The notes under the pieces were generated by a model, which saw nothing but the letters and a program-made list of their open reading frames with translations, had not been told where the DNA came from and did no database searches. A stretch of 64,000 nucleotides of DNA from Idiomarina fontislapidosi. Its GTDB lineage: Bacteria > Pseudomonadota > Gammaproteobacteria > Enterobacterales > Alteromonadaceae. The translations under genes were made by a program, and so were the position numbers. How positions within the stretch are numbered: the first letter of the stretch is position 1; each line of letters begins with the position of its first letter. The DNA is taken from NCBI RefSeq assembly GCF_003226255.1, contig NZ_QJST01000002.1, positions 1 to 64,000 on the forward strand, given 5' to 3'. Positions 1 to 64,000 of this stretch are shown in pieces.

Positions 1-362
1 CCGCCATAAAAGTCAGCCAATACATAATTGTAAATCCACTCGTGACTGACTGGATAGCCTATTCGGGTGCAGATAGCCGATATTTGCTCCGGGCTCCAGT
101 CCATCTCGAGCATCAGCTCTACAGCGTTTCGCGTATTCTCGCAAACCCTTTTGGGCTTTGGCTTTAAACGCCGTTTTAGCGTGCGCTCTTGAGCCAGTTG
201 AGGGTCATAAGACCCACATAAACAGTTGTTACGTCGCAACTCTCGATGGACGGTCGAGGGCGCAATATTCAGCTTTCTTGCAATCTCTCGTTGTGAAAAT
301 TCTTCTGAGAGCAACGCAGAAATCTGGTATCGTTGTCCCTCGGTCAGCTGCCGATAACTCAT
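1..362 (-). mobile_element. IS30-family transposase, N-terminal part (cut by window edge)
   Basis: Reading the minus strand from an ATG gives 120 codons without a stop up to the window edge. The protein starts MSYRQLTEGQRYQISALLSE, followed by a helix-turn-helix of the HTH_38 type (QREIARKLNIAPSTVHRELRRN). A second conserved block, DWSPEQISAICTRIGYPVSH, comes near the edge. This N-terminal order is typical of IS30 transposases, which use a DDE catalytic domain that would lie outside this window. The insertion-sequence end should fall between the start codon and about base 445, but I could not define its inverted repeat because the partner end is not present. The element abuts a short orphan gene that it may have truncated. 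Confidence 0.85.
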
Positions 363-445
363 GTTAGAGCTCACTTTTTTTGGTCGAAAAGTAAGACTAC
401 CACATGTGGGTAGCTGACCTCCTTCCGACCTATCCCATTACATGA

Positions 446-760
446 GTGTTGCGGTTATTATCTGAATTCAGGAAATCCTTTATACGCTACTATGTTGACT
501 ACCAAAAACTAGAGTCTCAATTTTCTCTGTATGACGGTTCACACCGAGAGCTCGAGCAGCTTATAAAAAATAATATGAATGATTCAGGTTCTTATGAACA
601 CGTTCAGACGAGATACAGTGTAGTTAAAGATGGAGAAGACTCACACGTCGCATTGGTAACCGAGTTTCGAGGAGCTAATGCGTTTGGTGGTATTGTGAAA
701 CAAACAATTCATGCTAAAGCCGATCTCCAGACTGGAGAAATAATTGAAATTATCCAATAA
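446..760 (+). CDS. Short orphan protein, possibly the remnant of a longer gene
   Basis: 104 codons from a GTG. I do not recognise the family. The C-terminal half is the protein-like part: it has RYSVVKDGEDSHVALVTEFR followed by GANAFGGIVKQTIHAKADLQ, a charged beta-rich pattern without membrane segments. The N-terminal 25 residues are less convincing. An ATG four bases upstream in another frame opens only seven codons, so the true 5' end may have been lost. It lies right behind the end of the IS30 element, which supports truncation by insertion. It may still be expressed from a start at or downstream of the GTG. No clear ribosome binding site was found. Confidence 0.5.
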   Translation: MLRLLSEFRKSFIRYYVDYQKLESQFSLYDGSHRELEQLIKNNMNDSGSYEHVQTRYSVVKDGEDSHVALVTEFRGANAFGGIVKQTIHAKADLQTGEIIEIIQ

Positions 761-905
761 GTTAAACAATAAGGCTACCCTTAATATTAAGGGGTGGCCA
801 CTTTTTTCAAATGGCAACCAGCTAATTTGGTCAAGAGGTTGCAAAAATATGCGAGTAGGTTAGTTTATTTGTATAAAAATTCCACTAACCATGGAATGGC
901 ATTAA

Positions 906-2750
906 ATGAAACTCTCTAACGTTCTCTCGACAGTCAATCAATTTGAGAAATCCAAGTTTATTAACTTCCTAGATCGTATTTGTTCGGAGGCGAGTGCGCA
1001 CGATAAAGAGCTCGCAAAGCAATTTAAGAATCTTGACGGTCAAATTAAGAACGCATCGAGTGGCGAGGTAACTCAGTTATTTAAGCTAGCACTGCCGCTT
1101 TATCAGAAAGAAGTAAAGTCACAACTGGCACTCAGTGGAGCACAGGCCGCACTTTTAGTAAATATTCTGAGCAGAGATGGAAATTGTGTAGCTCGTGTAT
1201 CTTGGATTGAACAATTATACGCTCGAGAATGGAAACAAATTGATGCACAAGCAAAAGAGCTGCAGACGTTTTTTACAAGCACTGACAAATCAGATGCGTA
1301 TGATGAACCTAAACGCCTTGCAATATATCATGCGTGTTTATACGAAGCGCTTCACAATGACGAGAGGGTGAATAGAGAGGGGAAAATCACCGATGAAGAA
1401 CGCGGGATTTTAAACGTACTTGCTCATAAGCTTGATGTTACAGCTGATAACCGCGTTGCTATTGAGCATTTGATCGATCCAATACCAAAAACTGGCGTAG
1501 CAGAATGCTTAAACCAGCTACGAGAAATCGGTATTGTTTTTGTTTCGAAGAAGCATCAAACGGTCTATGTCCCTGACGAAATTGTTGCCTTGTTGCACCG
1601 TATTCAGTCCAAGGAACTGGCTGACAAGCATCTACTCAGAATTTTAAGAACCTTTTCAGATGCTGAACTTTCAAATGTTTTAAAGAACCATGATAAACGG
1701 ATTCGTGGCGTCGACCGTGAAGACAAAATAGATACGGTTTTCAAAATGGGCTTATCCGTCAGCGATATTTTATGCAAGGACATGCATAATGAGCAGACGG
1801 CTCTCCCAGAAAGAAAAGATCGTCTGAAGCTACTGATTGATGACTTGCAACTTGCTGTAAATAAGTTGGGTTCTACGCTAGAAGAGCGGTGTAGTCTTAT
1901 TATCCAGTCATTAAACTCATCAGCGGAGCATGAGTTTAATATTCTGTCCGCGACGGGTTATAAGTCACTTTTTGCTACGCTCAGTCAACATATGCCAAAG
2001 CTGCCGGCGATGTTAAAAACTGAGTTCGAGCTAGAGCCTAACCAAGAAATTGATGTTGAGAAGCTCAGAGCTTTAGCAATAACGCCTTACGATATTCTGT
2101 TTATGCTATCTAACGATCAAATTAAGGCACTGAAGTCGGAAATGTGCATTAGTCGCCGAGGTGACGCAAGGCAGGTTATCTTAGAGAGTTTCGCAGATGC
2201 AACGGATAAGTTAGTCGAGAACTATGAGGCTCTTGCCCGAAGAGATCTAGCTGAGTTAAAGCAAAAAAATATAGAAATTGCAGAGGCAGATATTGGTGTT
2301 AAGTTCGAAGAAGTCACAAAGGCTATATTCGAAGAGTTAGGGTTAGTCGTTGATGAGGATCTGCGACGAGACATTAATACTGCGAAGGACAAGGCTGATA
2401 TTTTGTTATCGCTCAGCGAGGACGATATTATCATTGGTGAAGCGAAAACTTCTAAAAAAGGGGATTTTGCTAAATACTCAACAACCTCGAGGCAAGTAAA
2501 GGCCTATGTTTCACGCTGTGAAGCGGTGGGCAAACGCGTTGCCCAAGTGCTTATTGTTGCACCTAGTTTCTCGAATGACTTTGTTGAATCAGCTGAAATG
2601 GATACAGAGGTCAACATTTCTCTTCTGGAAGCTTCGGGACTAAAGAAAATACTGGAAGCGCATAAATCGCGCCGTAACCCTAAGTTTTCTGCCAAGCTAT
2701 TTACTAAAGGCGGGCTATTAAAAGCAGACTTGATAGCAAAAAATATTTAG
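906..2750 (+). CDS. Large orphan protein with TerB-like segment and C-terminal PD-(D/E)XK nuclease motif
   Basis: 614 residues, cytoplasmic, with no signal peptide or membrane segment. Residues about 138-190 look like a TerB-type helical domain with an acidic EF-hand-like turn (NDERVNREGKITDEERGIL). Residues about 251-285 and 402-430 are two similar short helical blocks that resemble SAP-type DNA-binding motifs; this is a weak call. Residues about 464-580 carry a restriction-endonuclease-like core: a helix with E468/E469, then D498 in KADILL, a beta strand, and E512-A-K514 in IIIGEAKTSKKG, which is the D...ExK pattern of PD-(D/E)XK nucleases. I infer a DNA-targeting nuclease, perhaps in defence. 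The gene is visibly AT-richer than the housekeeping genes to the right and sits next to an IS30 element, which suggests transfer. It has no obvious partner gene. No experimentally known homologue is recognised. Confidence 0.85.
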   Translation: MKLSNVLSTVNQFEKSKFINFLDRICSEASAHDKELAKQFKNLDGQIKNASSGEVTQLFKLALPLYQKEVKSQLALSGAQAALLVNILSRDGNCVARVSWIEQLYAREWKQIDAQAKELQTFFTSTDKSDAYDEPKRLAIYHACLYEALHNDERVNREGKITDEERGILNVLAHKLDVTADNRVAIEHLIDPIPKTGVAECLNQLREIGIVFVSKKHQTVYVPDEIVALLHRIQSKELADKHLLRILRTFSDAELSNVLKNHDKRIRGVDREDKIDTVFKMGLSVSDILCKDMHNEQTALPERKDRLKLLIDDLQLAVNKLGSTLEERCSLIIQSLNSSAEHEFNILSATGYKSLFATLSQHMPKLPAMLKTEFELEPNQEIDVEKLRALAITPYDILFMLSNDQIKALKSEMCISRRGDARQVILESFADATDKLVENYEALARRDLAELKQKNIEIAEADIGVKFEEVTKAIFEELGLVVDEDLRRDINTAKDKADILLSLSEDDIIIGEAKTSKKGDFAKYSTTSRQVKAYVSRCEAVGKRVAQVLIVAPSFSNDFVESAEMDTEVNISLLEASGLKKILEAHKSRRNPKFSAKLFTKGGLLKADLIAKNI

Positions 2751-2830
2751 CCAAAAGGCTGATAAATCGAGCCATTGATAATGGCGATAACTTTGGTAGC
2801 ACTTAATCTTAAGTTGTGAATCGATTGTGG

Positions 2831-2851
2831 ACTTGCGCCAAAGGCGCAAGT
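2831..2851. repeat. REP-like palindrome, copy 1
   Basis: Perfect 9-base inverted repeat with an AAA loop (ACTTGCGCC AAA GGCGCAAGT). The reverse strand reads GTAA followed by the hairpin. A second element with the same core, CGCC-AAA-GGCG, lies near base 35243 and is headed by GTAG on its reverse strand. Two degenerate repeats of GCAAGTTA follow downstream of this copy before the next gene. It could also act as a transcription terminator for the flanking convergent genes, although no T-run follows. Confidence 0.6.
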
Positions 2852-2909
2852 TACGGGTCGAGGGCGAAATTTACAGGGGAAAGCCGCAAGTTACGGCCAA
2901 AGAAGCAAG

Positions 2910-3584
2910 TTATTCCTCAAACACCAAGCCATCGGGATCGGCGCCTAGCTCTTTTAATGCGTCCATTATGCCGTTGTTGAATGCATCGGGGCCGCAGACG
3001 TAAAAGTGCTGGTTAAAGTGGTTGATATGCTCGTTTAGAAAGGCTTTATCGATGTGTCCATCGATAAACAGGTGATCGCCGTTTGGTTTTTCGTGCGTGA
3101 TGACATTGATGAATTGATCACCGAGTATTTGCTCGAATTCCTCTTTCAAAATAATGTCTTTTTCACCGCTATTCGAGAAGATGAGTCGGTTATTGCCAAT
3201 TTCACCTTTGCGTGCCAAATCGCGAAAAATAGCGATAAATGGCGTGACACCTGCGCCACCTGCGATAAATGTACCTTCGCCTTTGTATTCGATGGCACCC
3301 CAAGGGTCTTCGATAATTAGCGAATCGCCTTTTTGCAACTGACCAATTTGTTCTGTGACGCCATCATGATCGGGATACACCTTAATCACAAACTCGAGCC
3401 ACGGATCGCTGTTGAGCGACGTGAAAGTAAACGGGCGTTTCTCATCGCGCCAACCTTCTTTATCGATCGCGACCTCGGTAGCTTGTCCCGGGGTGAAATT
3501 ATAATCGTCCGGCTTTTCTAATCGAATCCGTCTCACGTTGTGAGTGACTTCGGTAACATCGTTTACTTTTAATGTATGGCTCAT
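2910..3584 (-). CDS. FAD/NAD(P)-dependent oxidoreductase of the ferredoxin reductase family
   Basis: 224 residues with the two-domain layout of ferredoxin-NADP reductase-like flavoproteins. Residues about 1-100 form the FAD-binding barrel, with the signature RPFTFTS. From about residue 105 comes the nucleotide-binding domain, with GGAGVTPFIAIFRDL and the closing YVCGPDAF motif. It lacks a [2Fe-2S] domain, so electrons must pass to a separate partner protein, which I cannot name. A GAGGT ribosome site sits just ahead of the ATG. The gene is a single unit; its upstream neighbour on the same strand is a Kelch remnant. The family is confident, the physiological substrate unknown. Confidence 0.88.
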   Translation of the reverse strand: MSHTLKVNDVTEVTHNVRRIRLEKPDDYNFTPGQATEVAIDKEGWRDEKRPFTFTSLNSDPWLEFVIKVYPDHDGVTEQIGQLQKGDSLIIEDPWGAIEYKGEGTFIAGGAGVTPFIAIFRDLARKGEIGNNRLIFSNSGEKDIILKEEFEQILGDQFINVITHEKPNGDHLFIDGHIDKAFLNEHINHFNQHFYVCGPDAFNNGIMDALKELGADPDGLVFEE

Positions 3585-3652
3585 GGTTTACCTCAATCTT
3601 TTTATAAGTGTCTATTATTTGTACACGAGATAAACCATGAAAAAGATCAAAA

Positions 3653-4018
3653 TTACTCAACCGCCATATCAAACACTTGTACTGTGTCTAGAAACGGACC
3701 TCGGCTACCTGTGTTGCCGCCAATCACATAAATGCTGTCGTTAAATACTACGGCGGCAGTGTGACGTCGTCCGATATAGGGCAAATTCGTCGGTGTCCAC
3801 GTTTGGTTAGTGCTGTCATATTTGAGTGCACGACTCAACGCCTCGTAATCGCCAAAGCTATACAGGTCACCTTGGTAGTTCACGACAGGATGAGCGCTCG
3901 TCACATCGGGAAGGTCAGTTAAAAAGTACCAACTGTCTTTGCTTAAGTTGTAGCATGCCGCTTTTGGCCATACTTGTACATCGTTGCAGACGCCGTTCCT
4001 CCGGTTAGATTTACCATG
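3653..4018 (-). pseudogene. Kelch-repeat protein remnant (5' end missing)
   Basis: An open frame on the minus strand runs from an in-frame stop at 4019-4021 to the terminal stop and has no good start codon at its head. It contains Kelch-like blocks: CYNLSKDSWYFLTDLPDVT, then NYQGDLYSFGDYEAL, KYDSTNQTWTPTNLPYIGRR and AVVFNDSIYVIGG. These give roughly two and a half blades of a beta-propeller, whereas intact Kelch proteins usually have five to seven. The frame begins a few bases after the stop of the pirin gene, so deletion or recombination has probably removed the first part. A GTG at 3904 could start an 83-residue product, but it would not form a complete propeller. Confidence 0.7.
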
Positions 4019-4027
4019 TCATCGATT

Positions 4028-4939
4028 TCAAGGCAAAGGCACAAAATCCTCGGCATCGCCGGGGATTTTTGGGAACGCCTGTTGCTGCCAACGTTCTTTG
4101 GCTGCTTCAAGCAGTTCTTTGTTACTCGCCACAAAGTTCCAATACATATACCGTGTGCCAATTGCGTCGCCGCCAACGAGTACAAGGTGGCTGTCAGCCA
4201 GCGTCGTGAGCGCGACACCCGTCGTATCACCAAATACACCCATATGGTGTTCAGCGAGTTCAGCTTTATTCACTTGTACTGAGCCTTTAACAACGTAGAC
4301 CGCAAGCTCTTGTGCTTTGGGTAAAGCGAAGGTTTCGCCCGCTGCTAAATTAACCTCGATATAGAGTGTGTTTGAGAATGTCTTGACCGGTGAGGTCTTG
4401 CCATAGGCTTCACCGATCAATATTTTCGCATTGCCGCCTGTGATATCTGCTGAGGGGAGTTCGGCTTCGTCGTAGTGGTGAAAGCTGGGATCGCATTGTT
4501 CGTCGGCCTCGGGCAGCGCGAGCCATAGTTGCAACCCGTGCGCGCGGTGGGGCTGTTGTTTGACTTCCGGCGGTTGGCGCTCCGAATGCACGATGCCATG
4601 ACCTGCTACCATCAAGTTGATGTCACCGGGCTTAACTGTGACATCGGTGCCGAGTGAATCCTTGTGCTGCAACTCGCCTTCAAACAAGTAAGTAACCGTT
4701 GCCAAACCAATATGTGGGTGAGGGCGCACGTCGATGCCTTCATCCTTGGCAAAGTCCGCAGGCCCCATATGATCAAAAAACACCCATGGTCCCACTGACT
4801 TCATGCCGCGCGACGGCAAAATACGCTTCACTTCAAACCCACCGATATCACGTCCCCGCGGATCGATAATGCGTTTTAACGCCTCACACCCCGATATCGC
4901 TTTACACTCACCCTCTAAAGATTTGGCTAGATTGCTCAT
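4028..4939 (-). CDS. Pirin family protein
   Basis: 303 residues with the bicupin layout of bacterial pirins. The N-terminal cupin shows WVFFDHMGPADFA, the metal-site region RPHPHIGLATVTYLFEGEL and GHGIVHSERQPPE; the histidines and glutamate of these blocks bind the iron in characterised pirins. The C-terminal cupin is more diverged. Family roles vary, including quercetin 2,3-dioxygenase activity and redox-dependent regulation, so I do not assign a substrate. The start gives a full-length family member. It is the only intact gene of this short minus-strand group; the Kelch remnant lies immediately downstream. Confidence 0.93.
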   Translation of the reverse strand: MSNLAKSLEGECKAISGCEALKRIIDPRGRDIGGFEVKRILPSRGMKSVGPWVFFDHMGPADFAKDEGIDVRPHPHIGLATVTYLFEGELQHKDSLGTDVTVKPGDINLMVAGHGIVHSERQPPEVKQQPHRAHGLQLWLALPEADEQCDPSFHHYDEAELPSADITGGNAKILIGEAYGKTSPVKTFSNTLYIEVNLAAGETFALPKAQELAVYVVKGSVQVNKAELAEHHMGVFGDTTGVALTTLADSHLVLVGGDAIGTRYMYWNFVASNKELLEAAKERWQQQAFPKIPGDAEDFVPLP

Positions 4940-5036
4940 AATGGCTCCAATGTTACGCGCGGTATTAAGTCAATTTGTTAAACCTAACCGATCTCTGTAT
5001 AGTTCGCCAAAACAATAACTTAAAAGATATTCAAAA

Positions 5037-5801
5037 ATGATTGCTATGCACATGACCCTTTCAGGTCGCCTTATTCCGCCGCTCGGTATGTTTGCTTTGT
5101 TGGGTTTAGCTGTCGCGATAGGTGCAGGTGCATCGATATACGCCGCCGATTGGCTCGTTTACCCCATGCAATGGACAGCAGAGTTTTTGTATACCGTTGA
5201 GCTCATGTTCAGTAGTTTACTGCATTTAGCTGGTTTAACGGATGATATTTCGGGGTCGTATTACTCATTTGCGCGAGAAGAAAACGCCGGTATTTTTGCT
5301 GGTAGCCTGTATATTGCGACCGAGATCCTGTACTTAGTCGCTGTAGTCGTGTTGGCAACGCGCGCAGCGGTCGAAACACAGGCTAAGTCGGCAAAGTCGA
5401 CTGCTCCTAAAAAGTCGGTCTCGCTGTATTTACTGTTGAACATTGCGTACACCGTTGCCTTTTTCTACTGGATAATGTTCGACCTTCAATACGCGCGGAA
5501 CTACCAAGAGGCGTTGTTAGGGCCCTTGCGCGAGCAGGCAAACAACCTGTCTAGCATATTTATCGCGACGTGGAGTTGGAAACTCATCTTGTTTATCCCG
5601 CTGCAGTTGGCACTGATTATCGGTGTTTGGCGTAATAGCCCTTGGTTTAAAACGCTTTTTGCTAGTTATCTACTATTTGATGTGGCGTATTACGGCTTGC
5701 TGACGGGTTTAACAACAAGTTCACATTCGGGTTTATTTGTCAGCATTGTCGCATTATTATTGTTTACGCCGTATTTGTTGACCTCACAAAAACGAGGCTG
5801 A
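5037..5801 (+). CDS. Multi-pass inner membrane protein of unknown function
   Basis: 254 residues with five or six predicted membrane segments, at about residues 12-36, 90-110, 128-148, 176-196, 202-220 and 228-248. A basic loop (QAKSAKSTAPKKS) near residue 120 would face the cytoplasm. I recognise no conserved motif or family. It is transcribed alone, divergently from the pirin gene and convergently with the DUF3037/HipA-like pair, with which it shares an intergenic hairpin. An ATG-initiated start three codons later is equally possible. Confidence 0.8.
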   Translation: MIAMHMTLSGRLIPPLGMFALLGLAVAIGAGASIYAADWLVYPMQWTAEFLYTVELMFSSLLHLAGLTDDISGSYYSFAREENAGIFAGSLYIATEILYLVAVVVLATRAAVETQAKSAKSTAPKKSVSLYLLLNIAYTVAFFYWIMFDLQYARNYQEALLGPLREQANNLSSIFIATWSWKLILFIPLQLALIIGVWRNSPWFKTLFASYLLFDVAYYGLLTGLTTSSHSGLFVSIVALLLFTPYLLTSQKRG

Positions 5802-5820
5802 CCTTTTTACGAGTCAGCCT
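5795..5820. terminator. Intergenic hairpin between convergent genes
   Basis: Perfect 8-base stem (AGGCTGAC / GTCAGCCT) around a 10-base loop, overlapping the stop codon of the membrane-protein gene and lying 12 bases beyond the stop of the DUF3037 gene. The T-content after the stem is modest on both strands, so it may act in both directions. Confidence 0.55.
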
Positions 5821-5831
5821 GCGTTTATGAT

Positions 5832-6632
5832 TTAACTTTGCGCAAAAGTTAGAATAGCATTTTCATCATTGACGTTTGCTACCAATAGTTTATGCATTTT
5901 TGCGGCATTGATCGCATCGGTATAGGCTGTATAAAATTCGTTTTTAGTTGGTTTCTCTACAGCTAAAAGCATGCAATTACTAATTATTATACCTTCGTTG
6001 TTTAAACGCGTAAGTCTGTCGACCCACTGTTTGGTATGCTCATAAGCCGCCAAGGGGGTTTTACGTTCAAACGCAATTGGCTTGATAGCCTCTAAACCTT
6101 TGTTGGTTTTTCGAACGAAAGGTAATCGGAAAGAGCCTAGATTAGTGTTTAGCTCTTTTTGTCCGAAACCAGAAATATTCTTGGTTTTGAACAATGTTCG
6201 AATATTTCGCTCCAACACGGTTTCGCGATACTGTTCAGTTAAGAAACGACGTTCAACATAATGTTCAAAAAGGTTATTCAGCTTCTCATCAACATTGTTG
6301 ACTATAGCTGTACTTACTTTACCAAAGTAAACCACGCCTTCGCGGTGGCGAGTTAGTTCATCAAATAGATCGGCTGTTCTTTTACCTGGATTTTCATAAG
6401 CGAACTGCTTTAAACGGTTTAATTCTGCGTTGACCATCTCAATTGCTTTACCAAATAGACGACCGTCAAGGTCATCAAAAAATTGGTTTATTCGAGCAAA
6501 CCGTTTTCTAGCAAGTTTAAACTCTATTTTACCCTTATCAGGTGCACACACTACTATACCGATATTCGCAAACTCCTGAGTCTCTGCAAACGGCATGAAA
6601 CGCACAGTAGCGTACATACATAGTGTTTTCAT
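5832..6632 (-). CDS. DUF3037-family protein, partner of the HipA-like kinase
   Basis: 266 residues, cytoplasmic. The first 130 residues match the pattern of DUF3037: MYATVRFMPFAETQEFANIG, then IVVCAPDKGKIEFKLARKR and a helix around residues 45-80. In this family DUF3037 genes are commonly found beside a small HipA-like kinase gene, exactly as here. Its start overlaps the stop of the kinase gene in an ATGA arrangement, so the two are translationally coupled and probably act together. The molecular function of DUF3037 is not established; a role as a regulator or substrate of the kinase is inference. The pair is AT-rich compared with the genes to its right. Confidence 0.82.
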   Translation of the reverse strand: MKTLCMYATVRFMPFAETQEFANIGIVVCAPDKGKIEFKLARKRFARINQFFDDLDGRLFGKAIEMVNAELNRLKQFAYENPGKRTADLFDELTRHREGVVYFGKVSTAIVNNVDEKLNNLFEHYVERRFLTEQYRETVLERNIRTLFKTKNISGFGQKELNTNLGSFRLPFVRKTNKGLEAIKPIAFERKTPLAAYEHTKQWVDRLTRLNNEGIIISNCMLLAVEKPTKNEFYTAYTDAINAAKMHKLLVANVNDENAILTFAQS

Positions 6633-7336
6633 GTTATCTGCCTCCAGAAGCTATCTTCAAATATTTGATCCAATATTAACCGAATTTGACTAAAGTAGTC
6701 ATCACTTGGTTCCCAGTCTTTTGGGACTTCCTTAAATATTTGGTCGATTTTATCGATGCAAGAATCAGCTTTTGATTGAAAATAGTCTTTTGAAGGCAGG
6801 TTACGTTGCTCAATCCAAGCGTCTGAACCCAAATGAGAGCTTTTAAACTCATCTAGTTTGAAATTCATATCAAAGGCCAAATTATGATCCAACGCCCAAA
6901 ATTTGGTTTCTGCAGGTTGGTAGAAAAGGTTTGGGTTGCCACCTATAGCTGACAGGGTTCGATCTTCATTACGGACCCATAGGTCGAAGATAAATAATTC
7001 TGAAGCCAATGACTTTCCTTGATTGGTAAGTAACTGGTACGTAATGGGTTGTAACCCTTCAATGAATTCTGATGCAAATGCGACTCCCTCGCCAAGAGAG
7101 TTGCTAGCAGCATCATTGTATCTGAGAAGAAGGTGATCGATATAAGCAGTCTCAAATTGAGGTACGGGTAGCCCAAATAGTCTAGCAAGGTGGGCACTGA
7201 TGAACTCAGCAATCAGCTGTCGATTCGTGGTAGCCTGACCTTTTACTACGTAGCTCTTCCCATCATCTGCTAAGCAAAGGAAAGGGTTTGTTGCACCTTG
7301 TTCGATGGGTCTTAGAATGTCAGTTATTTCAATCAT
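6629..7336 (-). CDS. Compact HipA-like kinase (HipA_2 type)
   Basis: 235 residues, about half the length of HipA toxins such as E. coli HipA (about 440 residues), with no HipA N1 domain. Visible kinase features are K32 in KSYVVKGQ (probable ATP-contacting lysine), the catalytic-loop segment FIFDLWVRNEDRTL with D125 as likely base, NPNLF near 134-138, and D150 in WALDHNLAFD as probable magnesium ligand. This matches the small HipA-like kinases that occur with DUF3037 proteins. It is the first gene of the pair and shares an ATGA overlap with the DUF3037 gene. No HipB-like DNA-binding antitoxin is encoded nearby, so a classic HipBA module is not supported. The substrate is unknown. Confidence 0.82.
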   Translation of the reverse strand: MIEITDILRPIEQGATNPFLCLADDGKSYVVKGQATTNRQLIAEFISAHLARLFGLPVPQFETAYIDHLLLRYNDAASNSLGEGVAFASEFIEGLQPITYQLLTNQGKSLASELFIFDLWVRNEDRTLSAIGGNPNLFYQPAETKFWALDHNLAFDMNFKLDEFKSSHLGSDAWIEQRNLPSKDYFQSKADSCIDKIDQIFKEVPKDWEPSDDYFSQIRLILDQIFEDSFWRQIT

Positions 7337-7540
7337 AGACAGTCGTTTTTCTCCAGTAACGGATTTTACCGTACCCCTTAATTATATGAATAACAAACTA
7401 ATTCGGCTTTTCTTTGTTAGCTTTACTTTAATACAGAAATAAATCATCCTAGCGTAAAAATGATAGCGTAAAGCAATACAGTGTCTTCTTATTTTAGATA
7501 TGTTTGCAAAAATGTTAGCGCTGCTTGAAACTGGCAAACC

Positions 7541-9235
7541 ATGTCCGAAAACATCGCATACTATTCAAAATATGCCGAGTCACTAGCTGATAATTATAAT
7601 CGCGTGCCGTTTGAGTCGGTCCATAAAGGCTGGCTACATGCGTTGCCAGAGCAGGGCATGGTGCTTGATGTAGGGGCGGGCTCAGGGCGTGATGCGCGCT
7701 ATTTGGCTGCACGCGGCTTAAATGTCGTCGCGGTAGAGCCCGCGCACGGGATCCGCGAAGTCGCGCAGCAATATACCGTCAATAGTGCCGTACGTTGGAT
7801 AGCCGACAGCCTGCCCGATTTAACTAAAGTCTTTGCGCTGCAAACCAAATTTGACCTGATCCTACTCAGTGCGGTGTGGATGCATATCCCATCATCGACT
7901 CGCGAGCGCAGCCTGCGCAAATTAAGTAGCTTATTAAAGCCCAATGGTAGGTTGGTGATCTCGCTGCGTCACGGTGCCTGTCACGATGAGCGTACGATGT
8001 ACCCTGTTTCGGCGGACGAGCTGGCGCAACTGGCGAGTCATTACGGCCTAACCTTTGAATTACTGACCCCTGAGCAACAAACCGATGAGTTAGGTCGCGA
8101 TGATGTGAGTTGGCAGACGGTCATGCTGACGCTGCCAGATGACGGCACGGGGGCGTTTCCGCTACTCCGCAATATCGTTGTGAATGACAATAAAACATCA
8201 ACGTATAAAGTTGCGTTGTTGCGCAGCTTGCTCCGCATTGCCGAAGGTCATCCGGGCGCTGTGTTGGAGCAAACAGACGACCACATCGCACTCCCTGTGG
8301 GATTGGTGGCATTGTATTGGCTAAAACTGTACAAGCCCTTAGTCGATCATTATGGCATGCATCAAAGCACTAATAGCGGTAAAGGGCTTGGCTTTGTGAA
8401 ACCCCACGGCTGGCAATTACTCAGCGACCGCAGTGCAGAGGATTTTAGTATTGGCGCTCAGTATCGCGATGAGGATATTGTGCAGCCGCTGTACCGAGCC
8501 TTAAAAGATATTGCTTCAACGATTAAAAACATGCCCGCCAAATACATCACCATCCCGGGCTCGGGTAATGCTGTGTTTGCAGTTGAGCTGAATCGCACGC
8601 AAAAGCCAAAGCGAAACCTCACCTTAGACTTACCATTTTTAAGTGCGTTGGGTACCTTTTATGTGCCCAAGCACATTTGGGATTCATTAACGCGTTTTAG
8701 CGTTTGGATTGAACCTGCGCTGGTGAATGAATGGGCGGCGCTCATGGCAAGTTATGCGCCGAATAAGCAAAAGGCATTTAACCGAAGCGATTATTTAGTA
8801 GCGCTCGATTGGAAAGACGACACACGAACCACAACACGGGTGCGTCAACGCATCAACACATTGCTGGCAGAGGATAAGGTGCATTGTTGTTGGACCGGTA
8901 GACCGATTAAGCCTAACCGCTATGCTGTTGATCATGCGTTTCCCTTTGCCCGGTGGCCCAATAATGACCTTTGGAACCTGTTGCCCAGCCAAGCCAAAGT
9001 CAACTTAGAGAAATTAGATAGGTTACCCAGTCGCGAACGATTGAGCACCGCAAGAGAATTGATTCTGACGTGGTGGCAGCAGGGCTGGCAGATAAATAAA
9101 AGTGAATTTTTTACTCAAGCCAACCTGGCGCTGCCCAATTTAAGCCACCACAACCAAAGCTTTGATGATGTATTTGAAGCGTTGGCGCTACAGCGGGATA
9201 GAATTAAAGATATCCAGCAATTAGCGGAGTGGTGA
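7541..9235 (+). CDS. Fusion protein: class I methyltransferase plus HNH endonuclease
   Basis: 564 residues. Residues about 35-200 form a class I SAM-dependent methyltransferase: motif I VLDVGAGSGRDARYLA, acidic residue E66 in VAVEP, FDLILLSAVWMHI and LLKPNGRLVISL. Residues about 205-420 are a linker domain that I do not recognise. Residues about 430-500 contain an HNH-type nuclease motif: CCWTGRPIKPNRYAVDHAFP, with D464-H465, then NNDLWNLLPSQAKVN supplying N479 and N488. The methyltransferase half looks like the Methyltransf_11 group and lacks the NPPY/DPPY motif of DNA amino-methylases, so a fused restriction-modification enzyme is not proved. The gene stands alone, divergent from the HipA-like pair. 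The ribosome site is weak. Confidence 0.85.
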   Translation: MSENIAYYSKYAESLADNYNRVPFESVHKGWLHALPEQGMVLDVGAGSGRDARYLAARGLNVVAVEPAHGIREVAQQYTVNSAVRWIADSLPDLTKVFALQTKFDLILLSAVWMHIPSSTRERSLRKLSSLLKPNGRLVISLRHGACHDERTMYPVSADELAQLASHYGLTFELLTPEQQTDELGRDDVSWQTVMLTLPDDGTGAFPLLRNIVVNDNKTSTYKVALLRSLLRIAEGHPGAVLEQTDDHIALPVGLVALYWLKLYKPLVDHYGMHQSTNSGKGLGFVKPHGWQLLSDRSAEDFSIGAQYRDEDIVQPLYRALKDIASTIKNMPAKYITIPGSGNAVFAVELNRTQKPKRNLTLDLPFLSALGTFYVPKHIWDSLTRFSVWIEPALVNEWAALMASYAPNKQKAFNRSDYLVALDWKDDTRTTTRVRQRINTLLAEDKVHCCWTGRPIKPNRYAVDHAFPFARWPNNDLWNLLPSQAKVNLEKLDRLPSRERLSTARELILTWWQQGWQINKSEFFTQANLALPNLSHHNQSFDDVFEALALQRDRIKDIQQLAEW

Positions 9236-9267
9236 AGTGAATTTAGTTAATAACAGCAGGAAGTTAC

Positions 9268-9924
9268 ATGGAAAGTGATGTATTTGATAGAAAAAGCACG
9301 ACTTGTCCTATTATCAGTGACGCTAGATACCATTTAATTATCGGTTTAACGCTATGCTGGGGCTTCATCATAAACTGGTGGATAGTGACCCATATCGAAA
9401 CAGAATCGATTTCTAATATTAACCCATGGCTGTTTTTTCTAGGTTACTTTGCGTCGTGCTTTTATGGCGTTTACTTGTTTAACAAATCAAGAAAACCATT
9501 GGTGAGCTTTATTGGCTATAACTTTGTGGTTGTTCCTTTTGGCTTAATCGTTAACCTTGTTGTGAGTCAACATGATCCCGACGTCGTGGCTGAAGCCATC
9601 CGAGTAACGGGTATGGTCACTATAGGCATGATGTGCTTGGGCGCGTTGTTTCCTGTCTTCTTCAAAAAGATTTCCGGTGCACTCACCGTAGCGCTCTTGC
9701 TTGTGATTGTCGTAGAGCTTATCGAAGTGTTTATATTTGGCGTGCACCACGAAGTGCTTGATTGGGTCGTTGCACTAATATTCTGCGGCTACATTGGCTA
9801 CGACTGGGGCAGGGCGTGCCAGATACCTAAAACCGTCGACAACGCGATTGATAGCGCAGCGGCGCTTTATATGGATATTATTAATTTGTTCCTGCGTATT
9901 TTACGCATACTGGGGCGGAAGTAA
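9268..9924 (+). CDS. Bax inhibitor-1 (BI-1/YccA) family membrane protein
   Basis: 218 residues with six or seven membrane segments. The C-terminal block GYIGYDWGRACQIPKTVDNA followed by AALYMDIINLFLRILRILGR is the family signature (D..N.id.A..LYlDiiNLFl..Lr) seen in YccA/YbhL-type proteins. Characterised members are pH-sensitive calcium channels or modulators of membrane proteolysis; which applies here is unknown. It lies 33 bases downstream of the methyltransferase-HNH gene on the same strand with an AGGAAG ribosome site. The N-terminal half is diverged compared with YccA. Confidence 0.8.
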   Translation: MESDVFDRKSTTCPIISDARYHLIIGLTLCWGFIINWWIVTHIETESISNINPWLFFLGYFASCFYGVYLFNKSRKPLVSFIGYNFVVVPFGLIVNLVVSQHDPDVVAEAIRVTGMVTIGMMCLGALFPVFFKKISGALTVALLLVIVVELIEVFIFGVHHEVLDWVVALIFCGYIGYDWGRACQIPKTVDNAIDSAAALYMDIINLFLRILRILGRK

Positions 9925-10014
9925 GGGGGACCTTCACTTCAAAAGCCGTTGGTAACGATGCACGTTACTTAATAACCTAAGCAACAGCGATCGGTGAATA
10001 AGGAATTATAAATC

Positions 10015-10470
10015 GTGGAAGTAAGACTAGACGACTTAAGCGATGGCAAAGTGATCGCATTGCTTGAGGAACATTTAAGAGATATGTACGCCACTTCGCC
10101 AGCTGAAAGCGTGCATGCACTTAAAATTCATGAATTAAAAGCACCCGATATCACGTTTTTTAGTGCACGCGAGAATCAACAACTCGCCGGGTGTATTGCA
10201 ATTAAGCGTTTAAACCAAGATTCAGCAGAAATAAAGTCGATGCGCACCGTTTCGACACACCGAAACAAAGGGGTAGCATCCAAGCTGTTAGCGCATGTAC
10301 TCGACTTCGCAAAACAAAACAGTTACAAGACCATTGGTTTAGAAACAGGTACACAAGATTATTTCTTACCTGCTCGAAACCTCTACGCCAAATTCGGCTT
10401 TACAGAGACAGGACCGTTTGGCAGCTACAAGCTCGATCCAAGCAGTTATTTTATGCAGCGAGTGTTGTGA
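10015..10470 (+). CDS. GNAT family N-acetyltransferase
   Basis: 151 residues starting at GTG behind an AAGGA ribosome site. The acetyl-CoA-binding motif A is clear (IKSMRTVSTHRNKGVASKLL), followed by a motif B-like segment ending NLYAKFGFTETGPFGSYKLD. This is the layout of small single-domain acetyltransferases of the PA4866/YsnE type. The acceptor is not predictable. It precedes a small membrane-protein gene by 28 bases and may be co-transcribed with it. Confidence 0.88.
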   Translation: MEVRLDDLSDGKVIALLEEHLRDMYATSPAESVHALKIHELKAPDITFFSARENQQLAGCIAIKRLNQDSAEIKSMRTVSTHRNKGVASKLLAHVLDFAKQNSYKTIGLETGTQDYFLPARNLYAKFGFTETGPFGSYKLDPSSYFMQRVL

Positions 10471-10498
10471 ACAGTCCAAATGTTGAAAGGATAGATGC

Positions 10499-10816
10499 GT
10501 GAAACATTTTCTTCTAAGAACGATAAAAATAGGTATTGTTTTAAATCTGCCACCGCTATTTTTAAAACTCATGCTGTTAGCTAAACTCGATATTTTCCCC
10601 TTTATTTTTTCGGCATTGCTATGGGCAAATATTCCACTTCAGTACCTAGGCATTGGCTCGTTATTTGACTCCAGCCAGCTCACTTGGGGAAAGTTTGGTG
10701 TCAGCCAAGCATCGCCGATTGTTTGGTCGGCTATTGTATTGTTCTGGCTGATCGTAGCGGCGCTTATTAGCTATGTCAGTTTGCTAGGGAAAGTAAGACT
10801 TGAACGGACTTACTAG
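10499..10816 (+). CDS. Small membrane protein of unknown function
   Basis: 105 residues from GTG, with a GAAAGG ribosome site about 10 bases upstream. Two or three membrane segments are visible, at about residues 10-30, 32-55 and 78-98. I do not recognise a family. It is likely co-transcribed with the acetyltransferase gene. Confidence 0.65.
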   Translation: MKHFLLRTIKIGIVLNLPPLFLKLMLLAKLDIFPFIFSALLWANIPLQYLGIGSLFDSSQLTWGKFGVSQASPIVWSAIVLFWLIVAALISYVSLLGKVRLERTY

Positions 10817-11113
10817 TTTCTTCGCCAGTGAAAAAGCGCTTGATAAACTTCCTTAGTCAAACGAATGGAATAAGCTCTGATGCATTGTTCAAACGTAAAC
10901 GTCCGGTGTTGGCAATGAGCTGTAGGTCAGCTATGAGAGAGGAACGGACAATGCCTAAAACATGCCTTTATTGGGGGCTACGCCAAAGGTAGAAATAAAG
11001 TGATTGGAATGATTTAATAACCTCTTTAGCAGCGAACTTGAAAAGCATTCTTATCGCTATCTCACTATTATTAGTCCATTACCTGGAATTATGTTGACTA
11101 TGGAGACTCGCCG
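10817..11113. other. Gene-free stretch with nested inverted repeat
   Basis: No credible gene on either strand. The only structure I see is a nested imperfect hairpin at 10901-10949, with outer arms GTCCG/CGGAC and inner arms AGCTG/CAGCT. A promoter for the downstream serine hydrolase gene should lie in the last 100 bases, but no clear -35/-10 pair stands out. Confidence 0.4.
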
Positions 11114-12253
11114 ATGACATTCAGAGTAGCGATTTGGCATGCTGCCTTTGCATTCACCTTTTTCATTACCTTGGTGGATGGAGTAGATGCTAAAGACATT
11201 TCTCAATTGCCTCACATCGAGCGGGTCGACACGAGGATCAATAATCTGATGGAAGAGGGACATTTCCCTGGAGTAGCAGTCACCGTAATGCGCGCAGGTC
11301 AGACTGTGCATATAAGCACCCACGGCATGGCAAACCTCAGTCATGAAATACCCGTAACCACACAAACTGTTTTCGAGATTGCATCTTTAACTAAACAGAT
11401 GACTGCCTTAGCGGTGATGACATTGGTGGAGGAAGAGCGTTTGAGCCTTGACGACCGACTCGTCGAGTGGATTGACGACGCGCCCTCAGCTTGGGACAAG
11501 ATTACCGTAGCCCAGCTTTTGAGCCACACAGCCGGACTTACCCATCGATTCGAACGGACGGTGAACGATGTACTCCTCCTCGAGTACTCGCGTGACGACA
11601 TGCTGACGTCAGCAAAAAACACGTCTATGCTCGCTGAGCCAGGTACCGATTGGAACTATTCTGACCAGGGATACTTTTTGCTGGGTATCATTATTGAAGA
11701 GGTGACTGAGCAATCGTATGCAAACTACATGCAGGAAAATTTCTTTCGCCCCCTGGGTATGGAACAGACACACTTCTTAGATCAGCGGAAGATTGTACCG
11801 CACTTGGCAAAGGGCTATGCTTGGAATAACGGTGAGCTACAACGAAATCGACGAGTTTGGCAGTTCTCTTTGACGTCGCATTTTGGTGTGATGTCCTCAC
11901 TTGAAGACTTGAGTCGTTGGGAAGCGGAACTTTCAAACCCGAAGCATATAAATCAGAACGCGCTGGAAGCAACATGGCAGATTCAACGTTCGTTCGATAC
12001 TGGCCGACAATGCGACACTTGGGGTTACGCCCGTGGCTGGCAAGCTCAGATCGTGAATGGGCGCCGTATCCTTAATCATGGTGGTTATTCCGGTACGGCT
12101 TATATTAGAGATGTCGACACTGGACTGTCGGTTATCGTGCTGACTAATCGTGAAGATACACCAAATGCAATGAATCCTCTCTCGCTAGCGTGGCAAGCAG
12201 CTAACGCTGTTGACTCCTCCATTCCGAGCGGCGGCTACAAGTGTTGGGAGTAG
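11114..12253 (+). CDS. Exported serine hydrolase, beta-lactamase/AmpC-fold family
   Basis: 379 residues. An N-terminal signal peptide ends near VDGVDA. The catalytic SxxK motif is S-L-T-K in FEIASLTKQMTALAV, the YxN-like motif is in NYSDQGYFLLG (Y-S-D, with the usual asparagine replaced by aspartate), and the third motif is HGGYSGTA near the C-terminus. These belong to the beta-lactamase-related serine hydrolase family (PF00144), which includes esterases, D-amino peptidases and class C beta-lactamases. The substrate is not predictable, and a true antibiotic-hydrolysing role is not supported. A Cys pair (QCDTWG and YKCWE) might form a disulfide. Monocistronic as far as can be seen. Confidence 0.88.
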   Translation: MTFRVAIWHAAFAFTFFITLVDGVDAKDISQLPHIERVDTRINNLMEEGHFPGVAVTVMRAGQTVHISTHGMANLSHEIPVTTQTVFEIASLTKQMTALAVMTLVEEERLSLDDRLVEWIDDAPSAWDKITVAQLLSHTAGLTHRFERTVNDVLLLEYSRDDMLTSAKNTSMLAEPGTDWNYSDQGYFLLGIIIEEVTEQSYANYMQENFFRPLGMEQTHFLDQRKIVPHLAKGYAWNNGELQRNRRVWQFSLTSHFGVMSSLEDLSRWEAELSNPKHINQNALEATWQIQRSFDTGRQCDTWGYARGWQAQIVNGRRILNHGGYSGTAYIRDVDTGLSVIVLTNREDTPNAMNPLSLAWQAANAVDSSIPSGGYKCWE

Positions 12254-12322
12254 GATAAATAATCGCAATCAGCGATATTGGAGACCTTGAAGAGCGGATT
12301 TGAAGAACGGCGGGTTTGAGCG

Positions 12323-12559
12323 ATGAACGGCTCCTTGGGCTTGTTAATATTTCTAATGGCGAACACTATACTTCTAGCCTTTCTGTTGTATTGTGTATTT
12401 AAGTCGTTTAATGTCGATTCCTTAATGAAAAAGTTAAGTATTTTCCGTAGGTTGTGTGCAACAAAGGAGTTTACAACCGTACTATTTACAACCGTACTAA
12501 AGGCACACAAACATCTACATGGAGGGTTTTATGACAAAAACAGCTTTAGAAAAGCATAG
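12323..12559 (+). CDS. Possible small membrane protein with altered 3' end
   Basis: 78 codons from ATG. Residues 5-27 (LGLLIFLMANTILLAFLLYC) form one convincing membrane helix; the rest is unremarkable and crosses a perfect 15-base tandem duplication that adds residues FTTVLFTTVL. The frame runs past the start of the next gene, so its 3' end may not be original. I cannot exclude a chance frame. Confidence 0.35.
   Translation: MNGSLGLLIFLMANTILLAFLLYCVFKSFNVDSLMKKLSIFRRLCATKEFTTVLFTTVLKAHKHLHGGFYDKNSFRKA
12470..12499. repeat. Perfect 15-bp tandem duplication
   Basis: TTTACAACCGTACTA occurs twice in direct succession. It is in frame with the small open frame around it, adding five residues, and lies 31 bases upstream of the start of the next gene. 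Confidence 0.9.
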
Positions 12560-12815
12560 TTATTTTTTAGCCATTGTGTTCGCGCTTTTGGGGATAGTTG
12601 GCATAGTAGATTATTTATACAAATACTCATTCCACACTGAAGACTTATTAAAGGGACTTGGTTTCTTGCTCATGGCACCTTTTGCCTATTTTTATCCCAG
12701 CATTGATGGCGTCAAGAAAGCATCGACTAGCACTCATGCTGTACTCTGGTCAAAGTACCTTTCTTACGTTGGGATTGCACTTGCCACTGCTGGATTTATA
12801 TTCCAGTGGCTGTAA
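12531..12815 (+). CDS. Small membrane protein of unknown function
   Basis: 94 residues starting MTKTALEKHSYF. This start is chosen because GGAGGG lies five bases before the ATG; an earlier ATG overlaps that ribosome site. Three membrane segments are visible, at about residues 10-30, 43-60 and 72-92. No family recognised. The layout resembles small accessory membrane proteins of marine gammaproteobacteria. Confidence 0.65.
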   Translation: MTKTALEKHSYFLAIVFALLGIVGIVDYLYKYSFHTEDLLKGLGFLLMAPFAYFYPSIDGVKKASTSTHAVLWSKYLSYVGIALATAGFIFQWL

Positions 12816-13042
12816 CCCCTAACAACTCACTCAAGCTAACCAGCCATACAGCTTAAACTCATTTCTGCCAAATAAGCGCGACTCTACTGGAAGCTCTTAA
12901 GGCGTTGTTGTTTATTGTGGGCAGCGCTCCTATCACATGTGTCATATCTAAATTTGATTTTCATGTTTGTTATTGGTATTACTAATTTGCTGATCAAAAT
13001 CCTGATAAACAGCATGTGATACCTAAAACAAGGAACTCAAAA

Positions 13043-13555
13043 ATGAATAAGAAAAAAGTATGGGGTAGCCTGCCTGCACTGCTTATGGTCTCTACTTTCT
13101 TCTTTACACATGCATCTGCGCAACAGCGTGAGGGGTGGATCGAAATACACGCTGATAGGTTTGATAGGGTCGAGGCGTTTTTTTTAGAAAATGGCTGCGA
13201 GTTTTATCAAAATGCAGCGTTTATTTACGACAGTGGGTCCGCACGCTTCATCAGTAAGGCTGAGGTTAAAGAGGTACTGCCTGCAGATGCGGATCTGTTT
13301 ATGGAACACGGTTGCTCAATTGAGGTATCCCCCAAGGCGCTGAGTCAGGTATTAAGTTACGACAAGCGCATTCCTGAAAACACCAAGGTCATTCTATTTT
13401 TTGATTTGGCGGTTGCTCAAGATGGCAGCTCGGTCATACATATGCTATCTGACGATCTCAAATCGGCTTATAAGGCGCGCCTAGCCGGTTTATCCAAGAT
13501 TAATAAGTTCGAGAAGTATAAAGTCGTGACTTCCTTAACTGGCTACAACCAATAA
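13043..13555 (+). CDS. Secreted orphan protein at the head of an ABC-export/TonB-receptor cluster
   Basis: 170 residues with a strong signal peptide (MNKKKVWGSL then a hydrophobic stretch ending in ASAQQ). The start is set by AAGGA nine bases upstream; an in-frame GTG lies 27 bases earlier. The mature part has two short repeats of similar form, FFLENGCEFYQ and LFMEHGCSIEV, each with one cysteine, so a disulfide is possible. No family recognised. It ends 11 bases before the adaptor gene and is probably co-transcribed with the ABC genes. It could be a periplasmic accessory protein or a substrate of the exporter; nothing in the sequence decides between these. Confidence 0.75.
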   Translation: MNKKKVWGSLPALLMVSTFFFTHASAQQREGWIEIHADRFDRVEAFFLENGCEFYQNAAFIYDSGSARFISKAEVKEVLPADADLFMEHGCSIEVSPKALSQVLSYDKRIPENTKVILFFDLAVAQDGSSVIHMLSDDLKSAYKARLAGLSKINKFEKYKVVTSLTGYNQ

Positions 13556-13566
13556 GTGCTGACGTT

Positions 13567-14829
13567 ATGCTAACCATACCTTCGCGAAAATCGAAACTGC
13601 AAAAGTGGCTTATTATCGCCGTGTCTTGCTCCGCGCTTGCACTTGTATTTTGGGGGCTCAGCAGTGCGGTTGCGTCGTTAAGTCAAAATTCGGTGCTGAA
13701 TCCAAGTCAACTTGAGGTGGATACGGGTGCCGTTAAACGCTCGGTTGCGGCATATGGTCGGTTGCGCCCAAGAAATAGCAGTACGGTTATTGCAGAGGTG
13801 AGTGGCACGATTGAAACGATTCATCAGTACCCTGGCGAACATATTGAGCAGTCTGAGCTAATTATCACGCTGCGCAATCCGTCGTTAATGCGGCAGCTTG
13901 ATACGGCTGAACTGGCGGTTCTTCGTGCTCAGGCAAATTTAGAGTCCACCGAGGCTCAATTGTATGAGCGTCGCATTACGCTCGAGAACGATCTGGCGCT
14001 AATGGAAAGCGAAATCACCTTTGCACAGAAGGAGTTAGAGACGAAAGCCTTTTTGCTCGAAGAGGCGATCGTCGCCAAGCTTGATTACATGCGCTCAGAG
14101 ACCAGCTTAGAGCAAACTAAGTTAAAGCATCAGTTGCAGCAACGTAAGCTAGATGCTTTTGAGAAGTCTAAGCAGGCTGAGTTAAAGGCGGCTCAATATC
14201 AGCTCAAAGAGGCAGAAAAAGAGCTGGAAATGGTTCGGTATGATATTCAACAACTTAATGTGACTGCCAAGCGGGCTGGCATTCTTAATGAGTTGGGTAC
14301 GAGCTTAGAGGTCGGTAGCTCGATTGAGCGCGGGCAGACACTCGCACAGGTAACGGAACCGTCTCATTTATATGCCGATTTGCTGATCTCGGCGCAAGAC
14401 GCTAATCAGGTTGTGCCATCTCAGCACGTCACGGTTAATATTCGCGATACTGTGGTCAATGGCGAAGTACTTAGGGTTTATCCCAGTGCCGAGAATAATC
14501 AGGTTCGCCTTGAGGTTAAGTTCAGTGAGGCGTTGCCCGAATCGGCACGGCCGAACTTAGATATTTCGGCTGAGATAGCAACGCAACAACTCACAGGAGT
14601 GACTCGTTTACCTATCTTTGAGGCGGTCACGCGCAATCACTCGATGCTCGATGTGTTTGTACTACGTGATAATCGCTACGTGCGGCAGCAGGTGCGGCTC
14701 GGGCTGATGGGCAACCAATACATTGAGGTGTTGAGTGGTCTTAAAGCGGGCGATCGTGTGCTGATCAATGTGCCTGAAGCGTATCAGTCTGCAACAGAAA
14801 TACCTATGAGCGAGTTAGAACATGGCTGA
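13567..14829 (+). CDS. HlyD/MacA-type periplasmic adaptor of an ABC efflux system
   Basis: 420 residues: an N-terminal membrane anchor (about residues 12-33), a biotinyl-lipoyl-like segment (VSGTIETIHQYPGEHIEQSE), a long alpha-hairpin coiled coil at about residues 105-225, then the second lipoyl half (KRAGILNELGTSLEVGSSIE) and a beta-barrel domain. This is the standard membrane fusion protein layout. It overlaps the ATPase gene by eight bases, so translation is coupled. The whole set would form a MacAB-like system linking inner membrane ABC transporter and outer membrane; no TolC homologue is encoded here. Confidence 0.9.
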   Translation: MLTIPSRKSKLQKWLIIAVSCSALALVFWGLSSAVASLSQNSVLNPSQLEVDTGAVKRSVAAYGRLRPRNSSTVIAEVSGTIETIHQYPGEHIEQSELIITLRNPSLMRQLDTAELAVLRAQANLESTEAQLYERRITLENDLALMESEITFAQKELETKAFLLEEAIVAKLDYMRSETSLEQTKLKHQLQQRKLDAFEKSKQAELKAAQYQLKEAEKELEMVRYDIQQLNVTAKRAGILNELGTSLEVGSSIERGQTLAQVTEPSHLYADLLISAQDANQVVPSQHVTVNIRDTVVNGEVLRVYPSAENNQVRLEVKFSEALPESARPNLDISAEIATQQLTGVTRLPIFEAVTRNHSMLDVFVLRDNRYVRQQVRLGLMGNQYIEVLSGLKAGDRVLINVPEAYQSATEIPMSELEHG

Positions 14830-15502
14830 ATTGCTTAAGCTAGACAAGGTTACACGGGCATTTAGTGATGGCACGCAACAGGTCATGGCGCTAAGCAATG
14901 TGAGTTTCTCGGTCAGTGAGGGCGAAACACTGGCGATTGTTGGGCCCTCGGGTAGCGGTAAATCAACGCTTTTATCGATCTTAGGCTTGTTGGATAGAGG
15001 CTATAAAGGCACCTACACAATAAGCGATACCAATGCGGCAGCATTGGATAATCAACAGCTCGCACACCTTAGAAACCGTGAGATTGGCTGGGTTTTTCAG
15101 AATTTCAATTTAATCAGTCACTTAAGTGTGCTTCATAATGTCGTGTTGCCGATGCGCTACAACCGCGAGATCGACAAACGGGCATATCACCAACGCGCAT
15201 TGGCGGTGTTAGACAGTGTTGGGTTAAAAGATAAGCTGGACGCAAAGCCGAGTCAGCTATCAGGGGGGCAGCAACAACGCGTTGCAATAGCACGCGCTTT
15301 GGCGAATCAACCCAGTTTGGTGCTCGCCGACGAGCCGACCGGTAACCTTGACTCGAAAACAGGGAATATGATTTCTGAGTTACTCATGTCGTTGGCTCAA
15401 GCGGGCACGACCGTAATTATCGTGACTCACGATGATAAGGTCGCGGCGAAGTGTGATACGCAAATTCGTTTAAAAGACGGAACCATCGCGCATGGTGAGT
15501 AG
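14822..15502 (+). CDS. ABC transporter ATP-binding protein, LolD/MacB type
   Basis: 226 residues with all ABC motifs: Walker A GPSGSGKST, Q-loop in WVFQNFNLI, signature LSGGQQQR, Walker B LVLADEPTGNLDS and the switch histidine in IIVTHD. The GNLDS ending of Walker B is typical of the LolD/MacB/FtsE group that works with FtsX-like permeases, which matches the next gene. It overlaps both neighbours (eight bases upstream, eleven downstream). Confidence 0.95.
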   Translation: MAELLKLDKVTRAFSDGTQQVMALSNVSFSVSEGETLAIVGPSGSGKSTLLSILGLLDRGYKGTYTISDTNAAALDNQQLAHLRNREIGWVFQNFNLISHLSVLHNVVLPMRYNREIDKRAYHQRALAVLDSVGLKDKLDAKPSQLSGGQQQRVAIARALANQPSLVLADEPTGNLDSKTGNMISELLMSLAQAGTTVIIVTHDDKVAAKCDTQIRLKDGTIAHGE

Positions 15503-17843
15503 TCGGCTACTGTTTGACTTACTCTGCGAATGGAACCGCTGGGCGGGTCAGCGCGGTAAAGTGTTAATCCTCATTGTTGGTTTCAGCCTCATTAGCTTTG
15601 TGTTTGCTATGGTTCTGCGTTTGGGCGACGTGTTGTTTTTTGAGAACCCCGATTGGGTCGGCAGTGAAGCCGACTTTTACACCCTTTCATCGGTGTATGA
15701 TGATGGTCGGCAAGCGGGCGTAAGTCAGCAAACCATAGCGTCATTAAAGGATTTACCCTATGTCACCGATGTTGCTTGGCTGCGCACACGCACGTTTGAC
15801 TTTCGATCCAATGATTACGCTCTTTACCAACCGCTTGCATTAGTATTCGAACCTCACCTTGTTGACTTGTTGCAGCTTGAGTTCCCAGCGACCGACAAGC
15901 GTTCGACTGGCGTGTGGTTGACACAGCGTTACTGGCGAGAGGCGTTTAATAGCGATCCAGAGGTGGTTGGCAAATATTTAACGCATGAAAAGCTGTCCAA
16001 CAGCGTGCCGATTCGTGGTGTTTTACCTCAGCAATTTAATCGCATCGGTCCGTGGTCACCAGACATCTTATTGCCTGCCGATTACTTACGTTATGTCACC
16101 CCCTTTGCGCCAAGCAGTACGCTGATGATCGACCGATTTTTGCGTTCAGTGCCGGAGTATTACGGATTTTTTAAGACGCGTCGTCCAATTGATGTCGAAC
16201 GCCTCTCGCAGGAAATGCGCAACAATGATTTTTCGGTTCAAGGTATGCAAGTTGAAAGTCATGGCGGTGAACTGAACATTTTTAACGGCATTATGCTCGA
16301 TCAGAAGTCGGCGACAATGCTTAAACAGCTTTGGACCTTTAGTGTTTTATTGGTTATTGCATTGGTGAGCATTTTTTCTTTAAACGCGTTTATGAGTTTT
16401 TCGAATCGTAATTTATTACTGGCCGACGAGTATCGTGTGTTACAAACCATAGGCGCACAACCTATTGATTTGGTGCGTCCCGTTATTGTCGCGTCGGTCA
16501 TTAAAATGGGTATTATCGCGTTGATATCATTGGGTCTGAATGTGTTGGCGAGCCATTTCATAAGTATGAACGTTCACGTTACACGACTCGACCTTTTTAG
16601 TTTAGACGGAAAGTATCCCTATTATTGGGCACTCAGTTTGGTGTTTATCACGCTGATTTACGCAACTGCGATTATTTTTCCGTTAATGAGCTTGCGTAAA
16701 AAGACATTATTCAGTCGCGTTATGGGGACTAATCGGGGCTACAAACAATTGTTGGTGGGGCAAGGCAGTCTTATTTTTCAGCTCTCTATTGCCATTATTG
16801 CCACGATTGCCGCGATTCAAATCAGCAAACAACAACTCGCACTGTTTGCGCCGTTTAATTTTAATACCTCAGTGCAACAGGTGGTGATTAATCATCATGG
16901 TGGTCGTTTGCCGATTGAATCCATCGAGGATGTTCGCAACGATGATACCAACAATGCGTTGGCGTTATCAGTCGCCCCGTTTGATAAACCGCAAACGCTC
17001 AGTGTCGGCGCACGTGAATTGGGTTTTGAGCGCGAGTTCGAAGTGCACTATGTCTCGCAGAATTATTTTAACCAACTCTCGGCGCAAGTTTCAGCCGATA
17101 CGCGAGACTGGAAGAGTGGGGTGGTGATTAACCGAACGGCACAACAGTTTTTGGCTGAAAACCGATTTAATATACGCGCAACGCCGTTGTATCTTGGCAA
17201 GATTCTCGGCTCGCATCGTATTTTCGGTGTCGTCGATGATATTCCCCATGGAGGACGGTTTAAGCGCGATCAGCCCACATTGTATTTACCGTTGAGTACC
17301 GTGTTCTCAACACCTCAATCCTACACGCTGTACCTTGACGAACGGATGGATGTGTCGAGCTCGGGTGCCTTACAGAATTATCTCGATACCCATTTGGTTG
17401 ATGCGCAGATCACATCATCATCCACGCTTAAAGCGGTTATTGATGCGCAAGAGGCGCGCGCGCAGCAGCTTTTTTATTTTTCTATTTCGGTGGTGATTAT
17501 TACCTTGTTCGGTATAGCCTTAACGCTGGGGTATCAAGTGCGCTCGCGACTCCAGCTAGAAAAAGCCGATTATGGTGTTTTAATTGCCATTGGTGCGCCG
17601 TTTAACGCACTGCTGATTAAAGCATGCAAGCCAATCGCCATGGGCTTTGGTGCCGCTGTTATCGTGACGTTCGCAGGTTACATGCTGCTAGTTCACTTGG
17701 GCTACTTGCACCACGTTAACTTAGCGAGTGCTATCAACTTAATCGCACTAGTCTTGGTTGGATTAATTACCCTCAGTGCCGTTGTATTGCCATTACTTAA
17801 ACTCACTCGTAGCCAAGTGATTGACTTAATAAAGCAAGAGTAG
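15492..17843 (+). CDS. Large FtsX/MacB-type ABC transporter permease
   Basis: 783 residues. One membrane helix near residues 20-40 precedes a periplasmic domain of about 230 residues. Helices at about 275-300, 330-350 and 375-395 follow, then a helix near 425-445, a second periplasmic domain, and three helices at about 660-685, 710-735 and 755-775. This is a duplicated FtsX/MacB layout with eight helices, roughly double the size of a single FtsX unit. Such exporters usually move peptides, lipids or antibiotics out of the periplasm by a mechanotransmission mechanism. The substrate is unknown. Coupled to the ATPase by overlap and followed after 124 bases by a TonB-dependent receptor. Confidence 0.9.
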   Translation: MVSSRLLFDLLCEWNRWAGQRGKVLILIVGFSLISFVFAMVLRLGDVLFFENPDWVGSEADFYTLSSVYDDGRQAGVSQQTIASLKDLPYVTDVAWLRTRTFDFRSNDYALYQPLALVFEPHLVDLLQLEFPATDKRSTGVWLTQRYWREAFNSDPEVVGKYLTHEKLSNSVPIRGVLPQQFNRIGPWSPDILLPADYLRYVTPFAPSSTLMIDRFLRSVPEYYGFFKTRRPIDVERLSQEMRNNDFSVQGMQVESHGGELNIFNGIMLDQKSATMLKQLWTFSVLLVIALVSIFSLNAFMSFSNRNLLLADEYRVLQTIGAQPIDLVRPVIVASVIKMGIIALISLGLNVLASHFISMNVHVTRLDLFSLDGKYPYYWALSLVFITLIYATAIIFPLMSLRKKTLFSRVMGTNRGYKQLLVGQGSLIFQLSIAIIATIAAIQISKQQLALFAPFNFNTSVQQVVINHHGGRLPIESIEDVRNDDTNNALALSVAPFDKPQTLSVGARELGFEREFEVHYVSQNYFNQLSAQVSADTRDWKSGVVINRTAQQFLAENRFNIRATPLYLGKILGSHRIFGVVDDIPHGGRFKRDQPTLYLPLSTVFSTPQSYTLYLDERMDVSSSGALQNYLDTHLVDAQITSSSTLKAVIDAQEARAQQLFYFSISVVIITLFGIALTLGYQVRSRLQLEKADYGVLIAIGAPFNALLIKACKPIAMGFGAAVIVTFAGYMLLVHLGYLHHVNLASAINLIALVLVGLITLSAVVLPLLKLTRSQVIDLIKQE

Positions 17844-17967
17844 CCACTCGTCTTAGCTACAGCGCCTCCTTGACACAATAATTTCAGCATTCTGTCATTT
17901 ATCCGCACCTGAATTGTCATCAAAGCCACCTATCTTCTGCGCAGACTTTTCAAACGGATGATTGGAT

Positions 17968-20319
17968 ATGAAATACACTTTTACACGCAACGTGATTACG
18001 CGCGCATTGGTTTTGGCGTTACCCGTTTTGGCTTCGTTGCCGGCGCTGAGTTATGCCCAAGACGAACAACGAGACAATGCCCAAGATAAACTCGAACGAA
18101 TTGAAGTCACTGCGCAAAAACGCACGCAGTCGATAGTGGATGTGCCTGCGAGCATTTCGGCGTTTGATGGTAAGCGCTTAGAAGAGCTCGGTTTGAGTGA
18201 GTTGGATATGATCTCGAATCTCACGCCAGGCTTGGTGATTCAGGAGCAAAGTCCTAACAACCCGGGCTTTGTGATCCGCGGGATTACCTCCGATAGCGGC
18301 TCGTCACAAATTTCTCCGCGTGTTTCGATTTACTACAACGGCGTTGATGTGTCGCGTTCACGTGGCTCTTATTTTGAGCTGTTTGATATTGAGCGTGTAG
18401 AAGTGGTTAAAGGACCTCAGGCGACTTTATTTGGTACCGCAGCAGCGGTGGGTGCCATTAGTGTGATTACCCGCAAGCCAGATGATTTTGATAATGCCGA
18501 GTTGGCATTGGGCGCAGGCAACTTATCGCAGCGTCGTGCGGACGGTTTTATTAACTTGGCGGGCGATGATCTGAAAGGGCGCTTAGCATTCAGTTATCGT
18601 GAGCGTGATGGCTACATTGATAACATCGCACCTGAGCAAGATGATATGAATGGTATTGAACGTACGGGCGCGCGCCTTTCGTTACGTTATACACCAAGCG
18701 ATGCGGTCACTGCCGACTTTATCTACAGCTACGAAAAGAACGATGACACGGGTACTGCGTTTAAAAACGGTATTTATGCGCCAACCGGTGGTGATACCAG
18801 CCCCTATAGCTTTGTTGAAATGACTGGCTCACCTTACTCGGAGGATGCACTCGGTGCGCCTAAGTTGGGTCTTGATCGCACCATTGATGACTTCAACTTA
18901 ACAGTAGACTGGCGTTTAAATGAAAGCACCACCTTTACATCGGTCACCGGTTATCGTGAATTTGATTCGTTAGAAATTTTTGATGCAGATGGCACTCAAG
19001 CGTGGTTCTTGGAGTTTGCTGAAGATGCGCAAGGCGAGCAGTGGAGCCAAGAACTACGCTTTAGCCATACATTGGATAACGCGTTTATTCTTTGGGGCGC
19101 TAACTATTTCAGCGAAGAAGGCTCTCAACGTGTGCCATTTAGCACCGAGGAATCGATCTACTTTAACTGTTTGGGTGCGTTAGGTACTGGGCTGCCGTGT
19201 ATTAATGAAGACGGTAGCGTCAATTTGCTTACACCGGTACTAACCGGCGGAGCACTCAATGAAATTGCGTACCAAGGCAGCTACACCAATATGGGTGATA
19301 ACCGTTCTTGGTCGGCTTTCTTTGATGTAACTTATGATATCAGCGACGAACTCACTGTTTCGGGTGGCCTGCGATATATTGATGAGTCACGCGAAAGCGG
19401 CTTTGCGGCCGTCATGCCCAATAGCCAATTACTGACCTTACTGGGGCAGCCTACACAACCCTTGCTACCGACGGTTTCTGCCGGAGGTGCGGTATTGAGT
19501 GACTCGGGTGACGACAGTGCGTTACTCCCGCGATTCAATGTGTTGTACGCTCTCAATAACGATACCAATTGGTTCGCGACCGCATCTAAAGGCCAACGTT
19601 CGTTTGTCGTGGATGTGAGTTCAACACTTAACGAGCAGGGCGAGGTGGTTGCCGATTCGTCCGAGATACCCGCTGAGACGATTTGGAACTACGAGACTGG
19701 TATCAAAGGTAACTGGGCCGATGCAGTTAACTACAGCGCCTCGATCTTTTATCAGGACTATTCAGATTTTCAGGTTACCTTGCAGGATGAAGCCGGTAAC
19801 TTTTATACCGATAATGCAGGTGATGCGACCAACTGGGGTGTTGAAACTGAATTTACCGCGTACCTCTCTAATCAGCTCGAGCTCTTTGGTCATGTCGCCT
19901 ATTTGGATGCGCAGATTGATGACGATGCGAATAACGGGCAGTTAGCGGGCAACCGATTTAGATTACAACCCGAGTGGACATCCAGCTTAGGTCTGATGAA
20001 CGATATGATGGTGAGCGATGGTTTGATGTTGCGTAGCTCTTTAGTTGCGACTTACCGCTCTGAGATTTTCTTTGAGCCTGCGAACGCGCCGATTGCTGGT
20101 ATTCCAATTAAGGAAGACGCCGTCACTCTATTAAATGGCAGCGTTGGCTTGTACGACGAACAGGCGGGTTGGAGCTTAGTACTGAAGGGCAGCAACTTAC
20201 TTGATAAAGAGTATCTTGTTGATGCCGGCAACACGGGCGGTAGCTTCGGTAATCCGACGTTTATTGCTGGACCCAGCCGCTTAGTTTACCTCGAGTTTCG
20301 TCAGCGTTTCGAATGGTAA
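17968..20319 (+). CDS. TonB-dependent outer membrane receptor
   Basis: 783 residues starting MKYTFTRNVITRAL; an in-frame TTG two codons earlier is less likely. The signal peptide ends at SYAQD. A possible TonB box (ERIEVTAQKR) is followed by the plug domain with VKGPQATLFGTAAAVGAISV, then the beta barrel, ending in the aromatic residues FRQRFEW required for barrel assembly. Two cysteines lie close together in a barrel loop (FNCLGALGTGLPCINEDG). The plug pattern is of the iron-complex/carbohydrate receptor group common in Alteromonadales. No Fur-like site was seen upstream, so the ligand need not be iron. Its position after the ABC exporter suggests a link, but the 124-base gap allows a separate promoter. 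Confidence 0.92.
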   Translation: MKYTFTRNVITRALVLALPVLASLPALSYAQDEQRDNAQDKLERIEVTAQKRTQSIVDVPASISAFDGKRLEELGLSELDMISNLTPGLVIQEQSPNNPGFVIRGITSDSGSSQISPRVSIYYNGVDVSRSRGSYFELFDIERVEVVKGPQATLFGTAAAVGAISVITRKPDDFDNAELALGAGNLSQRRADGFINLAGDDLKGRLAFSYRERDGYIDNIAPEQDDMNGIERTGARLSLRYTPSDAVTADFIYSYEKNDDTGTAFKNGIYAPTGGDTSPYSFVEMTGSPYSEDALGAPKLGLDRTIDDFNLTVDWRLNESTTFTSVTGYREFDSLEIFDADGTQAWFLEFAEDAQGEQWSQELRFSHTLDNAFILWGANYFSEEGSQRVPFSTEESIYFNCLGALGTGLPCINEDGSVNLLTPVLTGGALNEIAYQGSYTNMGDNRSWSAFFDVTYDISDELTVSGGLRYIDESRESGFAAVMPNSQLLTLLGQPTQPLLPTVSAGGAVLSDSGDDSALLPRFNVLYALNNDTNWFATASKGQRSFVVDVSSTLNEQGEVVADSSEIPAETIWNYETGIKGNWADAVNYSASIFYQDYSDFQVTLQDEAGNFYTDNAGDATNWGVETEFTAYLSNQLELFGHVAYLDAQIDDDANNGQLAGNRFRLQPEWTSSLGLMNDMMVSDGLMLRSSLVATYRSEIFFEPANAPIAGIPIKEDAVTLLNGSVGLYDEQAGWSLVLKGSNLLDKEYLVDAGNTGGSFGNPTFIAGPSRLVYLEFRQRFEW

Positions 20320-20332
20320 GCATGACAAACAA

Positions 20333-20370
20333 AAAAGCCGGTGCGTGCATGGAAGCGCTTACCGGCTTTT
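20333..20370 (+). terminator. Rho-independent terminator
   Basis: Stem AAGCCGGT/ACCGGCTT with an 18-base loop that can pair further (GCGTGCATGGAAGCGC), followed by TTTTCTTTTT. It stands 14 bases after the TonB receptor stop and also lies just beyond the stop of the convergent phoD gene, with an A-rich run on the other side; it probably serves both. Confidence 0.85.
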
Positions 20371-20388
20371 TCTTTTTGAGCTGCGTGA

Positions 20389-22083
20389 CTAACCGCGGAA
20401 TTGCGCTCGGTGTGTCCCGCTTAGCTGATAATCTTTTGATTTAATGGTATCAACGAATCGCCATTCGTTATCAATGGCATCTTTACTGATCTGAGTGACC
20501 ATATAGCCGCGCTCATGCAAGTTGGTGTATTGCAGATCATTGATAACAGTCGGCAATGCCTGCGCCAATTTTTTTGCGGTGGCGTCATCAAGACCAAGAT
20601 AAGTTTCCATTCCGGGCGATGATACTGAACTGGTACCAAACTCCACGCCGACCTGCTCACCGGTATGCGTCGTGAGGTGGTTGTGCCAGGCATTATGCGT
20701 ATCGCCTGCTAAGACGACGATCTTTTTGCCCATTTGTTTTACCTGCTGAAACAACACTTCGCGCTCCATTGCATAGCCATCCCACGCATCGAGGTTATAT
20801 GGCGTGACGGTGTCAATGTAGCGTTGCTGTTGCTCAGTGAGTTGTTGGCCGTTGGCACGCGCTTGCTTTAGCTGGGCGGCATTGAGCAGTTTATTGGCGA
20901 TGGTGGAGCGATCTTTCGAACCAATAATGGCAGCGGGGAAGTTCATGCGTGCCATCAACAGTTGCTGCCCGAGGATCTGCCAGTGCGCATTTGATTGCGC
21001 CAACTGATTGACCAACCATTGCAGTTGTTTTTTACCTAAGATACTGCGATCGCTTTGCATGGCCGCCTGAAAACCTTGGCTATCGAACTCGCCGGTGCTT
21101 GCGTCGGTAAAGTCGGCGTACGATAACTGCTTATCACGACCAATAATGCGGGTGTCTAACATGATCAGATTGGCGAGGTCACCGAGCTCAAACGAACGGT
21201 AAATTTGTAGGCTAGCATCACCTTGTGGCGGGCGAATCGGCATCCACTCATAATAGGCTTGAATGGCTGCCGCACGGCGTTGATAAAAATCACCTTCGGT
21301 TTCGGGTTGGTGATTTTGTGCACCGTCGGTGTAGGTATCGTTGGTGATCTCGTGATCATCCCACACCACGATAAACGGTTTGGCGGCATGCAGTGCCTGC
21401 AAGCCCTCATCTGTTCGATACAGTGCGTAGCGTCGACGATAATCATCAAGCGAGATGATTTCTTTATTGTTGTTATCCGGGAAGGTGCGACCAATGCGCT
21501 CGGCATCATCGTAGCCATAACCACCTGCGCCGTATTCGTAGATGTAGTCGCCTAAATGCAACACAAAATCGATTGTGTCATCTTGGCTTGCGTGATGATA
21601 GGGGTTAAAAAAGCCAGCCGGATAGTTGGAGCAAGAAAACACCCCTAGACGAATGGCATCAATGCCTTGTTTAGGTAAGGTGACGCCTTCGCCGATGGCT
21701 GAGTATTGACCATTGCCAACAAAGCGGTAATACAGTGCCATGCCAGCGGGTAACTGCTGGACATCGACCTTCACGGTATAGTCGCGGCGAGCAGAGGTCG
21801 TTGCGGTACCGCTACGAATAATGTCGCTAAAACTCGGATCACGCGCGACTTCCCAACCGACGGTGATAACAGGCTTAGCGCTTGCTTTCGGAACAGCACG
21901 GGTCCATAGCATCAGTGCGTTTGTAGTTGGGTCACCACTCGCCACACCGTGGGTGAAGTCAACGGCGTCCGCGTTATCGGCACGCACGAGCGATGAACAA
22001 CCACCTAATGCAGTGGATACGGTTACGGCGGCTCCTGCCGAGGCGACCACTTTTAAAAAGCGTCGACGATTGATATCAAGCAT
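20389..22083 (-). CDS. phoD: PhoD-family alkaline phosphatase, Tat-exported
   Basis: 564 residues. The start MLDINRRRFLKVVA is chosen because GGGAGA lies seven bases before it; the frame extends 18 codons further upstream without a better start. The twin-arginine motif RRRFLK and the following hydrophobic stretch with LGGCSS mark Tat export, perhaps as a lipoprotein. PhoD motifs are visible: RLGVFSCSNY, FVLHLGDYIYEYG, VWDDHEITND and VVLAGDTHNAWHNHL; in characterised PhoD these bind iron and calcium. It hydrolyses phosphomonoesters and diesters in the periplasm or outside. No Pho box was identified. Convergent with the TonB receptor gene. Confidence 0.93.
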   Translation of the reverse strand: MLDINRRRFLKVVASAGAAVTVSTALGGCSSLVRADNADAVDFTHGVASGDPTTNALMLWTRAVPKASAKPVITVGWEVARDPSFSDIIRSGTATTSARRDYTVKVDVQQLPAGMALYYRFVGNGQYSAIGEGVTLPKQGIDAIRLGVFSCSNYPAGFFNPYHHASQDDTIDFVLHLGDYIYEYGAGGYGYDDAERIGRTFPDNNNKEIISLDDYRRRYALYRTDEGLQALHAAKPFIVVWDDHEITNDTYTDGAQNHQPETEGDFYQRRAAAIQAYYEWMPIRPPQGDASLQIYRSFELGDLANLIMLDTRIIGRDKQLSYADFTDASTGEFDSQGFQAAMQSDRSILGKKQLQWLVNQLAQSNAHWQILGQQLLMARMNFPAAIIGSKDRSTIANKLLNAAQLKQARANGQQLTEQQQRYIDTVTPYNLDAWDGYAMEREVLFQQVKQMGKKIVVLAGDTHNAWHNHLTTHTGEQVGVEFGTSSVSSPGMETYLGLDDATAKKLAQALPTVINDLQYTNLHERGYMVTQISKDAIDNEWRFVDTIKSKDYQLSGTHRAQFRG

Positions 22084-22166
22084 TGCAAACTCTCCCTTTT
22101 TTCTGCGTGATAGCAGATTAGCGAGGCAGTGTGACAATGCGGTGACAGATTAACGACGTGTGAGCA

Positions 22167-23342
22167 CTATCTAGTGGATGCTACCAGCGCAAGTATCACC
22201 AGCGCGCAACAGAGTATCAGACCCAACACGGATACCCACTTAGGAATAAAGCGCTTTTCAGTACTTACTTTAAGTGCCGCGAGGTTAGTAATACCGTAGT
22301 AGATAAGTACCGTCAGCGCGCTTAAGGTCCAGGCGGATTCGACTCCGCCGAAGAGAGCGATTAAAGCCATGACAACGAATGTCGCCCAGGTCGCCGCTGG
22401 TGCCGAATGACCCGATGCACTGAGGGTCGCTAAACCGCGCGGTAAATCACCGCGTCGGCCCATGGCGAGCACCACGCGTGAAACGCCGAGCAACAAATTG
22501 AGCACAACACCGCTCATGGCAACAACACCCGCGAGAATAATGAGCCACTGCCAGGGCGATTCTGGTACCAGGTTAGCGATGTTAAAGTTGTTTTGCTCAA
22601 ACGCCGTGATCCCACCGAGGGATAAAATACTCCAACCCACGATGATATAAAGTGCCGTTACCACCGCTAAAGTGGTGACAATCGCGCGCGGGATATTGCG
22701 TCGCGGCTCGGTGATCTCCTCGCCCATGGTGGCAATGCGCCCATAGCCTGTAAAGGCGACGAACATCAGCGCTGCGGCATGAAAAACCGACCAAGGTGAG
22801 CGACTTTGACTAACATGTGCGGCGGGTTCCGTTTGCTGGATAGCAATGGTAGCGAATACCACTAAACCAAAAATACTGATAGCGACCAACAGCGTGTTCA
22901 GCCAATGGGTGCGCCGCAAACCGAGTAGAACGAACAGGGTCAAGGCGAGCAATAGGGCGACAGCCACGGCCTTGACCATTACTGCGCTGAGACCAAACTG
23001 CTGTCCTACATACCACGCAACGGCAAGCGCTGCGGTCGCTGCTGAGGCACTTTTGGCGATAATAAATAACGCGCCTGCAGTGATACCACTGAGCGGATTT
23101 AAAAACTGATAACCATACTCATAGGTGCCACCGCTCACTGGGTGGGCGCTGGCTAATTGTGCTGATGAGAGACCGTTTAGTAGGGCGGTGACGGCAGCGA
23201 TCAGGATCGCCCAAAGTAAGTATTCGCCTGCGACGGCGGCGCTAAGCCCGACACTAACATAGGCGCCAGTGCCGAGGATAGAGCCTAAACCGATGACCAG
23301 CGCGCCGCTTAAGCCAACATTGCGTATGAGTGTCTTTGCCAT
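22167..23342 (-). CDS. APC-superfamily amino acid permease
   Basis: 391 residues with eleven or twelve membrane helices. The N-terminal GLGSILGTGAYVSVGLSAAV is the substrate/ion binding helix 1 pattern of APC transporters, and AFTGYGRIATMGEEITEPRR is the conserved helix 6-loop segment. It is somewhat shorter than typical 450-residue members. The substrate is probably an amino acid or amine but is not predictable. It is transcribed toward phoD with 83 bases between, and divergently from the siderophore receptor. Confidence 0.9.
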   Translation of the reverse strand: MAKTLIRNVGLSGALVIGLGSILGTGAYVSVGLSAAVAGEYLLWAILIAAVTALLNGLSSAQLASAHPVSGGTYEYGYQFLNPLSGITAGALFIIAKSASAATAALAVAWYVGQQFGLSAVMVKAVAVALLLALTLFVLLGLRRTHWLNTLLVAISIFGLVVFATIAIQQTEPAAHVSQSRSPWSVFHAAALMFVAFTGYGRIATMGEEITEPRRNIPRAIVTTLAVVTALYIIVGWSILSLGGITAFEQNNFNIANLVPESPWQWLIILAGVVAMSGVVLNLLLGVSRVVLAMGRRGDLPRGLATLSASGHSAPAATWATFVVMALIALFGGVESAWTLSALTVLIYYGITNLAALKVSTEKRFIPKWVSVLGLILCCALVILALVASTR

Positions 23343-23421
23343 TCCATGTCGGTTATTAAGAAGTTGCAGAACCTAAAATTAACGTATTTAGAATTATTGA
23401 ACAAACTTTTAAATTACAACT

Positions 23422-23440
23422 TGTAATGCAAATCATTCTT
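23422..23440. promoter_or_regulatory. Putative Fur box upstream of the siderophore receptor
   Basis: TGTAATGCAAATCATTCTT matches the 19-base Fur consensus GATAATGATAATCATTATC at 13 positions, including the central AATCATT. It lies 40 bases before the start of the siderophore receptor gene, where it would cover the promoter. The family of the regulated gene fits iron control. Confidence 0.7.
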
Positions 23441-23480
23441 ATTTATGATCCATCGCGAACTTTTCTTGGGGGACATAAGA

Positions 23481-25622
23481 ATGAAGTACACACCGTGTTA
23501 TATTGCGCTGGCGCTCGCCGGGCTCACTGCATTACCCGTTGTTGCACAAGACAATGGTGAACAGACCAAACAAGATTCTGCTGATGAGCAAATTGAACGT
23601 ATCAACGTACAGGGCCGCGCACAAACCTTGTACCGGCAAAATGAAAGCAGCGTAGCAACCCGCACTAACACGCCGATTGAAGAGATCCCGCAGAGTGTTC
23701 AGGTGCTGACCGAAGAACTCATCACTGACCAAGCGGCCCGTCAGATTACCGACTTATACCGCAGTATCAGTGGCGTAAACGGTTTTAGTTACTCTGGCGT
23801 CACGTTCCGCGGATTTCGCCAAGATGAGATCTTATACGACGGTGTACGCGGTGACCCATTTAACGGATTCGCAGTACCGCAGCTGTTTAATATTGAGCAA
23901 ATACAGGTGCTTAAAGGCCCAAGCGGTGCCATGTTTGGTAGCGGACAACCGGGTGGCATTATTAACTATGTAACGAAAAAGCCAACCGCTACTGCACAAC
24001 GCTCAGTTGAACTTGCCGTGGGTAACGACCAATACCGTCGCGGCTCAGTGCAACTCAGTGGACCGGTTACAAAGGATGCGAGCCAACGTTATCGTGCAGC
24101 GTACTATTACGATAATGAGTCGCCGTTTCGTTACAACACAGAACAAACTAATAAAGTACTGGATCTAGGCTATGCCTTTGACTTAGGCGCCGCGAGTGAA
24201 GTCACGCTACAGTTGACCGATTATCAACAAACCTACCAAGGCGCGCGGTTACGCGGGGTACCGGTTGATAATCAGGGTAATTTTGTCACCGATAGGGCGT
24301 GGAATCACAATGAAGCCACTGATTTTCAAACGTTAGAAGCCACGGTATACCAAGCGCGCATCGATCATGACTTTTCGTTAAATTGGCGGGGTGATGTAAC
24401 CGTGCGCCATTACGAAAATACGGAACGCCAAAACTACCATGAACCGCGTGGATTGCTCGACGAAAATCTAGAGCCGGTTGATAATCCAGCCGAGGCCGTT
24501 TACAGCACACGCCAGTTCCGTAATCAGTACCGCGAAAACGATGCCACCAGCGTCACCGCGAATTTGGTCGGTGAGCTTGAACTCGGTACTATTGAGCATA
24601 CCTTGCTCATGGGTGTGGAGACCTATACATCAGAGGGTGTATTTATTGGTTCAAATGCTAATCCTGGCGAGGTGCCTAATCTTGAATTGGTAAACCCTCA
24701 ATACGGTCTCACGTCGGGTCCTTACTCGACCGATCTTGCAAGTGCCACGCCGAGTGAGTCAGAAACCACGCGTGATGGCTTTTATATTCAAGATCAAATC
24801 ACATTTAATGAAAAGCTGAACCTGTTAGTCGGGTTACGTTATGACCAGTTTGAGGATACCTCGGGTACTGAGACCTTTGATGACGGTGATTTAACCTACC
24901 GCGTGGGTGGCACCTACCAGATCACGGATTGGGTACGCGCTTACGCGTTGTATGGTACAGGCTTTTTACCACAGTCAGCGGGTCAGCAAGATCCTGAAGT
25001 GGGTGGTCCGTTTGAACCCGAGGAATCGGATATCGTTGAGATCGGTGCGCGCTGGACGTTTATGGATGACGCTATCCGCGTGAATACCGCCGTGTATGAG
25101 ATCAATCGCGAGAATATCTTACAAGCAACCGATGAAGTGACCGAAGATGGCCGCTCAGTATTGGGTAATGTGGGACAAGTCCAAAGCCGCGGTTTTGAAA
25201 TTGATGTCTTGGGTGACCTGACGGATAAGTGGGTAGTCAACGCGAACTATGCCTACAACGATGCGCGGGTTGCTGAGGCTTCACCGAATGACAGTATCAC
25301 TAACTCGGTGGGGGATCGCTTTGTGAACGCGCCGATGCATCAGCTGGGTCTGTGGACTCGGTACGACTTGCCCATGATTGATTCAGCCATCAGCGGTGGT
25401 ATGGATTACGTGAGCGAGCAAATAAGCTTTTCGGGGCAACGAGTAAAGCCCTATACCGTTTTCGACATCAGTTGGCAGACCGAGTTTGACGCGTGGTTGG
25501 TACAGGTCAATATTAAAAACCTGTTTGATAAAGAATACGCATCAAGCGGTTTCTTGAGCCGTACGGGTCACTTCCCAGGTGAGCCACGTCGCATTTATGC
25601 GAGCGTTAAATACCGTTTTTAA
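23481..25622 (+). CDS. TonB-dependent siderophore receptor
   Basis: 713 residues starting MKYTPCYIALALAGL behind a GGGGGA ribosome site; an in-frame ATG 36 bases earlier has none. The signal peptide ends at VVAQD. The plug shows EEIPQSVQVLTEELI, FRGFRQDEILYDGV and VLKGPSGAMFGSGQPGGIIN, the pattern of ferric-siderophore receptors of the FhuE/FoxA/FpvA group; the barrel ends in RIYASVKYRF. The ligand is probably a ferric hydroxamate or mixed siderophore, but cannot be fixed. It is preceded by a Fur-like site and followed after ten bases by a PepSY membrane protein. Confidence 0.93.
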   Translation: MKYTPCYIALALAGLTALPVVAQDNGEQTKQDSADEQIERINVQGRAQTLYRQNESSVATRTNTPIEEIPQSVQVLTEELITDQAARQITDLYRSISGVNGFSYSGVTFRGFRQDEILYDGVRGDPFNGFAVPQLFNIEQIQVLKGPSGAMFGSGQPGGIINYVTKKPTATAQRSVELAVGNDQYRRGSVQLSGPVTKDASQRYRAAYYYDNESPFRYNTEQTNKVLDLGYAFDLGAASEVTLQLTDYQQTYQGARLRGVPVDNQGNFVTDRAWNHNEATDFQTLEATVYQARIDHDFSLNWRGDVTVRHYENTERQNYHEPRGLLDENLEPVDNPAEAVYSTRQFRNQYRENDATSVTANLVGELELGTIEHTLLMGVETYTSEGVFIGSNANPGEVPNLELVNPQYGLTSGPYSTDLASATPSESETTRDGFYIQDQITFNEKLNLLVGLRYDQFEDTSGTETFDDGDLTYRVGGTYQITDWVRAYALYGTGFLPQSAGQQDPEVGGPFEPEESDIVEIGARWTFMDDAIRVNTAVYEINRENILQATDEVTEDGRSVLGNVGQVQSRGFEIDVLGDLTDKWVVNANYAYNDARVAEASPNDSITNSVGDRFVNAPMHQLGLWTRYDLPMIDSAISGGMDYVSEQISFSGQRVKPYTVFDISWQTEFDAWLVQVNIKNLFDKEYASSGFLSRTGHFPGEPRRIYASVKYRF

Positions 25623-25631
25623 TGGATCGCT

Positions 25632-26870
25632 ATGATGACGAATCGTCAATGGTTTGCGTTACATTCATGGGCCGGCTTTGCTTTTGCCGGCCTTCTGCTA
25701 CTGATTACCGCAACGGGTGTGCTCGCAACGCTAAGTTATGAAATTCAGTATGTCAGTGATGCCAAGTACCGCGCGCTGACCGAGCGTGAGGGTGCGGTTG
25801 CGTGGGCTGAATTGGAGTCTAACCTTGCAGGCGCGTATCCCGACAGTCACCTACTCGGTGCGCAGGTGCATCAGCAAGGCTATTTAGCGGGTGAAGCACG
25901 GTTGATGACGCCACAGGGCTTTCGGTTTGTGTTCTTCGATCCGGCCTCGGGCGAATTACTCGGCGAGGGTGAGTGGGGACAGTTATCGCGTTATTTGCGT
26001 GATATTCATATGTATTTATCAATGGGTACCGTCGGTAAGTACATTGTCACCTCCACCAGTATTTTGCTCCTGTTGTCACTGATATCCAGCTTTTATGTGT
26101 ACCGAAAATGGTGGCGGGGCTTTCTTACTGCACCTAAAGGGCTCGCGTGGAAAAAACGCACCGATTGGTCAGGATGGCATAAATGGCTTGGGTTATGGGC
26201 ATGGTGGCTTACTGCGATTATGGCGGTAACGGGTGCTTGGTATTTGGCTGAACGTATTATGTATGATGTCGATATCGATCATTATCCCGCTGCGCCAACG
26301 ATAACCCATGACGACGCGCAGATTTCGCAACCCGCTCGCTCGTTGACTGAATTGGTTAGTGCGGCGCAGCAGGCGCGTCCCGATATGGATATTACCGGGT
26401 TCTTCTATCCTCATCGACATCATCAAGTGATGGGCTTGGTTGGTCAAAATGGCGCGACGCTGGTGCGCGATAGAGCGAACCGTGTTTACCTTGACCCGGT
26501 TACCTCTGAGGTGGTGAGCACCCAGTATGCCTCTGAATTAGCGATTGTGGCGCGTATTGCTGATACCGCTGATCCTTTGCATTTTGGTAACTTCGCTACT
26601 GGCTCAGTGAGCGGGTGGTTGGTCAAAGTGATTTACGCTGTTTTTGGACTCATGTTAACGAGCTTAGTGATTGGCGGCATGCGAATGCATTACCTTCGCA
26701 CGCAACGGCGCGATCCGCATTTGGCAAAATGGTTAGGAATAACTGGCAGTGCTTCTATCGCACTGAGTGTTGCGGCATTGATATACACCAGTGTGGTATT
26801 TAGCGACTACGGCAACGATTCTACCTCAATATCGCCGCGGTTAGGCTCGCTGATTAGCCAACACCGTTAA
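25632..26870 (+). CDS. PepSY-domain membrane protein (iron-uptake associated)
   Basis: 412 residues with four membrane helices, at about residues 12-35, 136-156, 182-205 and 330-352, and a further one near 368-390. The N-terminal LHSWAGFAFAGLLLLITATG and HKWLGLWAWWLTAIMAVTG carry histidines conserved in PepSY-TM proteins (PiuB/FoxB type) that are thought to bind heme and reduce siderophore iron at the inner membrane. It follows the receptor gene after ten bases, so the two form an operon: outer membrane import, then probable iron release. A terminator follows. Confidence 0.88.
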   Translation: MMTNRQWFALHSWAGFAFAGLLLLITATGVLATLSYEIQYVSDAKYRALTEREGAVAWAELESNLAGAYPDSHLLGAQVHQQGYLAGEARLMTPQGFRFVFFDPASGELLGEGEWGQLSRYLRDIHMYLSMGTVGKYIVTSTSILLLLSLISSFYVYRKWWRGFLTAPKGLAWKKRTDWSGWHKWLGLWAWWLTAIMAVTGAWYLAERIMYDVDIDHYPAAPTITHDDAQISQPARSLTELVSAAQQARPDMDITGFFYPHRHHQVMGLVGQNGATLVRDRANRVYLDPVTSEVVSTQYASELAIVARIADTADPLHFGNFATGSVSGWLVKVIYAVFGLMLTSLVIGGMRMHYLRTQRRDPHLAKWLGITGSASIALSVAALIYTSVVFSDYGNDSTSISPRLGSLISQHR

Positions 26871-26884
26871 TTGTTATGATAAGA

Positions 26885-26906
26885 AGCGTGCGCCGCAGCG
26901 CACGCT
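26885..26906. terminator. Bidirectional hairpin terminator
   Basis: Perfect 9-base GC-rich stem (AGCGTGCGC/GCGCACGCT) with loop CGCA, midway between the convergent PepSY and hugZ stops. It is followed by TTTACG on the plus strand and by TTCTT on the minus strand. Confidence 0.75.
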
Positions 26907-26913
26907 TTACGTA

Positions 26914-27657
26914 TCATGCGGCGCGTGCTTGATGGGTCATTTTAACGAGTTGCTGGCGCACTTGTTGGCCGTTGGTTGCCAGGGCTTCGAACGGAACAAA
27001 AAACGTGCGTTCATCGTAGCTGAGGTGAAAGCCGTCTGGGTAAACACTGCGCATAGTGACACTGCCCGCTTCGAACGTATTGTCTTTCACATGTGAGTGT
27101 TGGTTTAACTGCTGTTGCAAGATAAGTGCACAGGCATCGGCATGATCCTCATTCATGTGTGTGATCATGCCAAGTGCCGCATTATGATCCCACTCGGGCG
27201 CGGATACTAACCACTCGTTCGGCTCCAGCCAAAATATCTCACCAAAGCCGCCAATAAAGCGAATATGCTCGACGTTGAGTTGCCAAAATTTAAAATCATG
27301 TGCTTTTTTGTAGCCCTCGGCACTTGGAAAGCGTTGGTAGTAGCGCTCGGCTAAGTCGTTGTTGTCAATCACTCGGGCATGACCACTGAGCGTGAGTCGC
27401 CCTTGGGTATTTTGATCACCTTTATCGGTGCTGTCGTACAGCGTGACGCTCAAACGATTGTCTTGATTAAGGTTGCGCGCATGTTGGGCAATATCAGAGA
27501 CATAAAACACGATATGCCCCTCATCGGTCAGCATCACCGGCGATACGGAACCAAACGGCATACCACCAAGTTTCTTTGATAAAGTCGACAAGACAGCGGT
27601 GCTATTGCGTTGTGCAAGCGCCCGTGCTTGTTGAGCGGCGTGTTGACGTTCGTTCAT
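26914..27657 (-). CDS. hugZ: HugZ-family heme utilisation protein
   Basis: 247 residues. The N-terminal part is a split-barrel of the pyridoxamine-phosphate-oxidase-like fold (STAVLSTLSKKLGGMPFGSV then VFYVSDIAQHARNL). The C-terminal DUF2470 region has ALGMITHMNEDHADAC, whose histidines are characteristic of the heme-binding HugZ/HutZ group. HugZ proteins bind heme and, in Helicobacter, degrade it to release iron. The gene is the last of the hmuTUV set, 24 bases after hmuV, so heme import and breakdown would be co-expressed under the Fur-like site ahead of hmuT. Confidence 0.92.
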   Translation of the reverse strand: MNERQHAAQQARALAQRNSTAVLSTLSKKLGGMPFGSVSPVMLTDEGHIVFYVSDIAQHARNLNQDNRLSVTLYDSTDKGDQNTQGRLTLSGHARVIDNNDLAERYYQRFPSAEGYKKAHDFKFWQLNVEHIRFIGGFGEIFWLEPNEWLVSAPEWDHNAALGMITHMNEDHADACALILQQQLNQHSHVKDNTFEAGSVTMRSVYPDGFHLSYDERTFFVPFEALATNGQQVRQQLVKMTHQARAA

Positions 27658-27681
27658 TTTTCGTCCTCTTTGTGTTCGTTG

Positions 27682-28461
27682 TTATAGGTGTCTGGGTTCG
27701 GTAAAAATCATGGGCTTGCGAATGCTCGGGTGCTCAGTGATGTAGACCGGACTGCGATAAGTTTGTTCAAGTATTTCGGTGCGGAACACCGCCTCGGGTT
27801 TGGCAAAATGTTTGAGTTCGCCGTCGGCGAGCAGCAAAATATTGTCCGCATATAAAGATGCTAAATTTAGGTCATGCATCACGGCGATGACTAAATTGCC
27901 TTGCTGGGTAAAACGACGCAGTTCTGCGAGCACCGAATGCTGGTGATAGACATCAAGCGCAGACGTAGGCTCATCGAGTAGCAGCATTTGCTCGCCGGGT
28001 ACCGTGACATCGAGCTGACACAAGCAACGCGCGATATGTGCACGTTGCTGTTCGCCCCCAGACAGAGTATCCATGGTGCGTTCAGCAAATTTAGCGGCAT
28101 CGAGCCGTTCGAGCCATTTTAATGCGCGTTGATGCGCTGCATAATCAGGTTCTTGGGACCAAAACCGTCCCATACCGACCAATTCTGCAACCGTGAGACC
28201 AAAAGGAGCGCTGAGCTTTTGTTCCATTACCGCGCGTACGGGTGCCAGCTGCGACGGTATCCAGTGGTTGAGTTCGCGACCGTTCAGTTGAATGGTGCCG
28301 TGATAATAGAGCTCGCCCGCCAAGGTATTGAGTAGAGTGGATTTACCCGCGCCATTTTCACCGATCACGGCAACAAATTCGCCTGCTTCAAGGGATAGGT
28401 CGAACGCGCCCAAGAGCCGTTTGTGACCGTAGTTAACATGAGTGATATTAATATCCAGCAT
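27682..28461 (-). CDS. hmuV: Hemin ABC transporter ATP-binding protein
   Basis: 259 residues starting MLDINITHVNYG, with GGAGGC four bases upstream; the frame runs further upstream inside hmuU but without a matching ribosome site. ABC motifs: Walker A GENGAGKSTLL, signature LSGGEQQRAH, Walker B MLLLDEPTSALD and the switch histidine in VMHDLNLA. It belongs to the FecE/BtuD-like group. It overlaps the end of the permease gene by 14 bases. Confidence 0.95.
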   Translation of the reverse strand: MLDINITHVNYGHKRLLGAFDLSLEAGEFVAVIGENGAGKSTLLNTLAGELYYHGTIQLNGRELNHWIPSQLAPVRAVMEQKLSAPFGLTVAELVGMGRFWSQEPDYAAHQRALKWLERLDAAKFAERTMDTLSGGEQQRAHIARCLCQLDVTVPGEQMLLLDEPTSALDVYHQHSVLAELRRFTQQGNLVIAVMHDLNLASLYADNILLLADGELKHFAKPEAVFRTEILEQTYRSPVYITEHPSIRKPMIFTEPRHL

Positions 28462-29476
28462 GAAGCCTCCGTTTTTGTTGGATAAGTAGGTAAATAAAGA
28501 AGGGGGCGCCGACCGCAGCGGTGATGATGCCGATGGGTAATTCAGCTGGCGCGACGATGGTTTTAGCGATCCAGTCAGTGAGTACCAAAACTGCGGCACC
28601 AAACAACATGGATACGGGCATCAGCCAACGGATATTAGCGCCCACCAGCATGCGAGCGATGTGGGGTATAATTAAACCGACAAAGCCGATCATACCGGTC
28701 AACGCGACTGCGCCGCCCACACCTAATGCCACCCAAATAATCAGTTGCCGCTTAAGTGACACGGTATTCACACCTAAGTAACGCGCTTGACGTTCACCCA
28801 GCAGCAGCGTGTTAATAGGCTTGCGCAACATAAATAATGCGATTGAGCTGACACCCATGAGTACTATGCCTAAGGGTAACTGCTGCCAACTGGCACCCGC
28901 GAGTGAGCCCATTTGCCAAAAGCTCATGAGTCGCAGTGCATCGTCATCAGCGTAATAACTCAGTAAGCCGAGTAATGAGCCGGCTAGCGCGTTAATTGCC
29001 ACACCGGCAAGTAATAACGTGGCGACGTCGACGCCTGTTTTACCGCCAGCTAAGCGATAGACAACAAAGGTGGTGAGGAGGGCGCCCAGAAAGGCGGCCA
29101 AAGACACCCAAATACTGCCTTGTATACCGATTTGTTCACCCAATGCGATCACTGCTAGTGCGAATACGGCCGCGCCGCCTGAGATGCCGATGAGTCCTGG
29201 GTCAGCCAGTGGGTTGCGACACAGGGTTTGCATCGCTGTTCCGCTTTGTGCCAATACCGCACCGACTAAAAGCCCTAAAACCAAACGCGGTAAACGTAAT
29301 TGTGTGACGACGGTTTGCTCGAGTTCGCTCATGGGCGTGCCGAAGCCAGGCAACCACATCAACGGTAGTCGCCAATCGCTTAGCACGGGGCCGCTCGATA
29401 ACAGCAGCCAGCTACTTGCCAAGATCCCGAATGTGCCGGCAATTAGCCAGCGGCGTCGCTCAAAGGTCATTAACAT
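28448..29476 (-). CDS. hmuU: Hemin ABC transporter permease (FecCD family)
   Basis: 342 residues with about ten membrane helices. Family marks are LRLPRLVLGLLVGAVLAQSG near residue 55, NPLADPGLIGISGGA and VGLIIPHIARMLVGANIRWL. The subunit forms a homodimer that moves heme across the inner membrane with HmuV and HmuT. It overlaps hmuT by 17 bases and hmuV by 14, so translation of the three is coupled. An alternative start lies two codons in. Confidence 0.95.
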   Translation of the reverse strand: MLMTFERRRWLIAGTFGILASSWLLLSSGPVLSDWRLPLMWLPGFGTPMSELEQTVVTQLRLPRLVLGLLVGAVLAQSGTAMQTLCRNPLADPGLIGISGGAAVFALAVIALGEQIGIQGSIWVSLAAFLGALLTTFVVYRLAGGKTGVDVATLLLAGVAINALAGSLLGLLSYYADDDALRLMSFWQMGSLAGASWQQLPLGIVLMGVSSIALFMLRKPINTLLLGERQARYLGVNTVSLKRQLIIWVALGVGGAVALTGMIGFVGLIIPHIARMLVGANIRWLMPVSMLFGAAVLVLTDWIAKTIVAPAELPIGIITAAVGAPFFIYLLIQQKRRLHAGY

Positions 29477-30302
29477 ACGCTAAAAGCGCCTCATGTGCTT
29501 CGGCAATGCGCGTGGTCATCCCCAGTGCGAGTAACGAGTCCATTACCAATAGCTGGCAGGATTGCCCCGCGTTTAATAACTGTAAAGTTGCGTTTTGGCA
29601 GAATCGCTCGCGCCCCCCAGCGGCATCGACGACGTGGGAGGGGGCGACGATAAAGTCAGGCTGGTTTACCAATAAATGCTCCCGCGATACGGTTTTGAAG
29701 CCTTTATGGTCAACCACATTGATAATGTCCGACTGGCTGAATAGTAAATCGGGTACGCTGTCGTGCCCCGCGGCTACAACACCGCGTTCGGATACTTGCA
29801 AGACAAAAAGGCCACTGAGTGGTTGCACACGCGAAACGGGATGAAACTTGTCTTTAATGCCGTTAATTACGGGCTCAGCGCGTTCAGGCGTAGCGAGCTT
29901 TTCGGCGACTTGGTGAATCAGGGCATACAGCTCAGATAGCGTTGTGGGCTTGCTGAATTCGCTAACAGGTACACCGGCCGTTTCGATTTGCGCTAATGCG
30001 CGTTCACTGCCGGCACCTTCGAGTACCCATACTTGTTTCGGATTAAAGCTGAGCACGCCCTCGGCGGATAGATTACGGTAGTAGCCGATTTTGGGGAGTT
30101 TATGCACCTTACTGGGTGAGGTGCTTGAGGTATCCACGCCAATCACTTTTTCGCCGCCCCCGACGGCAAATACGATATCGGTTAGTGTGCCACCTGCGGT
30201 AATAATTCCGCCTTGAGGTGAGGTTTGCGCGTGAGTGAGCAAGGGCAGGGCTACTGCCAATATAAGCAACGAGTGTTTAAATCTTCTGTAAAACCGCGTC
30301 AT
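29460..30302 (-). CDS. hmuT: Periplasmic hemin-binding protein
   Basis: 280 residues. The signal peptide ends at THAQT. The class III binding-protein fold is clear: IITAGGTLTDIVFAVGGGEK, then VIGVDTSSTSPSKVHKLPKI and YYRNLSAEGVLSFNPKQVW. The tyrosine of GYYRNLS matches the heme-coordinating tyrosine of ShuT/PhuT-type proteins. It is the first gene of the heme operon, with a GAGG ribosome site eight bases ahead, and diverges from the heme receptor gene across a Fur-like site. Confidence 0.94.
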   Translation of the reverse strand: MTRFYRRFKHSLLILAVALPLLTHAQTSPQGGIITAGGTLTDIVFAVGGGEKVIGVDTSSTSPSKVHKLPKIGYYRNLSAEGVLSFNPKQVWVLEGAGSERALAQIETAGVPVSEFSKPTTLSELYALIHQVAEKLATPERAEPVINGIKDKFHPVSRVQPLSGLFVLQVSERGVVAAGHDSVPDLLFSQSDIINVVDHKGFKTVSREHLLVNQPDFIVAPSHVVDAAGGRERFCQNATLQLLNAGQSCQLLVMDSLLALGMTTRIAEAHEALLAYVNDL

Positions 30303-30360
30303 AGGAGCCTCTTATCGTTCTGATTTGCGATTGCGTAAAATAAAATAGTAAGTTTTAGTT

Positions 30361-30379
30361 GCAAATGCAAATAGTTTTC
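30361..30379. promoter_or_regulatory. Putative Fur box between hmuT and the heme receptor
   Basis: GCAAATGCAAATAGTTTTC matches the 19-base Fur consensus at 12 positions with the same GCAAAT core seen before the siderophore receptor. It lies in the 138-base divergent region, 59 bases from hmuT and 62 from the receptor start, so one site could control both directions. Confidence 0.65.
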
Positions 30380-30440
30380 GTTTAGATCTAATGCGTTTTC
30401 ACGATGCCTGTTTTGTCATTCAAAGAAATTGGAGAAGCTT

Positions 30441-32576
30441 GTGAACGTTTGGATTAAGAAAACTGACTCTTTTAAACCTTCGCTATTGGCCGCTGCCATC
30501 GCGGCAACTATGACCAGCGGTGTGTATGCCGCAGAAGTGAATTTGCCTGCAGCCGACCAGAGCGTTGATGAGATTTTAGTAGTAACTGGATCGCGTACCG
30601 AGGAAAAACTCGAAGACGTCGCCGGTGCAGTGAGCGTTATTTCGGCAGACGATATCGATGTGCAAGTGAGTAATGGTCTCGCGGATGTGTTCCGCTATGA
30701 TCCGAGTATTCAGTCGACGGGCACCCAAGGTCAGGCGCAAACCTTATCGATTCGAGGAATCGGTGGTAACCGGGTGGTGTACATTAAAGATGGTCGTCGA
30801 CTCAACGACGCCTACGCAGGCGGAGGCGGTTATTTGGTGGGGCGCGGTTACTTAGATGTCGCCCAGGTACAACAAATCGAAGTGGCGAAAGCGGCCGCAT
30901 CACCGCTCTATGGCTCCGATGGTTTAGGTGGCGTGATTGTTATATCAACACCCGACCCGAGCGATTTATTAAAGGGTGATGAGAGTGCAGCACGCTTGAG
31001 TCTTGGCTTTGATAGTCTGACCGATGAGACAAAGCTCGGCTTTAGCGGTGCCCGGCAGTTCGATGGCTCGAGCGCAATGATTCAGGTATCCGCGCGACAA
31101 GGCGAGGAGACGCAGAACTATGAAGAATCACTGCCTGGTTATGAGTATGACAGTCAGAGTGTGTTAGCTAAATGGGCACTTGATGTCGGTGGTGATGAAT
31201 TGAAATTTACCTTAGACCACTTTCAGCAAGACACTGAACAATTGCTTTCTCAGACCAACCAAACCGATGACGATAACCGCCAAACAGCGCTTTCGGTCGA
31301 TTACCAACGTAATCAAGCCAACGCATTCGCCGACTCGCAGCATTGGCAACTTTATTTGACGGATTATCAGCAGGGGAGCGATCAGGTCAGTGCCGGAGCC
31401 AGCCAAGCCGGTGCTTATATCGACTACAATGACTATGGTTTTGAGCAACAGATCATCGGTGCGCGTTGGCAAGCACAAAAGCAACGTGATGCTGCCTCAA
31501 CACGGCATGACATCGTCTATGGCTTTGATGCTGATTATTACGACACCGAGCGACCGCGATTTAAGACGCGTATCGCCACCGATGGCACAGTATTGCAAGA
31601 TAATGAGCCACAGAAAGCCTTCCCCGGTGCTGAAACATGGCTTACAGGTGTGTTTTTGCAGGATAACATCGCGTTTAAAGAAACTGCCTTTAAACTGATT
31701 ATTGGCGCACGGCTTGATCACTATGAGATGAGCCCAAATGAGAACACGCTGTACGATATGTCTGAGCTTGCAGATATCAGCGAGACGGCATTTTCACCTA
31801 AGGTGGCGGGCGTTTATACCTTTGAATCGGGTGTACGCGGTTACTTGCAGTACGCCGAGGGCTTTAAGATCCCACCGCATGACCAAGCCTATCAGAGCCA
31901 TGGCATTGAGCCGTTTTATGCCATCTTGCCCAACCCAGACCTACAGCCAGAAAGCAGCCGCGCTCTAGAAGCGGGTTTAAAGTTCAGTAATGACACAACG
32001 CGATGGAACTTTGCTGCGTTTTACAGCCGCTTTGATGATTTCATTGAGACCGCTGTCGTCGGCACGAGCCCCACTTATATTCCAGGCGTTGACCGGGTTG
32101 AATATCAGTATGTGAATCAAGATGAAGTGACAATCAAGGGAGCTGAGGCAAGTTTGACGCACTGGCTCACTGACTTCATGCGTTTCGATAGCTCTGCTGC
32201 GTACGTGACGGGTGAGAACGATGCAACGGGCGAGGCGTTGACCTCATTATCGCCGCTGTCGGGTAATGTCTCTTTTGGCTATTTTGCCGATAACTGGCAT
32301 ATCCGAGGTATTGTCAATGCCGTCGCTGAAATGGATGATGTACCGAGTGCGTCGGCCGAGTCGGGACCTTATATCGAAACGGCGGGCTATACCACTGTGG
32401 ACGTTTTGGCGGGAATGCGTTTGGGCGATTGGCAGGTGAACGTGGCGGCGCTCAATTTAACCGATAAGTATTATGTGCCTTATCAACGTGTCGCAGGACT
32501 GTCGGCCGATGCGCCGACCGAGCAGTACAGCCAGCCCGGTCGGTCATTTGCGATACAGGCATCGTATCGTTTTTAG
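30441..32576 (+). CDS. TonB-dependent heme/hemoglobin receptor
   Basis: 711 residues from GTG ([16 protein letters not shown]) with GGAGA six bases upstream; an in-frame TTG four codons earlier overlaps that site. The signal peptide ends at VYAAE. The possible TonB box is [10 protein letters not shown]; the plug has [20 protein letters not shown] and [20 protein letters not shown], with the VxI-D-G-RR and GSxGLGG patterns of HemR/HmuR/HasR-like heme receptors. The region [15 protein letters not shown] is the conserved NPxL barrel box of heme receptors. It is divergent from hmuTUV-hugZ and would supply heme to that importer. Confidence 0.92.
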
Positions 32577-33592
32577 TCGTTAAACCAATGCCGCGTGCGG
32601 TTAGCAAACCACACCAATGAGAGCATGACAGGTACTTCGACTAATACGCCCACAACGGTGGCGAGTGCCGCACCTGAGTGCAGGCCGAACAATGAGATGG
32701 CAACCGCCACCGCGAGTTCGAAAAAGTTTGAAGTGCCTATCATGCAGGCAGGCGCAGCTACGTTATGCGGCAACTTCATTTTCTTCGCTAAGAAATACGC
32801 CACAGCGAAAATACCGTAGGTTTGAATCAGTAGCGGAATCGCTATGAGTACAATCGCCTGCGGTTTTTCGATGATGGTTTCGGATTGAAAACCAAACAAA
32901 AGGACAACCGTCGCGAGTAGACCCACGATCGACCAAGGCTTCATGGCTGCAAGAAAGTTGTTCAGGCGTGTGTGGTCGTTGCCTTTATCCAGTTTCTTGC
33001 GCGTTAATGCGCCAAGAATGAGTGGTATCAACACATACAGCACGACACTCAGCAACAAGGTGTCCCACGGCACTGTGATATCAGTTACACCCAAAAGTAA
33101 GCCGGCGATAGGTGCAAATGCAAATATCATGATGACGTCGTTGATAGAGACCTGCACCAAGGTGTAGTTAGCGTCACCTTTTGTCAGTTGACTCCAAATA
33201 AACACCATTGCTGTACAGGGTGCAACACCCAGTAAAATCATGCCAGCGATATACTCGGATGCGGTTTGCGGGTCGACCCAGTCGGCAAACAACCCTTTAA
33301 AGAACAGCCACCCCAGTAATGCCATGGTAAACGGCTTGATCAGCCAGTTGATGACCAAGGTTAATACCAAGCCTTTTGGTTTTTTGCCGACATCTTTAAT
33401 GGATGAGAAGTCGACCTGTACCATGATCGGGTAAATCATTAGCCAGATGAGCACCGCGATAACTAAGTTAACGTGGGCATACTCCAGCTCTGATACCACG
33501 GTAAAAACGCCTGGGACTGCAATACCCAGGGCGATACCTGCGATGATGGCAAGTGCCACCCAAACAGACAAATAACGTTCAAATAAACCCAT
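32573..33592 (-). CDS. acr3: Acr3-type arsenite efflux permease
   Basis: 339 residues with ten membrane helices. The key cysteine is in [15 protein letters not shown], followed by [19 protein letters not shown], both signatures of Acr3 (PF01758), which exports As(III) by proton antiport. N-terminal [20 protein letters not shown] fits the family start. It is the last gene of an ars operon (arsR-arsC-arsH-acr3), nine bases after arsH. Its stop overlaps the stop of the convergent heme receptor gene by four bases. Confidence 0.95.
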
Positions 33593-33601
33593 GCTAGCTC
33601 C

Positions 33602-34318
33602 TTAAAGCGCTCGTTGGTTAACGCGTTGACTGACTTCTTCGGCAGACTCAACTCGCTCAGAGTATCGATCGACGAAATAATCTTTGTTGTTTCTGAGTAA
33701 TAAGGTGAACTTCATGAGCTCTTCCATGACGTCCACAATGCGGTTGTAATAAGGCGATGGCTTCATACGGTCGTTATCATCAAACTCAAGAAACGCCTTT
33801 GGTACACTCGATTGATTGGGAATTGTGACCATACGCATCCAACGACCTAAAACCCGAAGTTGATTGACCGTATTAAATGATTGTGAGCCACCACAGACTT
33901 GCATAACCGCAAGCGTTTTACCTTGTGTAGGGCGCACACCACCAAGATTGAGCGGGACCCAGTCAATTTGGCTTTTGAACAAGCTGGTCATCGAGCCATG
34001 ACGCTCAGGTGAGCACCACACTTGTCCTTCTGACCACATCATTAAGTCGCGCAACTCTTGGACTTTTGGGTGGCTGCCGTCATCGGTGTCTGTCTGGGGT
34101 AATCCCTCGGGATTAAATATCTTAACGTCGGCACCCATGTGGGTAAGAAGGCGCGCCGCTTCCTCGACCACTAATCGACTGAATGAGCGCTTGCGAAGCG
34201 AACCATACAACAGCAAAATTCGGGGCGCATGTTCTGCGGGCTGAGGTAGGCACTTCTCGAGTGTCGGTTTATCCATTAAGTTACTATCGATATTAGGTAG
34301 TGAGACATCAGAAGACAT
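33602..34318 (-). CDS. arsH: ArsH, NADPH-dependent FMN reductase of arsenic resistance
   Basis: 238 residues with the NADPH-FMN reductase fold: FMN-binding [20 protein letters not shown], the conserved [20 protein letters not shown] and the [20 protein letters not shown] block, all specific to ArsH. Known ArsH proteins oxidise organic As(III) species to less toxic As(V) forms or act as general quinone/flavin reductases. It lies three bases after arsC in the operon. Confidence 0.95.
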
Positions 34319-34321
34319 CGG

Positions 34322-34792
34322 TTACTGTGCTCCTAGTTGGTTCAATGCGTTTTTAAGTTGTTCGCGCTCAAGTGATTGCACGGCAATTCCTTGCAGTTGA
34401 CTCACGCGGTGTTTGATTTCTTTGATACACTCGCGGAAAGCGGTGGCAATCTCTTCTTCGGTGCCTTCAAGCTTTGAAGGGTCGGCAAGTCCCCAATGCA
34501 TTTTAATTGATTGTCCGAACCAAACCGGGCAAGCCTCGCCTGCCGCCGAGTCACAGACGGTAATGACGATGTCGGGTTTGAAGTCTTCGAATTCATCCCA
34601 CGATTGGCTTTGTAACCCATCCGTCGGTATGCCGGCTTCGTTCAAATAACGCAGTGAGAGAGGGTGTACCTCGCCTGCAGGCTGGCTCCCAGCGCTTTTT
34701 GCCTGAATATGGTCGCTGGCAAAGTGGTTGGTGATCGCTTCAGATAAAATGCTGCGACAACGATTATGGGTGCAGATGTAGAGTATCTTCAT
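34322..34792 (-). CDS. arsC: Arsenate reductase, thioredoxin-linked (LMW phosphatase type)
   Basis: 156 residues. The active-site P-loop is CTHNRCRSILSEA near the N-terminus and the aspartate loop is WGLADPSK. The fold is low-molecular-weight tyrosine phosphatase-like, as in thioredoxin-coupled ArsC. A further cysteine pair needed for the disulfide cascade appears at VCDSAAGEACPVW. It converts As(V) to As(III) for export by Acr3. The gene follows arsR after 14 bases. Confidence 0.94.
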   Translation of the reverse strand: MKILYICTHNRCRSILSEAITNHFASDHIQAKSAGSQPAGEVHPLSLRYLNEAGIPTDGLQSQSWDEFEDFKPDIVITVCDSAAGEACPVWFGQSIKMHWGLADPSKLEGTEEEIATAFRECIKEIKHRVSQLQGIAVQSLEREQLKNALNQLGAQ

Positions 34793-34806
34793 AATAAACC
34801 TTTGTG

Positions 34807-35148
34807 TTAGCAGCTAGTGCCTTGGGCTTTGGCATGCTTAAGCTTGTCGAGGGCAGCGGAAAAGTAATTTAGATTATTACGAGCGGCTTGATTGATGATG
34901 TCTTTTGCCCACGCAGGTAGGTCAGGATGCAGTTGGTAATACACCCATTTACCGCGGCGCTCACCTAGCACGATGTCGCACTTACGCAGTTCAGCGAGGT
35001 GACGCGAGACTTTTGGCTGATCAAGCTCTAGCGCGTCCATCAGATCGCAGACGCAAGCTTCTTTGAGCGTACTTACGATCAGCACCGACTTTAAACGGGT
35101 ATCATCCGATAGGCATTTAAAAAGCTGTAATGGGGTCATCGTGTCCAT
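34807..35148 (-). CDS. arsR: ArsR-family arsenic-responsive repressor
   Basis: 113 residues: winged helix with the metal-binding motif EACVCDLMDALELDQPKVSR, where the ELxCVCDL-type cysteines bind As(III), followed by the recognition helix SRHLAELRKCDIV. Arsenite binding releases it from DNA. It heads the arsR-arsC-arsH-acr3 operon and should bind the AT-rich palindrome just upstream of its own start. The C-terminus ends in a further cysteine (AQGTSC). Confidence 0.94.
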   Translation of the reverse strand: MDTMTPLQLFKCLSDDTRLKSVLIVSTLKEACVCDLMDALELDQPKVSRHLAELRKCDIVLGERRGKWVYYQLHPDLPAWAKDIINQAARNNLNYFSAALDKLKHAKAQGTSC

Positions 35149-35157
35149 TCCTGTTTA

Positions 35158-35181
35158 ATATATATGGTAAATCATATATAT
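35158..35181. promoter_or_regulatory. Putative ArsR operator palindrome
   Basis: Perfect 9-base inverted repeat ATATATATG/CATATATAT around GTAAAT, starting ten bases upstream of the arsR ATG. A second overlapping half-site, CATATG, lies at 35189-35194 after an A6 run. AT-rich palindromes of this kind are typical ArsR-family operators, and the position would block the operon promoter. Confidence 0.6.
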
Positions 35182-35233
35182 GAAAAAACATATGTCAAAT
35201 GGTTTGAGTGAATTGGTGTGGACAGAACGAAGT

Positions 35234-35252
35234 GTCGCGCCAAAGGCGCGAC
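35234..35252. repeat. REP-like palindrome, copy 2
   Basis: Perfect 8-base stem GTCGCGCC/GGCGCGAC with AAA loop. On the minus strand it reads GTAGGTCGCGCC..., that is, GTAG followed by the palindrome, the head-and-hairpin layout of REP elements mobilised by RAYT (TnpA-REP) transposases. It shares its CGCC-AAA-GGCG core with the element near base 2841. It stands four bases beyond the stop of the metallo-hydrolase gene and may also serve as its terminator. Confidence 0.6.
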
Positions 35253-35255
35253 CTA

Positions 35256-36128
35256 CTAGAATAGGTTGAGGGGAAGTTTGAGGTAGCGTTGGCCGTTGTC
35301 TTCTGGCTCGGGGAAGTGTCCGGCACGCATGTTGATTTGCACTGAAGGCAATATTAAACGCGGCATGTTCAGTGTTGCGTCGCCCTCGGTGCGCATTTTT
35401 ACAAATGCATCTTCGCTGGTACCGCCGCCAACGTGGACGTTGTTTTGTTTTTCTTCTGCTACCGTGGTCTCAAAGGCGTATTCATCACGGCCGGGCGCTT
35501 TGTAGTCGTGGCACATAAACAGTCGCGTGTCATCGGGTAGGGCAAAGACCTTTTGAATTGAGCGATAAAGTGTACGTGCATCACCACCTGGGAAGTCACA
35601 ACGCGCGGTGCCGTAATCCGGCATAAACAGCGTGTCACCAACAAACGCGGCATCGCCTATCACATAGGTTAAACAAGCGGGTGTGTGACCCGGGGTGTGT
35701 AATACCTTGGCTTGTAGCTCGCCGATGCTAAACGTATCACCATCGGCAAAAAGGTGGTCAAATTGACTGCCATCGCGTTCGAACTCAGTGCCTTCGTTAA
35801 ACGCCTTGCCAAAGGTCTCTTGCACGGTTTTAATATGCTCACCGATGCCCAATTGACCACCTGTGTGCTCTTTTAAAAAAGGCGCAGCAGATAAGTGATC
35901 AGCATGTACATGGGTTTCAAGAATCCAATCCACCGTAAGCGCGTTATCGCTTACAAATTTTAAAATGTTTTCTGCGGATGCCGTACTTGTGCGACCCGCA
36001 GCATAATCAAAATCAAGGACAGAATCGATGACGGCACAGTGTGAGGAGTTAGGATCTTGCACCACATAGCTATAGGTATTTGTCGGCTCATCAAAAAAGT
36101 GAGTCACAATAGGTTTGAGCACTGACAT
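35256..36128 (-). CDS. MBL-fold hydrolase, persulfide-dioxygenase-like
   Basis: 290 residues. The metal site is the HVHADHLSAA motif, with HTPGHTPAC, GDTLFMPDYG and a final histidine in LFMCHDYKAPG. The pattern matches the ETHE1/Blh group, in which a mononuclear iron oxidises glutathione persulfide to sulfite. The neighbour across the divergent promoter encodes a TauE/SafE exporter, which could remove the sulfite formed; the same pairing is seen in BigR-type sulfide-responsive units of other bacteria. No BigR homologue is present here, though ArsR lies next door. The family is sure, the substrate inferred. Confidence 0.9.
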   Translation of the reverse strand: MSVLKPIVTHFFDEPTNTYSYVVQDPNSSHCAVIDSVLDFDYAAGRTSTASAENILKFVSDNALTVDWILETHVHADHLSAAPFLKEHTGGQLGIGEHIKTVQETFGKAFNEGTEFERDGSQFDHLFADGDTFSIGELQAKVLHTPGHTPACLTYVIGDAAFVGDTLFMPDYGTARCDFPGGDARTLYRSIQKVFALPDDTRLFMCHDYKAPGRDEYAFETTVAEEKQNNVHVGGGTSEDAFVKMRTEGDATLNMPRLILPSVQINMRAGHFPEPEDNGQRYLKLPLNLF

Positions 36129-36265
36129 GATGTTACCTCTTAATTGAAATCACTTAAGTATACTCACTAACAATAAGTATATAACCATAACGTTATTTAG
36201 GTTTCAATCTGTGAAAAGCTAAATTATAGTGAGTACACAATGCACATCCCACAGATAGGCGGCTC

Positions 36266-37018
36266 ATGCTCTTTGCGATGATCGGTGCGTTAATTGTCGG
36301 TGCGTCTCTGGGGCTATTCGGCTCGGGCGGCTCGATCCTAACCGTACCTGTTTTAATGTACCTGGTAAATATGCCCGCCGATTTAGCCATCGCTTCGTCT
36401 TTACTCATTGTCGCAGGTATTAGTCTTTTCGGATCTATTTCTTACATTCGTCGAAAGTCTGTGAGTTGGAAACACCTTTGGGTATTCGGTATTCCTGGCA
36501 TGATCGGTACATATGGTGGGGCGTGGCTCGGAACCTTGGTGGACAGTCGCTGGCAATTACTGGTGTTTTCATTGCTGATGATCGTCGCTGCCGTGTTCAT
36601 GTGGCGCAGTAAACCGGCAGAACACGGCAACACGCAAACACTTAATTACACTAAGGTCATGTTTGAGGGCTTAACCGTTGGCGTGATTACTGGGTTTGTG
36701 GGGGTTGGCGGTGGGTTCTTAATCGTACCTGCATTGGTCTTACTGGCTGGTTTATCAATGCCCGTTGCTATTGGCACCAGTCTCCTCATTATTGTCATCA
36801 AGTCGGTAGTTGGCTTCTTTAAATATTACGCTGTCATGTCGAGCCAAAATATCACCTTTGACTGGTTTGTTATTGGTATCATGATAGCGGGGGGCGTATT
36901 GGGATCGGTGTTCGGTGCTCAACTCGGCCGCTCGATTGCTACGGATAAACTGCAAAAAGGCTTTGCGGTATTCTTAGTGGGCATGGGGCTGTTCGTCATC
37001 ATTAAATCAGTGCTCTGA
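36266..37018 (+). CDS. TauE/SafE (TSUP) family sulfite/organosulfur exporter
   Basis: 250 residues with seven or eight membrane helices. The two repeated family motifs are clear: LGLFGSGGSILTVPVLMYLV in the first half and GFVGVGGGFLIVPALVLLAG in the second. TSUP members export sulfite, sulfonates or related sulfur compounds. Divergent from the persulfide-dioxygenase-like gene with 137 bases between, so the two may share a regulator. The start is set by family length. Confidence 0.92.
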   Translation: MLFAMIGALIVGASLGLFGSGGSILTVPVLMYLVNMPADLAIASSLLIVAGISLFGSISYIRRKSVSWKHLWVFGIPGMIGTYGGAWLGTLVDSRWQLLVFSLLMIVAAVFMWRSKPAEHGNTQTLNYTKVMFEGLTVGVITGFVGVGGGFLIVPALVLLAGLSMPVAIGTSLLIIVIKSVVGFFKYYAVMSSQNITFDWFVIGIMIAGGVLGSVFGAQLGRSIATDKLQKGFAVFLVGMGLFVIIKSVL

Positions 37019-37055
37019 TTTCTCAGATTGAACAGCCCTTAAAACTCGAATTTGG

Positions 37056-37373
37056 TTATTGCTTGGTTAATGACAACAGTAATAAACCACATACGATCAT
37101 GCCTGCGGCAACTAATCGCATGGGTGTCACAGCCTCTGATAAGAACACGATGCCAACAATAAACGCGCCAATAGCGCCAATGCCCGTCCAAATCACGTAG
37201 GCGGTCCCGAGGGGGATTGAACGCATCGCTACAGCGAGCAACCAAAAGCTAGCGATCATCGCAACAAGGGTAATAATGGATGGCGTAAGTCGAGTAAATC
37301 CAGCGGACTGTTTCATTGAGAACGCCCATACGATCTCAAGTAATCCAGCCAATATAAGGTATATCCAAGACAT
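37056..37373 (-). CDS. sugE: Guanidinium exporter Gdx/SugE (SMR family)
   Basis: 105 residues with four membrane helices. Start MSWIYLILAGLLEIVWAFSM is the usual SugE start; an in-frame ATG four codons earlier is possible. The glutamate of GLLEIVWA (E13) is the proton/substrate-coupling residue of all small multidrug resistance proteins, and WTGIGAIGAFIVGIVFLSEA marks the SugE/Gdx branch rather than EmrE. Members export guanidinium. The two ACGA-loop hairpins upstream match the guanidine-II riboswitch and independently support this function. Confidence 0.95.
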   Translation of the reverse strand: MSWIYLILAGLLEIVWAFSMKQSAGFTRLTPSIITLVAMIASFWLLAVAMRSIPLGTAYVIWTGIGAIGAFIVGIVFLSEAVTPMRLVAAGMIVCGLLLLSLTKQ

Positions 37374-37393
37374 AAAAAAGCTCATTGAATTTG

Positions 37394-37441
37394 CCAGGTC
37401 GTCCTGGTCATTTATACCCAGAATGGGGGAGGTCGTCCTCC
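37394..37441 (-). ncRNA. Guanidine-II (mini-ykkC) riboswitch
   Basis: On the minus strand two hairpins lie 20 bases apart in the sugE leader: GGAGG-ACGA-CCTCC (37428-37441) and CCAGG-ACGA-CCTGG (37394-37407). Each is a perfect 5-base stem closed by the ACGA tetraloop, the ACGR loop that defines guanidine-II riboswitches, where two such loops bind guanidinium by kissing. The second hairpin ends 20 bases before the preferred sugE start, consistent with control of translation initiation. The GGAGG/CCTCC arms could also mimic or mask a ribosome site. Confidence 0.93.
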
Positions 37442-37470
37442 AAACAGGCGCCAGTATAAAGGGTTTTATT

Positions 37471-37500
37471 GTTACTTTTTGTTAACTTTTGTTAACACTG
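37471..37500. repeat. Three 10-bp GTTAAC-type repeats upstream of a lipoprotein gene
   Basis: GTTACTTTTT, GTTAACTTTT and GTTAACACTG follow one another with a 10-base period, about one helical turn. They end 54 bases before the lipoprotein start, where a promoter is expected (TGATATGATTTATG follows). They may be regulator contact sites or a slippage product. Confidence 0.5.
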
Positions 37501-37554
37501 TGATATGATTTATGTTTCCAGTAGCTAATTTAGTCAATTTACAAGGATATAAAA

Positions 37555-38064
37555 ATGAAAAAGTTGGCATTTGGCCTCACGGGAGCAATATGTTTACTGG
37601 GGCTGATTGGATGTGAAAGTATGGGTCGGGATTTACCCGAAGAGCCCGAGTATGTTTTGGACTTAACCGAAGAAAAAAATGGTCAGGTTGTAACCGACTA
37701 CTGGGTTATGCAGAAACAAGAAAAAACACGTAACACCTCTGATAAATACGCACGGGAACTTGCACGTAACAATCAAAATGGCTGCGCCTCAATTATCTAT
37801 ACAATAAATAGTGAGGGACGCGTGCCAAACTACAAAGTCGAATATGCATATCCCAACGAAACGGTTGCCAAAGCAATCGCTGTAAACTTACATTACTTTC
37901 GTTTTAAGCCGACTGAACAAAATGTCGAGCGCACCCCTGTTATGACCAGAATGTTTTCGGTATTTAAGGTGGGCAAAAGTGAAGGTTCGGAAGAATTTAA
38001 AGCCGCTTGTGATGTGGATGCCAATACGGTTGATAAGTTTGCGAAACAAAAAGAAGCCAGCTAA
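37555..38064 (+). CDS. Lipoprotein with TonB-C-like domain
   Basis: 169 residues. The signal peptide ends in a lipobox (LLGLIGC), so Cys21 would be lipidated. Residues about 78-130 follow the TonB C-terminal pattern: CASIIYTINSEGRVPNYKVE with hydrophobic strands, the G-x-V-x-N turn and YFRFKPTEQN at the end. Such stand-alone domains occur in lipoproteins of marine gammaproteobacteria; their role is not established. A cysteine pair (C77, C151) might form a disulfide. It shares a hairpin terminator with the convergent serine hydrolase gene and overlaps it by four bases. Confidence 0.75.
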   Translation: MKKLAFGLTGAICLLGLIGCESMGRDLPEEPEYVLDLTEEKNGQVVTDYWVMQKQEKTRNTSDKYARELARNNQNGCASIIYTINSEGRVPNYKVEYAYPNETVAKAIAVNLHYFRFKPTEQNVERTPVMTRMFSVFKVGKSEGSEEFKAACDVDANTVDKFAKQKEAS

Positions 38065-38075
38065 GGCTTCTTTTT
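38048..38075. terminator. Bidirectional terminator overlapping two stop codons
   Basis: AAAAAGAAGCC/GGCTTCTTTTT, 11 paired bases with a 6-base loop that contains the stop codons of both convergent genes. T-runs on both strands make it a good Rho-independent terminator in both directions. Confidence 0.85.
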
Positions 38076-39092
38076 AAGTATGTCCACGATACGATTTATA
38101 TAAACTTCCGAGAGATTCCACTCGTATCCGTTAAAGTCGGTTGTATTTACAAACTGCACAACGACGGTATCTATGTCTGGGTGATACTCGGCTAAGCTCT
38201 GATAGCCGGGTATTAAGCCACCGTGCTCGAACTCATAGATCGACGAGTAGATGGCTTGTTCACCCGGTGCAAATGCAGCGCCATCGTTAAGTGCTCGAAT
38301 GAACCGACCCACATCGCTGATACTGGCGATCATCGAACCGTAATTGTTCCCTTTTATGTCGGATTGCACCCCCACATAGTAGCCGCCCATGAGATGATTC
38401 ATATCAACTTCAGTGAGAGAGAAATAGGTTTGGTCTAAATTTAGCGGTTGTAAGATCCGTTCTTTAATAAAACCCTGATAAGAATGGCCAAGAGTTGTGT
38501 TGATAATCTCAGCCAGTAGCAGGTAATTGGTATTGCAGTACGCATAATCGGTGCCGGGTTCAAAGTCCGCCGGTTTATCTAGGATCAGCGATAGTTTTTC
38601 TTCCATACTAGCAGGTGGTTCCATCCAATAGTCGGGCGTATCCGTGTAATTAGGAAGCCCACTGCGATGTTGCACAAGCATTTTTAAAGTAATTTTATCA
38701 GCATAGTCGATCTGATGGGTGAGTCTCGGTAATAGTTTATCGAGTGTGTCATCGAGTGATACGTGTCCATCGCTAACCAGTTTAGTGGTTGCTAACGCGA
38801 TATAGAGTTTACTGATACTCGCAATTTTAAATAACGCATCGGGTCGAGCGGGGACTTTATTATCACGATCATGCCAGCCAGAAGTATAAATTTGAGCCTC
38901 GTGCTCACCTTGTTGCACATAAACAAGCATGCCATCAAAGTGCGATCGAGTTGCTTCTTCAATTTGTTGCTGCACGGTGTCGGGTAACGGCGTCAACCAC
39001 GTGGTAACGATGGGCCATGGCACAAAAAAAAGTGAGACCACTGTGCCTATTAATAGCAACGCCCGAATTAACGAAGTTAGGTTTTTATTCAT
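38061..39092 (-). CDS. Membrane-anchored serine hydrolase, beta-lactamase/AmpC-fold family
   Basis: 343 residues. An N-terminal hydrophobic segment (about residues 8-26) acts as anchor or uncleaved signal. The catalytic SxxK is S-I-S-K in FKIASISKLYIALAT, the YxN motif is YCN in DYAYCNTNYLLLAEI, and the third motif is replaced by EHGGLIPGYQS (HGG). Same family as the hydrolase near base 11700 but only distantly related in sequence. The substrate is unknown. It may act on peptidoglycan or esters in the periplasm. Confidence 0.88.
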   Translation of the reverse strand: MNKNLTSLIRALLLIGTVVSLFFVPWPIVTTWLTPLPDTVQQQIEEATRSHFDGMLVYVQQGEHEAQIYTSGWHDRDNKVPARPDALFKIASISKLYIALATTKLVSDGHVSLDDTLDKLLPRLTHQIDYADKITLKMLVQHRSGLPNYTDTPDYWMEPPASMEEKLSLILDKPADFEPGTDYAYCNTNYLLLAEIINTTLGHSYQGFIKERILQPLNLDQTYFSLTEVDMNHLMGGYYVGVQSDIKGNNYGSMIASISDVGRFIRALNDGAAFAPGEQAIYSSIYEFEHGGLIPGYQSLAEYHPDIDTVVVQFVNTTDFNGYEWNLSEVYINRIVDILKKKP

Positions 39093-39417
39093 TGAGTTTT
39101 CACTATGTAGCTTTAAAAACCAATATTTTGATTCCTCAAGCGGATACTGTACTCTTTTTTAGTGTTTGATAGCTAGAAAATAAATAAGGCGGATTATTGT
39201 GTTTATACGGTATTGCGCCATGGTTCATCGGATATCTGGTGAGTATTGTTTAGATTCGGTTAGTGTTTAACGGTGATTAAATAATTGGCGGCTAAGCGGG
39301 TGTAGACATCCGCTCTCTGAGAACTTTTTTTGAATTGACAATCCAAATTGCATTATAAATACTGGAAAGCGTATTCAAGAGCACGGAGCGCGGGCTATGC
39401 ACAACTTGGAGTCTTTT
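39093..39417. other. Gene-free divergent promoter region
   Basis: No credible gene. It separates the serine hydrolase gene from the TPR-GGDEF gene. The only signal I can support is a sigma-70-like promoter near 39330-39359; no conserved hairpin was seen. Confidence 0.5.
39330..39359 (+). promoter_or_regulatory. Possible sigma-70 promoter for the TPR-GGDEF gene
   Basis: TTGAAT and TATAAA are 18 bases apart, upstream of the gene by about 60 bases. TTGACA also occurs four bases later but with poor spacing. No experimental support. Confidence 0.4.
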
Positions 39418-41304
39418 ATGGTGCGCTGTCGTAACCAGTTGGTTTGTTTAACCTTGCTGATGGCATCATTTTCAGTGGTTGCGCAAGAGCTCGATGCTTC
39501 CATGCGGCAATATACGAAGTTTGAGGCCGCATTAGAGAATCAGTTAAAAACGATTCATGATTCCGAACAGTATGCCGCCACGGTAAAGTCTCTTGCTCAA
39601 GAGTACGCCCCACACTCATTACGAGAGCAAGCCTACCTCAATTATCTAGCTTGCGTGAATAACATTGAGTTAAGGTCTGTACGCGACTCTGACAAAGCCA
39701 CTCTTTTAGAGAGGAATAACTTTGCTGTAGCGGAGTCCCTATGTGAACAAAACCGTTTTAACAATGCGGGGGAGTCAGGCAAGGCATATGACCGAGTACT
39801 GGTGGCTTACTCTATGCAGTCGGAAGTTTCCTCTGCGCCATTAAGGTATTTATCAGCCTACCTCTATACGAGCGAATCGATAAAGAAAGCGCGCTTTGCA
39901 GAAGGTATTGAAGCGACGCGTATTATGCTTGCAATAGCAAAAGAAAGTCACTTTCAGCACCTGCAAAGCCAGGCATATTCGCTTCGCGCGCTTTTGCAAA
40001 ATGATCTGAAGGAATTTGACAGGGCTTTGCAGAATATTGATCGTGCTATTGAGCTAGCAGAGACAACCTATGCTCGTTCTAACCGTCTGCTAGATAAAGG
40101 CTATATTCTGAGCTACGCAGGGCGTAATGAGGAAGCAATCGCGCTTTACGAAGACTTGTTACAGCTTGAATCCAGCCAAGGGGATTATGAACTCAAGCTC
40201 ATCGTGTGGAGTAACTTGCATTATATATACATGAATACAGGGCAGGTCGAAAAAAACTTAGCACTGACTCAGGATATGCTGAATCTCGCCGAAGCAAAGG
40301 CTAGCCCCTATTATGTCGCCGCTGCCAAGATGTCTCGTGCGTACGCTCTGCTTGATACGGGGCAATACGATAGGGCCTCTAAATTATTTAACGAAGCCGA
40401 TCAATGGTATTTGGCGAATGGTTATGATTTAAGAACTGCTGAAGGCTATGAAGATTGGGCCAGGTTACTGCAAGAACAGTCTTATTCTAAGGAGGCTTAC
40501 AGCTATCTAAAGAAGAGTATTGAACTGTATCGTGAACTAGAGAGCAACGATGGGCATTCCGAAAGCGACACTATCGCCGCATTGCTCGAAGCTGAGCAAA
40601 AGCAACAAGCATTGGCGCAGGCCGAGCAATCAATTGCCTTTATGGAGGCGAGGCAAAGGGCGCAAATCCAGTTGATTGCGGCGATTGTAGCGGGTGCGTT
40701 ATTGACTCTTACGATTGGTTTATTTGCTCACTTTAGACTTAAACGGCTTAACCGAGCATTAGACTCTGCCAATGCTGCGTTAGAGCATGAGAACCATCAT
40801 GATCCGCTCACCGGGGCTCATAATCGACGTTATTTTTACCGATTCCTCGAAGATGAAAAGTTGCGCGATGATCGTGATAAAGCATTCATTGGTCTTATTG
40901 ATATTGATCACTTTAAAACACTCAATGATACCTACGGCCATGATGTAGGCGATGAAGTGCTGCAAATACTTGTGAAACGTCTAAAGCACGCGACAAAAAG
41001 CGATGACAAAGTTATTCGCTGGGGGGGAGAGGAATTTCTGATTTACTTGGCCGTTAATGATTCTATCGATTCAACACGCTTAGCATTGCAGCGTATTATT
41101 GCTGAGGTTAACTCGCAGCCGTTTAGTGCAGGGCAACACGTACTGGCAGTTACGATCTCGATGGGGTTTAAAGTGGTCGAGTTAAGTTCAGATATTCACC
41201 ATGAGGTGAAACAGGTAGATAACTATCTTTATCAAGCCAAACGTGAAGGTCGGCAACGTGCCATTGGTCAGTTCAACGAAGAACTGGCATTAGAGCAAAT
41301 ATAA
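39418..41304 (+). CDS. TPR-sensor diguanylate cyclase
   Basis: 628 residues. The start MVRCRNQLVCLTLLMASFSV is chosen because GGAG lies seven bases before it and it begins a good signal peptide ending VVAQE; an in-frame ATG seven codons earlier is possible. Residues about 30-390 are helical TPR-like repeats in the periplasm. One membrane helix is near residues 415-438, with a short coiled linker, then a GGDEF domain ending the protein. The active site is GGEEF in VIRWGGEEFLIYL, an active variant. The inhibitory RxxD site is replaced by KSDD, so product inhibition is probably absent. It makes cyclic di-GMP in response to an unknown periplasmic signal. Confidence 0.92.
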   Translation: MVRCRNQLVCLTLLMASFSVVAQELDASMRQYTKFEAALENQLKTIHDSEQYAATVKSLAQEYAPHSLREQAYLNYLACVNNIELRSVRDSDKATLLERNNFAVAESLCEQNRFNNAGESGKAYDRVLVAYSMQSEVSSAPLRYLSAYLYTSESIKKARFAEGIEATRIMLAIAKESHFQHLQSQAYSLRALLQNDLKEFDRALQNIDRAIELAETTYARSNRLLDKGYILSYAGRNEEAIALYEDLLQLESSQGDYELKLIVWSNLHYIYMNTGQVEKNLALTQDMLNLAEAKASPYYVAAAKMSRAYALLDTGQYDRASKLFNEADQWYLANGYDLRTAEGYEDWARLLQEQSYSKEAYSYLKKSIELYRELESNDGHSESDTIAALLEAEQKQQALAQAEQSIAFMEARQRAQIQLIAAIVAGALLTLTIGLFAHFRLKRLNRALDSANAALEHENHHDPLTGAHNRRYFYRFLEDEKLRDDRDKAFIGLIDIDHFKTLNDTYGHDVGDEVLQILVKRLKHATKSDDKVIRWGGEEFLIYLAVNDSIDSTRLALQRIIAEVNSQPFSAGQHVLAVTISMGFKVVELSSDIHHEVKQVDNYLYQAKREGRQRAIGQFNEELALEQI

Positions 41305-41306
41305 TT

Positions 41307-41324
41307 GGGGACCCGAAAGTCCCC
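41307..41324. terminator. Short hairpin between convergent genes
   Basis: GGGGAC/GTCCCC with a CCGAAA loop, between the GGDEF and scsC stops. No T-run follows on the plus strand, so termination is only suggested by position. Confidence 0.45.
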
Positions 41325-41336
41325 TGAAGGCCAAGT

Positions 41337-42062
41337 TTATAAACCAAACTCTTGTTTGGCGATTTGTTCGATCTGACCGTACTGGATAAAACCAGGTATC
41401 CACTGCTCACCAATCATGATGGTAGGGGTCCCCCGAAAACCTAACGCTTGAAATGCCTCAAGGTTTTTTTGCACGACTTGCTTGCTGGCATCCATTGATT
41501 TGAGCCACTGTGTCGTTTGAGTGCGTTCTGCAATCGCTGTGAGTGAGTCGGCTGTGTGCATGCCCGACTTATCCATTAACAACGTATGTACGTCGTAATA
41601 GTCGTCGGCTGCATTGGCCCACACATTTAAACCAAACTCCGTCGAATTGGTAGCAATGCCTTTCACTTCGCGTTGGCGCAGCGGCACGATGACATTGATG
41701 ACATTAATCGATGGATACTCTTCAATGATGCGTTCAAGGCTTGGCTCTAGGCGTTTGCAGTAAGGGCAGTTGTAGTCGGTAAAAATAACGATCGAGTGTC
41801 GCGCATCAACATCGCCTAACGTGGGATGGACCGATGTATCAAATAACCAGTCCTTGTATTCGGTATACTTTTCCTGTTGGGCGCGCTGCTCATCAAGAAA
41901 ATTCTCGAGCCCTTGGCGCATATTACCAATGAGTTGCGGGTTGTCACGCAACATGGTTTCGATCTGTTCAAGATCTGTTTCTTGCTTTTCGGTGAGCGAC
42001 TGTGCGCTGATCGCATGGCTTATCAATGCGGCACCCATACAGAGTGTGAGTCGTTTAAACAT
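41337..42062 (-). CDS. scsC: ScsC/DsbA-family periplasmic thiol oxidoreductase
   Basis: 241 residues. The start MFKRLTLCMGAALISHAISA is set by AAGGAA seven bases ahead and begins a signal peptide. A helical dimerisation-like segment (about residues 25-60) precedes the thioredoxin fold with active site CPYC in DYNCPYCKRLEPSL and the cis-proline block GFRGTPTIMIGEQWI. This matches Com1/ScsC, which act as disulfide isomerases or copper-tolerance factors. It is the last gene of the scsB-scsD-scsC operon. Confidence 0.88.
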   Translation of the reverse strand: MFKRLTLCMGAALISHAISAQSLTEKQETDLEQIETMLRDNPQLIGNMRQGLENFLDEQRAQQEKYTEYKDWLFDTSVHPTLGDVDARHSIVIFTDYNCPYCKRLEPSLERIIEEYPSINVINVIVPLRQREVKGIATNSTEFGLNVWANAADDYYDVHTLLMDKSGMHTADSLTAIAERTQTTQWLKSMDASKQVVQKNLEAFQALGFRGTPTIMIGEQWIPGFIQYGQIEQIAKQEFGL

Positions 42063-42085
42063 GGTTAATTCCTTATCTTTAAAAG

Positions 42086-42592
42086 TTAATCTGATAATTT
42101 GCTTAGCCATAAGCGCGCAAGGATACCCGGTGGCGAGGTAAAGCCACTGGTGGCGCTGGTTACTTTATGGTCATTAATAATCAAAATGGTGGGTGTTACG
42201 CTGATATTGAAGTGACGCGCGATCTCGCCTTGAGCGTCATTAATGGTCGTAAACTCCAGTTCATGTTGCTTAAGATAAGCGGAAATCTTAGCGTTGTGGC
42301 CCGACCGCAACGCCACTGAGATGACCTTGTAGTCTTCACTTAACCAATCCACCGTCGGCGAGACCGTCGGGCACACGGGACACCACGTTGCCCAGAAGTA
42401 AATCAACACAGGTTCTTTTTCACTCATCTTAGCAACCGAGAGTGGCTCACCCGCGAGGGTTGTTAGTGTTAATTCGTTGGGTAATGCCTTGGGTACATCG
42501 TGGTTACGATATAAGTCAACGCCGAACGCAATGGCGGCGGCGGCGACGAGATAACCCAGCAGTTTAATACCCCTCAACGCCCACTTACTCAT
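42086..42592 (-). CDS. scsD: ScsD, membrane-anchored TlpA-like thioredoxin
   Basis: 168 residues starting MSKWALRGIKLLGYLVAAAA, one N-terminal membrane helix followed by a periplasmic thioredoxin fold. The active site is CPVC in IYFWATWCPVCPTVSP, with the cis-proline in SVTPTILI. Its start overlaps the end of scsB by eight bases. In Salmonella ScsD belongs to the copper-stress Scs set together with ScsB and ScsC. Confidence 0.9.
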   Translation of the reverse strand: MSKWALRGIKLLGYLVAAAAIAFGVDLYRNHDVPKALPNELTLTTLAGEPLSVAKMSEKEPVLIYFWATWCPVCPTVSPTVDWLSEDYKVISVALRSGHNAKISAYLKQHELEFTTINDAQGEIARHFNISVTPTILIINDHKVTSATSGFTSPPGILARLWLSKLSD

Positions 42593-44561
42593 GGCGTGCA
42601 TCCTCAATCGCGCGCATCACAGCGTCGCTGGTTAATATGACAGGCAACTCAATACCTTCTGGCGCACCTGGGCCGTAGACGCGGTTGTAAGGTACACCGT
42701 ATTCGTCATAGGCGCGCAGAAAATCAGTAATATAGTCATTACGCACCGTCCAGTCACCGCGCATTCTGACCACATCATCGGCAGCGAGTGCACTGTATAC
42801 GGGCTCCTGTTTAAGTACACCAAGCTTATTTGCCTTGCAGGTAATACACCAGTCGGCTGTGACATCTACAAACACCACTTTGCCCTGTGTAACCGATTGA
42901 TGGATGGTCTTAAACGACAGGGCTTGCCAAGAACGTTCAGTGGTTGTCTGAGCCGAGGTTGATTCGCTGGAAGAGGGTTGCCAATGCGGTGCTAACAACG
43001 TGAGTAGCCAGATGCTTGTCGCGAGCAGTAATGCCCCAAACACCGGTTTTACCCATTTCAACCAAGGTCCGGGCTTGGGTAGCAGTCGCCGTGTTTGAGG
43101 AAATGCCGCAATGGCTAACCAAGGGAGTGCCATACCAACGCCCAATGCAAGAAATATCAGTAGCAACAAATACATGGGCGCACCCAATGCAAAGGCGACG
43201 GCAGTGCCCAAAAAAGGCGCTGTGCAAGGCGTCGCTAAAACGGTGGCGAATACACCCTGACTGAAATGACCCAACAATGAACCACTTTGCGGTTTCATCG
43301 CCCACTGACTCAGCCATTGCGGGAGGCTTATCGAGTACAGGCCAAACAAATTGATGGCAAATACAAAGGTAATAACGGCAAGGGTCGCGATAAACCAAGG
43401 GTTTTGAAACTGCATGCCCCAACTGATGTTTACACCGCTGAGTTTAAGTAAACCTAACAGTGCCCCCATGGCTAAAAAGGTGGTGATAACTCCCATGGCG
43501 GTGGCAAGAAACTGAATCCGAACATATCGCTGCGAGGTGCCATGGTGTGCAATCAAAGACTGAACTTTTATTCCAAGCACAGGCAGTACACACGGCATAA
43601 TATTAAGAATCAGTCCACCGAGTAACGCAGCCAGCAATGCACTCCAAACGGTCATTGTATGGTCGGCGTTATTCGGTACGGATACTTCATCTGCTTTGAG
43701 TGGGGCTGTGTAGGCGGCTGCAAACTCACCATCACGCACCGTGATGGTGGCCTTTTGATTGACTAATTCAGGCAACTCCAACCAATGCGATGCCTCAAAG
43801 CTCACGGATAACCGCTCTTTATCAGCGCTTAGGTCTTGTTGAGTCAATTTAAAGACGACCTCATCGAGCTGTTTAGCATCACTATGAATAAATACTTGTG
43901 GTGACGACCAACCCGATGCGCGAGAGAGTTCAAAACTCACCTGTTGATTATTAGCCGAGTAGCTTGCTCGTGTGATTTCAGCGTTATTGAGTGGCTGCGG
44001 GACTTGGCTCATGGCACGCGCAAATGCATAGCTTTGCTCGCTATCAGGCGTGAGTTGGCTCAGATCAATGTCCAGTTGTAACGGGAAGTCTGTTAGTACA
44101 CAGATATTCGTGCAGCTTGATAACGTGAATATGGCATCCAATTGAGCCATTTCAGCAGCTTCAGATACAACAATCTCAAGGGGAAACGTAACCTGGTGTT
44201 TATAGCCCGCGGTGCGAATGGACTGCACGTAGTATTCGCTCGGCGTTGGCCAATGCCAAGAGATTTGTTCAATGCCCTTGGATGAAGCTAAGTCGATACG
44301 TGGTGGAATTCCACCTTCACCGGGCGCGCGCCAATAGGTCTTCCAGTCGTCTTTGAGCTGCACCGAGAGGAGTGCCGGTAAGGTACGTGTTGTGGGATTA
44401 AACTCACCGGTTAACGCGAGCTTAACCTCAACGGCATCATGTTCAGCACTCGTTAACCAGCCCGTCGTGGGGGCTGTCTGCGCCCAACTGAGCGTAGAGA
44501 GCAAGAGACTTACCCAAACGCTGAACCAACGCAGGTAGCCAAAAGTTGTGTTTGTTTTCAT
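42585..44561 (-). CDS. scsB: ScsB, DsbD-like transmembrane electron transporter
   Basis: 658 residues. Signal peptide ending SWAQT; a large periplasmic domain (about residues 25-295) with a Cys pair in LSSCTNICVLTDF; eight membrane helices (about 305-545) with the core cysteines in NIMPCVLPVLGIK and ATPCTAPFLGT; and a C-terminal thioredoxin domain with CITC in DVTADWCITCKANKLG. This is the three-part layout of DsbD/ScsB, which carries electrons from cytoplasmic thioredoxin to periplasmic partners, here ScsC and ScsD. It is the first gene of its operon and fixes the function of the group. Confidence 0.95.
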   Translation of the reverse strand: MKTNTTFGYLRWFSVWVSLLLSTLSWAQTAPTTGWLTSAEHDAVEVKLALTGEFNPTTRTLPALLSVQLKDDWKTYWRAPGEGGIPPRIDLASSKGIEQISWHWPTPSEYYVQSIRTAGYKHQVTFPLEIVVSEAAEMAQLDAIFTLSSCTNICVLTDFPLQLDIDLSQLTPDSEQSYAFARAMSQVPQPLNNAEITRASYSANNQQVSFELSRASGWSSPQVFIHSDAKQLDEVVFKLTQQDLSADKERLSVSFEASHWLELPELVNQKATITVRDGEFAAAYTAPLKADEVSVPNNADHTMTVWSALLAALLGGLILNIMPCVLPVLGIKVQSLIAHHGTSQRYVRIQFLATAMGVITTFLAMGALLGLLKLSGVNISWGMQFQNPWFIATLAVITFVFAINLFGLYSISLPQWLSQWAMKPQSGSLLGHFSQGVFATVLATPCTAPFLGTAVAFALGAPMYLLLLIFLALGVGMALPWLAIAAFPQTRRLLPKPGPWLKWVKPVFGALLLATSIWLLTLLAPHWQPSSSESTSAQTTTERSWQALSFKTIHQSVTQGKVVFVDVTADWCITCKANKLGVLKQEPVYSALAADDVVRMRGDWTVRNDYITDFLRAYDEYGVPYNRVYGPGAPEGIELPVILTSDAVMRAIEDARHE

Positions 44562-44612
44562 TGATACTCCTAAAATAGCTGATAAATACGTTGTTGAGTT
44601 AAACGTATGGGG

Positions 44613-45017
44613 CTATTCCAGGAACAAGCAGAACAGGCTATGGCACCTTCGTTTAGGCTTGGCGGCACGATAGCGATAGCTTGGTTGTCGCGCGGTTCGA
44701 TTTTGATGAAGAATGAAACCAATAAACACCACGAATAGCGCCAGCGCGCTGATATCGAGTTGGCTCACTTTGAGTAGATGCGAGGCGTGATCACATTGTT
44801 TGTGGCTATCGGGTGATGTGTGATTGACTGAGTCCGTAGATGCCGTTACTTGACTGTGTTGGTCACTTAACTGACACGTTTTGACGAGGCTGAAGCGATT
44901 ACCCCAACACAACACAAACACCACCGCGAGCGCAATGCACACCGCAATGAAAGAAGGTTTCTGATGTTGTGAAAATCGAGTCATGGCACTGTGTTTTAAA
45001 AACGGACTTAACGGCAT
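44613..45017 (-). CDS. Small membrane protein upstream of the scs operon
   Basis: 134 residues with two membrane helices, at about residues 23-42 and 86-104, and a Cys/His-bearing segment between them (CDHASHLLK and KTCQLSDQHSQ) that could bind a metal. I do not recognise the family. An ATG 11 codons in is an equally good start. It lies 51 bases before scsB on the same strand and may be part of the operon, which would fit a copper-related job, but this is inference only. Confidence 0.6.
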   Translation of the reverse strand: MPLSPFLKHSAMTRFSQHQKPSFIAVCIALAVVFVLCWGNRFSLVKTCQLSDQHSQVTASTDSVNHTSPDSHKQCDHASHLLKVSQLDISALALFVVFIGFILHQNRTARQPSYRYRAAKPKRRCHSLFCLFLE

Positions 45018-45044
45018 TGTGCCAGAACCTAAGGGATGTTCAAT

Positions 45045-45069
45045 AGGCAGCGCACAAGGTACGCTGCCT
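45045..45069. terminator. Hairpin after the aldo/keto reductase gene
   Basis: AGGCAGCG/CGCTGCCT with a 9-base loop, 12 bases beyond the stop of the aldo/keto reductase gene on the minus strand. The downstream T-run is weak. Confidence 0.6.
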
Positions 45070-45081
45070 AAAGGTTACTTT

Positions 45082-45873
45082 TTAATCCCAATCGGGTGAA
45101 AAATCAGGATCAATTAACCGATCGTCTTTATCAATGTCAGCAATAGCTTTCAAGTCATCTTGGTCGAGCTTTAACTGCTGTGCCTCAAAGTTTGACTTTA
45201 AGTGATCAACCTTGGTGGTTGATGGAATAGCGATATAGCCATTCGCCAATTGCCAAGCGATAGCCACTTGTGCAGGTGAAGCGTTATGTTTTTCAGCGAT
45301 ATCTTGCATAACCGCGTTATCCATCACGGCACCTTTTGCCAACGGCAAATACGCCGTTACCTTGACGCCCATCTGCTTACAGGCATCGGTAATTGCATGA
45401 TTTTGGAAAAAGGGATGTACTTCGATTTGGTTGGTCAACAGGTTTTCCTGACCTACATGCGCAGCGGCACGATTTAGCAAATCAATAGTAAAGTTAGATA
45501 CACCAAAATGTTTTATCAAACCATCTTGCTGCGCTTTTTGTAGTGCATCTAGCGTCTCTTCAACTGGCACTTCATTATTGGGCGAAGGCCAATGGATGAG
45601 CGCAAGATCCATGGTGTCGCGCTGTAGCTTATCACGGCTCTCTTGCAATGAATCCAGCACATCTTGATAGACTAACTTTTCGTACCATACTTTGGTAGTT
45701 ACAAACACATCTTTATTGCTATGCTGAGCGAGTGCTTTGCCTACATCCGCCTCGTTATCATAAAACTGTGCGGTATCAATGTGTTGATAACCCATGTCAA
45801 TCGCCGCACTAACGAGATCCGTGAGTTCTTGCCCTTCGAGTCTGAATGTACCCATACCAAACTGGGGAATCAT
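45082..45873 (-). CDS. Aldo/keto reductase (DkgB-like)
   Basis: 263 residues. The start MIPQFGMGTFRLEGQ is fixed by a near-perfect ribosome site AAAGGAGG six bases upstream; the frame continues upstream without one. Family marks: GYQHIDTAQFYDNEADVGKA with the catalytic D and Y, the lysine in VTTKVWYEKL, HWPSP and the C-terminal NADPH-binding IPSTTKVDHLKSN. It reduces carbonyls using NADPH; related enzymes act on 2,5-diketo-D-gluconate or methylglyoxal. It follows the PagL-like gene after 23 bases. Confidence 0.93.
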   Translation of the reverse strand: MIPQFGMGTFRLEGQELTDLVSAAIDMGYQHIDTAQFYDNEADVGKALAQHSNKDVFVTTKVWYEKLVYQDVLDSLQESRDKLQRDTMDLALIHWPSPNNEVPVEETLDALQKAQQDGLIKHFGVSNFTIDLLNRAAAHVGQENLLTNQIEVHPFFQNHAITDACKQMGVKVTAYLPLAKGAVMDNAVMQDIAEKHNASPAQVAIAWQLANGYIAIPSTTKVDHLKSNFEAQQLKLDQDDLKAIADIDKDDRLIDPDFSPDWD

Positions 45874-45896
45874 AATTGCCTCCTTTGCTAAGGTAT

Positions 45897-46424
45897 TCAA
45901 ATAGGTAATACCCAATAAATCGAATAAAAGTCCAATCCGTCGTTAGGTCGCTTTATATCCGCGTTAGAGTAGTGGGAATATTGAACGGTAATACGAGCAT
46001 CGCTGGCGGCACTGTATTGCCATGACAATCCTACTCGGTCTTCGAACTGGAACTGTGTTGATAAACGGCGGTCGCCAATACGTGTTTTGTCAAAATAACT
46101 ACCGCCGATGCCCGCTTCCAAATAGAGTGGAGTGGCACTTTCGGTTAACTGCCACTGAAACACAGGTGAAACAGTGAATGCGGTAATATTATCAGACGTA
46201 TCGTTCGAATCTTGCCAATGATTGAGCCCCATTTCTAGACTTACTTGTGGGCTACCGGCCCACTGTAGAAAGTCAAACTGGGTACTCTCGGTACGATAGC
46301 CAACACGTGCGCCACGCAATTGATCGGTTGAATACGAGGCTGACACGTGCCACTCATCTGCTTGTACAGGTAATAAAAAGGTTGCGGCTGCCAATGCGAC
46401 TGCCGCTGTTTTGATACTGCTCAT
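45897..46424 (-). CDS. PagL-like outer membrane lipid A deacylase
   Basis: 175 residues. The start MSSIKTAAVALAAATFLLPV follows GAGGAAG and begins a signal peptide ending VQADE. The rest is a beta-barrel pattern of alternating residues, with the catalytic signature YSHYSNADIKRPNDGLDFYS near the C-terminus: the H and S of HYS are the PagL catalytic pair. PagL removes the 3-O acyl chain of lipid A at the outer membrane. Slightly short but complete. Confidence 0.88.
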   Translation of the reverse strand: MSSIKTAAVALAAATFLLPVQADEWHVSASYSTDQLRGARVGYRTESTQFDFLQWAGSPQVSLEMGLNHWQDSNDTSDNITAFTVSPVFQWQLTESATPLYLEAGIGGSYFDKTRIGDRRLSTQFQFEDRVGLSWQYSAASDARITVQYSHYSNADIKRPNDGLDFYSIYWVLPI

Positions 46425-46488
46425 ACTACTTCCTCTCATATACAGGTAATGATACATACGTGACTGTATGTAAATGGATCAGCAGATA

Positions 46489-47117
46489 TTAAGCTTTTCT
46501 TAATGTGAGGTTTACACGTGTTTGTTGGGTGAGAGGGTGGGTGCCGTCGACGAGTTTATCAATACCATGATAATTGAGCCGGCTGGAACCGCCCCAAACT
46601 AATACATCTCCATGATTCAGCGGCAGACGTTGTTTCGCGCCGGTACGTGACTGACCAGCCCAGATAAAACGCGCGGGCAGACCAAATGAATAAGAGACCA
46701 CGGGGTGAGTTAAGTCGGATTCGTCGCGATCTTGGTGCAGTCCCATTTTAGCACCGGGTTTATACACATTGATTAAGCACGCATTGGGCACAAAATCTGG
46801 GTAGCCTGCTTGCTCAGCAACACGCACGGCGTCCTCGTATAACAGGCTGGGAATTTTTGGCCATGGCGCATGGGTGAGCGGATCCAGTGCTTGATAGCGA
46901 TAACCTTTTGTGTCGGATACCCAGCCAAAATCACCACAATTACTACTTAAAACAGACATTTTTTTATTACCAGGCGTAGTGAAGTGTCGCAAAGGCGCCT
47001 GCCGCACACACGCTCGAATGGCTGCCAATATGTCGGCAGCCTGCTGTGTAGCATAGCCCGGATAAAGCCAAGCGCCCGGGGCAAACTGGACTGGATCGGC
47101 ACCATCAAAAAGTGACA
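46489..47117 (-). CDS. alkB: AlkB, 2-oxoglutarate/Fe(II) DNA-repair dioxygenase
   Basis: 209 residues starting MSLFDGADPVQFAPGAWLYP from GTG. I chose this start because it immediately follows the permease stop (TAGTG), has GGGGTG seven bases ahead and aligns with the E. coli AlkB start; an ATG 40 bases earlier, within the permease gene, is the alternative. Iron ligands are H and D in GLHQDRDESD and the distal H in RLNYHGI; the 2-oxoglutarate arginine is in RVNLTLRKA. The block MSVLSSNCGDFGW is diagnostic. It oxidatively removes methyl groups from alkylated DNA. Confidence 0.93.
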
Positions 47118-48341
47118 CTAAAGCACCCCATTGAGTATGAGCCCTATGACCAACCATACGCCGGCTAGAGCACAGAGACCGTTCATCAAATGGTCACGCC
47201 AACTTTTAGCATGGTGATGATGGTCGTGGTGGTGTCCGTGATGACTGTGTTGGTGTGTTTGGCGTTGGGTTAAGTAAACGAGGCTAACACTGACGGCTAC
47301 GAAGATAATGTTCAGAATAAAGCCATAGTCAACTGAGAAAAACGCGCGCTCGGTGATGTGCTGCTGCTGTGAATGGTCGGGTAACGCATCAAATGCGAAC
47401 AGGCCATAATGCAGCGTCAGCGCTGTTAATACGAGGCACACAAACAGCATGAGGGCAATATACAATGCCATTTTCCAGCCGTAGTACTTTGCGTTAATAC
47501 GCAGCACAGGCAGAACAATGAGGTCCGAGAAGATGAATGCCATGACACCGGCAAATGCAACGCCTTCGCCATAGAGCACCGCTGCCAGCGGAATATTGCC
47601 CATGGAACCAATAAAAGTGAAGAATGCTGCAAGCGGTCCGACGATGGTTTGTTGCAACACTTGCCAGAACGATGCATCGCTCACCTCAGCGCCTGAACCT
47701 TGAAATAACCAATGGAAAAACTCACTGGGTACGAACGCCGAGATGATACCCGCTGCGGTAAACCCCAGCAGAACGTCTTGCCATACCATCTGCCATTCCA
47801 TTTGGTACTTTTTTGCTACCTGTTGCCAGGTTTCACGACTGAGTAAGGCTCGCCACGCTTTGCTCGAATTATCCTCGTCTTCGCCATCTTCTTGTTTACG
47901 TGCCGACTTAATGAGCCCAGTGGGTGAGGTCAGTTTGATATAAAGCCAAGCAAAGACTATTAACAGTAAGCCGCCGATATATTCGCCAGCGACAAATTGC
48001 CAACTGAGAAAGATTGCTATGACGAAGCCGAGTTCAATAACCAGATTGGTCGACGCAAGTAAAAATGCCATTGATGCAGGAAATGAGGCGCCTTTGTTAA
48101 ACAGCGCGCGGGTCGTTGATAGTGCAGCGAAGCTGCAGGAGCTCGAGATAAATCCAAAAAAGGTGCCGAGTGCCATCGACTTGGGTGAGTCATCACCCAT
48201 CAGGCGCTTCATACGACCTCGGCTAACCATCACTTGGATCAGACTACTGACTAAATACCCAAGGGCGAACGCCCATAATGCCATCCAGAAAAAGCCCACA
48301 CTGGTATGTGCGGCACTTGCCCAATCCTGCAAAAAGTTCAT
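47118..48341 (-). CDS. Permease of the YraQ/ArsP (DUF318) family with histidine-rich loop
   Basis: 407 residues with about ten membrane helices in two halves, each beginning with a conserved block: FGFISSSCSFAALSTTRALF in the first (with the SSCS motif) and GSMGNIPLAAVLYGEGVAF in the second. Between residues about 355 and 385 is a histidine-rich cytoplasmic segment (HQHSHHGHHHDHHHHAKSW) with 12 histidines, suggesting metal binding. Family members include ArsP, an organoarsenical exporter, but most are uncharacterised. It is co-directional with alkB and a GNAT gene and overlaps both. Confidence 0.88.
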   Translation of the reverse strand: MNFLQDWASAAHTSVGFFWMALWAFALGYLVSSLIQVMVSRGRMKRLMGDDSPKSMALGTFFGFISSSCSFAALSTTRALFNKGASFPASMAFLLASTNLVIELGFVIAIFLSWQFVAGEYIGGLLLIVFAWLYIKLTSPTGLIKSARKQEDGEDEDNSSKAWRALLSRETWQQVAKKYQMEWQMVWQDVLLGFTAAGIISAFVPSEFFHWLFQGSGAEVSDASFWQVLQQTIVGPLAAFFTFIGSMGNIPLAAVLYGEGVAFAGVMAFIFSDLIVLPVLRINAKYYGWKMALYIALMLFVCLVLTALTLHYGLFAFDALPDHSQQQHITERAFFSVDYGFILNIIFVAVSVSLVYLTQRQTHQHSHHGHHHDHHHHAKSWRDHLMNGLCALAGVWLVIGLILNGVL

Positions 48342-48817
48342 AGTGAATCCTTGTCGGTGATTTTCCTCTGCATGATGAGTCTATGTTGGCCTTGACCTAA
48401 ATAATCTTCGGCGGTTTCTATTACTTCGAAGCCTAATTTTTCATACACACTGACCGCGGCTGCGTTATTCGGCGCCACGCTGAGCAGAATCGAAGTTGTG
48501 CCTTGTTCATCTAGACTACGCAGACTATCGCTCAAAAGTTTTGTGCCGACGCCACGGCCTTGGCAATTAGGTTTTACCGCCGCTGACATTAACCACAGGG
48601 TGTTGGCTTTCTCCGCTGGGGCGTACATGGCATAAGCGAGGATGTTGTCGGCGTCGCGACAAATGAACTGTGAACTTGGCCATTGATGCACGGCTTGATA
48701 AAACAACAGCTCAGGGTAGGCCAGATCGTTGTATAGCTGTTGCTCAATCGCTACGACCTGTGCGATATCGTGACGTTTAAAATTAAAAAGTTCGGTTTTT
48801 AGAGGGGTGTTAGGCAC
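48338..48817 (-). CDS. GNAT family N-acetyltransferase (RimI-like)
   Basis: 159 residues. Acetyl-CoA-binding motif A is MSAAVKPNCQGRGVGTKLLS and motif B is NNAAAVSVYEKLGFEVIETA. The layout is RimI-like, but the acceptor is not predictable. It overlaps the permease gene by four bases (ATGA), so the two are coupled with alkB in a three-gene unit. Confidence 0.9.
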   Translation of the reverse strand: MPNTPLKTELFNFKRHDIAQVVAIEQQLYNDLAYPELLFYQAVHQWPSSQFICRDADNILAYAMYAPAEKANTLWLMSAAVKPNCQGRGVGTKLLSDSLRSLDEQGTTSILLSVAPNNAAAVSVYEKLGFEVIETAEDYLGQGQHRLIMQRKITDKDSL

Positions 48818-48834
48818 CTTGATAACTCCTCGTC

Positions 48835-49731
48835 TTAGATGTCGATATCTTTGACTTGTAACTTAAGCCAATTGAGTAGGGCGACTAATGCCACCGAATA
48901 ACGGCGTTTCTTTCGATACTGCGCATACACCGCGACACTTCGAGAGGATTCGGGATTTCCAAGTACGTGCCAGTGTTTCAGTGAGGGATGATAAGCAAGC
49001 TGCTCGTCAATGATAGCAATGCCTTGATAGGTATCGGCTAAATCGAGCGCCATGGTGGTATCAGCGCACTGGTTGATGTTGAGTGACACGCTGCCATGGG
49101 TGTGTTGGTTAATAACCCGTTGATGCATCGGGTGTCCCTTATCTACAAACCAAGTCGCCTCATTTGGTTGGCAAGTGGAGTCGGGGCTGATAGCGATGTA
49201 ACTGGGCTTATACAGCGTGGTTTGCTGCACCTGCGTGTCACGCAGGAGACTTTGACTGATCAGTAAGTCAATATTCTCGTGCTGTATTTGGCTTGCCCAT
49301 TCTGCTTGTTGATGATCATTGACTTGTTCATCGCTCCGTACAAAACTGAGTTGGATATGCGGATAAATAGAGTGGAAGTCAGCCAATCGGTCTTGAAGCC
49401 AGTAGCGTAAGCGTTCAGAACTGATAGCCAGTGTCAGTCGGGTAATGTTATGATCAGCGGTCGAACGAGCACGCTGAATAGTATGATCCAACTCGCGAAA
49501 AATGCTTTCAAGTGCGGGTGCCAATTCGAGTCCAGCAGGCGTCAGCGCATGAACGCGATTATCCCGTTGGAACAACCGCATACCTAATTGATTTTCGAGT
49601 GTTTGGATTTGTCGAGTCACCGCGGCTTGCGTGACACCCAATTGCTGTGCTGCTTGTTTAAAGGTACCCGCGCGTGCAGCCACGTCAAAGACACGCAGCG
49701 CGTTCAATGACAAGTTAGATTTAGTGCTCAT
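48835..49731 (-). CDS. LysR-family transcriptional regulator (GcvA-like)
   Basis: 298 residues. The winged helix-turn-helix is LNALRVFDVAARAGTFKQAA then GVTQAAVTRQIQTLENQLG, typical of GcvA/AmpR-type LysR regulators; the rest is an effector domain. It diverges from a LysE-type exporter gene with 66 bases between. Regulators in this layout normally control the divergent exporter. It is also 17 bases before the GNAT gene, so the GNAT-permease-alkB group may be read through from it. Confidence 0.93.
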   Translation of the reverse strand: MSTKSNLSLNALRVFDVAARAGTFKQAAQQLGVTQAAVTRQIQTLENQLGMRLFQRDNRVHALTPAGLELAPALESIFRELDHTIQRARSTADHNITRLTLAISSERLRYWLQDRLADFHSIYPHIQLSFVRSDEQVNDHQQAEWASQIQHENIDLLISQSLLRDTQVQQTTLYKPSYIAISPDSTCQPNEATWFVDKGHPMHQRVINQHTHGSVSLNINQCADTTMALDLADTYQGIAIIDEQLAYHPSLKHWHVLGNPESSRSVAVYAQYRKKRRYSVALVALLNWLKLQVKDIDI

Positions 49732-49757
49732 AGCTAACCAGCTTTGTTTAATTTGAA

Positions 49758-49772
49758 TTAACTAAAAGTTAA
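49758..49772. promoter_or_regulatory. LysR-type operator palindrome
   Basis: TTAACT-AAA-AGTTAA, a perfect 15-base inverted repeat midway in the LysR/LysE divergent intergenic region; it contains a T-N11-A spacing typical of LysR-family sites. Position and symmetry support it as the LysR binding site. Confidence 0.65.
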
Positions 49773-49797
49773 CCTTAATTGCATGGAGGCGCAAGTA

Positions 49798-50445
49798 GTG
49801 TCTTATTGGGCAGAGTTTCTTACGATTGCTACCTATCACTTACTCGCGGTGGCGAGTCCTGGTCCAGACTTTGCCGTGGTGACACGCTATAGCTTATCTT
49901 ATGGTCGTAAAGTCGGCGCTTATGTCAGCCTTGGTATTGCTGCGGGTATTATTTTGCACGTGACATATTCCTTGGTAGGCGTTGCCATTATTATTAAACA
50001 AACCCAGTGGCTTTATGCGGCTATTTTGACCGCAGGTGCACTGTATTTGGCGTACATGGGGGTGGGCGCCTTACAGTCTAAACCGAAGCCAGCGCCGAAT
50101 ACACATGAGTATGACCCTCAACGACCGTCTGAACGACGTGCGTTTATGACGGGGTTTATTACCAACGGCCTTAATGTTAAAGCCACACTATTCTTTTTGA
50201 CTTTGTTCACCGTGGTGATTAGCCCAGAAACACCGTTTACCTGGCAAATGGGTTACGCGGTTTACTTAATCATCGCGACAGGCATTTGGTTTTTGTTTCT
50301 CTCTCGGGTGTTGTCATCTGAGCGCGTGTTTAAACGCGTTTGGCGCTACATGCACTGGGTTGACCGATTGATGGGCTTATTACTGATTGGCTTGGCGGTG
50401 CATTTACTTGTTGATGTACTCAGTGAACTGAAAATTATTGCTTAA
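49798..50445 (+). CDS. LysE/RhtB-family exporter
   Basis: 215 residues from GTG. The start is chosen because GGAGG lies eight bases ahead; the ATG 15 bases upstream overlaps that site. Six membrane helices. The LysE signature ASPGPDFAVVTRYSLSYGRK lies at residues 19-38, followed by LGIAAGIILHVTYSLVGVA and TGFITNGLNVKATLFFLTLF. Members export amino acids such as homoserine, threonine or lysine. It is probably controlled by the divergent LysR gene. Confidence 0.93.
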   Translation: MSYWAEFLTIATYHLLAVASPGPDFAVVTRYSLSYGRKVGAYVSLGIAAGIILHVTYSLVGVAIIIKQTQWLYAAILTAGALYLAYMGVGALQSKPKPAPNTHEYDPQRPSERRAFMTGFITNGLNVKATLFFLTLFTVVISPETPFTWQMGYAVYLIIATGIWFLFLSRVLSSERVFKRVWRYMHWVDRLMGLLLIGLAVHLLVDVLSELKIIA

Positions 50446-50522
50446 GCATGTTGGCGTTGGGTGCGTAACCCAATGAATAACGTTATAATTGAACCGATTT
50501 TTATAAGATGTAAGCGAGAGCT

Positions 50523-51404
50523 ATGCTGTTATTTGTAGATGATTTGACCGTAATTGATTGTTCCTACCTGTGCGCTGAGCGCGGTATCGTGGGAGAAAGC
50601 TGGATTGTCGATATCGAATTGGATGGTTCACTTAATGAACAGTCAATGGTGCTAGACTTTGGTCGTGTAAAAAAGCAGATTAAAGCGATTATTGATCGGT
50701 CAGTCGATCATAAGCTCTTGGTACCGAGCGGGCATGCTTTCACACAGGTGACACACTCGGCTGATGATGAATCGCATTGGGTCGACTTTATGCGACCAGA
50801 AGGGCGCTCAATTCATCTTTTTTGTCCGGCTGAAGCCTTTGCTTATATTGATGCCGAAAAAGTTGATGCGTTAACGGTGACAGATTATCTGCGCGCGGTG
50901 ATCAAGCGCGAGTTGCCGGGAAATGTACAAGGTTTACGTTTGTCATTGCGCCCCGAAGCGATTGATGGATTTTACTACCATTACACTCATGGTCTTAAAA
51001 AGCATGATGGTAACTGCCAACGTATTGCACATGGACACCGGTCAAAAATTCAAATTGCGCTCGACAATATCCGTCAACCGGTCCTTGAGAAGCAGTGGTC
51101 TGAGCGTTGGGAAGACATCTACATTGGCTCTGAAGAAGACAAAGTTGAAATAAAGCGTTTGCAGCGCTCTGAGTCGGCTAAACAAATTAGCGAGGCAACG
51201 CATGTTGGCTATAGCTATGTGGCGGATCAGGGGTTATTCGAATTAATGGTGCCAAAAAGCGAGAACGATTTTATTGATTCTGACTCTACTGTTGAGTGTA
51301 TTGCAGAATTCATTGCTGCTCAGATCAAACAAACGCACCCAGAGCAACGCGTTAAAGTTAAAGCGTTCGAAGGGGTGGGTAAAGGAGCGATTGCCTATGC
51401 TTAG
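50523..51404 (+). CDS. Two-part PTPS/QueD-like protein
   Basis: 293 residues, double the roughly 120-150 of bacterial QueD. The N-terminal half keeps the scaffold pattern of 6-pyruvoyl-tetrahydropterin synthases (MVLDFGRVKKQIKAIIDRSV then DHKLL) but lacks the zinc HGH, which is replaced by GIVGESW. The C-terminal half has the zinc site instead: YYHYTHGLKKHDGNCQRIAH with H170-G-H172. So scaffold and zinc site are divided between two T-fold halves. A pterin enzyme of the 6-carboxytetrahydropterin synthase type is likely, but its product is not certain. The stop overlaps the start of the M23 peptidase gene. Confidence 0.78.
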   Translation: MLLFVDDLTVIDCSYLCAERGIVGESWIVDIELDGSLNEQSMVLDFGRVKKQIKAIIDRSVDHKLLVPSGHAFTQVTHSADDESHWVDFMRPEGRSIHLFCPAEAFAYIDAEKVDALTVTDYLRAVIKRELPGNVQGLRLSLRPEAIDGFYYHYTHGLKKHDGNCQRIAHGHRSKIQIALDNIRQPVLEKQWSERWEDIYIGSEEDKVEIKRLQRSESAKQISEATHVGYSYVADQGLFELMVPKSENDFIDSDSTVECIAEFIAAQIKQTHPEQRVKVKAFEGVGKGAIAYA

Positions 51405-52248
51405 CCCGTTGAAGCAACTGGTTTCTCTTATCTCATTAGTGAGTATCGGTGTTACCTCTGCCGTATGGGCGGCGAATGACCAAGACCTTGTTACTTGGCA
51501 CGGTAAACTGACGCAAGGTGCGTTGCTCATTGGACAGGTCGAACCTAATACTCAAGTCATCTACCAAGGTAAGCCGCTCGCCATCAGTGAAGCGGGTTAT
51601 TTTGTCATTGGCTTTGGTCGCGATGCAGAGTTAAATCAGACGCTTGAAGTGGTTGAGAATGGTACCAAAAAGCCTTTGCAGTTAACCTTGAGCAAACGTG
51701 AATACAACATTGACCGTGTTGAAGGCGTACCACAAAAAACCGTCACACCAGACCCTGCGCAGGTAAAACGCGCAAAAGCTGAAGCGGCAAAAGTGTGGCG
51801 CGCGCGTCAAGCTGATTCGGAGCGCATGGACTTTTTAACACCGGTTCGTAAGCCCGCAGAAGGGCGCATCAGTGGTGTGTATGGATCACAGCGTTTTTAT
51901 AATGGTGAACCACGTCGTCCGCATTACGGCGAGGATATAGCGGCACCAACAGGGACGCCCGTTTATGCGCCTTGGAGTGGTGTCGTCACATTGGCGGAGC
52001 CTGATTTATTTTACTCGGGTGGTACACTGATTATTGATCACGGATATCGTGTGAATACAACATATCTGCATTTGAGTAAGCTATCTGTTGAGGTCGGTGA
52101 TACCATTCAGCAAGGTGAAAAGATTGGTGAAATTGGTGCTTCAGGCCGGGCAACGGGTCCGCACCTTGATTGGCGTGTGAACTGGGGTAATGAACGCCTC
52201 GATCCTGCGTTATTACCCCAGCTTTATCCGTTAGCTGATACTCATTAG
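51397..52248 (+). CDS. M23-family (LytM) peptidase
   Basis: 283 residues starting MLSPLKQLVSLISLVSIGVT, a signal peptide ending VWAAN; the ATG overlaps the stop of the preceding gene. Residues about 20-110 form a beta-rich domain. The catalytic LytM core follows: HYGEDIAAPTGTPVYAPWSG with H and D as zinc ligands, then TTYLHLSKLSVEVGD and GPHLDWRVNW with the catalytic and third zinc histidines. It cleaves peptidoglycan cross-links in the periplasm or activates amidases. Convergent with the M61 peptidase gene and overlapping it by four bases. Confidence 0.93.
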   Translation: MLSPLKQLVSLISLVSIGVTSAVWAANDQDLVTWHGKLTQGALLIGQVEPNTQVIYQGKPLAISEAGYFVIGFGRDAELNQTLEVVENGTKKPLQLTLSKREYNIDRVEGVPQKTVTPDPAQVKRAKAEAAKVWRARQADSERMDFLTPVRKPAEGRISGVYGSQRFYNGEPRRPHYGEDIAAPTGTPVYAPWSGVVTLAEPDLFYSGGTLIIDHGYRVNTTYLHLSKLSVEVGDTIQQGEKIGEIGASGRATGPHLDWRVNWGNERLDPALLPQLYPLADTH

Positions 52249-54020
52249 GCCGTCGTTTTTAACCAGCCGTTTAAATGCTCAGGCTGCGTGATAGACAGCA
52301 CGTAGCTTGTTTTCTTCGGTGCTTGCCAAGTTAACTTCAATGTTCTTAACTCATCCCGTCTAAAGGCATGCACGGTGACGCTGTCGCCTGGCTTAAAGGC
52401 ATCCAAAACTTCACTGAGGTTATCAACGCTGACCTGTAAATGATCGATCGCTATGATACGGTCATTTGCAGATAGACCCGCATCGTAGGCCGTCTCATCG
52501 TGGTAGACATGAGTTAGCTCGATACCTTGTGGATGGCTCTTGTAACGAGCACCTAACGTCACTTTCGCCGATTTTTCTGGTAGCTTACCGTTACTTTGTA
52601 AGTCATTGGCTGGAACATGACGCGCTACTTTTACGCCGAAATTTTCTAGTAGCGCCGTTACGGGCAATTGCTCGCGCGAGTACAATGCAGCGTGCATGAA
52701 CTCATTGACATCAAGTGCCGTGTAATGGCTGAGATACTCAATAAAGGTATGGTCTTCAGTTCCTTCATTCGTTTTACCGTAGCGATGCCAAAAGTCGCGC
52801 ATGACCTGTTGCAAGTCGAGCTGATGGTCGCTTTGCAGGCGAATGGTCAAGTCAAGGCACAGTGCAATCAAACCACCTTTTGCGTAATAGCTCACAATGC
52901 TGTTCGGCGAGTTCTCGTTTTGTTGATAAAACTTGGTCCACGCGAGAAAGCTTGATTCAGTCACGGACTGTTGGTATTGTCCGACACCGCGTTCTACACG
53001 TGCCAGCGTATTGCCGAGCAAGCGTAAATAGCGGTCAGCCGAAATAATCCCCGCGCGATGCAGCAAATAGTCATCAAAATAAGAGGTCATTCCTTCGTAG
53101 AACCACAGTTGCTCGGTGTAGGTTTCCCGCTCAAGCGGATACGGAATAAATGCCTTAGGTTTTAACGTTTTGACGTTCCAGCTGTGAAAATACTCGTGAC
53201 AGCATAAGCTTAAAAAGGTCTCATAGTTATCATCGACCTTTGTTTGCCCCGCTTTGATTAAGTCCTTGCGACTGCATACGAGGGCGGTTGAATTGTTGTG
53301 CTCAAGCCCTCCAAACCCATCGCCAACGACCATGGTCAAGAAGGTATAATGTTTAAAGGGTGCCGGTTCGCCAAACATTTTTAGCTGATATTCACAAATA
53401 CGTGCCAAGTCGGCTGTGATTCGCGCGGTATCTGCTTTGTGGCGTCCGCTGAGAACCAACGAGTGCTTAATACCATGGGCAATGAATTCCTCGATGGTCA
53501 GATCACCAAGCAAGAAAGGGTAGTCGATGAGTTTGTCATAGTTTTCTGCCTCAAACTCACCCCAACTGTGTGATTTGCCCGAGATCCGTGGCATCCCCGT
53601 TGCTACTCGCCAATCAGCGACCGCATCACTGGGCTCAAGTTTCAAGCGGCAAGGTTGTTGCTCCTGACCGGCAACAGCCAAACACAATGATGTATTGTTG
53701 AAGAAACCTTGCAACTCATCGAGATAAGCACTTCTTACCGATAGATCATAGGCGTATACTTGATAGCTTACTTGCACCGGATGGTCGCACGGCGCTAAGC
53801 GCCAACGGTTTTTACTGATTTGATCGAGCTTAATTGCGTGTCCATCGTGTTCAGCGTATATGCCAATGATATGTTTGCTAAAATCGCGAATTAAATAACT
53901 ACCGGGTATCCAATTAGGAAGCCAGAGTTCTTGACCATCTGGATGAGGGTTTGCGATATCGACCGTGACCTCAAATAAATGACCTTTAGGGTCAATTGGG
54001 TTAATGTGGTAGTTATTCAA
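52245..54020 (-). CDS. M61 (glycyl aminopeptidase) family peptidase with PDZ domain
   Basis: 591 residues starting MNNYHINPIDPKGHLFEVTV from TTG; chosen because AAAGGAG lies eight bases before it. The frame extends nine codons further to an ATG without a ribosome site. The zinc site is HEYFHSWNVKTLKP with the catalytic E, the third ligand E further on in LWFYEGMTSYFDDY. A PDZ domain lies at about residues 490-580 (GIELTHVYHDETAYDAGLSA). Soluble, no signal peptide. The family prefers N-terminal glycine or alanine residues. Confidence 0.92.
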   Translation of the reverse strand: MNNYHINPIDPKGHLFEVTVDIANPHPDGQELWLPNWIPGSYLIRDFSKHIIGIYAEHDGHAIKLDQISKNRWRLAPCDHPVQVSYQVYAYDLSVRSAYLDELQGFFNNTSLCLAVAGQEQQPCRLKLEPSDAVADWRVATGMPRISGKSHSWGEFEAENYDKLIDYPFLLGDLTIEEFIAHGIKHSLVLSGRHKADTARITADLARICEYQLKMFGEPAPFKHYTFLTMVVGDGFGGLEHNNSTALVCSRKDLIKAGQTKVDDNYETFLSLCCHEYFHSWNVKTLKPKAFIPYPLERETYTEQLWFYEGMTSYFDDYLLHRAGIISADRYLRLLGNTLARVERGVGQYQQSVTESSFLAWTKFYQQNENSPNSIVSYYAKGGLIALCLDLTIRLQSDHQLDLQQVMRDFWHRYGKTNEGTEDHTFIEYLSHYTALDVNEFMHAALYSREQLPVTALLENFGVKVARHVPANDLQSNGKLPEKSAKVTLGARYKSHPQGIELTHVYHDETAYDAGLSANDRIIAIDHLQVSVDNLSEVLDAFKPGDSVTVHAFRRDELRTLKLTWQAPKKTSYVLSITQPEHLNGWLKTTA

Positions 54021-54098
54021 ACTTATACTCCTTTGTTTGACAGTCATTGGCTTTTAGGAATTATATTAACATACTTAGTTTTATTTACAGGGGATTGC

Positions 54099-54800
54099 AT
54101 GACGGCGAAAATCAAGCAGCTGACCGTAGGGCAAAAAGTCGAAATTCAGATATCTGGTCTTAATGTGCCAGCGCGTTTTCAGACAGACTTTATCGGTGCT
54201 GTTATGGGACGTTGGTTTATCGTCAACATGCCTGATTCTCGGCGCTACGGTGAGCTTAGAGAACACCTTTACGAGGGTGTGCCAATCATTGTGCGCTTTG
54301 TGCTAGAAAACGAGAGCGGTGAAATTTGCGCGTTTCGTAGTGATATCGACTTCGTCGTAGCCCATCCCACTAAAATGCTGTTTTTAGACTGGCCTAAGCA
54401 AGTTGAAAGTCGCGTGATACGTCAAGGGCGACGCTTCGATGCTTACCTGCCTTGTACAATAGAGCGTCTCGCAGAGGATAATACCGTTGCCTCTTCCGTT
54501 GAAGCCATCATTTTGGATGTTTCAGAAACAGGGTGTAAGTTGCGTTATTCACTTGATGAGCCGGTCGATGAAGAGCAAGAAAACCCATCTGAATGGGAGA
54601 CTGGTCAACGAGCCAATCTCATCGTTAATCAAAAGTCTGGCAACACGATTAAGCTGGGAAGTATCGTACGACAGGTTAAAACCTCAAGTGATGAAGTCAC
54701 CCTGGGCGTGCAGTTCAATAGTCATCAAAAAGAAGCGATTAACGGACTCTTTTCGGGAAGCTTAGTCGATATTGATGCACTCTCGCGTGCTCAGTCTTAA
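54099..54800 (+). CDS. PilZ-domain cyclic di-GMP receptor (YcgR-like)
   Basis: 233 residues. The start MTAKIKQLTVGQKVEIQISG is selected by GGGGA just upstream; the frame extends 40 codons further but overlaps the M61 gene. The N-terminal half is a YcgR-N-like barrel (flagellar brake type). The C-terminal half is the PilZ domain: RQGRRFDAYLPC with the RxxxR cyclic di-GMP arginines, and LDVSETGCKLRYS with the DxSxxG motif. It would bind the product of diguanylate cyclases such as the TPR-GGDEF protein in this window. It divides from the M61 gene across a 78-base region. Confidence 0.88.
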   Translation: MTAKIKQLTVGQKVEIQISGLNVPARFQTDFIGAVMGRWFIVNMPDSRRYGELREHLYEGVPIIVRFVLENESGEICAFRSDIDFVVAHPTKMLFLDWPKQVESRVIRQGRRFDAYLPCTIERLAEDNTVASSVEAIILDVSETGCKLRYSLDEPVDEEQENPSEWETGQRANLIVNQKSGNTIKLGSIVRQVKTSSDEVTLGVQFNSHQKEAINGLFSGSLVDIDALSRAQS

Positions 54801-54833
54801 TGCGCGACTTGCATAGCAATAAGGGTTAATACG

Positions 54834-55919
54834 TTGGTAAACGCAATTCTTAGTAAGTCATGGTTTCCTGGCTCCGATCGCTGGTTTTGGCTTTTACAGT
54901 TTGGCGGATGGGCTGGTTATGCGCTGGTCAACTACATCGGCTCGCTCATGCACGAAATGCGTGATATTTATGGCGTGGTGTTGATTCTGGGTGCGTATAC
55001 GGGTCTTTTTTTAACGCTGCCGCTTCGTTATTTTTATCAACGCGTGTGGGAGTGGCACCCGCTGCTGTTAATGATTGTCGTTATCTTGGCGAGTTACACC
55101 ATCGCTTGCCTTTGGGCAGTCATCGATAATGCGACCTATTGGGAAATTTATAAGTTTGGATTTACTCCCGATAGTAAGCTCGCGTATTTTAAGAATAATA
55201 TTGCTAAGTTCTACATTGTTTTGAGCTGGAGCGGTTTGTATTTTGGTATTAAGTACTACCGCATGCTGCAGAGTGAAAAACAGAAAGCGCTCATGGCCTC
55301 TTCGATGGCGCATCAAGCACAGCTCAAAATGTTACGCTATCAATTAAATCCGCATTTTTTGTTTAATAGCCTTAATGCGATCTCGACACTGATTCTGGTA
55401 AAAGATACCGAGATCGCGAACAAAATGGTCAACCGATTAAGCCACTTTTTAAGGTTTTCGTTGGATAACGATCCTATTAAGAAAATCACCTTAAAAAAGG
55501 AAGTCGAGGCACTCATGCTGTATCTCGACATCGAGAAAGTGCGATTTGATGAGCGCTTAGAAATTATTGTCGATGTCAGCGATGAAGCAAAGAAGGCATT
55601 GGTTCCGAGTTTGCTGTTCCAACCGTTAATTGAGAACGCTATAAAGTATGCGATTGCTAAGACCGAGGATCAAGGCGTATTATCCTTGATTGCCTATATA
55701 GAGCACGGAGAACTAAAGGTTCGTTTGTGTGATAATGGTCCGAATGCACCGGAAAAACCAGAGCTGTTAATGCGGAACGCGGGTGTCGGTTTAAAAAATA
55801 CTCGAGAGCGATTATCAGCGTTATATGGTGATGATTTTAGTTTTCGGATGACAAAAAATGAACCGCAAGGCTTATGCGTAGAGATCGTCTTGCCTTATGA
55901 AACCTTGGAGAGTGTATGA
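54834..55919 (+). CDS. LytS/YehU-type sensor histidine kinase
   Basis: 361 residues from TTG, with AAGGG eight bases ahead. The N-terminal part has four membrane helices (about residues 20-145). The kinase begins with QLKMLRYQLNPHFLFNSLNA, the histidine of NPHFLFNSL being the phosphorylation site of this family, followed by the ATP lid GVGLKNTRERLSALYGDDF. No sensing domain beyond the membrane part. It overlaps the response regulator gene by four bases. Confidence 0.93.
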   Translation: MVNAILSKSWFPGSDRWFWLLQFGGWAGYALVNYIGSLMHEMRDIYGVVLILGAYTGLFLTLPLRYFYQRVWEWHPLLLMIVVILASYTIACLWAVIDNATYWEIYKFGFTPDSKLAYFKNNIAKFYIVLSWSGLYFGIKYYRMLQSEKQKALMASSMAHQAQLKMLRYQLNPHFLFNSLNAISTLILVKDTEIANKMVNRLSHFLRFSLDNDPIKKITLKKEVEALMLYLDIEKVRFDERLEIIVDVSDEAKKALVPSLLFQPLIENAIKYAIAKTEDQGVLSLIAYIEHGELKVRLCDNGPNAPEKPELLMRNAGVGLKNTRERLSALYGDDFSFRMTKNEPQGLCVEIVLPYETLESV

Positions 55920-56740
55920 GTCGTAGTTTTACTGCTTACATCGTTGACGATGAATCGTTAGCACGTAAAGGACTGGCCATCCGTCTGGAATCATTTGATG
56001 AAATCACGTTGATCGGTCATCAAGGCAATAGTCGCGAAGCCATAGCAGAAATCAGTGCATTGAAGCCTGATATTGTATTCTTAGATATTCAGATGCCAGG
56101 CTTGAACGGATTTGAGGTGTTAAAATCGTTGCAACAGAGTATGCCAACATTACCTGCTATCGTGTTTGTCACCGCATTTGATCAATACGCTATTCGAGCA
56201 TTTGAAGTGCGGGCACTCGACTATCTATTAAAGCCCGTTGACGAGGAACGTTTGGCGGAAACTATAGAACGTGTAAAGCATGAACTCGAACCGAATGAGT
56301 TTGATGCGACACAGCAGAAGTTAGTCAACCTTGTTGCCGAGGTGACGGGTGAAGACTGCGATGTGATTCTTGAGCGCTTGGCAAGTGGTGATGAGGTGCC
56401 TATGAGCCGTTATCCTGAGCATATTGCCATTAAAGATAGCGGCGAAATAACCCGTGTTCCTGTCAACGCTATCGAGTGGATTGATGCGGCGGGAGACTAT
56501 ATGTGTATCCATGCCAGCGGCGAGACCTTTATTTTGCGCCGAACTATGAAAGAACTGGAAAAAGAACTCAACCCCAATTTATTCCAGCGTATTCACCGCT
56601 CTGCCATTGTGAATGTGAATCAAGTCGAGAAGTTATGCACTCGTCAAAACGGTGAATACCATATTTCACTTAAAAATGGTCAAAAATTAAAAGTCAGCCG
56701 TAGTTATAAAGATAGGATCAAACAACTTATATTAAACTAA
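55916..56740 (+). CDS. LytTR-family response regulator
   Basis: 274 residues. The receiver domain (about residues 5-120) has DDE in YIVDDESLARKG, the phospho-aspartate in IVFLDIQMPG, and the switch lysine in LDYLLKPVDEERL. A C-terminal LytTR DNA-binding domain starts near residue 165 (HIAIKDSGEITRVPVNAIEW). It pairs with the LytS-type kinase. Targets unknown; it may control the DUF6279 lipoprotein that follows, whose start overlaps its stop by one base. Confidence 0.93.
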   Translation: MSRSFTAYIVDDESLARKGLAIRLESFDEITLIGHQGNSREAIAEISALKPDIVFLDIQMPGLNGFEVLKSLQQSMPTLPAIVFVTAFDQYAIRAFEVRALDYLLKPVDEERLAETIERVKHELEPNEFDATQQKLVNLVAEVTGEDCDVILERLASGDEVPMSRYPEHIAIKDSGEITRVPVNAIEWIDAAGDYMCIHASGETFILRRTMKELEKELNPNLFQRIHRSAIVNVNQVEKLCTRQNGEYHISLKNGQKLKVSRSYKDRIKQLILN

Positions 56741-57588
56741 TGCTTCGAATCTATGCGGCAATACTTGTTTTATCAGTTTTTCTAGTCGGTTGTACGGCCC
56801 AATTCGGGTATCGTTACCTTGATACTTTTATTGAGTGGCAACTGGGCGATTACGTTGAGCTTACTGATGACCAGCAGGAGCGTGCATCAGAAATTATTGG
56901 TGAACTTCATCAATGGCACGCGACTGATCAGATTCCACAATATCGCGTCCGACTCCAAAGCTTGCGGCAGGCATTAGCGGAAGACACCGTTGATCGTGAC
57001 TTAATCGAGCAACTGGAGTTAGACGCCTGGTATTTTTGGCAGCAAATGAAAAACCAGATTGCTGCTCATACCAGCTTCCTTAACGCACTTTCCTCAGCAC
57101 AAAAACAACAGCTCATTACGTCAATGCAGGGCAAGATTGATGAAGAGCGAGAAGAGGAAGCAGAGGAGGGGGGCGATTTATTTGCTACTTACGACCGTGT
57201 GAAACGTAGCCAAGAAAACCTAGAAGAGCAATTAGGTACATTGAGCGACGCGCAAAAGCAATTGGTCAAAGCATGGGTGGAAGAAGCCGCCGCGGTGCCT
57301 GATGATTATGACTGGCTCGCGTATCGTCAGCGTTGGTTAGATGCATTCGAAAGCGCACTCAAGGCATCGCCAATGGACGAGCAACGAATTAAATCGCTGA
57401 TTACCGATCCTGAACAAATGTTGTCTGAAGCGCAGCGCGAAAACCGTCAAGAGAAAGCCAGTATTCGTCATCGTTATCTTGCCAAGCTAAGCGGTACTCT
57501 AAGCCCTGAACAACGCGATACGCTGATTGAGCAACTGGACGAATATATTGAGTTGTGCAGAGATATCGAGGCACACTTCAGCGGCTAA
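56740..57588 (+). CDS. DUF6279-type lipoprotein
   Basis: 282 residues. The lipobox is LVGC, so Cys18 would be lipidated. The first part, YRYLDTFIEWQLGDYVELTD, is the conserved opening of this lipoprotein family, followed by mostly helical, charged sequence with a very acidic stretch (DEEREEEAEEGGDLF). No known activity. Its start overlaps the response regulator stop (TAATG), so it belongs to the lytS-lytTR operon. The gene ends inside a long hairpin. Confidence 0.82.
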   Translation: MLRIYAAILVLSVFLVGCTAQFGYRYLDTFIEWQLGDYVELTDDQQERASEIIGELHQWHATDQIPQYRVRLQSLRQALAEDTVDRDLIEQLELDAWYFWQQMKNQIAAHTSFLNALSSAQKQQLITSMQGKIDEEREEEAEEGGDLFATYDRVKRSQENLEEQLGTLSDAQKQLVKAWVEEAAAVPDDYDWLAYRQRWLDAFESALKASPMDEQRIKSLITDPEQMLSEAQRENRQEKASIRHRYLAKLSGTLSPEQRDTLIEQLDEYIELCRDIEAHFSG

Positions 57589-57604
57589 GCCGCTCGTGTG
57601 CCTC
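57568..57604. terminator. Long hairpin between DUF6279 gene and pyk
   Basis: Outer arms GAGGCACAC/GTGTGCCTC and inner arms AGCGGCT/AGCCGCT, all perfectly paired apart from a short bulge, with the lipoprotein stop codon in the inner part. No T-run on either side, so it may act as a bidirectional terminator or RNA 3' stabiliser. Confidence 0.7.
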
Positions 57605-57611
57605 ACTTAGA

Positions 57612-59042
57612 TTATTTAACTTCGATAATTTTACAGGTATTGCTCGAGCCGACGGTTTCCATTACGTCACCGTGTGTCAGCACCACCAAATCACCTTTTG
57701 CTACATGACCTAACCCTTTAATCACATCAATGGCAGCCAGAATTGGGTTTTCGGCTTTTGTCGAGTCAAACTGAATAGGATACACACCGCGATAGAGTGC
57801 GCATTTATGACGGCTATCCGAATGACGTGACATCGAGAAGATGGGTAGATGTGATGTAATGCGCGACATCAGCTTAGCGGTGAAGCCCGACTCGGTTAGC
57901 GCGATAATCGCTTTAACACCGGTTAAGTGCGTTGCGGCATACATCGCCGACATGGCTGCGGCTTCCGAGATACTTGAAAAATGCTCTTCTAAGTCGTGAT
58001 GTTTTAATTGTGCACTCGGGTGCGTTTCTGCACCCAAACAAATCTCAGCCATTGCTTTTACGGTCGCAACAGGGTGCTTACCTGCGGCGGTCTCCGCCGA
58101 CAGCATCACGGCATCAGTGCCATCGAGCACGGCATTGGCAACGTCCATTACCTCGGCACGTGTTGGCATGGGGTTTTCAATCATCGACTCCATCATTTGA
58201 GTCGCTGTGATTACAACTTTATTCAACTGACGTGCGCGGCTAATAATCAGCTTTTGCTTACCGACCAACTGCGCATCACCAATTTCAACGCCCAAGTCGC
58301 CACGAGCGACCATCACGGCATCCGATGCGCGCACAATATCATCAAGCGCATGTTCGGTCGCAACGGCTTCTGCGCGTTCAATTTTCGCACACAGTACCCC
58401 GTTGCCGCCTGCAGCACGTAGTAATTGACGCGCTTCGTTAATATCATCACCACTACGTGGGAACGACACCGCAAGATAATCCACGCCAATTTTCGCGGCG
58501 GTTTTAATATCTTCTAAATCCTTCTCGGTCAGAGCTTTGGCTGAAAGCCCCCCACCAAGGCGATTGATCCCTTTATTATTCGACAGCTGACCGCCAACAA
58601 GTACTTCAGTGTGTACTGCGGTTCCGTCAATTTTTGTGACTTCGAGTCGGATGCGTCCATCATCGAGTAAAAGAATATCGCCAGGGGCTACATCGCGAGG
58701 GAGTTCTTTATAATCAAGCCCGACGATTTGTTCATTGCCCGATTTGCTGTCGTATTCTGCATCTAAGGTGAATTTTTCACCTTGAGAAAGTGTTACTTTA
58801 TCGTTCTTGAAACGCGCGACTCGTATCTTAGGGCCTTGCAGATCACCTAAGATGGCAACATGGGCTTTTAACTCAGCTGATATTTTACGAACATGTTCAG
58901 CGCGTTTAATGTGATCATCCGCCGAACCGTGTGAAAAGTTTAAACGTACTACATTAGCACCCGCTTGTATAAGTGATTTCAGAACACTAGGGTCATCAGT
59001 AGCGGGACCTAGGGTGGTAACGATTTTAGTACGGCGCAACAT
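57612..59042 (-). CDS. pyk: Pyruvate kinase
   Basis: 476 residues, typical of bacterial pyruvate kinase. Motifs: [20 protein letters not shown] with [26 protein letters not shown], the catalytic lysine region AKIERAEAV, the signature [12 protein letters not shown], and the C-terminal GIDV-like allosteric-type domain. It makes ATP and pyruvate from phosphoenolpyruvate in glycolysis. Located near gap, as in other Alteromonadales. Convergent with the DUF6279 gene, divergent from msrB. Confidence 0.97.
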
Positions 59043-59133
59043 GTAAAACTCCGAGCATTAACAAATGAATTAGTTTTTAGTCTATCACAGTGTTTGTTAA
59101 CAAAGTAAGTCAGAACAACGGCATAGGTGAATA

Positions 59134-59541
59134 ATGAGCAATCAGCAAAAAGATATCAATTGGGAAACCCTAAGCGATGAGCAATGGCGCGAGCGCCTAA
59201 CGCCTGAGCAATACCAGATTTTACGAAAGCGAGGCACTGAAGCCCCCTTTAGTGGCGAGTTTATTCAAGTAAATGAGCACGGCGAGTACCACTGTGCGGG
59301 CTGCGGTCAGCTTCTTTTCACTGGCCAACAACAGTTCGAGGGACACTGCGGTTGGCCGAGCTTTGATGAAGCAGTCGAAGGTGCCGTTGAGTATCTAGAA
59401 GATACCAGTCATGGCATGCATCGCGTGGAAATTGTTTGTAGCCAATGTAAAGGTCATCTCGGTCATGTATTTGAAGATGGACCCACAGCAACAGGTCAAC
59501 GCTATTGTGTTAATTCGTTGGCACTGACCAATCAGACTTAA
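59134..59541 (+). CDS. msrB: Peptide-methionine (R)-S-oxide reductase
   Basis: 135 residues. The two zinc CxxC pairs are CAGC and CSQC, the conserved WPSF region is HCGWPSFDEAVEG, and the catalytic cysteine is in GQRYCVNSLAL. It repairs oxidised methionine (R-form) in proteins. Its last 32 bases overlap the end of the convergent DUF2989 gene. The start is the only one giving the full family length. Confidence 0.96.
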   Translation: MSNQQKDINWETLSDEQWRERLTPEQYQILRKRGTEAPFSGEFIQVNEHGEYHCAGCGQLLFTGQQQFEGHCGWPSFDEAVEGAVEYLEDTSHGMHRVEIVCSQCKGHLGHVFEDGPTATGQRYCVNSLALTNQT

Positions 59542-60343
59542 GATTAAACTGACCTTCCTCGATTTGCTCGATGATGATTTCTGCGAGTTGGGCGAGCGAT
59601 TGTTTTCGCTCGTCTTTTTGCATAAAAATATGATGCAAATTATCCATCTTAAGTACTTCCGACTCAAAATGAATCGCAACAAGCGCCCAAATATAAGCCT
59701 CATCAACCAGCTGACTGTTCAAGTAGTGCGTGACCAGTGACTCCGGGATCTCGACATTGAAGCGTTGCTCAGGAGTATATAGACGGAGTGAACGATAAAG
59801 ATAGTCGAGCATCTTAGCGTTATCTTCCTTTGCGTAATAAGTGGCAAGCGCAAACTGCAGTTCCGATGTTTGCATGATGGCTTTGCCCTCGAGTTCGAGT
59901 AAACGGTCAAGCGCATCCATATCGCTTCTATTTGCCCAGTGCCAATAGAGAAGTAGGGGATGCTCGCTGTCGCGTGTTTGTTTAGCCAGCTTTTCAATAT
60001 TGTTAAGGCTATTGATATACGCCTCAATACGATGTGATTGTTTAGCCTTGAGCTTCCGATGCTCGATTGACGAGGCTAGTTCGATACACTGAGAATATGA
60101 TTGCAGATCCTTCAATAAATAATATTGATGAGCAGGACTTTCATCCGTTTCATTTGCATACCGGGTTAAGATGAGTTGTCGACGTTCTGCGTTACACCAG
60201 TTATCTTGGTTTAAATCAGAACAAATATCGGGTAAGGCTTCACAAGCCTCGCGCACCGTAATCGGACGTTGTTCACAGCCAGACAGGGTGAAAAAAACGG
60301 TTGCGATAACGGCGTTTAATCCGATACTACGTACATATGTCAT
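59510..60343 (-). CDS. DUF2989-type lipoprotein
   Basis: 277 residues. The signal peptide ends with LSGC (lipobox), so Cys23 is lipidated. The segment TVREACEALPDICSDLNQDN has the conserved C..lp.iC.d.N..gWC pattern of this lipoprotein group, which occurs in Alteromonadales and Vibrionales next to gap; the cysteines may form a disulfide. The rest is helical and TPR-like. No function is established. The divergent neighbour is gap. Confidence 0.8.
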   Translation of the reverse strand: MTYVRSIGLNAVIATVFFTLSGCEQRPITVREACEALPDICSDLNQDNWCNAERRQLILTRYANETDESPAHQYYLLKDLQSYSQCIELASSIEHRKLKAKQSHRIEAYINSLNNIEKLAKQTRDSEHPLLLYWHWANRSDMDALDRLLELEGKAIMQTSELQFALATYYAKEDNAKMLDYLYRSLRLYTPEQRFNVEIPESLVTHYLNSQLVDEAYIWALVAIHFESEVLKMDNLHHIFMQKDERKQSLAQLAEIIIEQIEEGQFNLKSDWSVPTN

Positions 60344-60467
60344 TGATATCTTCCATTAATTCAACGATAAACTAACAAGTTCGCCAGCATAGGTTGGCTT
60401 ATGAGTGTGCTTTTAAGTACAATACGCTTCGAGATTTTGAGCATATCATACCATGAGGACTTAGCTA

Positions 60468-61913
60468 ATGAATGCTAACCAGCAGGACCCGACACTCTCA
60501 AGTTGGCAGGAGCGCCAAGAGTACGCAGAACTCATGCAACCATTAATCGGTAAATTATACCGCAATTTTGGTGTTGAGATTCTTGTTTATGGTCGTTCAC
60601 TATTAAATGTCTCGACAATTAATATCATTAAAGCCCACCGCCTGATCCGCCGCTATGAAGGCCAAAAAGTGCGTTTGCGCGAGAGCTTCCCGTTTTTGGA
60701 AGCTATGGCAAAAATGCAAATGGCACCCGCGCGTGTTGATCTAGGTAAACTTGCTTATGGTTATCACCACGGTGGTAAAGCGGACGGTTTGTCTATCGAA
60801 GACTATCTCCGTCGTGAGTTAACCGAGGTAGCTGATGTCGACGACAGTATTGAACCACGTGATATCGTATTGTATGGCTTTGGTCGTATCGGCCGTCTAC
60901 TTGCTCGGTTATTGATCGAGAAGAACGGCGCCAACAATAAAATGCGTCTACGTGCGATTGTTGTGCGCGGCGGACGAGAGGGCGACCTCGAGAAACGTGC
61001 AAGTTTGCTGCGCCGTGACTCGATTCATGGTCAGTTCAATGGCTCTATCACTATCGATAAAGAAACCAACAGCATTAAAGCTAACGGTACTTCGATCAAA
61101 GTGATTTATTCAGACGGTCCTGATCAAGTCGACTACACGCAATATGGCATCGACAATGCGATCGTTATCGACAACACCGGTATTTGGAAAGATGAAGCCG
61201 GTTTAGGTTTACACCTTAAATCAAAAGGTGTTGCCAAAGTATTGTTGACGGCGCCGGCTAAGGGCGACATCAAGAACATCGTGTTTGGTGTGAATCACGA
61301 CGATATTTTAGATGATGACCGCATCCTGTCGGCAGCGAGCTGTACTACCAACGCGATTACTCCAGTACTTAAAGCGGTAAATGATGAGTACGGTATTCAA
61401 AATGGTCACGTTGAAACAGTTCACTCGTACACCAACGACCAGAACTTGATCGACAACTACCACAAAGCTGAACGCCGTGGTCGCTCGGCACCGTTGAACA
61501 TGGTTATTACTTCAACGGGTGCTGCTAAAGCGGTGGCAAAAGCGTTGCCAGAGCTTAAAGGCAAGCTCACGGGTAATGCGATCCGTGTGCCTACGCCGAA
61601 TGTTTCAATGGCTATCATGAACTTAAATCTTGCCAAGAGCACCGACCGCGAAGGCTTGAACGAGTATCTGCGTAAAACCGCTTTACACTCTTCGTTAGAG
61701 AGCCAAATTGATTACACGGCCTCAACTGAAATCGTATCAAGCGATTTAGTCGGCAGCCGCTATGCGGGTATCGTGGATTCGCAAGCGACGATCGTTGAAG
61801 ATGACCGCGCAGTATTGTACGTGTGGTATGACAACGAATTCGGCTACAGCTGTCAGGTTGTACGTGTAGCAGAGCAAATGGCAGGTCTTAAAGTGCCTAA
61901 TTTGCCTCGTTAA
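60468..61913 (+). CDS. gap: Glyceraldehyde-3-phosphate dehydrogenase, long form
   Basis: 481 residues, about 140 more than standard GAPDH. The extra part is at the N-terminus (residues 1-131), mostly helical, of unknown role. The NAD-binding start IVLYGFGRIGRLLARLL lies at about residue 133, the catalytic cysteine is C292 in SAASCTTNAITPV, and the C-terminal WYDNEFGYSCQVVR is normal. This long form is typical of marine gammaproteobacteria. GAGGA lies ten bases before the ATG. A strong terminator follows. Confidence 0.95.
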   Translation: MNANQQDPTLSSWQERQEYAELMQPLIGKLYRNFGVEILVYGRSLLNVSTINIIKAHRLIRRYEGQKVRLRESFPFLEAMAKMQMAPARVDLGKLAYGYHHGGKADGLSIEDYLRRELTEVADVDDSIEPRDIVLYGFGRIGRLLARLLIEKNGANNKMRLRAIVVRGGREGDLEKRASLLRRDSIHGQFNGSITIDKETNSIKANGTSIKVIYSDGPDQVDYTQYGIDNAIVIDNTGIWKDEAGLGLHLKSKGVAKVLLTAPAKGDIKNIVFGVNHDDILDDDRILSAASCTTNAITPVLKAVNDEYGIQNGHVETVHSYTNDQNLIDNYHKAERRGRSAPLNMVITSTGAAKAVAKALPELKGKLTGNAIRVPTPNVSMAIMNLNLAKSTDREGLNEYLRKTALHSSLESQIDYTASTEIVSSDLVGSRYAGIVDSQATIVEDDRAVLYVWYDNEFGYSCQVVRVAEQMAGLKVPNLPR

Positions 61914-61926
61914 CACAGAAAAACAG

Positions 61927-61954
61927 AAAAAAGCGCCCGCGGTGGCGCTTTTTT
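61927..61954 (+). terminator. Rho-independent terminator of gap
   Basis: AAAAAAGCGCC/GGCGCTTTTTT with a CGCGGT loop, 14 bases after the gap stop: strong GC stem plus T6. Confidence 0.92.
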
Positions 61955-61999
61955 CGTATACTGCTAAGCATTCGCTTTTAAAAATTAAAAAGGAAACGC

Positions 62000-63136
62000 A
62001 TGATACGTATCAATACGGCGTTTGATAGCGGCAATATCGACGTTATCGAAGCAAGCTCAAGTGACAACATTCGTCTTACTATCCGTAAGGATCATCAATC
62101 AGATTTTTATCAGTGGTTTCATTACAAGTTGTTTGCCGAAGTCGGCGAGGAACATGTGATGATCATTGAAAACGCCGGCAAGTCTGCTTATCCCGATGGC
62201 TGGAAAGACTACCAGGCGTTGGCTTCCTATGATCGCGACACCTGGTTCCGGGTTCCAACCGAGTACGACGGTGAAAAACTTACTATTCGTCATACACCGG
62301 AACAAGAATCTGTTTACTATGCTTATTTTGTGCCTTATTCATATGAGCGTCACTTAGACCTCATTCAGCAGGCGCAACAGTCAGTTGACTGTTACCATGA
62401 GTTACTTGGTGAAACGCTAGACGGTCGCGAGCTCAACTTGCTGATTATTGGCGAACCGAGCGACGGGAAAAACACCATTTGGATTACTGCACGTCAACAC
62501 CCGGGTGAGTCAATGGCGGAGTGGCTGATGGAAGGCTTGATTGGTCGCTTGTTAGACGACGAAGACGGTGTGGCGCGTAAGTTGCTAGATGAGAATGTCT
62601 TCTACGTGGTTCCTAACATGAACCCAGACGGCAGTGTACGTGGTCATTTGCGTACTAACGCGGTAGGTACTAACCTGAACCGTGAGTGGGCAGAGCCGAG
62701 CTTAGAAAAAAGCCCTGAAGTATTTTACGTGCTTAAACGCATGCAAGAAACCGGCGTTGATATGTTCTTAGACGTGCATGGTGATGAAGCATTACCTTAC
62801 AACTTCGTCGCGGGCTGCGAAGGTATTCCATCGTATGATGAACGCCACAAGCACTTAGAAGAAACATTTAAGAATGCGCTGTTAGCGGCAACACCTGAGT
62901 TCCAAGACGCGTTCGGTTACGAGAAGGACGAACCCGGTAAAGCCAACATGACGGTTGCATGCTCGGCTGTTGGTGAGCGTTTTAAATGTTTATCGTATAC
63001 ATTAGAAATGCCATTCAAAGATAATGCTGACTTGCCTGATGAAGATTTTGGTTGGTCTTCAACGCGCTCTCAACGTTTAGGCGAGGATGTGCTGACTGCT
63101 ATATTGGCAGTATCGCCGATCCTGCGTAAGGTTTAA
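62000..63136 (+). CDS. M14-family zinc carboxypeptidase (cytosolic carboxypeptidase-like)
   Basis: 378 residues, no signal peptide. Residues 1-130 form the beta-sandwich domain found before the catalytic part in bacterial members of this M14 group. The zinc site is ARQHPGESMAEWLMEG (H and E) plus H in FLDVHGDEALPYNF; the substrate arginine is in HLRTNAVGTNLNREW and the catalytic glutamate near TLEMPFKDN. AAGGAAA lies before the ATG. Substrate unknown. A terminator separates it from gap; the AGCS gene follows after 39 bases. Confidence 0.93.
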   Translation: MIRINTAFDSGNIDVIEASSSDNIRLTIRKDHQSDFYQWFHYKLFAEVGEEHVMIIENAGKSAYPDGWKDYQALASYDRDTWFRVPTEYDGEKLTIRHTPEQESVYYAYFVPYSYERHLDLIQQAQQSVDCYHELLGETLDGRELNLLIIGEPSDGKNTIWITARQHPGESMAEWLMEGLIGRLLDDEDGVARKLLDENVFYVVPNMNPDGSVRGHLRTNAVGTNLNREWAEPSLEKSPEVFYVLKRMQETGVDMFLDVHGDEALPYNFVAGCEGIPSYDERHKHLEETFKNALLAATPEFQDAFGYEKDEPGKANMTVACSAVGERFKCLSYTLEMPFKDNADLPDEDFGWSSTRSQRLGEDVLTAILAVSPILRKV

Positions 63137-63175
63137 AAACGCGGTAAAAATAACAATAAATAAAGGGGATACACC

Positions 63176-64000
63176 TTGGAAACGCTGAATAATATTCTGT
63201 TATGGATTGATGGGTTTTTGGGCTCAGCAGCCTATTTCCCATTCCTGTTGTTGGGTGTGGGTTTGTTCTTCACACTTTACTTGGGTTTTCCGCAAGTTCG
63301 GTACTTTCGTCATGCTTGGCGAGTGTTGAGCGGTAAGTTCGATAAAAAAGACTCACAAGGCGATACCAGCCACTTCCAAGCGCTCTCGACTGCACTGTCG
63401 GGTACCGTTGGTACGGGTAACATTGGTGGTGTCGCACTGGCTATCTTCTTAGGTGGTCCGGCGGCTATCTTCTGGATGTGGATGACCGCATTCATGGGTA
63501 TGACCACTAAGTTCGTTGAGGTTACTTTATCGCACAAATACCGCGTTAAGACGGAAGACGGCACCATGGCAGGCGGGCCCATGTACTATATGGATCGCCG
63601 TTTGAACATGAAGTGGTTAGCAGTGATTTTTGCTATCGCTACAATTATCAGTTCGTTCGGAACCGGTAATATGCCGCAGATTAACAACATCGCTCAGTCG
63701 ATGGAGCAAACCTTCGAAATCGATCCGGTTATCACAGGTGCGGTGCTTTCTATTCTTCTAGCGATGGTTATCATCGGCGGTATCAAGCGTATTGCAGCGG
63801 TTACGTCTAAAATCGTGCCTATCATGGGTATCCTATACGTGTTGGGCTCTTTGAGTGTTATCGCGTTTAACATCGATAATATTGGCGAATCGTTTGTCTC
63901 TATTTTCCGCGATGCCTTCACCGGCTCTGCAGCGGCGGGTGGCTTCTTAGGTGCAAGCTTTGCGTATGCGTTTAACCGAGGTGTTAACCGTGGTTTGTTC
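63176..64000 (+). CDS. AGCS-family sodium:alanine/glycine symporter (cut by window edge)
   Basis: 275 codons are visible from TTG ([20 protein letters not shown]) behind AAAGGGG; the 3' part lies outside. At least six membrane helices are seen. The AGCS signature is strong: [20 protein letters not shown] and [20 protein letters not shown] with GGPMYYMD next. It takes up alanine or glycine with sodium. Likely co-transcribed with the M14 peptidase gene, whose product could supply amino acids. Confidence 0.94.

Follow-up and report, generated by a model that had tools for sequence, protein, structure and literature searches.

The window analyzed here is a stretch of 64,000 nucleotides from Idiomarina fontislapidosi whose first base is also the first base of a contig of 455,440 bases. 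Near this end it carries an ATG-initiated open reading frame encoding a protein of 614 residues, which we named F (Table 1). The initial annotation had described a single AT-rich gene at this place, and both points were confirmed, with full-length homologues at 52 loci (45 of them open throughout) and a G+C content of 41.8% against 47.3% for the window. The homologous genes were likewise lower in G+C than their own loci in 45 of 52 cases, equal in 2, and higher in 5. The F gene is flanked by an insertion sequence fragment at the contig edge and by a convergent oxidoreductase gene. As had been claimed, an insertion sequence lies beside F, to its left, where the N-terminal portion of a transposase with an HTH_38 domain was found; from this domain we take the element to be of the IS30 type. 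The genome contains five further 100% copies of the terminal 64-68 bp of the element, and two of these lie at base 1 of a contig, so that the assembly probably breaks inside this repeat at the contig start. The element end cuts the remnant of an accessory gene that matches only the C-terminal third of phrog_3403. On the right side, homology to three congeners that lack F (G009, G013, and G018) resumes 70 bp 3' of the F gene, beside a palindromic repeat. Pieces of the left flank matched scattered contigs only, and no clean empty site was found among the Idiomarina genomes, in which the region varies wholesale. The palindromic repeat at the right border is present in five copies in the genome at no more than one mismatch, and the reversed control gave none. 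Further to the right, a DUF3037 gene and a HipA_2 kinase-like gene lie side by side and match the PADLOC candidates PDC-M66B and PDC-M66A, and they are followed by a gene for a 564-residue protein with an N-terminal methyltransferase domain, a C-terminal HNH_4 domain, and a weak resemblance to Cas9/PtuB, which is possibly another defence protein.

Table 1. Position of the F gene, its predicted parts, and surrounding features in the window
Feature	Position	Strand	Basis or remarks
IS30-like transposase fragment, N-terminal 124 residues, running off the contig end	3..374	-	HTH_38 (PF13936, 2.1e-14); element end near 445
Accessory-gene C-terminal remnant	446..760	+	Match to phrog_3403 (positions 156-242 of 243); truncated at the IS end
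F gene	906..2750	+	Helical N terminus, winged helix, helical middle, C-terminal PD-(D/E)XK nuclease; from the open reading frame, homologues, model, and phrog_34709
Modelled winged helix, residues 163-221 (initially annotated as TerB-like)	1392..1568	+	Secondary structure; weak fold matches
Putative SAP-like helix-loop-helix block 1, residues 252-281	1659..1748	+	Model
Putative SAP-like helix-loop-helix block 2, residues 403-438	2112..2219	+	Model
PD-(D/E)XK core, residues 460-587	2283..2666	+	Invariant columns; Foldseek matches to FokI and the BspD6I small subunit
D498	2397-2399	+	
E512	2439-2441	+	
K514	2445-2447	+	
Q530	2493-2495	+	
Right end of the accessory DNA	2820..2820	.	Start of blastn homology to three congeners without F
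Palindromic repeat	2831-2851		
Oxidoreductase gene	2910..3584		Convergent with F
DUF3037 and HipA_2 genes	5832-7336	-	PADLOC candidates PDC-M66B and PDC-M66A
HipA_2 gene	6629..7336	-	
Methyltransferase-HNH_4 protein gene	7541-9235	+	564 residues

A restriction-endonuclease-like core built around D498, E512, and K514 had been proposed for the C-terminal part of F, and this proposal held. These three residues, together with Q530 and E469, are identical in all 46 aligned intact copies, in which the mean column identity is 72%. The protein was modelled with confidence (mean pLDDT 88.1, pTM 0.76), and a Foldseek search of solved structures with this model ranked FokI at the top (E 8.6e-4, probability 1.00), with the small subunit of R.BspD6I in fourth place (E 0.075, probability 1.00). 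F thus combines the D...ExK active site (46/46) with the alpha-beta core of the PD-(D/E)XK superfamily, the latter seen in the model and in the Foldseek matches. The overall TM-score with FokI was low (0.18-0.21), so only part of the F chain agrees with it, and sequence searches of solved structures returned no credible nuclease match. A structure search among viral proteins gave weak matches only. In FokI a DNA-binding part precedes the nuclease. The same general layout, a DNA-binding front (predicted in the case of F) and a PD-(D/E)XK back, relates F to the Mrr-type restriction proteins, which are stand-alone enzymes; a possible difference is that the Mrr_cat profile (PF04471) was matched by only 2 of 46 homologues, with a best E of 0.015.

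The front part of F did not bear out the TerB-like segment that had been read at residues 138-195. Residues 163-221 form three helices and a beta hairpin, both in the model of the whole protein and when residues 90-300 were modelled alone, and the solved structures matched by residues 90-300 are mostly winged-helix proteins, each of the matches being weak (E 0.9-2.8). Among the 46 homologues, winged-helix Pfam models appeared at low significance (eWH_GTF3C1 in 13 and TrmB in 11), at counts similar to those of the unrelated families TAF10 (11) and Tfb2 (10). A winged helix is likely on the basis of the models. TerB gave no Pfam match to F of the window at E up to 10, and it was absent among the 25 of 64 Pfam families listed for the 46 homologues, a comparison in which the HMMER filters lose most weak matches; we rejected it, since a winged helix with a hairpin was modelled in place of the all-helical fold. 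The order TerB-SAP-SAP-nuclease that had been put forward is not supported, with a winged helix in the place of TerB and with two putative SAP blocks that are candidates read from modelled helix-loop-helix pairs. SAP was not listed by Pfam for F of the window, and the two blocks aligned with each other unconvincingly, at an hhalign probability of 1.4%.

The scan of genome contigs yielded 53 loci, all but one with a full-length match (52), and further loci were added from other samples. The relatives of F are 52-88% identical and 613-625 residues long, and they form a compact family for which a class-level search returned no credible distant kin. The one weak hit, in G065 (E 9.6e-4), falls in an open reading frame that by eye resembles a type I methylase, and it was taken as a chance match. 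F received no name from NCBIfam, from PADLOC, or, at the Pfam cut-offs, from Pfam, and none of the families of PADLOC-DB 2.0.0 matched it at E up to 1. The one family that matches F from end to end (residues 1-614), and to which it belongs, is phrog_34709, listed as of unknown function. In searches of open-licence papers we recognised no description of the F family, of its combination of domains, or of its position ahead of changing cassettes; the parts themselves are known.

The accessory status and the link to defence that had been suggested for F are in agreement with its patchy spread, its presence on predicted viral contigs, and its defence-like neighbours. F was present in 5 of 18 congeners. 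Besides the window genome, there were 2 credible carriers in a class sample of 369 genomes and 3 carriers in a phylum sample of 398 genomes, and an order sample contained 7 carriers in 394 genomes including that of the window, one of the 6 others being partial. The tree closely joins copies from different families; for example, the copy of a Colwellia metagenome bin groups with Pseudoalteromonas, and that of Marinomonas with Colwellia. Seven of the 52 copies are interrupted in their assemblies, three of which (L036, L043, and L051) come from metagenome bins, where errors are possible. Two predicted viral contigs of IMG/VR carry a whole F and a third carries its first 227 residues at the contig end; in L066 the gene lies opposite a run of phage structural genes that look by eye like Mu-like head genes, and in L065 and L141 it lies behind tail genes, named by eye. 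F was also found on three large Pseudoalteromonas plasmid records of 0.68-0.84 Mb, and the phage records searched gave no match. Judged from these occurrences, F is a patchily spread accessory gene that is probably mobile.

One alternative is that F is a selfish, free-standing nuclease of the homing type that spreads by cutting empty sites. Such a role would suit the many unrelated sites occupied, with no constant neighbour able to move F among the neighbour clusters, and the three genomes of another genus in which F sits behind the same gene, by eye valS. The site behind the valS-like gene differs between species in that genus. Nevertheless, no shared target sequence was noticed on unsystematic inspection, the Idiomarina site differs wholesale and offers no clean empty site, and selfish spread leaves the defence-like neighbours and the carriage by phages unexplained, so that we consider this explanation very unlikely.

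To characterize the neighbourhood, the two nearest open reading frames of at least 120 residues on each side of F were collected (224, or 177 after deduplication), of which 145, shorter than 1300 residues and reduced by a random cut for size, were scanned. No second gene is conserved beside F, since the largest neighbour cluster occurs in 11 of the 53 loci. At 1e-15 the F neighbours matched 173 PADLOC families, in contrast to 32 matched by 150 controls (drawn from 196, of 209) from nine genomes, a comparison between different sets of genomes that counts overlapping families rather than proteins. A second comparison was limited to the first downstream gene when it lay on the same strand within 100 bp and encoded at least 120 residues. 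The 19 genes so defined, which exclude L019 and L039 as short and L068 as a near copy of L028, included 12 with a match to a PADLOC defence model at 1e-5 (L009, L018, L028, L031, L032, L036, L037, L046, L049, L050, L053, and L069), the weakest being those of L031 (about 1e-6) and L069 (about 1e-7), whereas none of 10 random controls of similar length had one. The genes at L025, L026, L034, L045, L054, L060, and L065 gave no such match. Pfam assigned the downstream genes to SIR2, AAA_13, HATPase, KAP, nSTAND, Abi_2, AAA_15, putAbiC, and Metallophos, and also to a TetR regulator and a hydrolase, and in L028 the cassette continues with a HerA-like gene. The downstream gene of L013, which at 127 bp falls outside the 100-bp rule, is a HipA_2 gene of the same kind as that in the window. 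At seven further loci (L147-L153; L146 repeats L054 and was left out) the neighbours looked ordinary by eye.

The initial annotation had also suggested that F is an anti-phage or anti-plasmid nuclease that works without partners, and for the absence of partners this stood in part. The window copy and 30 of 50 other intact copies have no close same-strand gene downstream; the remaining 20 do have one, and it is often defence-like, so that a partnership is conceivable. Bacterial genes commonly have a same-strand neighbour within 100 bp; what is unusual behind F is the kind of gene, the rate being ordinary. A crude terminator scan did not separate the two classes (0/20 copies with a cassette and 3/30 solo copies).

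DNA homology between loci mostly ended sharply behind F. In 72 of 80 pairs, belonging to six groups, the end lay no more than 7 bp from the F stop codon; the eight exceptions were L028-L068, which share the same cassette and agree for another 3,759 bp, L046-L052 and L050-L021, which agree for another 95 and 16 bp, respectively, and five pairs ending 16-40 bp before the stop. Upstream of F, homology extended for 14-513 bp in most pairs from Pseudoalteromonas, Rheinheimera, and Idiomarina and, in a few, for kilobases. In most pairs of the Alteromonas group, it ended near the F start codon too. The sharp end in distant pairs thus reflects no more than coding constraint, and the argument for exchange is one from close pairs. 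One of these is L028-L069, in which the 10,769 bp ending at the F stop codon are 98.5% identical. Past it, the two loci carry different cassettes (SIR2-HerA in one and a phosphoesterase in the other), and homology resumes at 97.7% after 4,061 and 3,901 bp, respectively. The differences between these two F genes are concentrated in the last coding bases (9 in 150, compared with 15 in the 1,692 before; p 5.6e-5), and the same was observed for L052-L054 (19 in 150, compared with 58 in 1,722; p 4.3e-6), despite the fact that the 3' end of F usually changes more slowly than the rest (with a median ratio of 0.71 over the 55 pairs formed by 11 sequences). This excess suggests that donors brought the end of F along with the cassette. 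The crossover signal was clear in 2 of 14 pairs, nominal in 3 (p 0.017-0.023, uncorrected), and absent in 9. Ordinary homologous recombination between flanking genes is a sufficient explanation for the cassette swap. At the other side, the exchanged segment in L028, L032, L034, L068, and L069 reaches as far as the end of a helicase-like gene that is convergent with F (with DUF3427 in L068 and DEAD/DEAH in L069), and it thus lies between two convergent genes.

These cassettes could mean that F is the shared module of composite defence systems, co-transcribed and cooperating with a second gene that is swapped (SIR2, a KAP or AAA NTPase, HATPase, Abi, or phosphoesterase). The close same-strand genes in 20 of 50 copies, 12 of 19 with defence models, and the near-identical F genes followed by different cassettes would agree with it, and a precedent is offered by PMC12799240, in which a nuclease gene stands upstream of unrelated immune systems. 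Against this, the window copy and the other solo copies lack such a gene, the rate of close genes is nothing out of the ordinary, the terminator scan was alike in both classes, and several of the downstream genes match PADLOC candidates whose names we read as those of single-gene systems, which may act alone. We therefore regard this explanation as rather unlikely. In the fullest form of this idea, F, as a conserved winged-helix and FokI-like protein, would be the constant half of a modular platform for defence, and an exchange slot would begin on its left at the F stop codon. Unrelated effectors or sensors (SIR2-HerA, KAP, AAA, HATPase, Abi, or phosphoesterase) would enter the slot by recombination through the F 3' end; they would be expressed together with F, which may serve them as a common nuclease or DNA sensor. 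That wider proposal we put forward as a speculative one, with a minor chance of being correct.

Alternatively, F might be mainly a regulator, its winged helix controlling its own promoter together with the immune operon behind it, in the manner of CapK/CapS, which PMC13373217 places upstream of diverse immune operons. In addition to the predicted winged helix, this would be in agreement with the finding that a same-strand open reading frame lies within 100 bp upstream of F in only 4 of 58 loci, from which it follows that F probably starts its transcript. Nevertheless, a pure regulator would have no use for the nuclease active site, which is conserved throughout, and F is often alone; a predominantly regulatory role is accordingly improbable. 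Both precedents resemble F in being conserved and in preceding immune genes of diverse kinds, but they have folds of their own, a metallo-beta-lactamase-type nuclease in the nuclease-protease pairs (PMC12799240) and a kinase and a STAS-like repressor in CapK/CapS (PMC13373217), and they differ from F also in that it often stands alone.

The resemblance to FokI, the top fold match, raised in turn the possibility of a type IIS restriction enzyme whose methyltransferase is distant or lost. FokI and the R.BspD6I small subunit share with F the nuclease fold, but F lacks a constant methyltransferase. A restriction-modification system with an adjacent partner was rejected, since no methyltransferase recurs beside F: no neighbour cluster exceeds the 11 loci mentioned above, and each type II methyltransferase model among the 25 of the 173 matched families that were listed was matched by 2 of the 145 neighbours, a count from clusters and models that divergent methyltransferases could escape. 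With no recurrent partner beside it, and with F alone in different hosts, a type IIS enzyme is the least probable of the alternatives considered here.

The lack of a cognate methyltransferase at its side, with the same reservation for divergent ones, is a trait that F shares with type IV restriction enzymes. Among these, the winged-helix fusion endonucleases (DpnI, FcyTI, and Psp4BI) also unite a winged helix and a PD-(D/E)XK domain in one protein, and PMC11037411 describes them as modification-dependent enzymes that read methylated GATC, mostly with no adjacent methyltransferase and in some cases with one nearby. F differs from them in its reversed order, with the winged helix first, and in its size, 614 residues as compared with about 31 kDa for FcyTI (PMC11037411). 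For a DpnI-like reader of methylated GATC, moreover, a Dam-free host would be expected, yet the Dam model scored above its cut-off in 12 of 14 carriers (all but G057 and G246). The model is not perfectly specific, since it also had matches in 4 of 14 control genomes, 3 of them above the cut-off. Because most carriers appear to encode Dam, methylated GATC is an unlikely target of F in most hosts, and another modification or an infection-specific form of DNA would be expected instead.

Taken together, these data lead us to favour, with moderate and evenly balanced confidence, the view that F is a mobile single-gene nuclease, restriction-like and with a type IV-like action, that serves as an accessory defence gene. 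Its starting points are what the sequences contain, namely the gene, its conserved active site and predicted fold, its patchy distribution, its occurrence on predicted viral contigs, and its defence-like neighbours. F would move horizontally as one gene; its helical and winged-helix part would bind DNA, and its FokI-like C-terminal domain would cut it. Because no constant methyltransferase accompanies it, F must tell foreign DNA from that of its host, which it would spare by recognising something foreign, either a modification other than Dam methylation or a form of DNA made during infection. F would thus work like a modification-dependent (type IV) restriction enzyme, a target proposed from the missing methyltransferase partner and by analogy. 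Both bacteria and temperate phages may keep F for the defence that it would provide, and other defence genes would settle, and be exchanged, directly behind it. As a highly conserved family found on its own, on predicted viral contigs, on large plasmids, and ahead of varying defence-type cassettes, F makes a good candidate for a new restriction protein that stands alone in Gammaproteobacteria. Should the cassette be functionally coupled to F, the locus would illustrate the pairing of one nuclease module with unrelated immune sensors, and F could be used as a bait gene for new defence genes behind it.

A stretch of 13 bases, TCTAGATTGGGTA, was observed 95-104 bases before the start of F in 12 loci (L037-L040, L044-L046, L049, L052-L054, and L060), whose hosts are Rheinheimera, Alkalimonas, Arsukibacterium, and a gammaproteobacterial bin. 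This stretch is perhaps an operator or a promoter.
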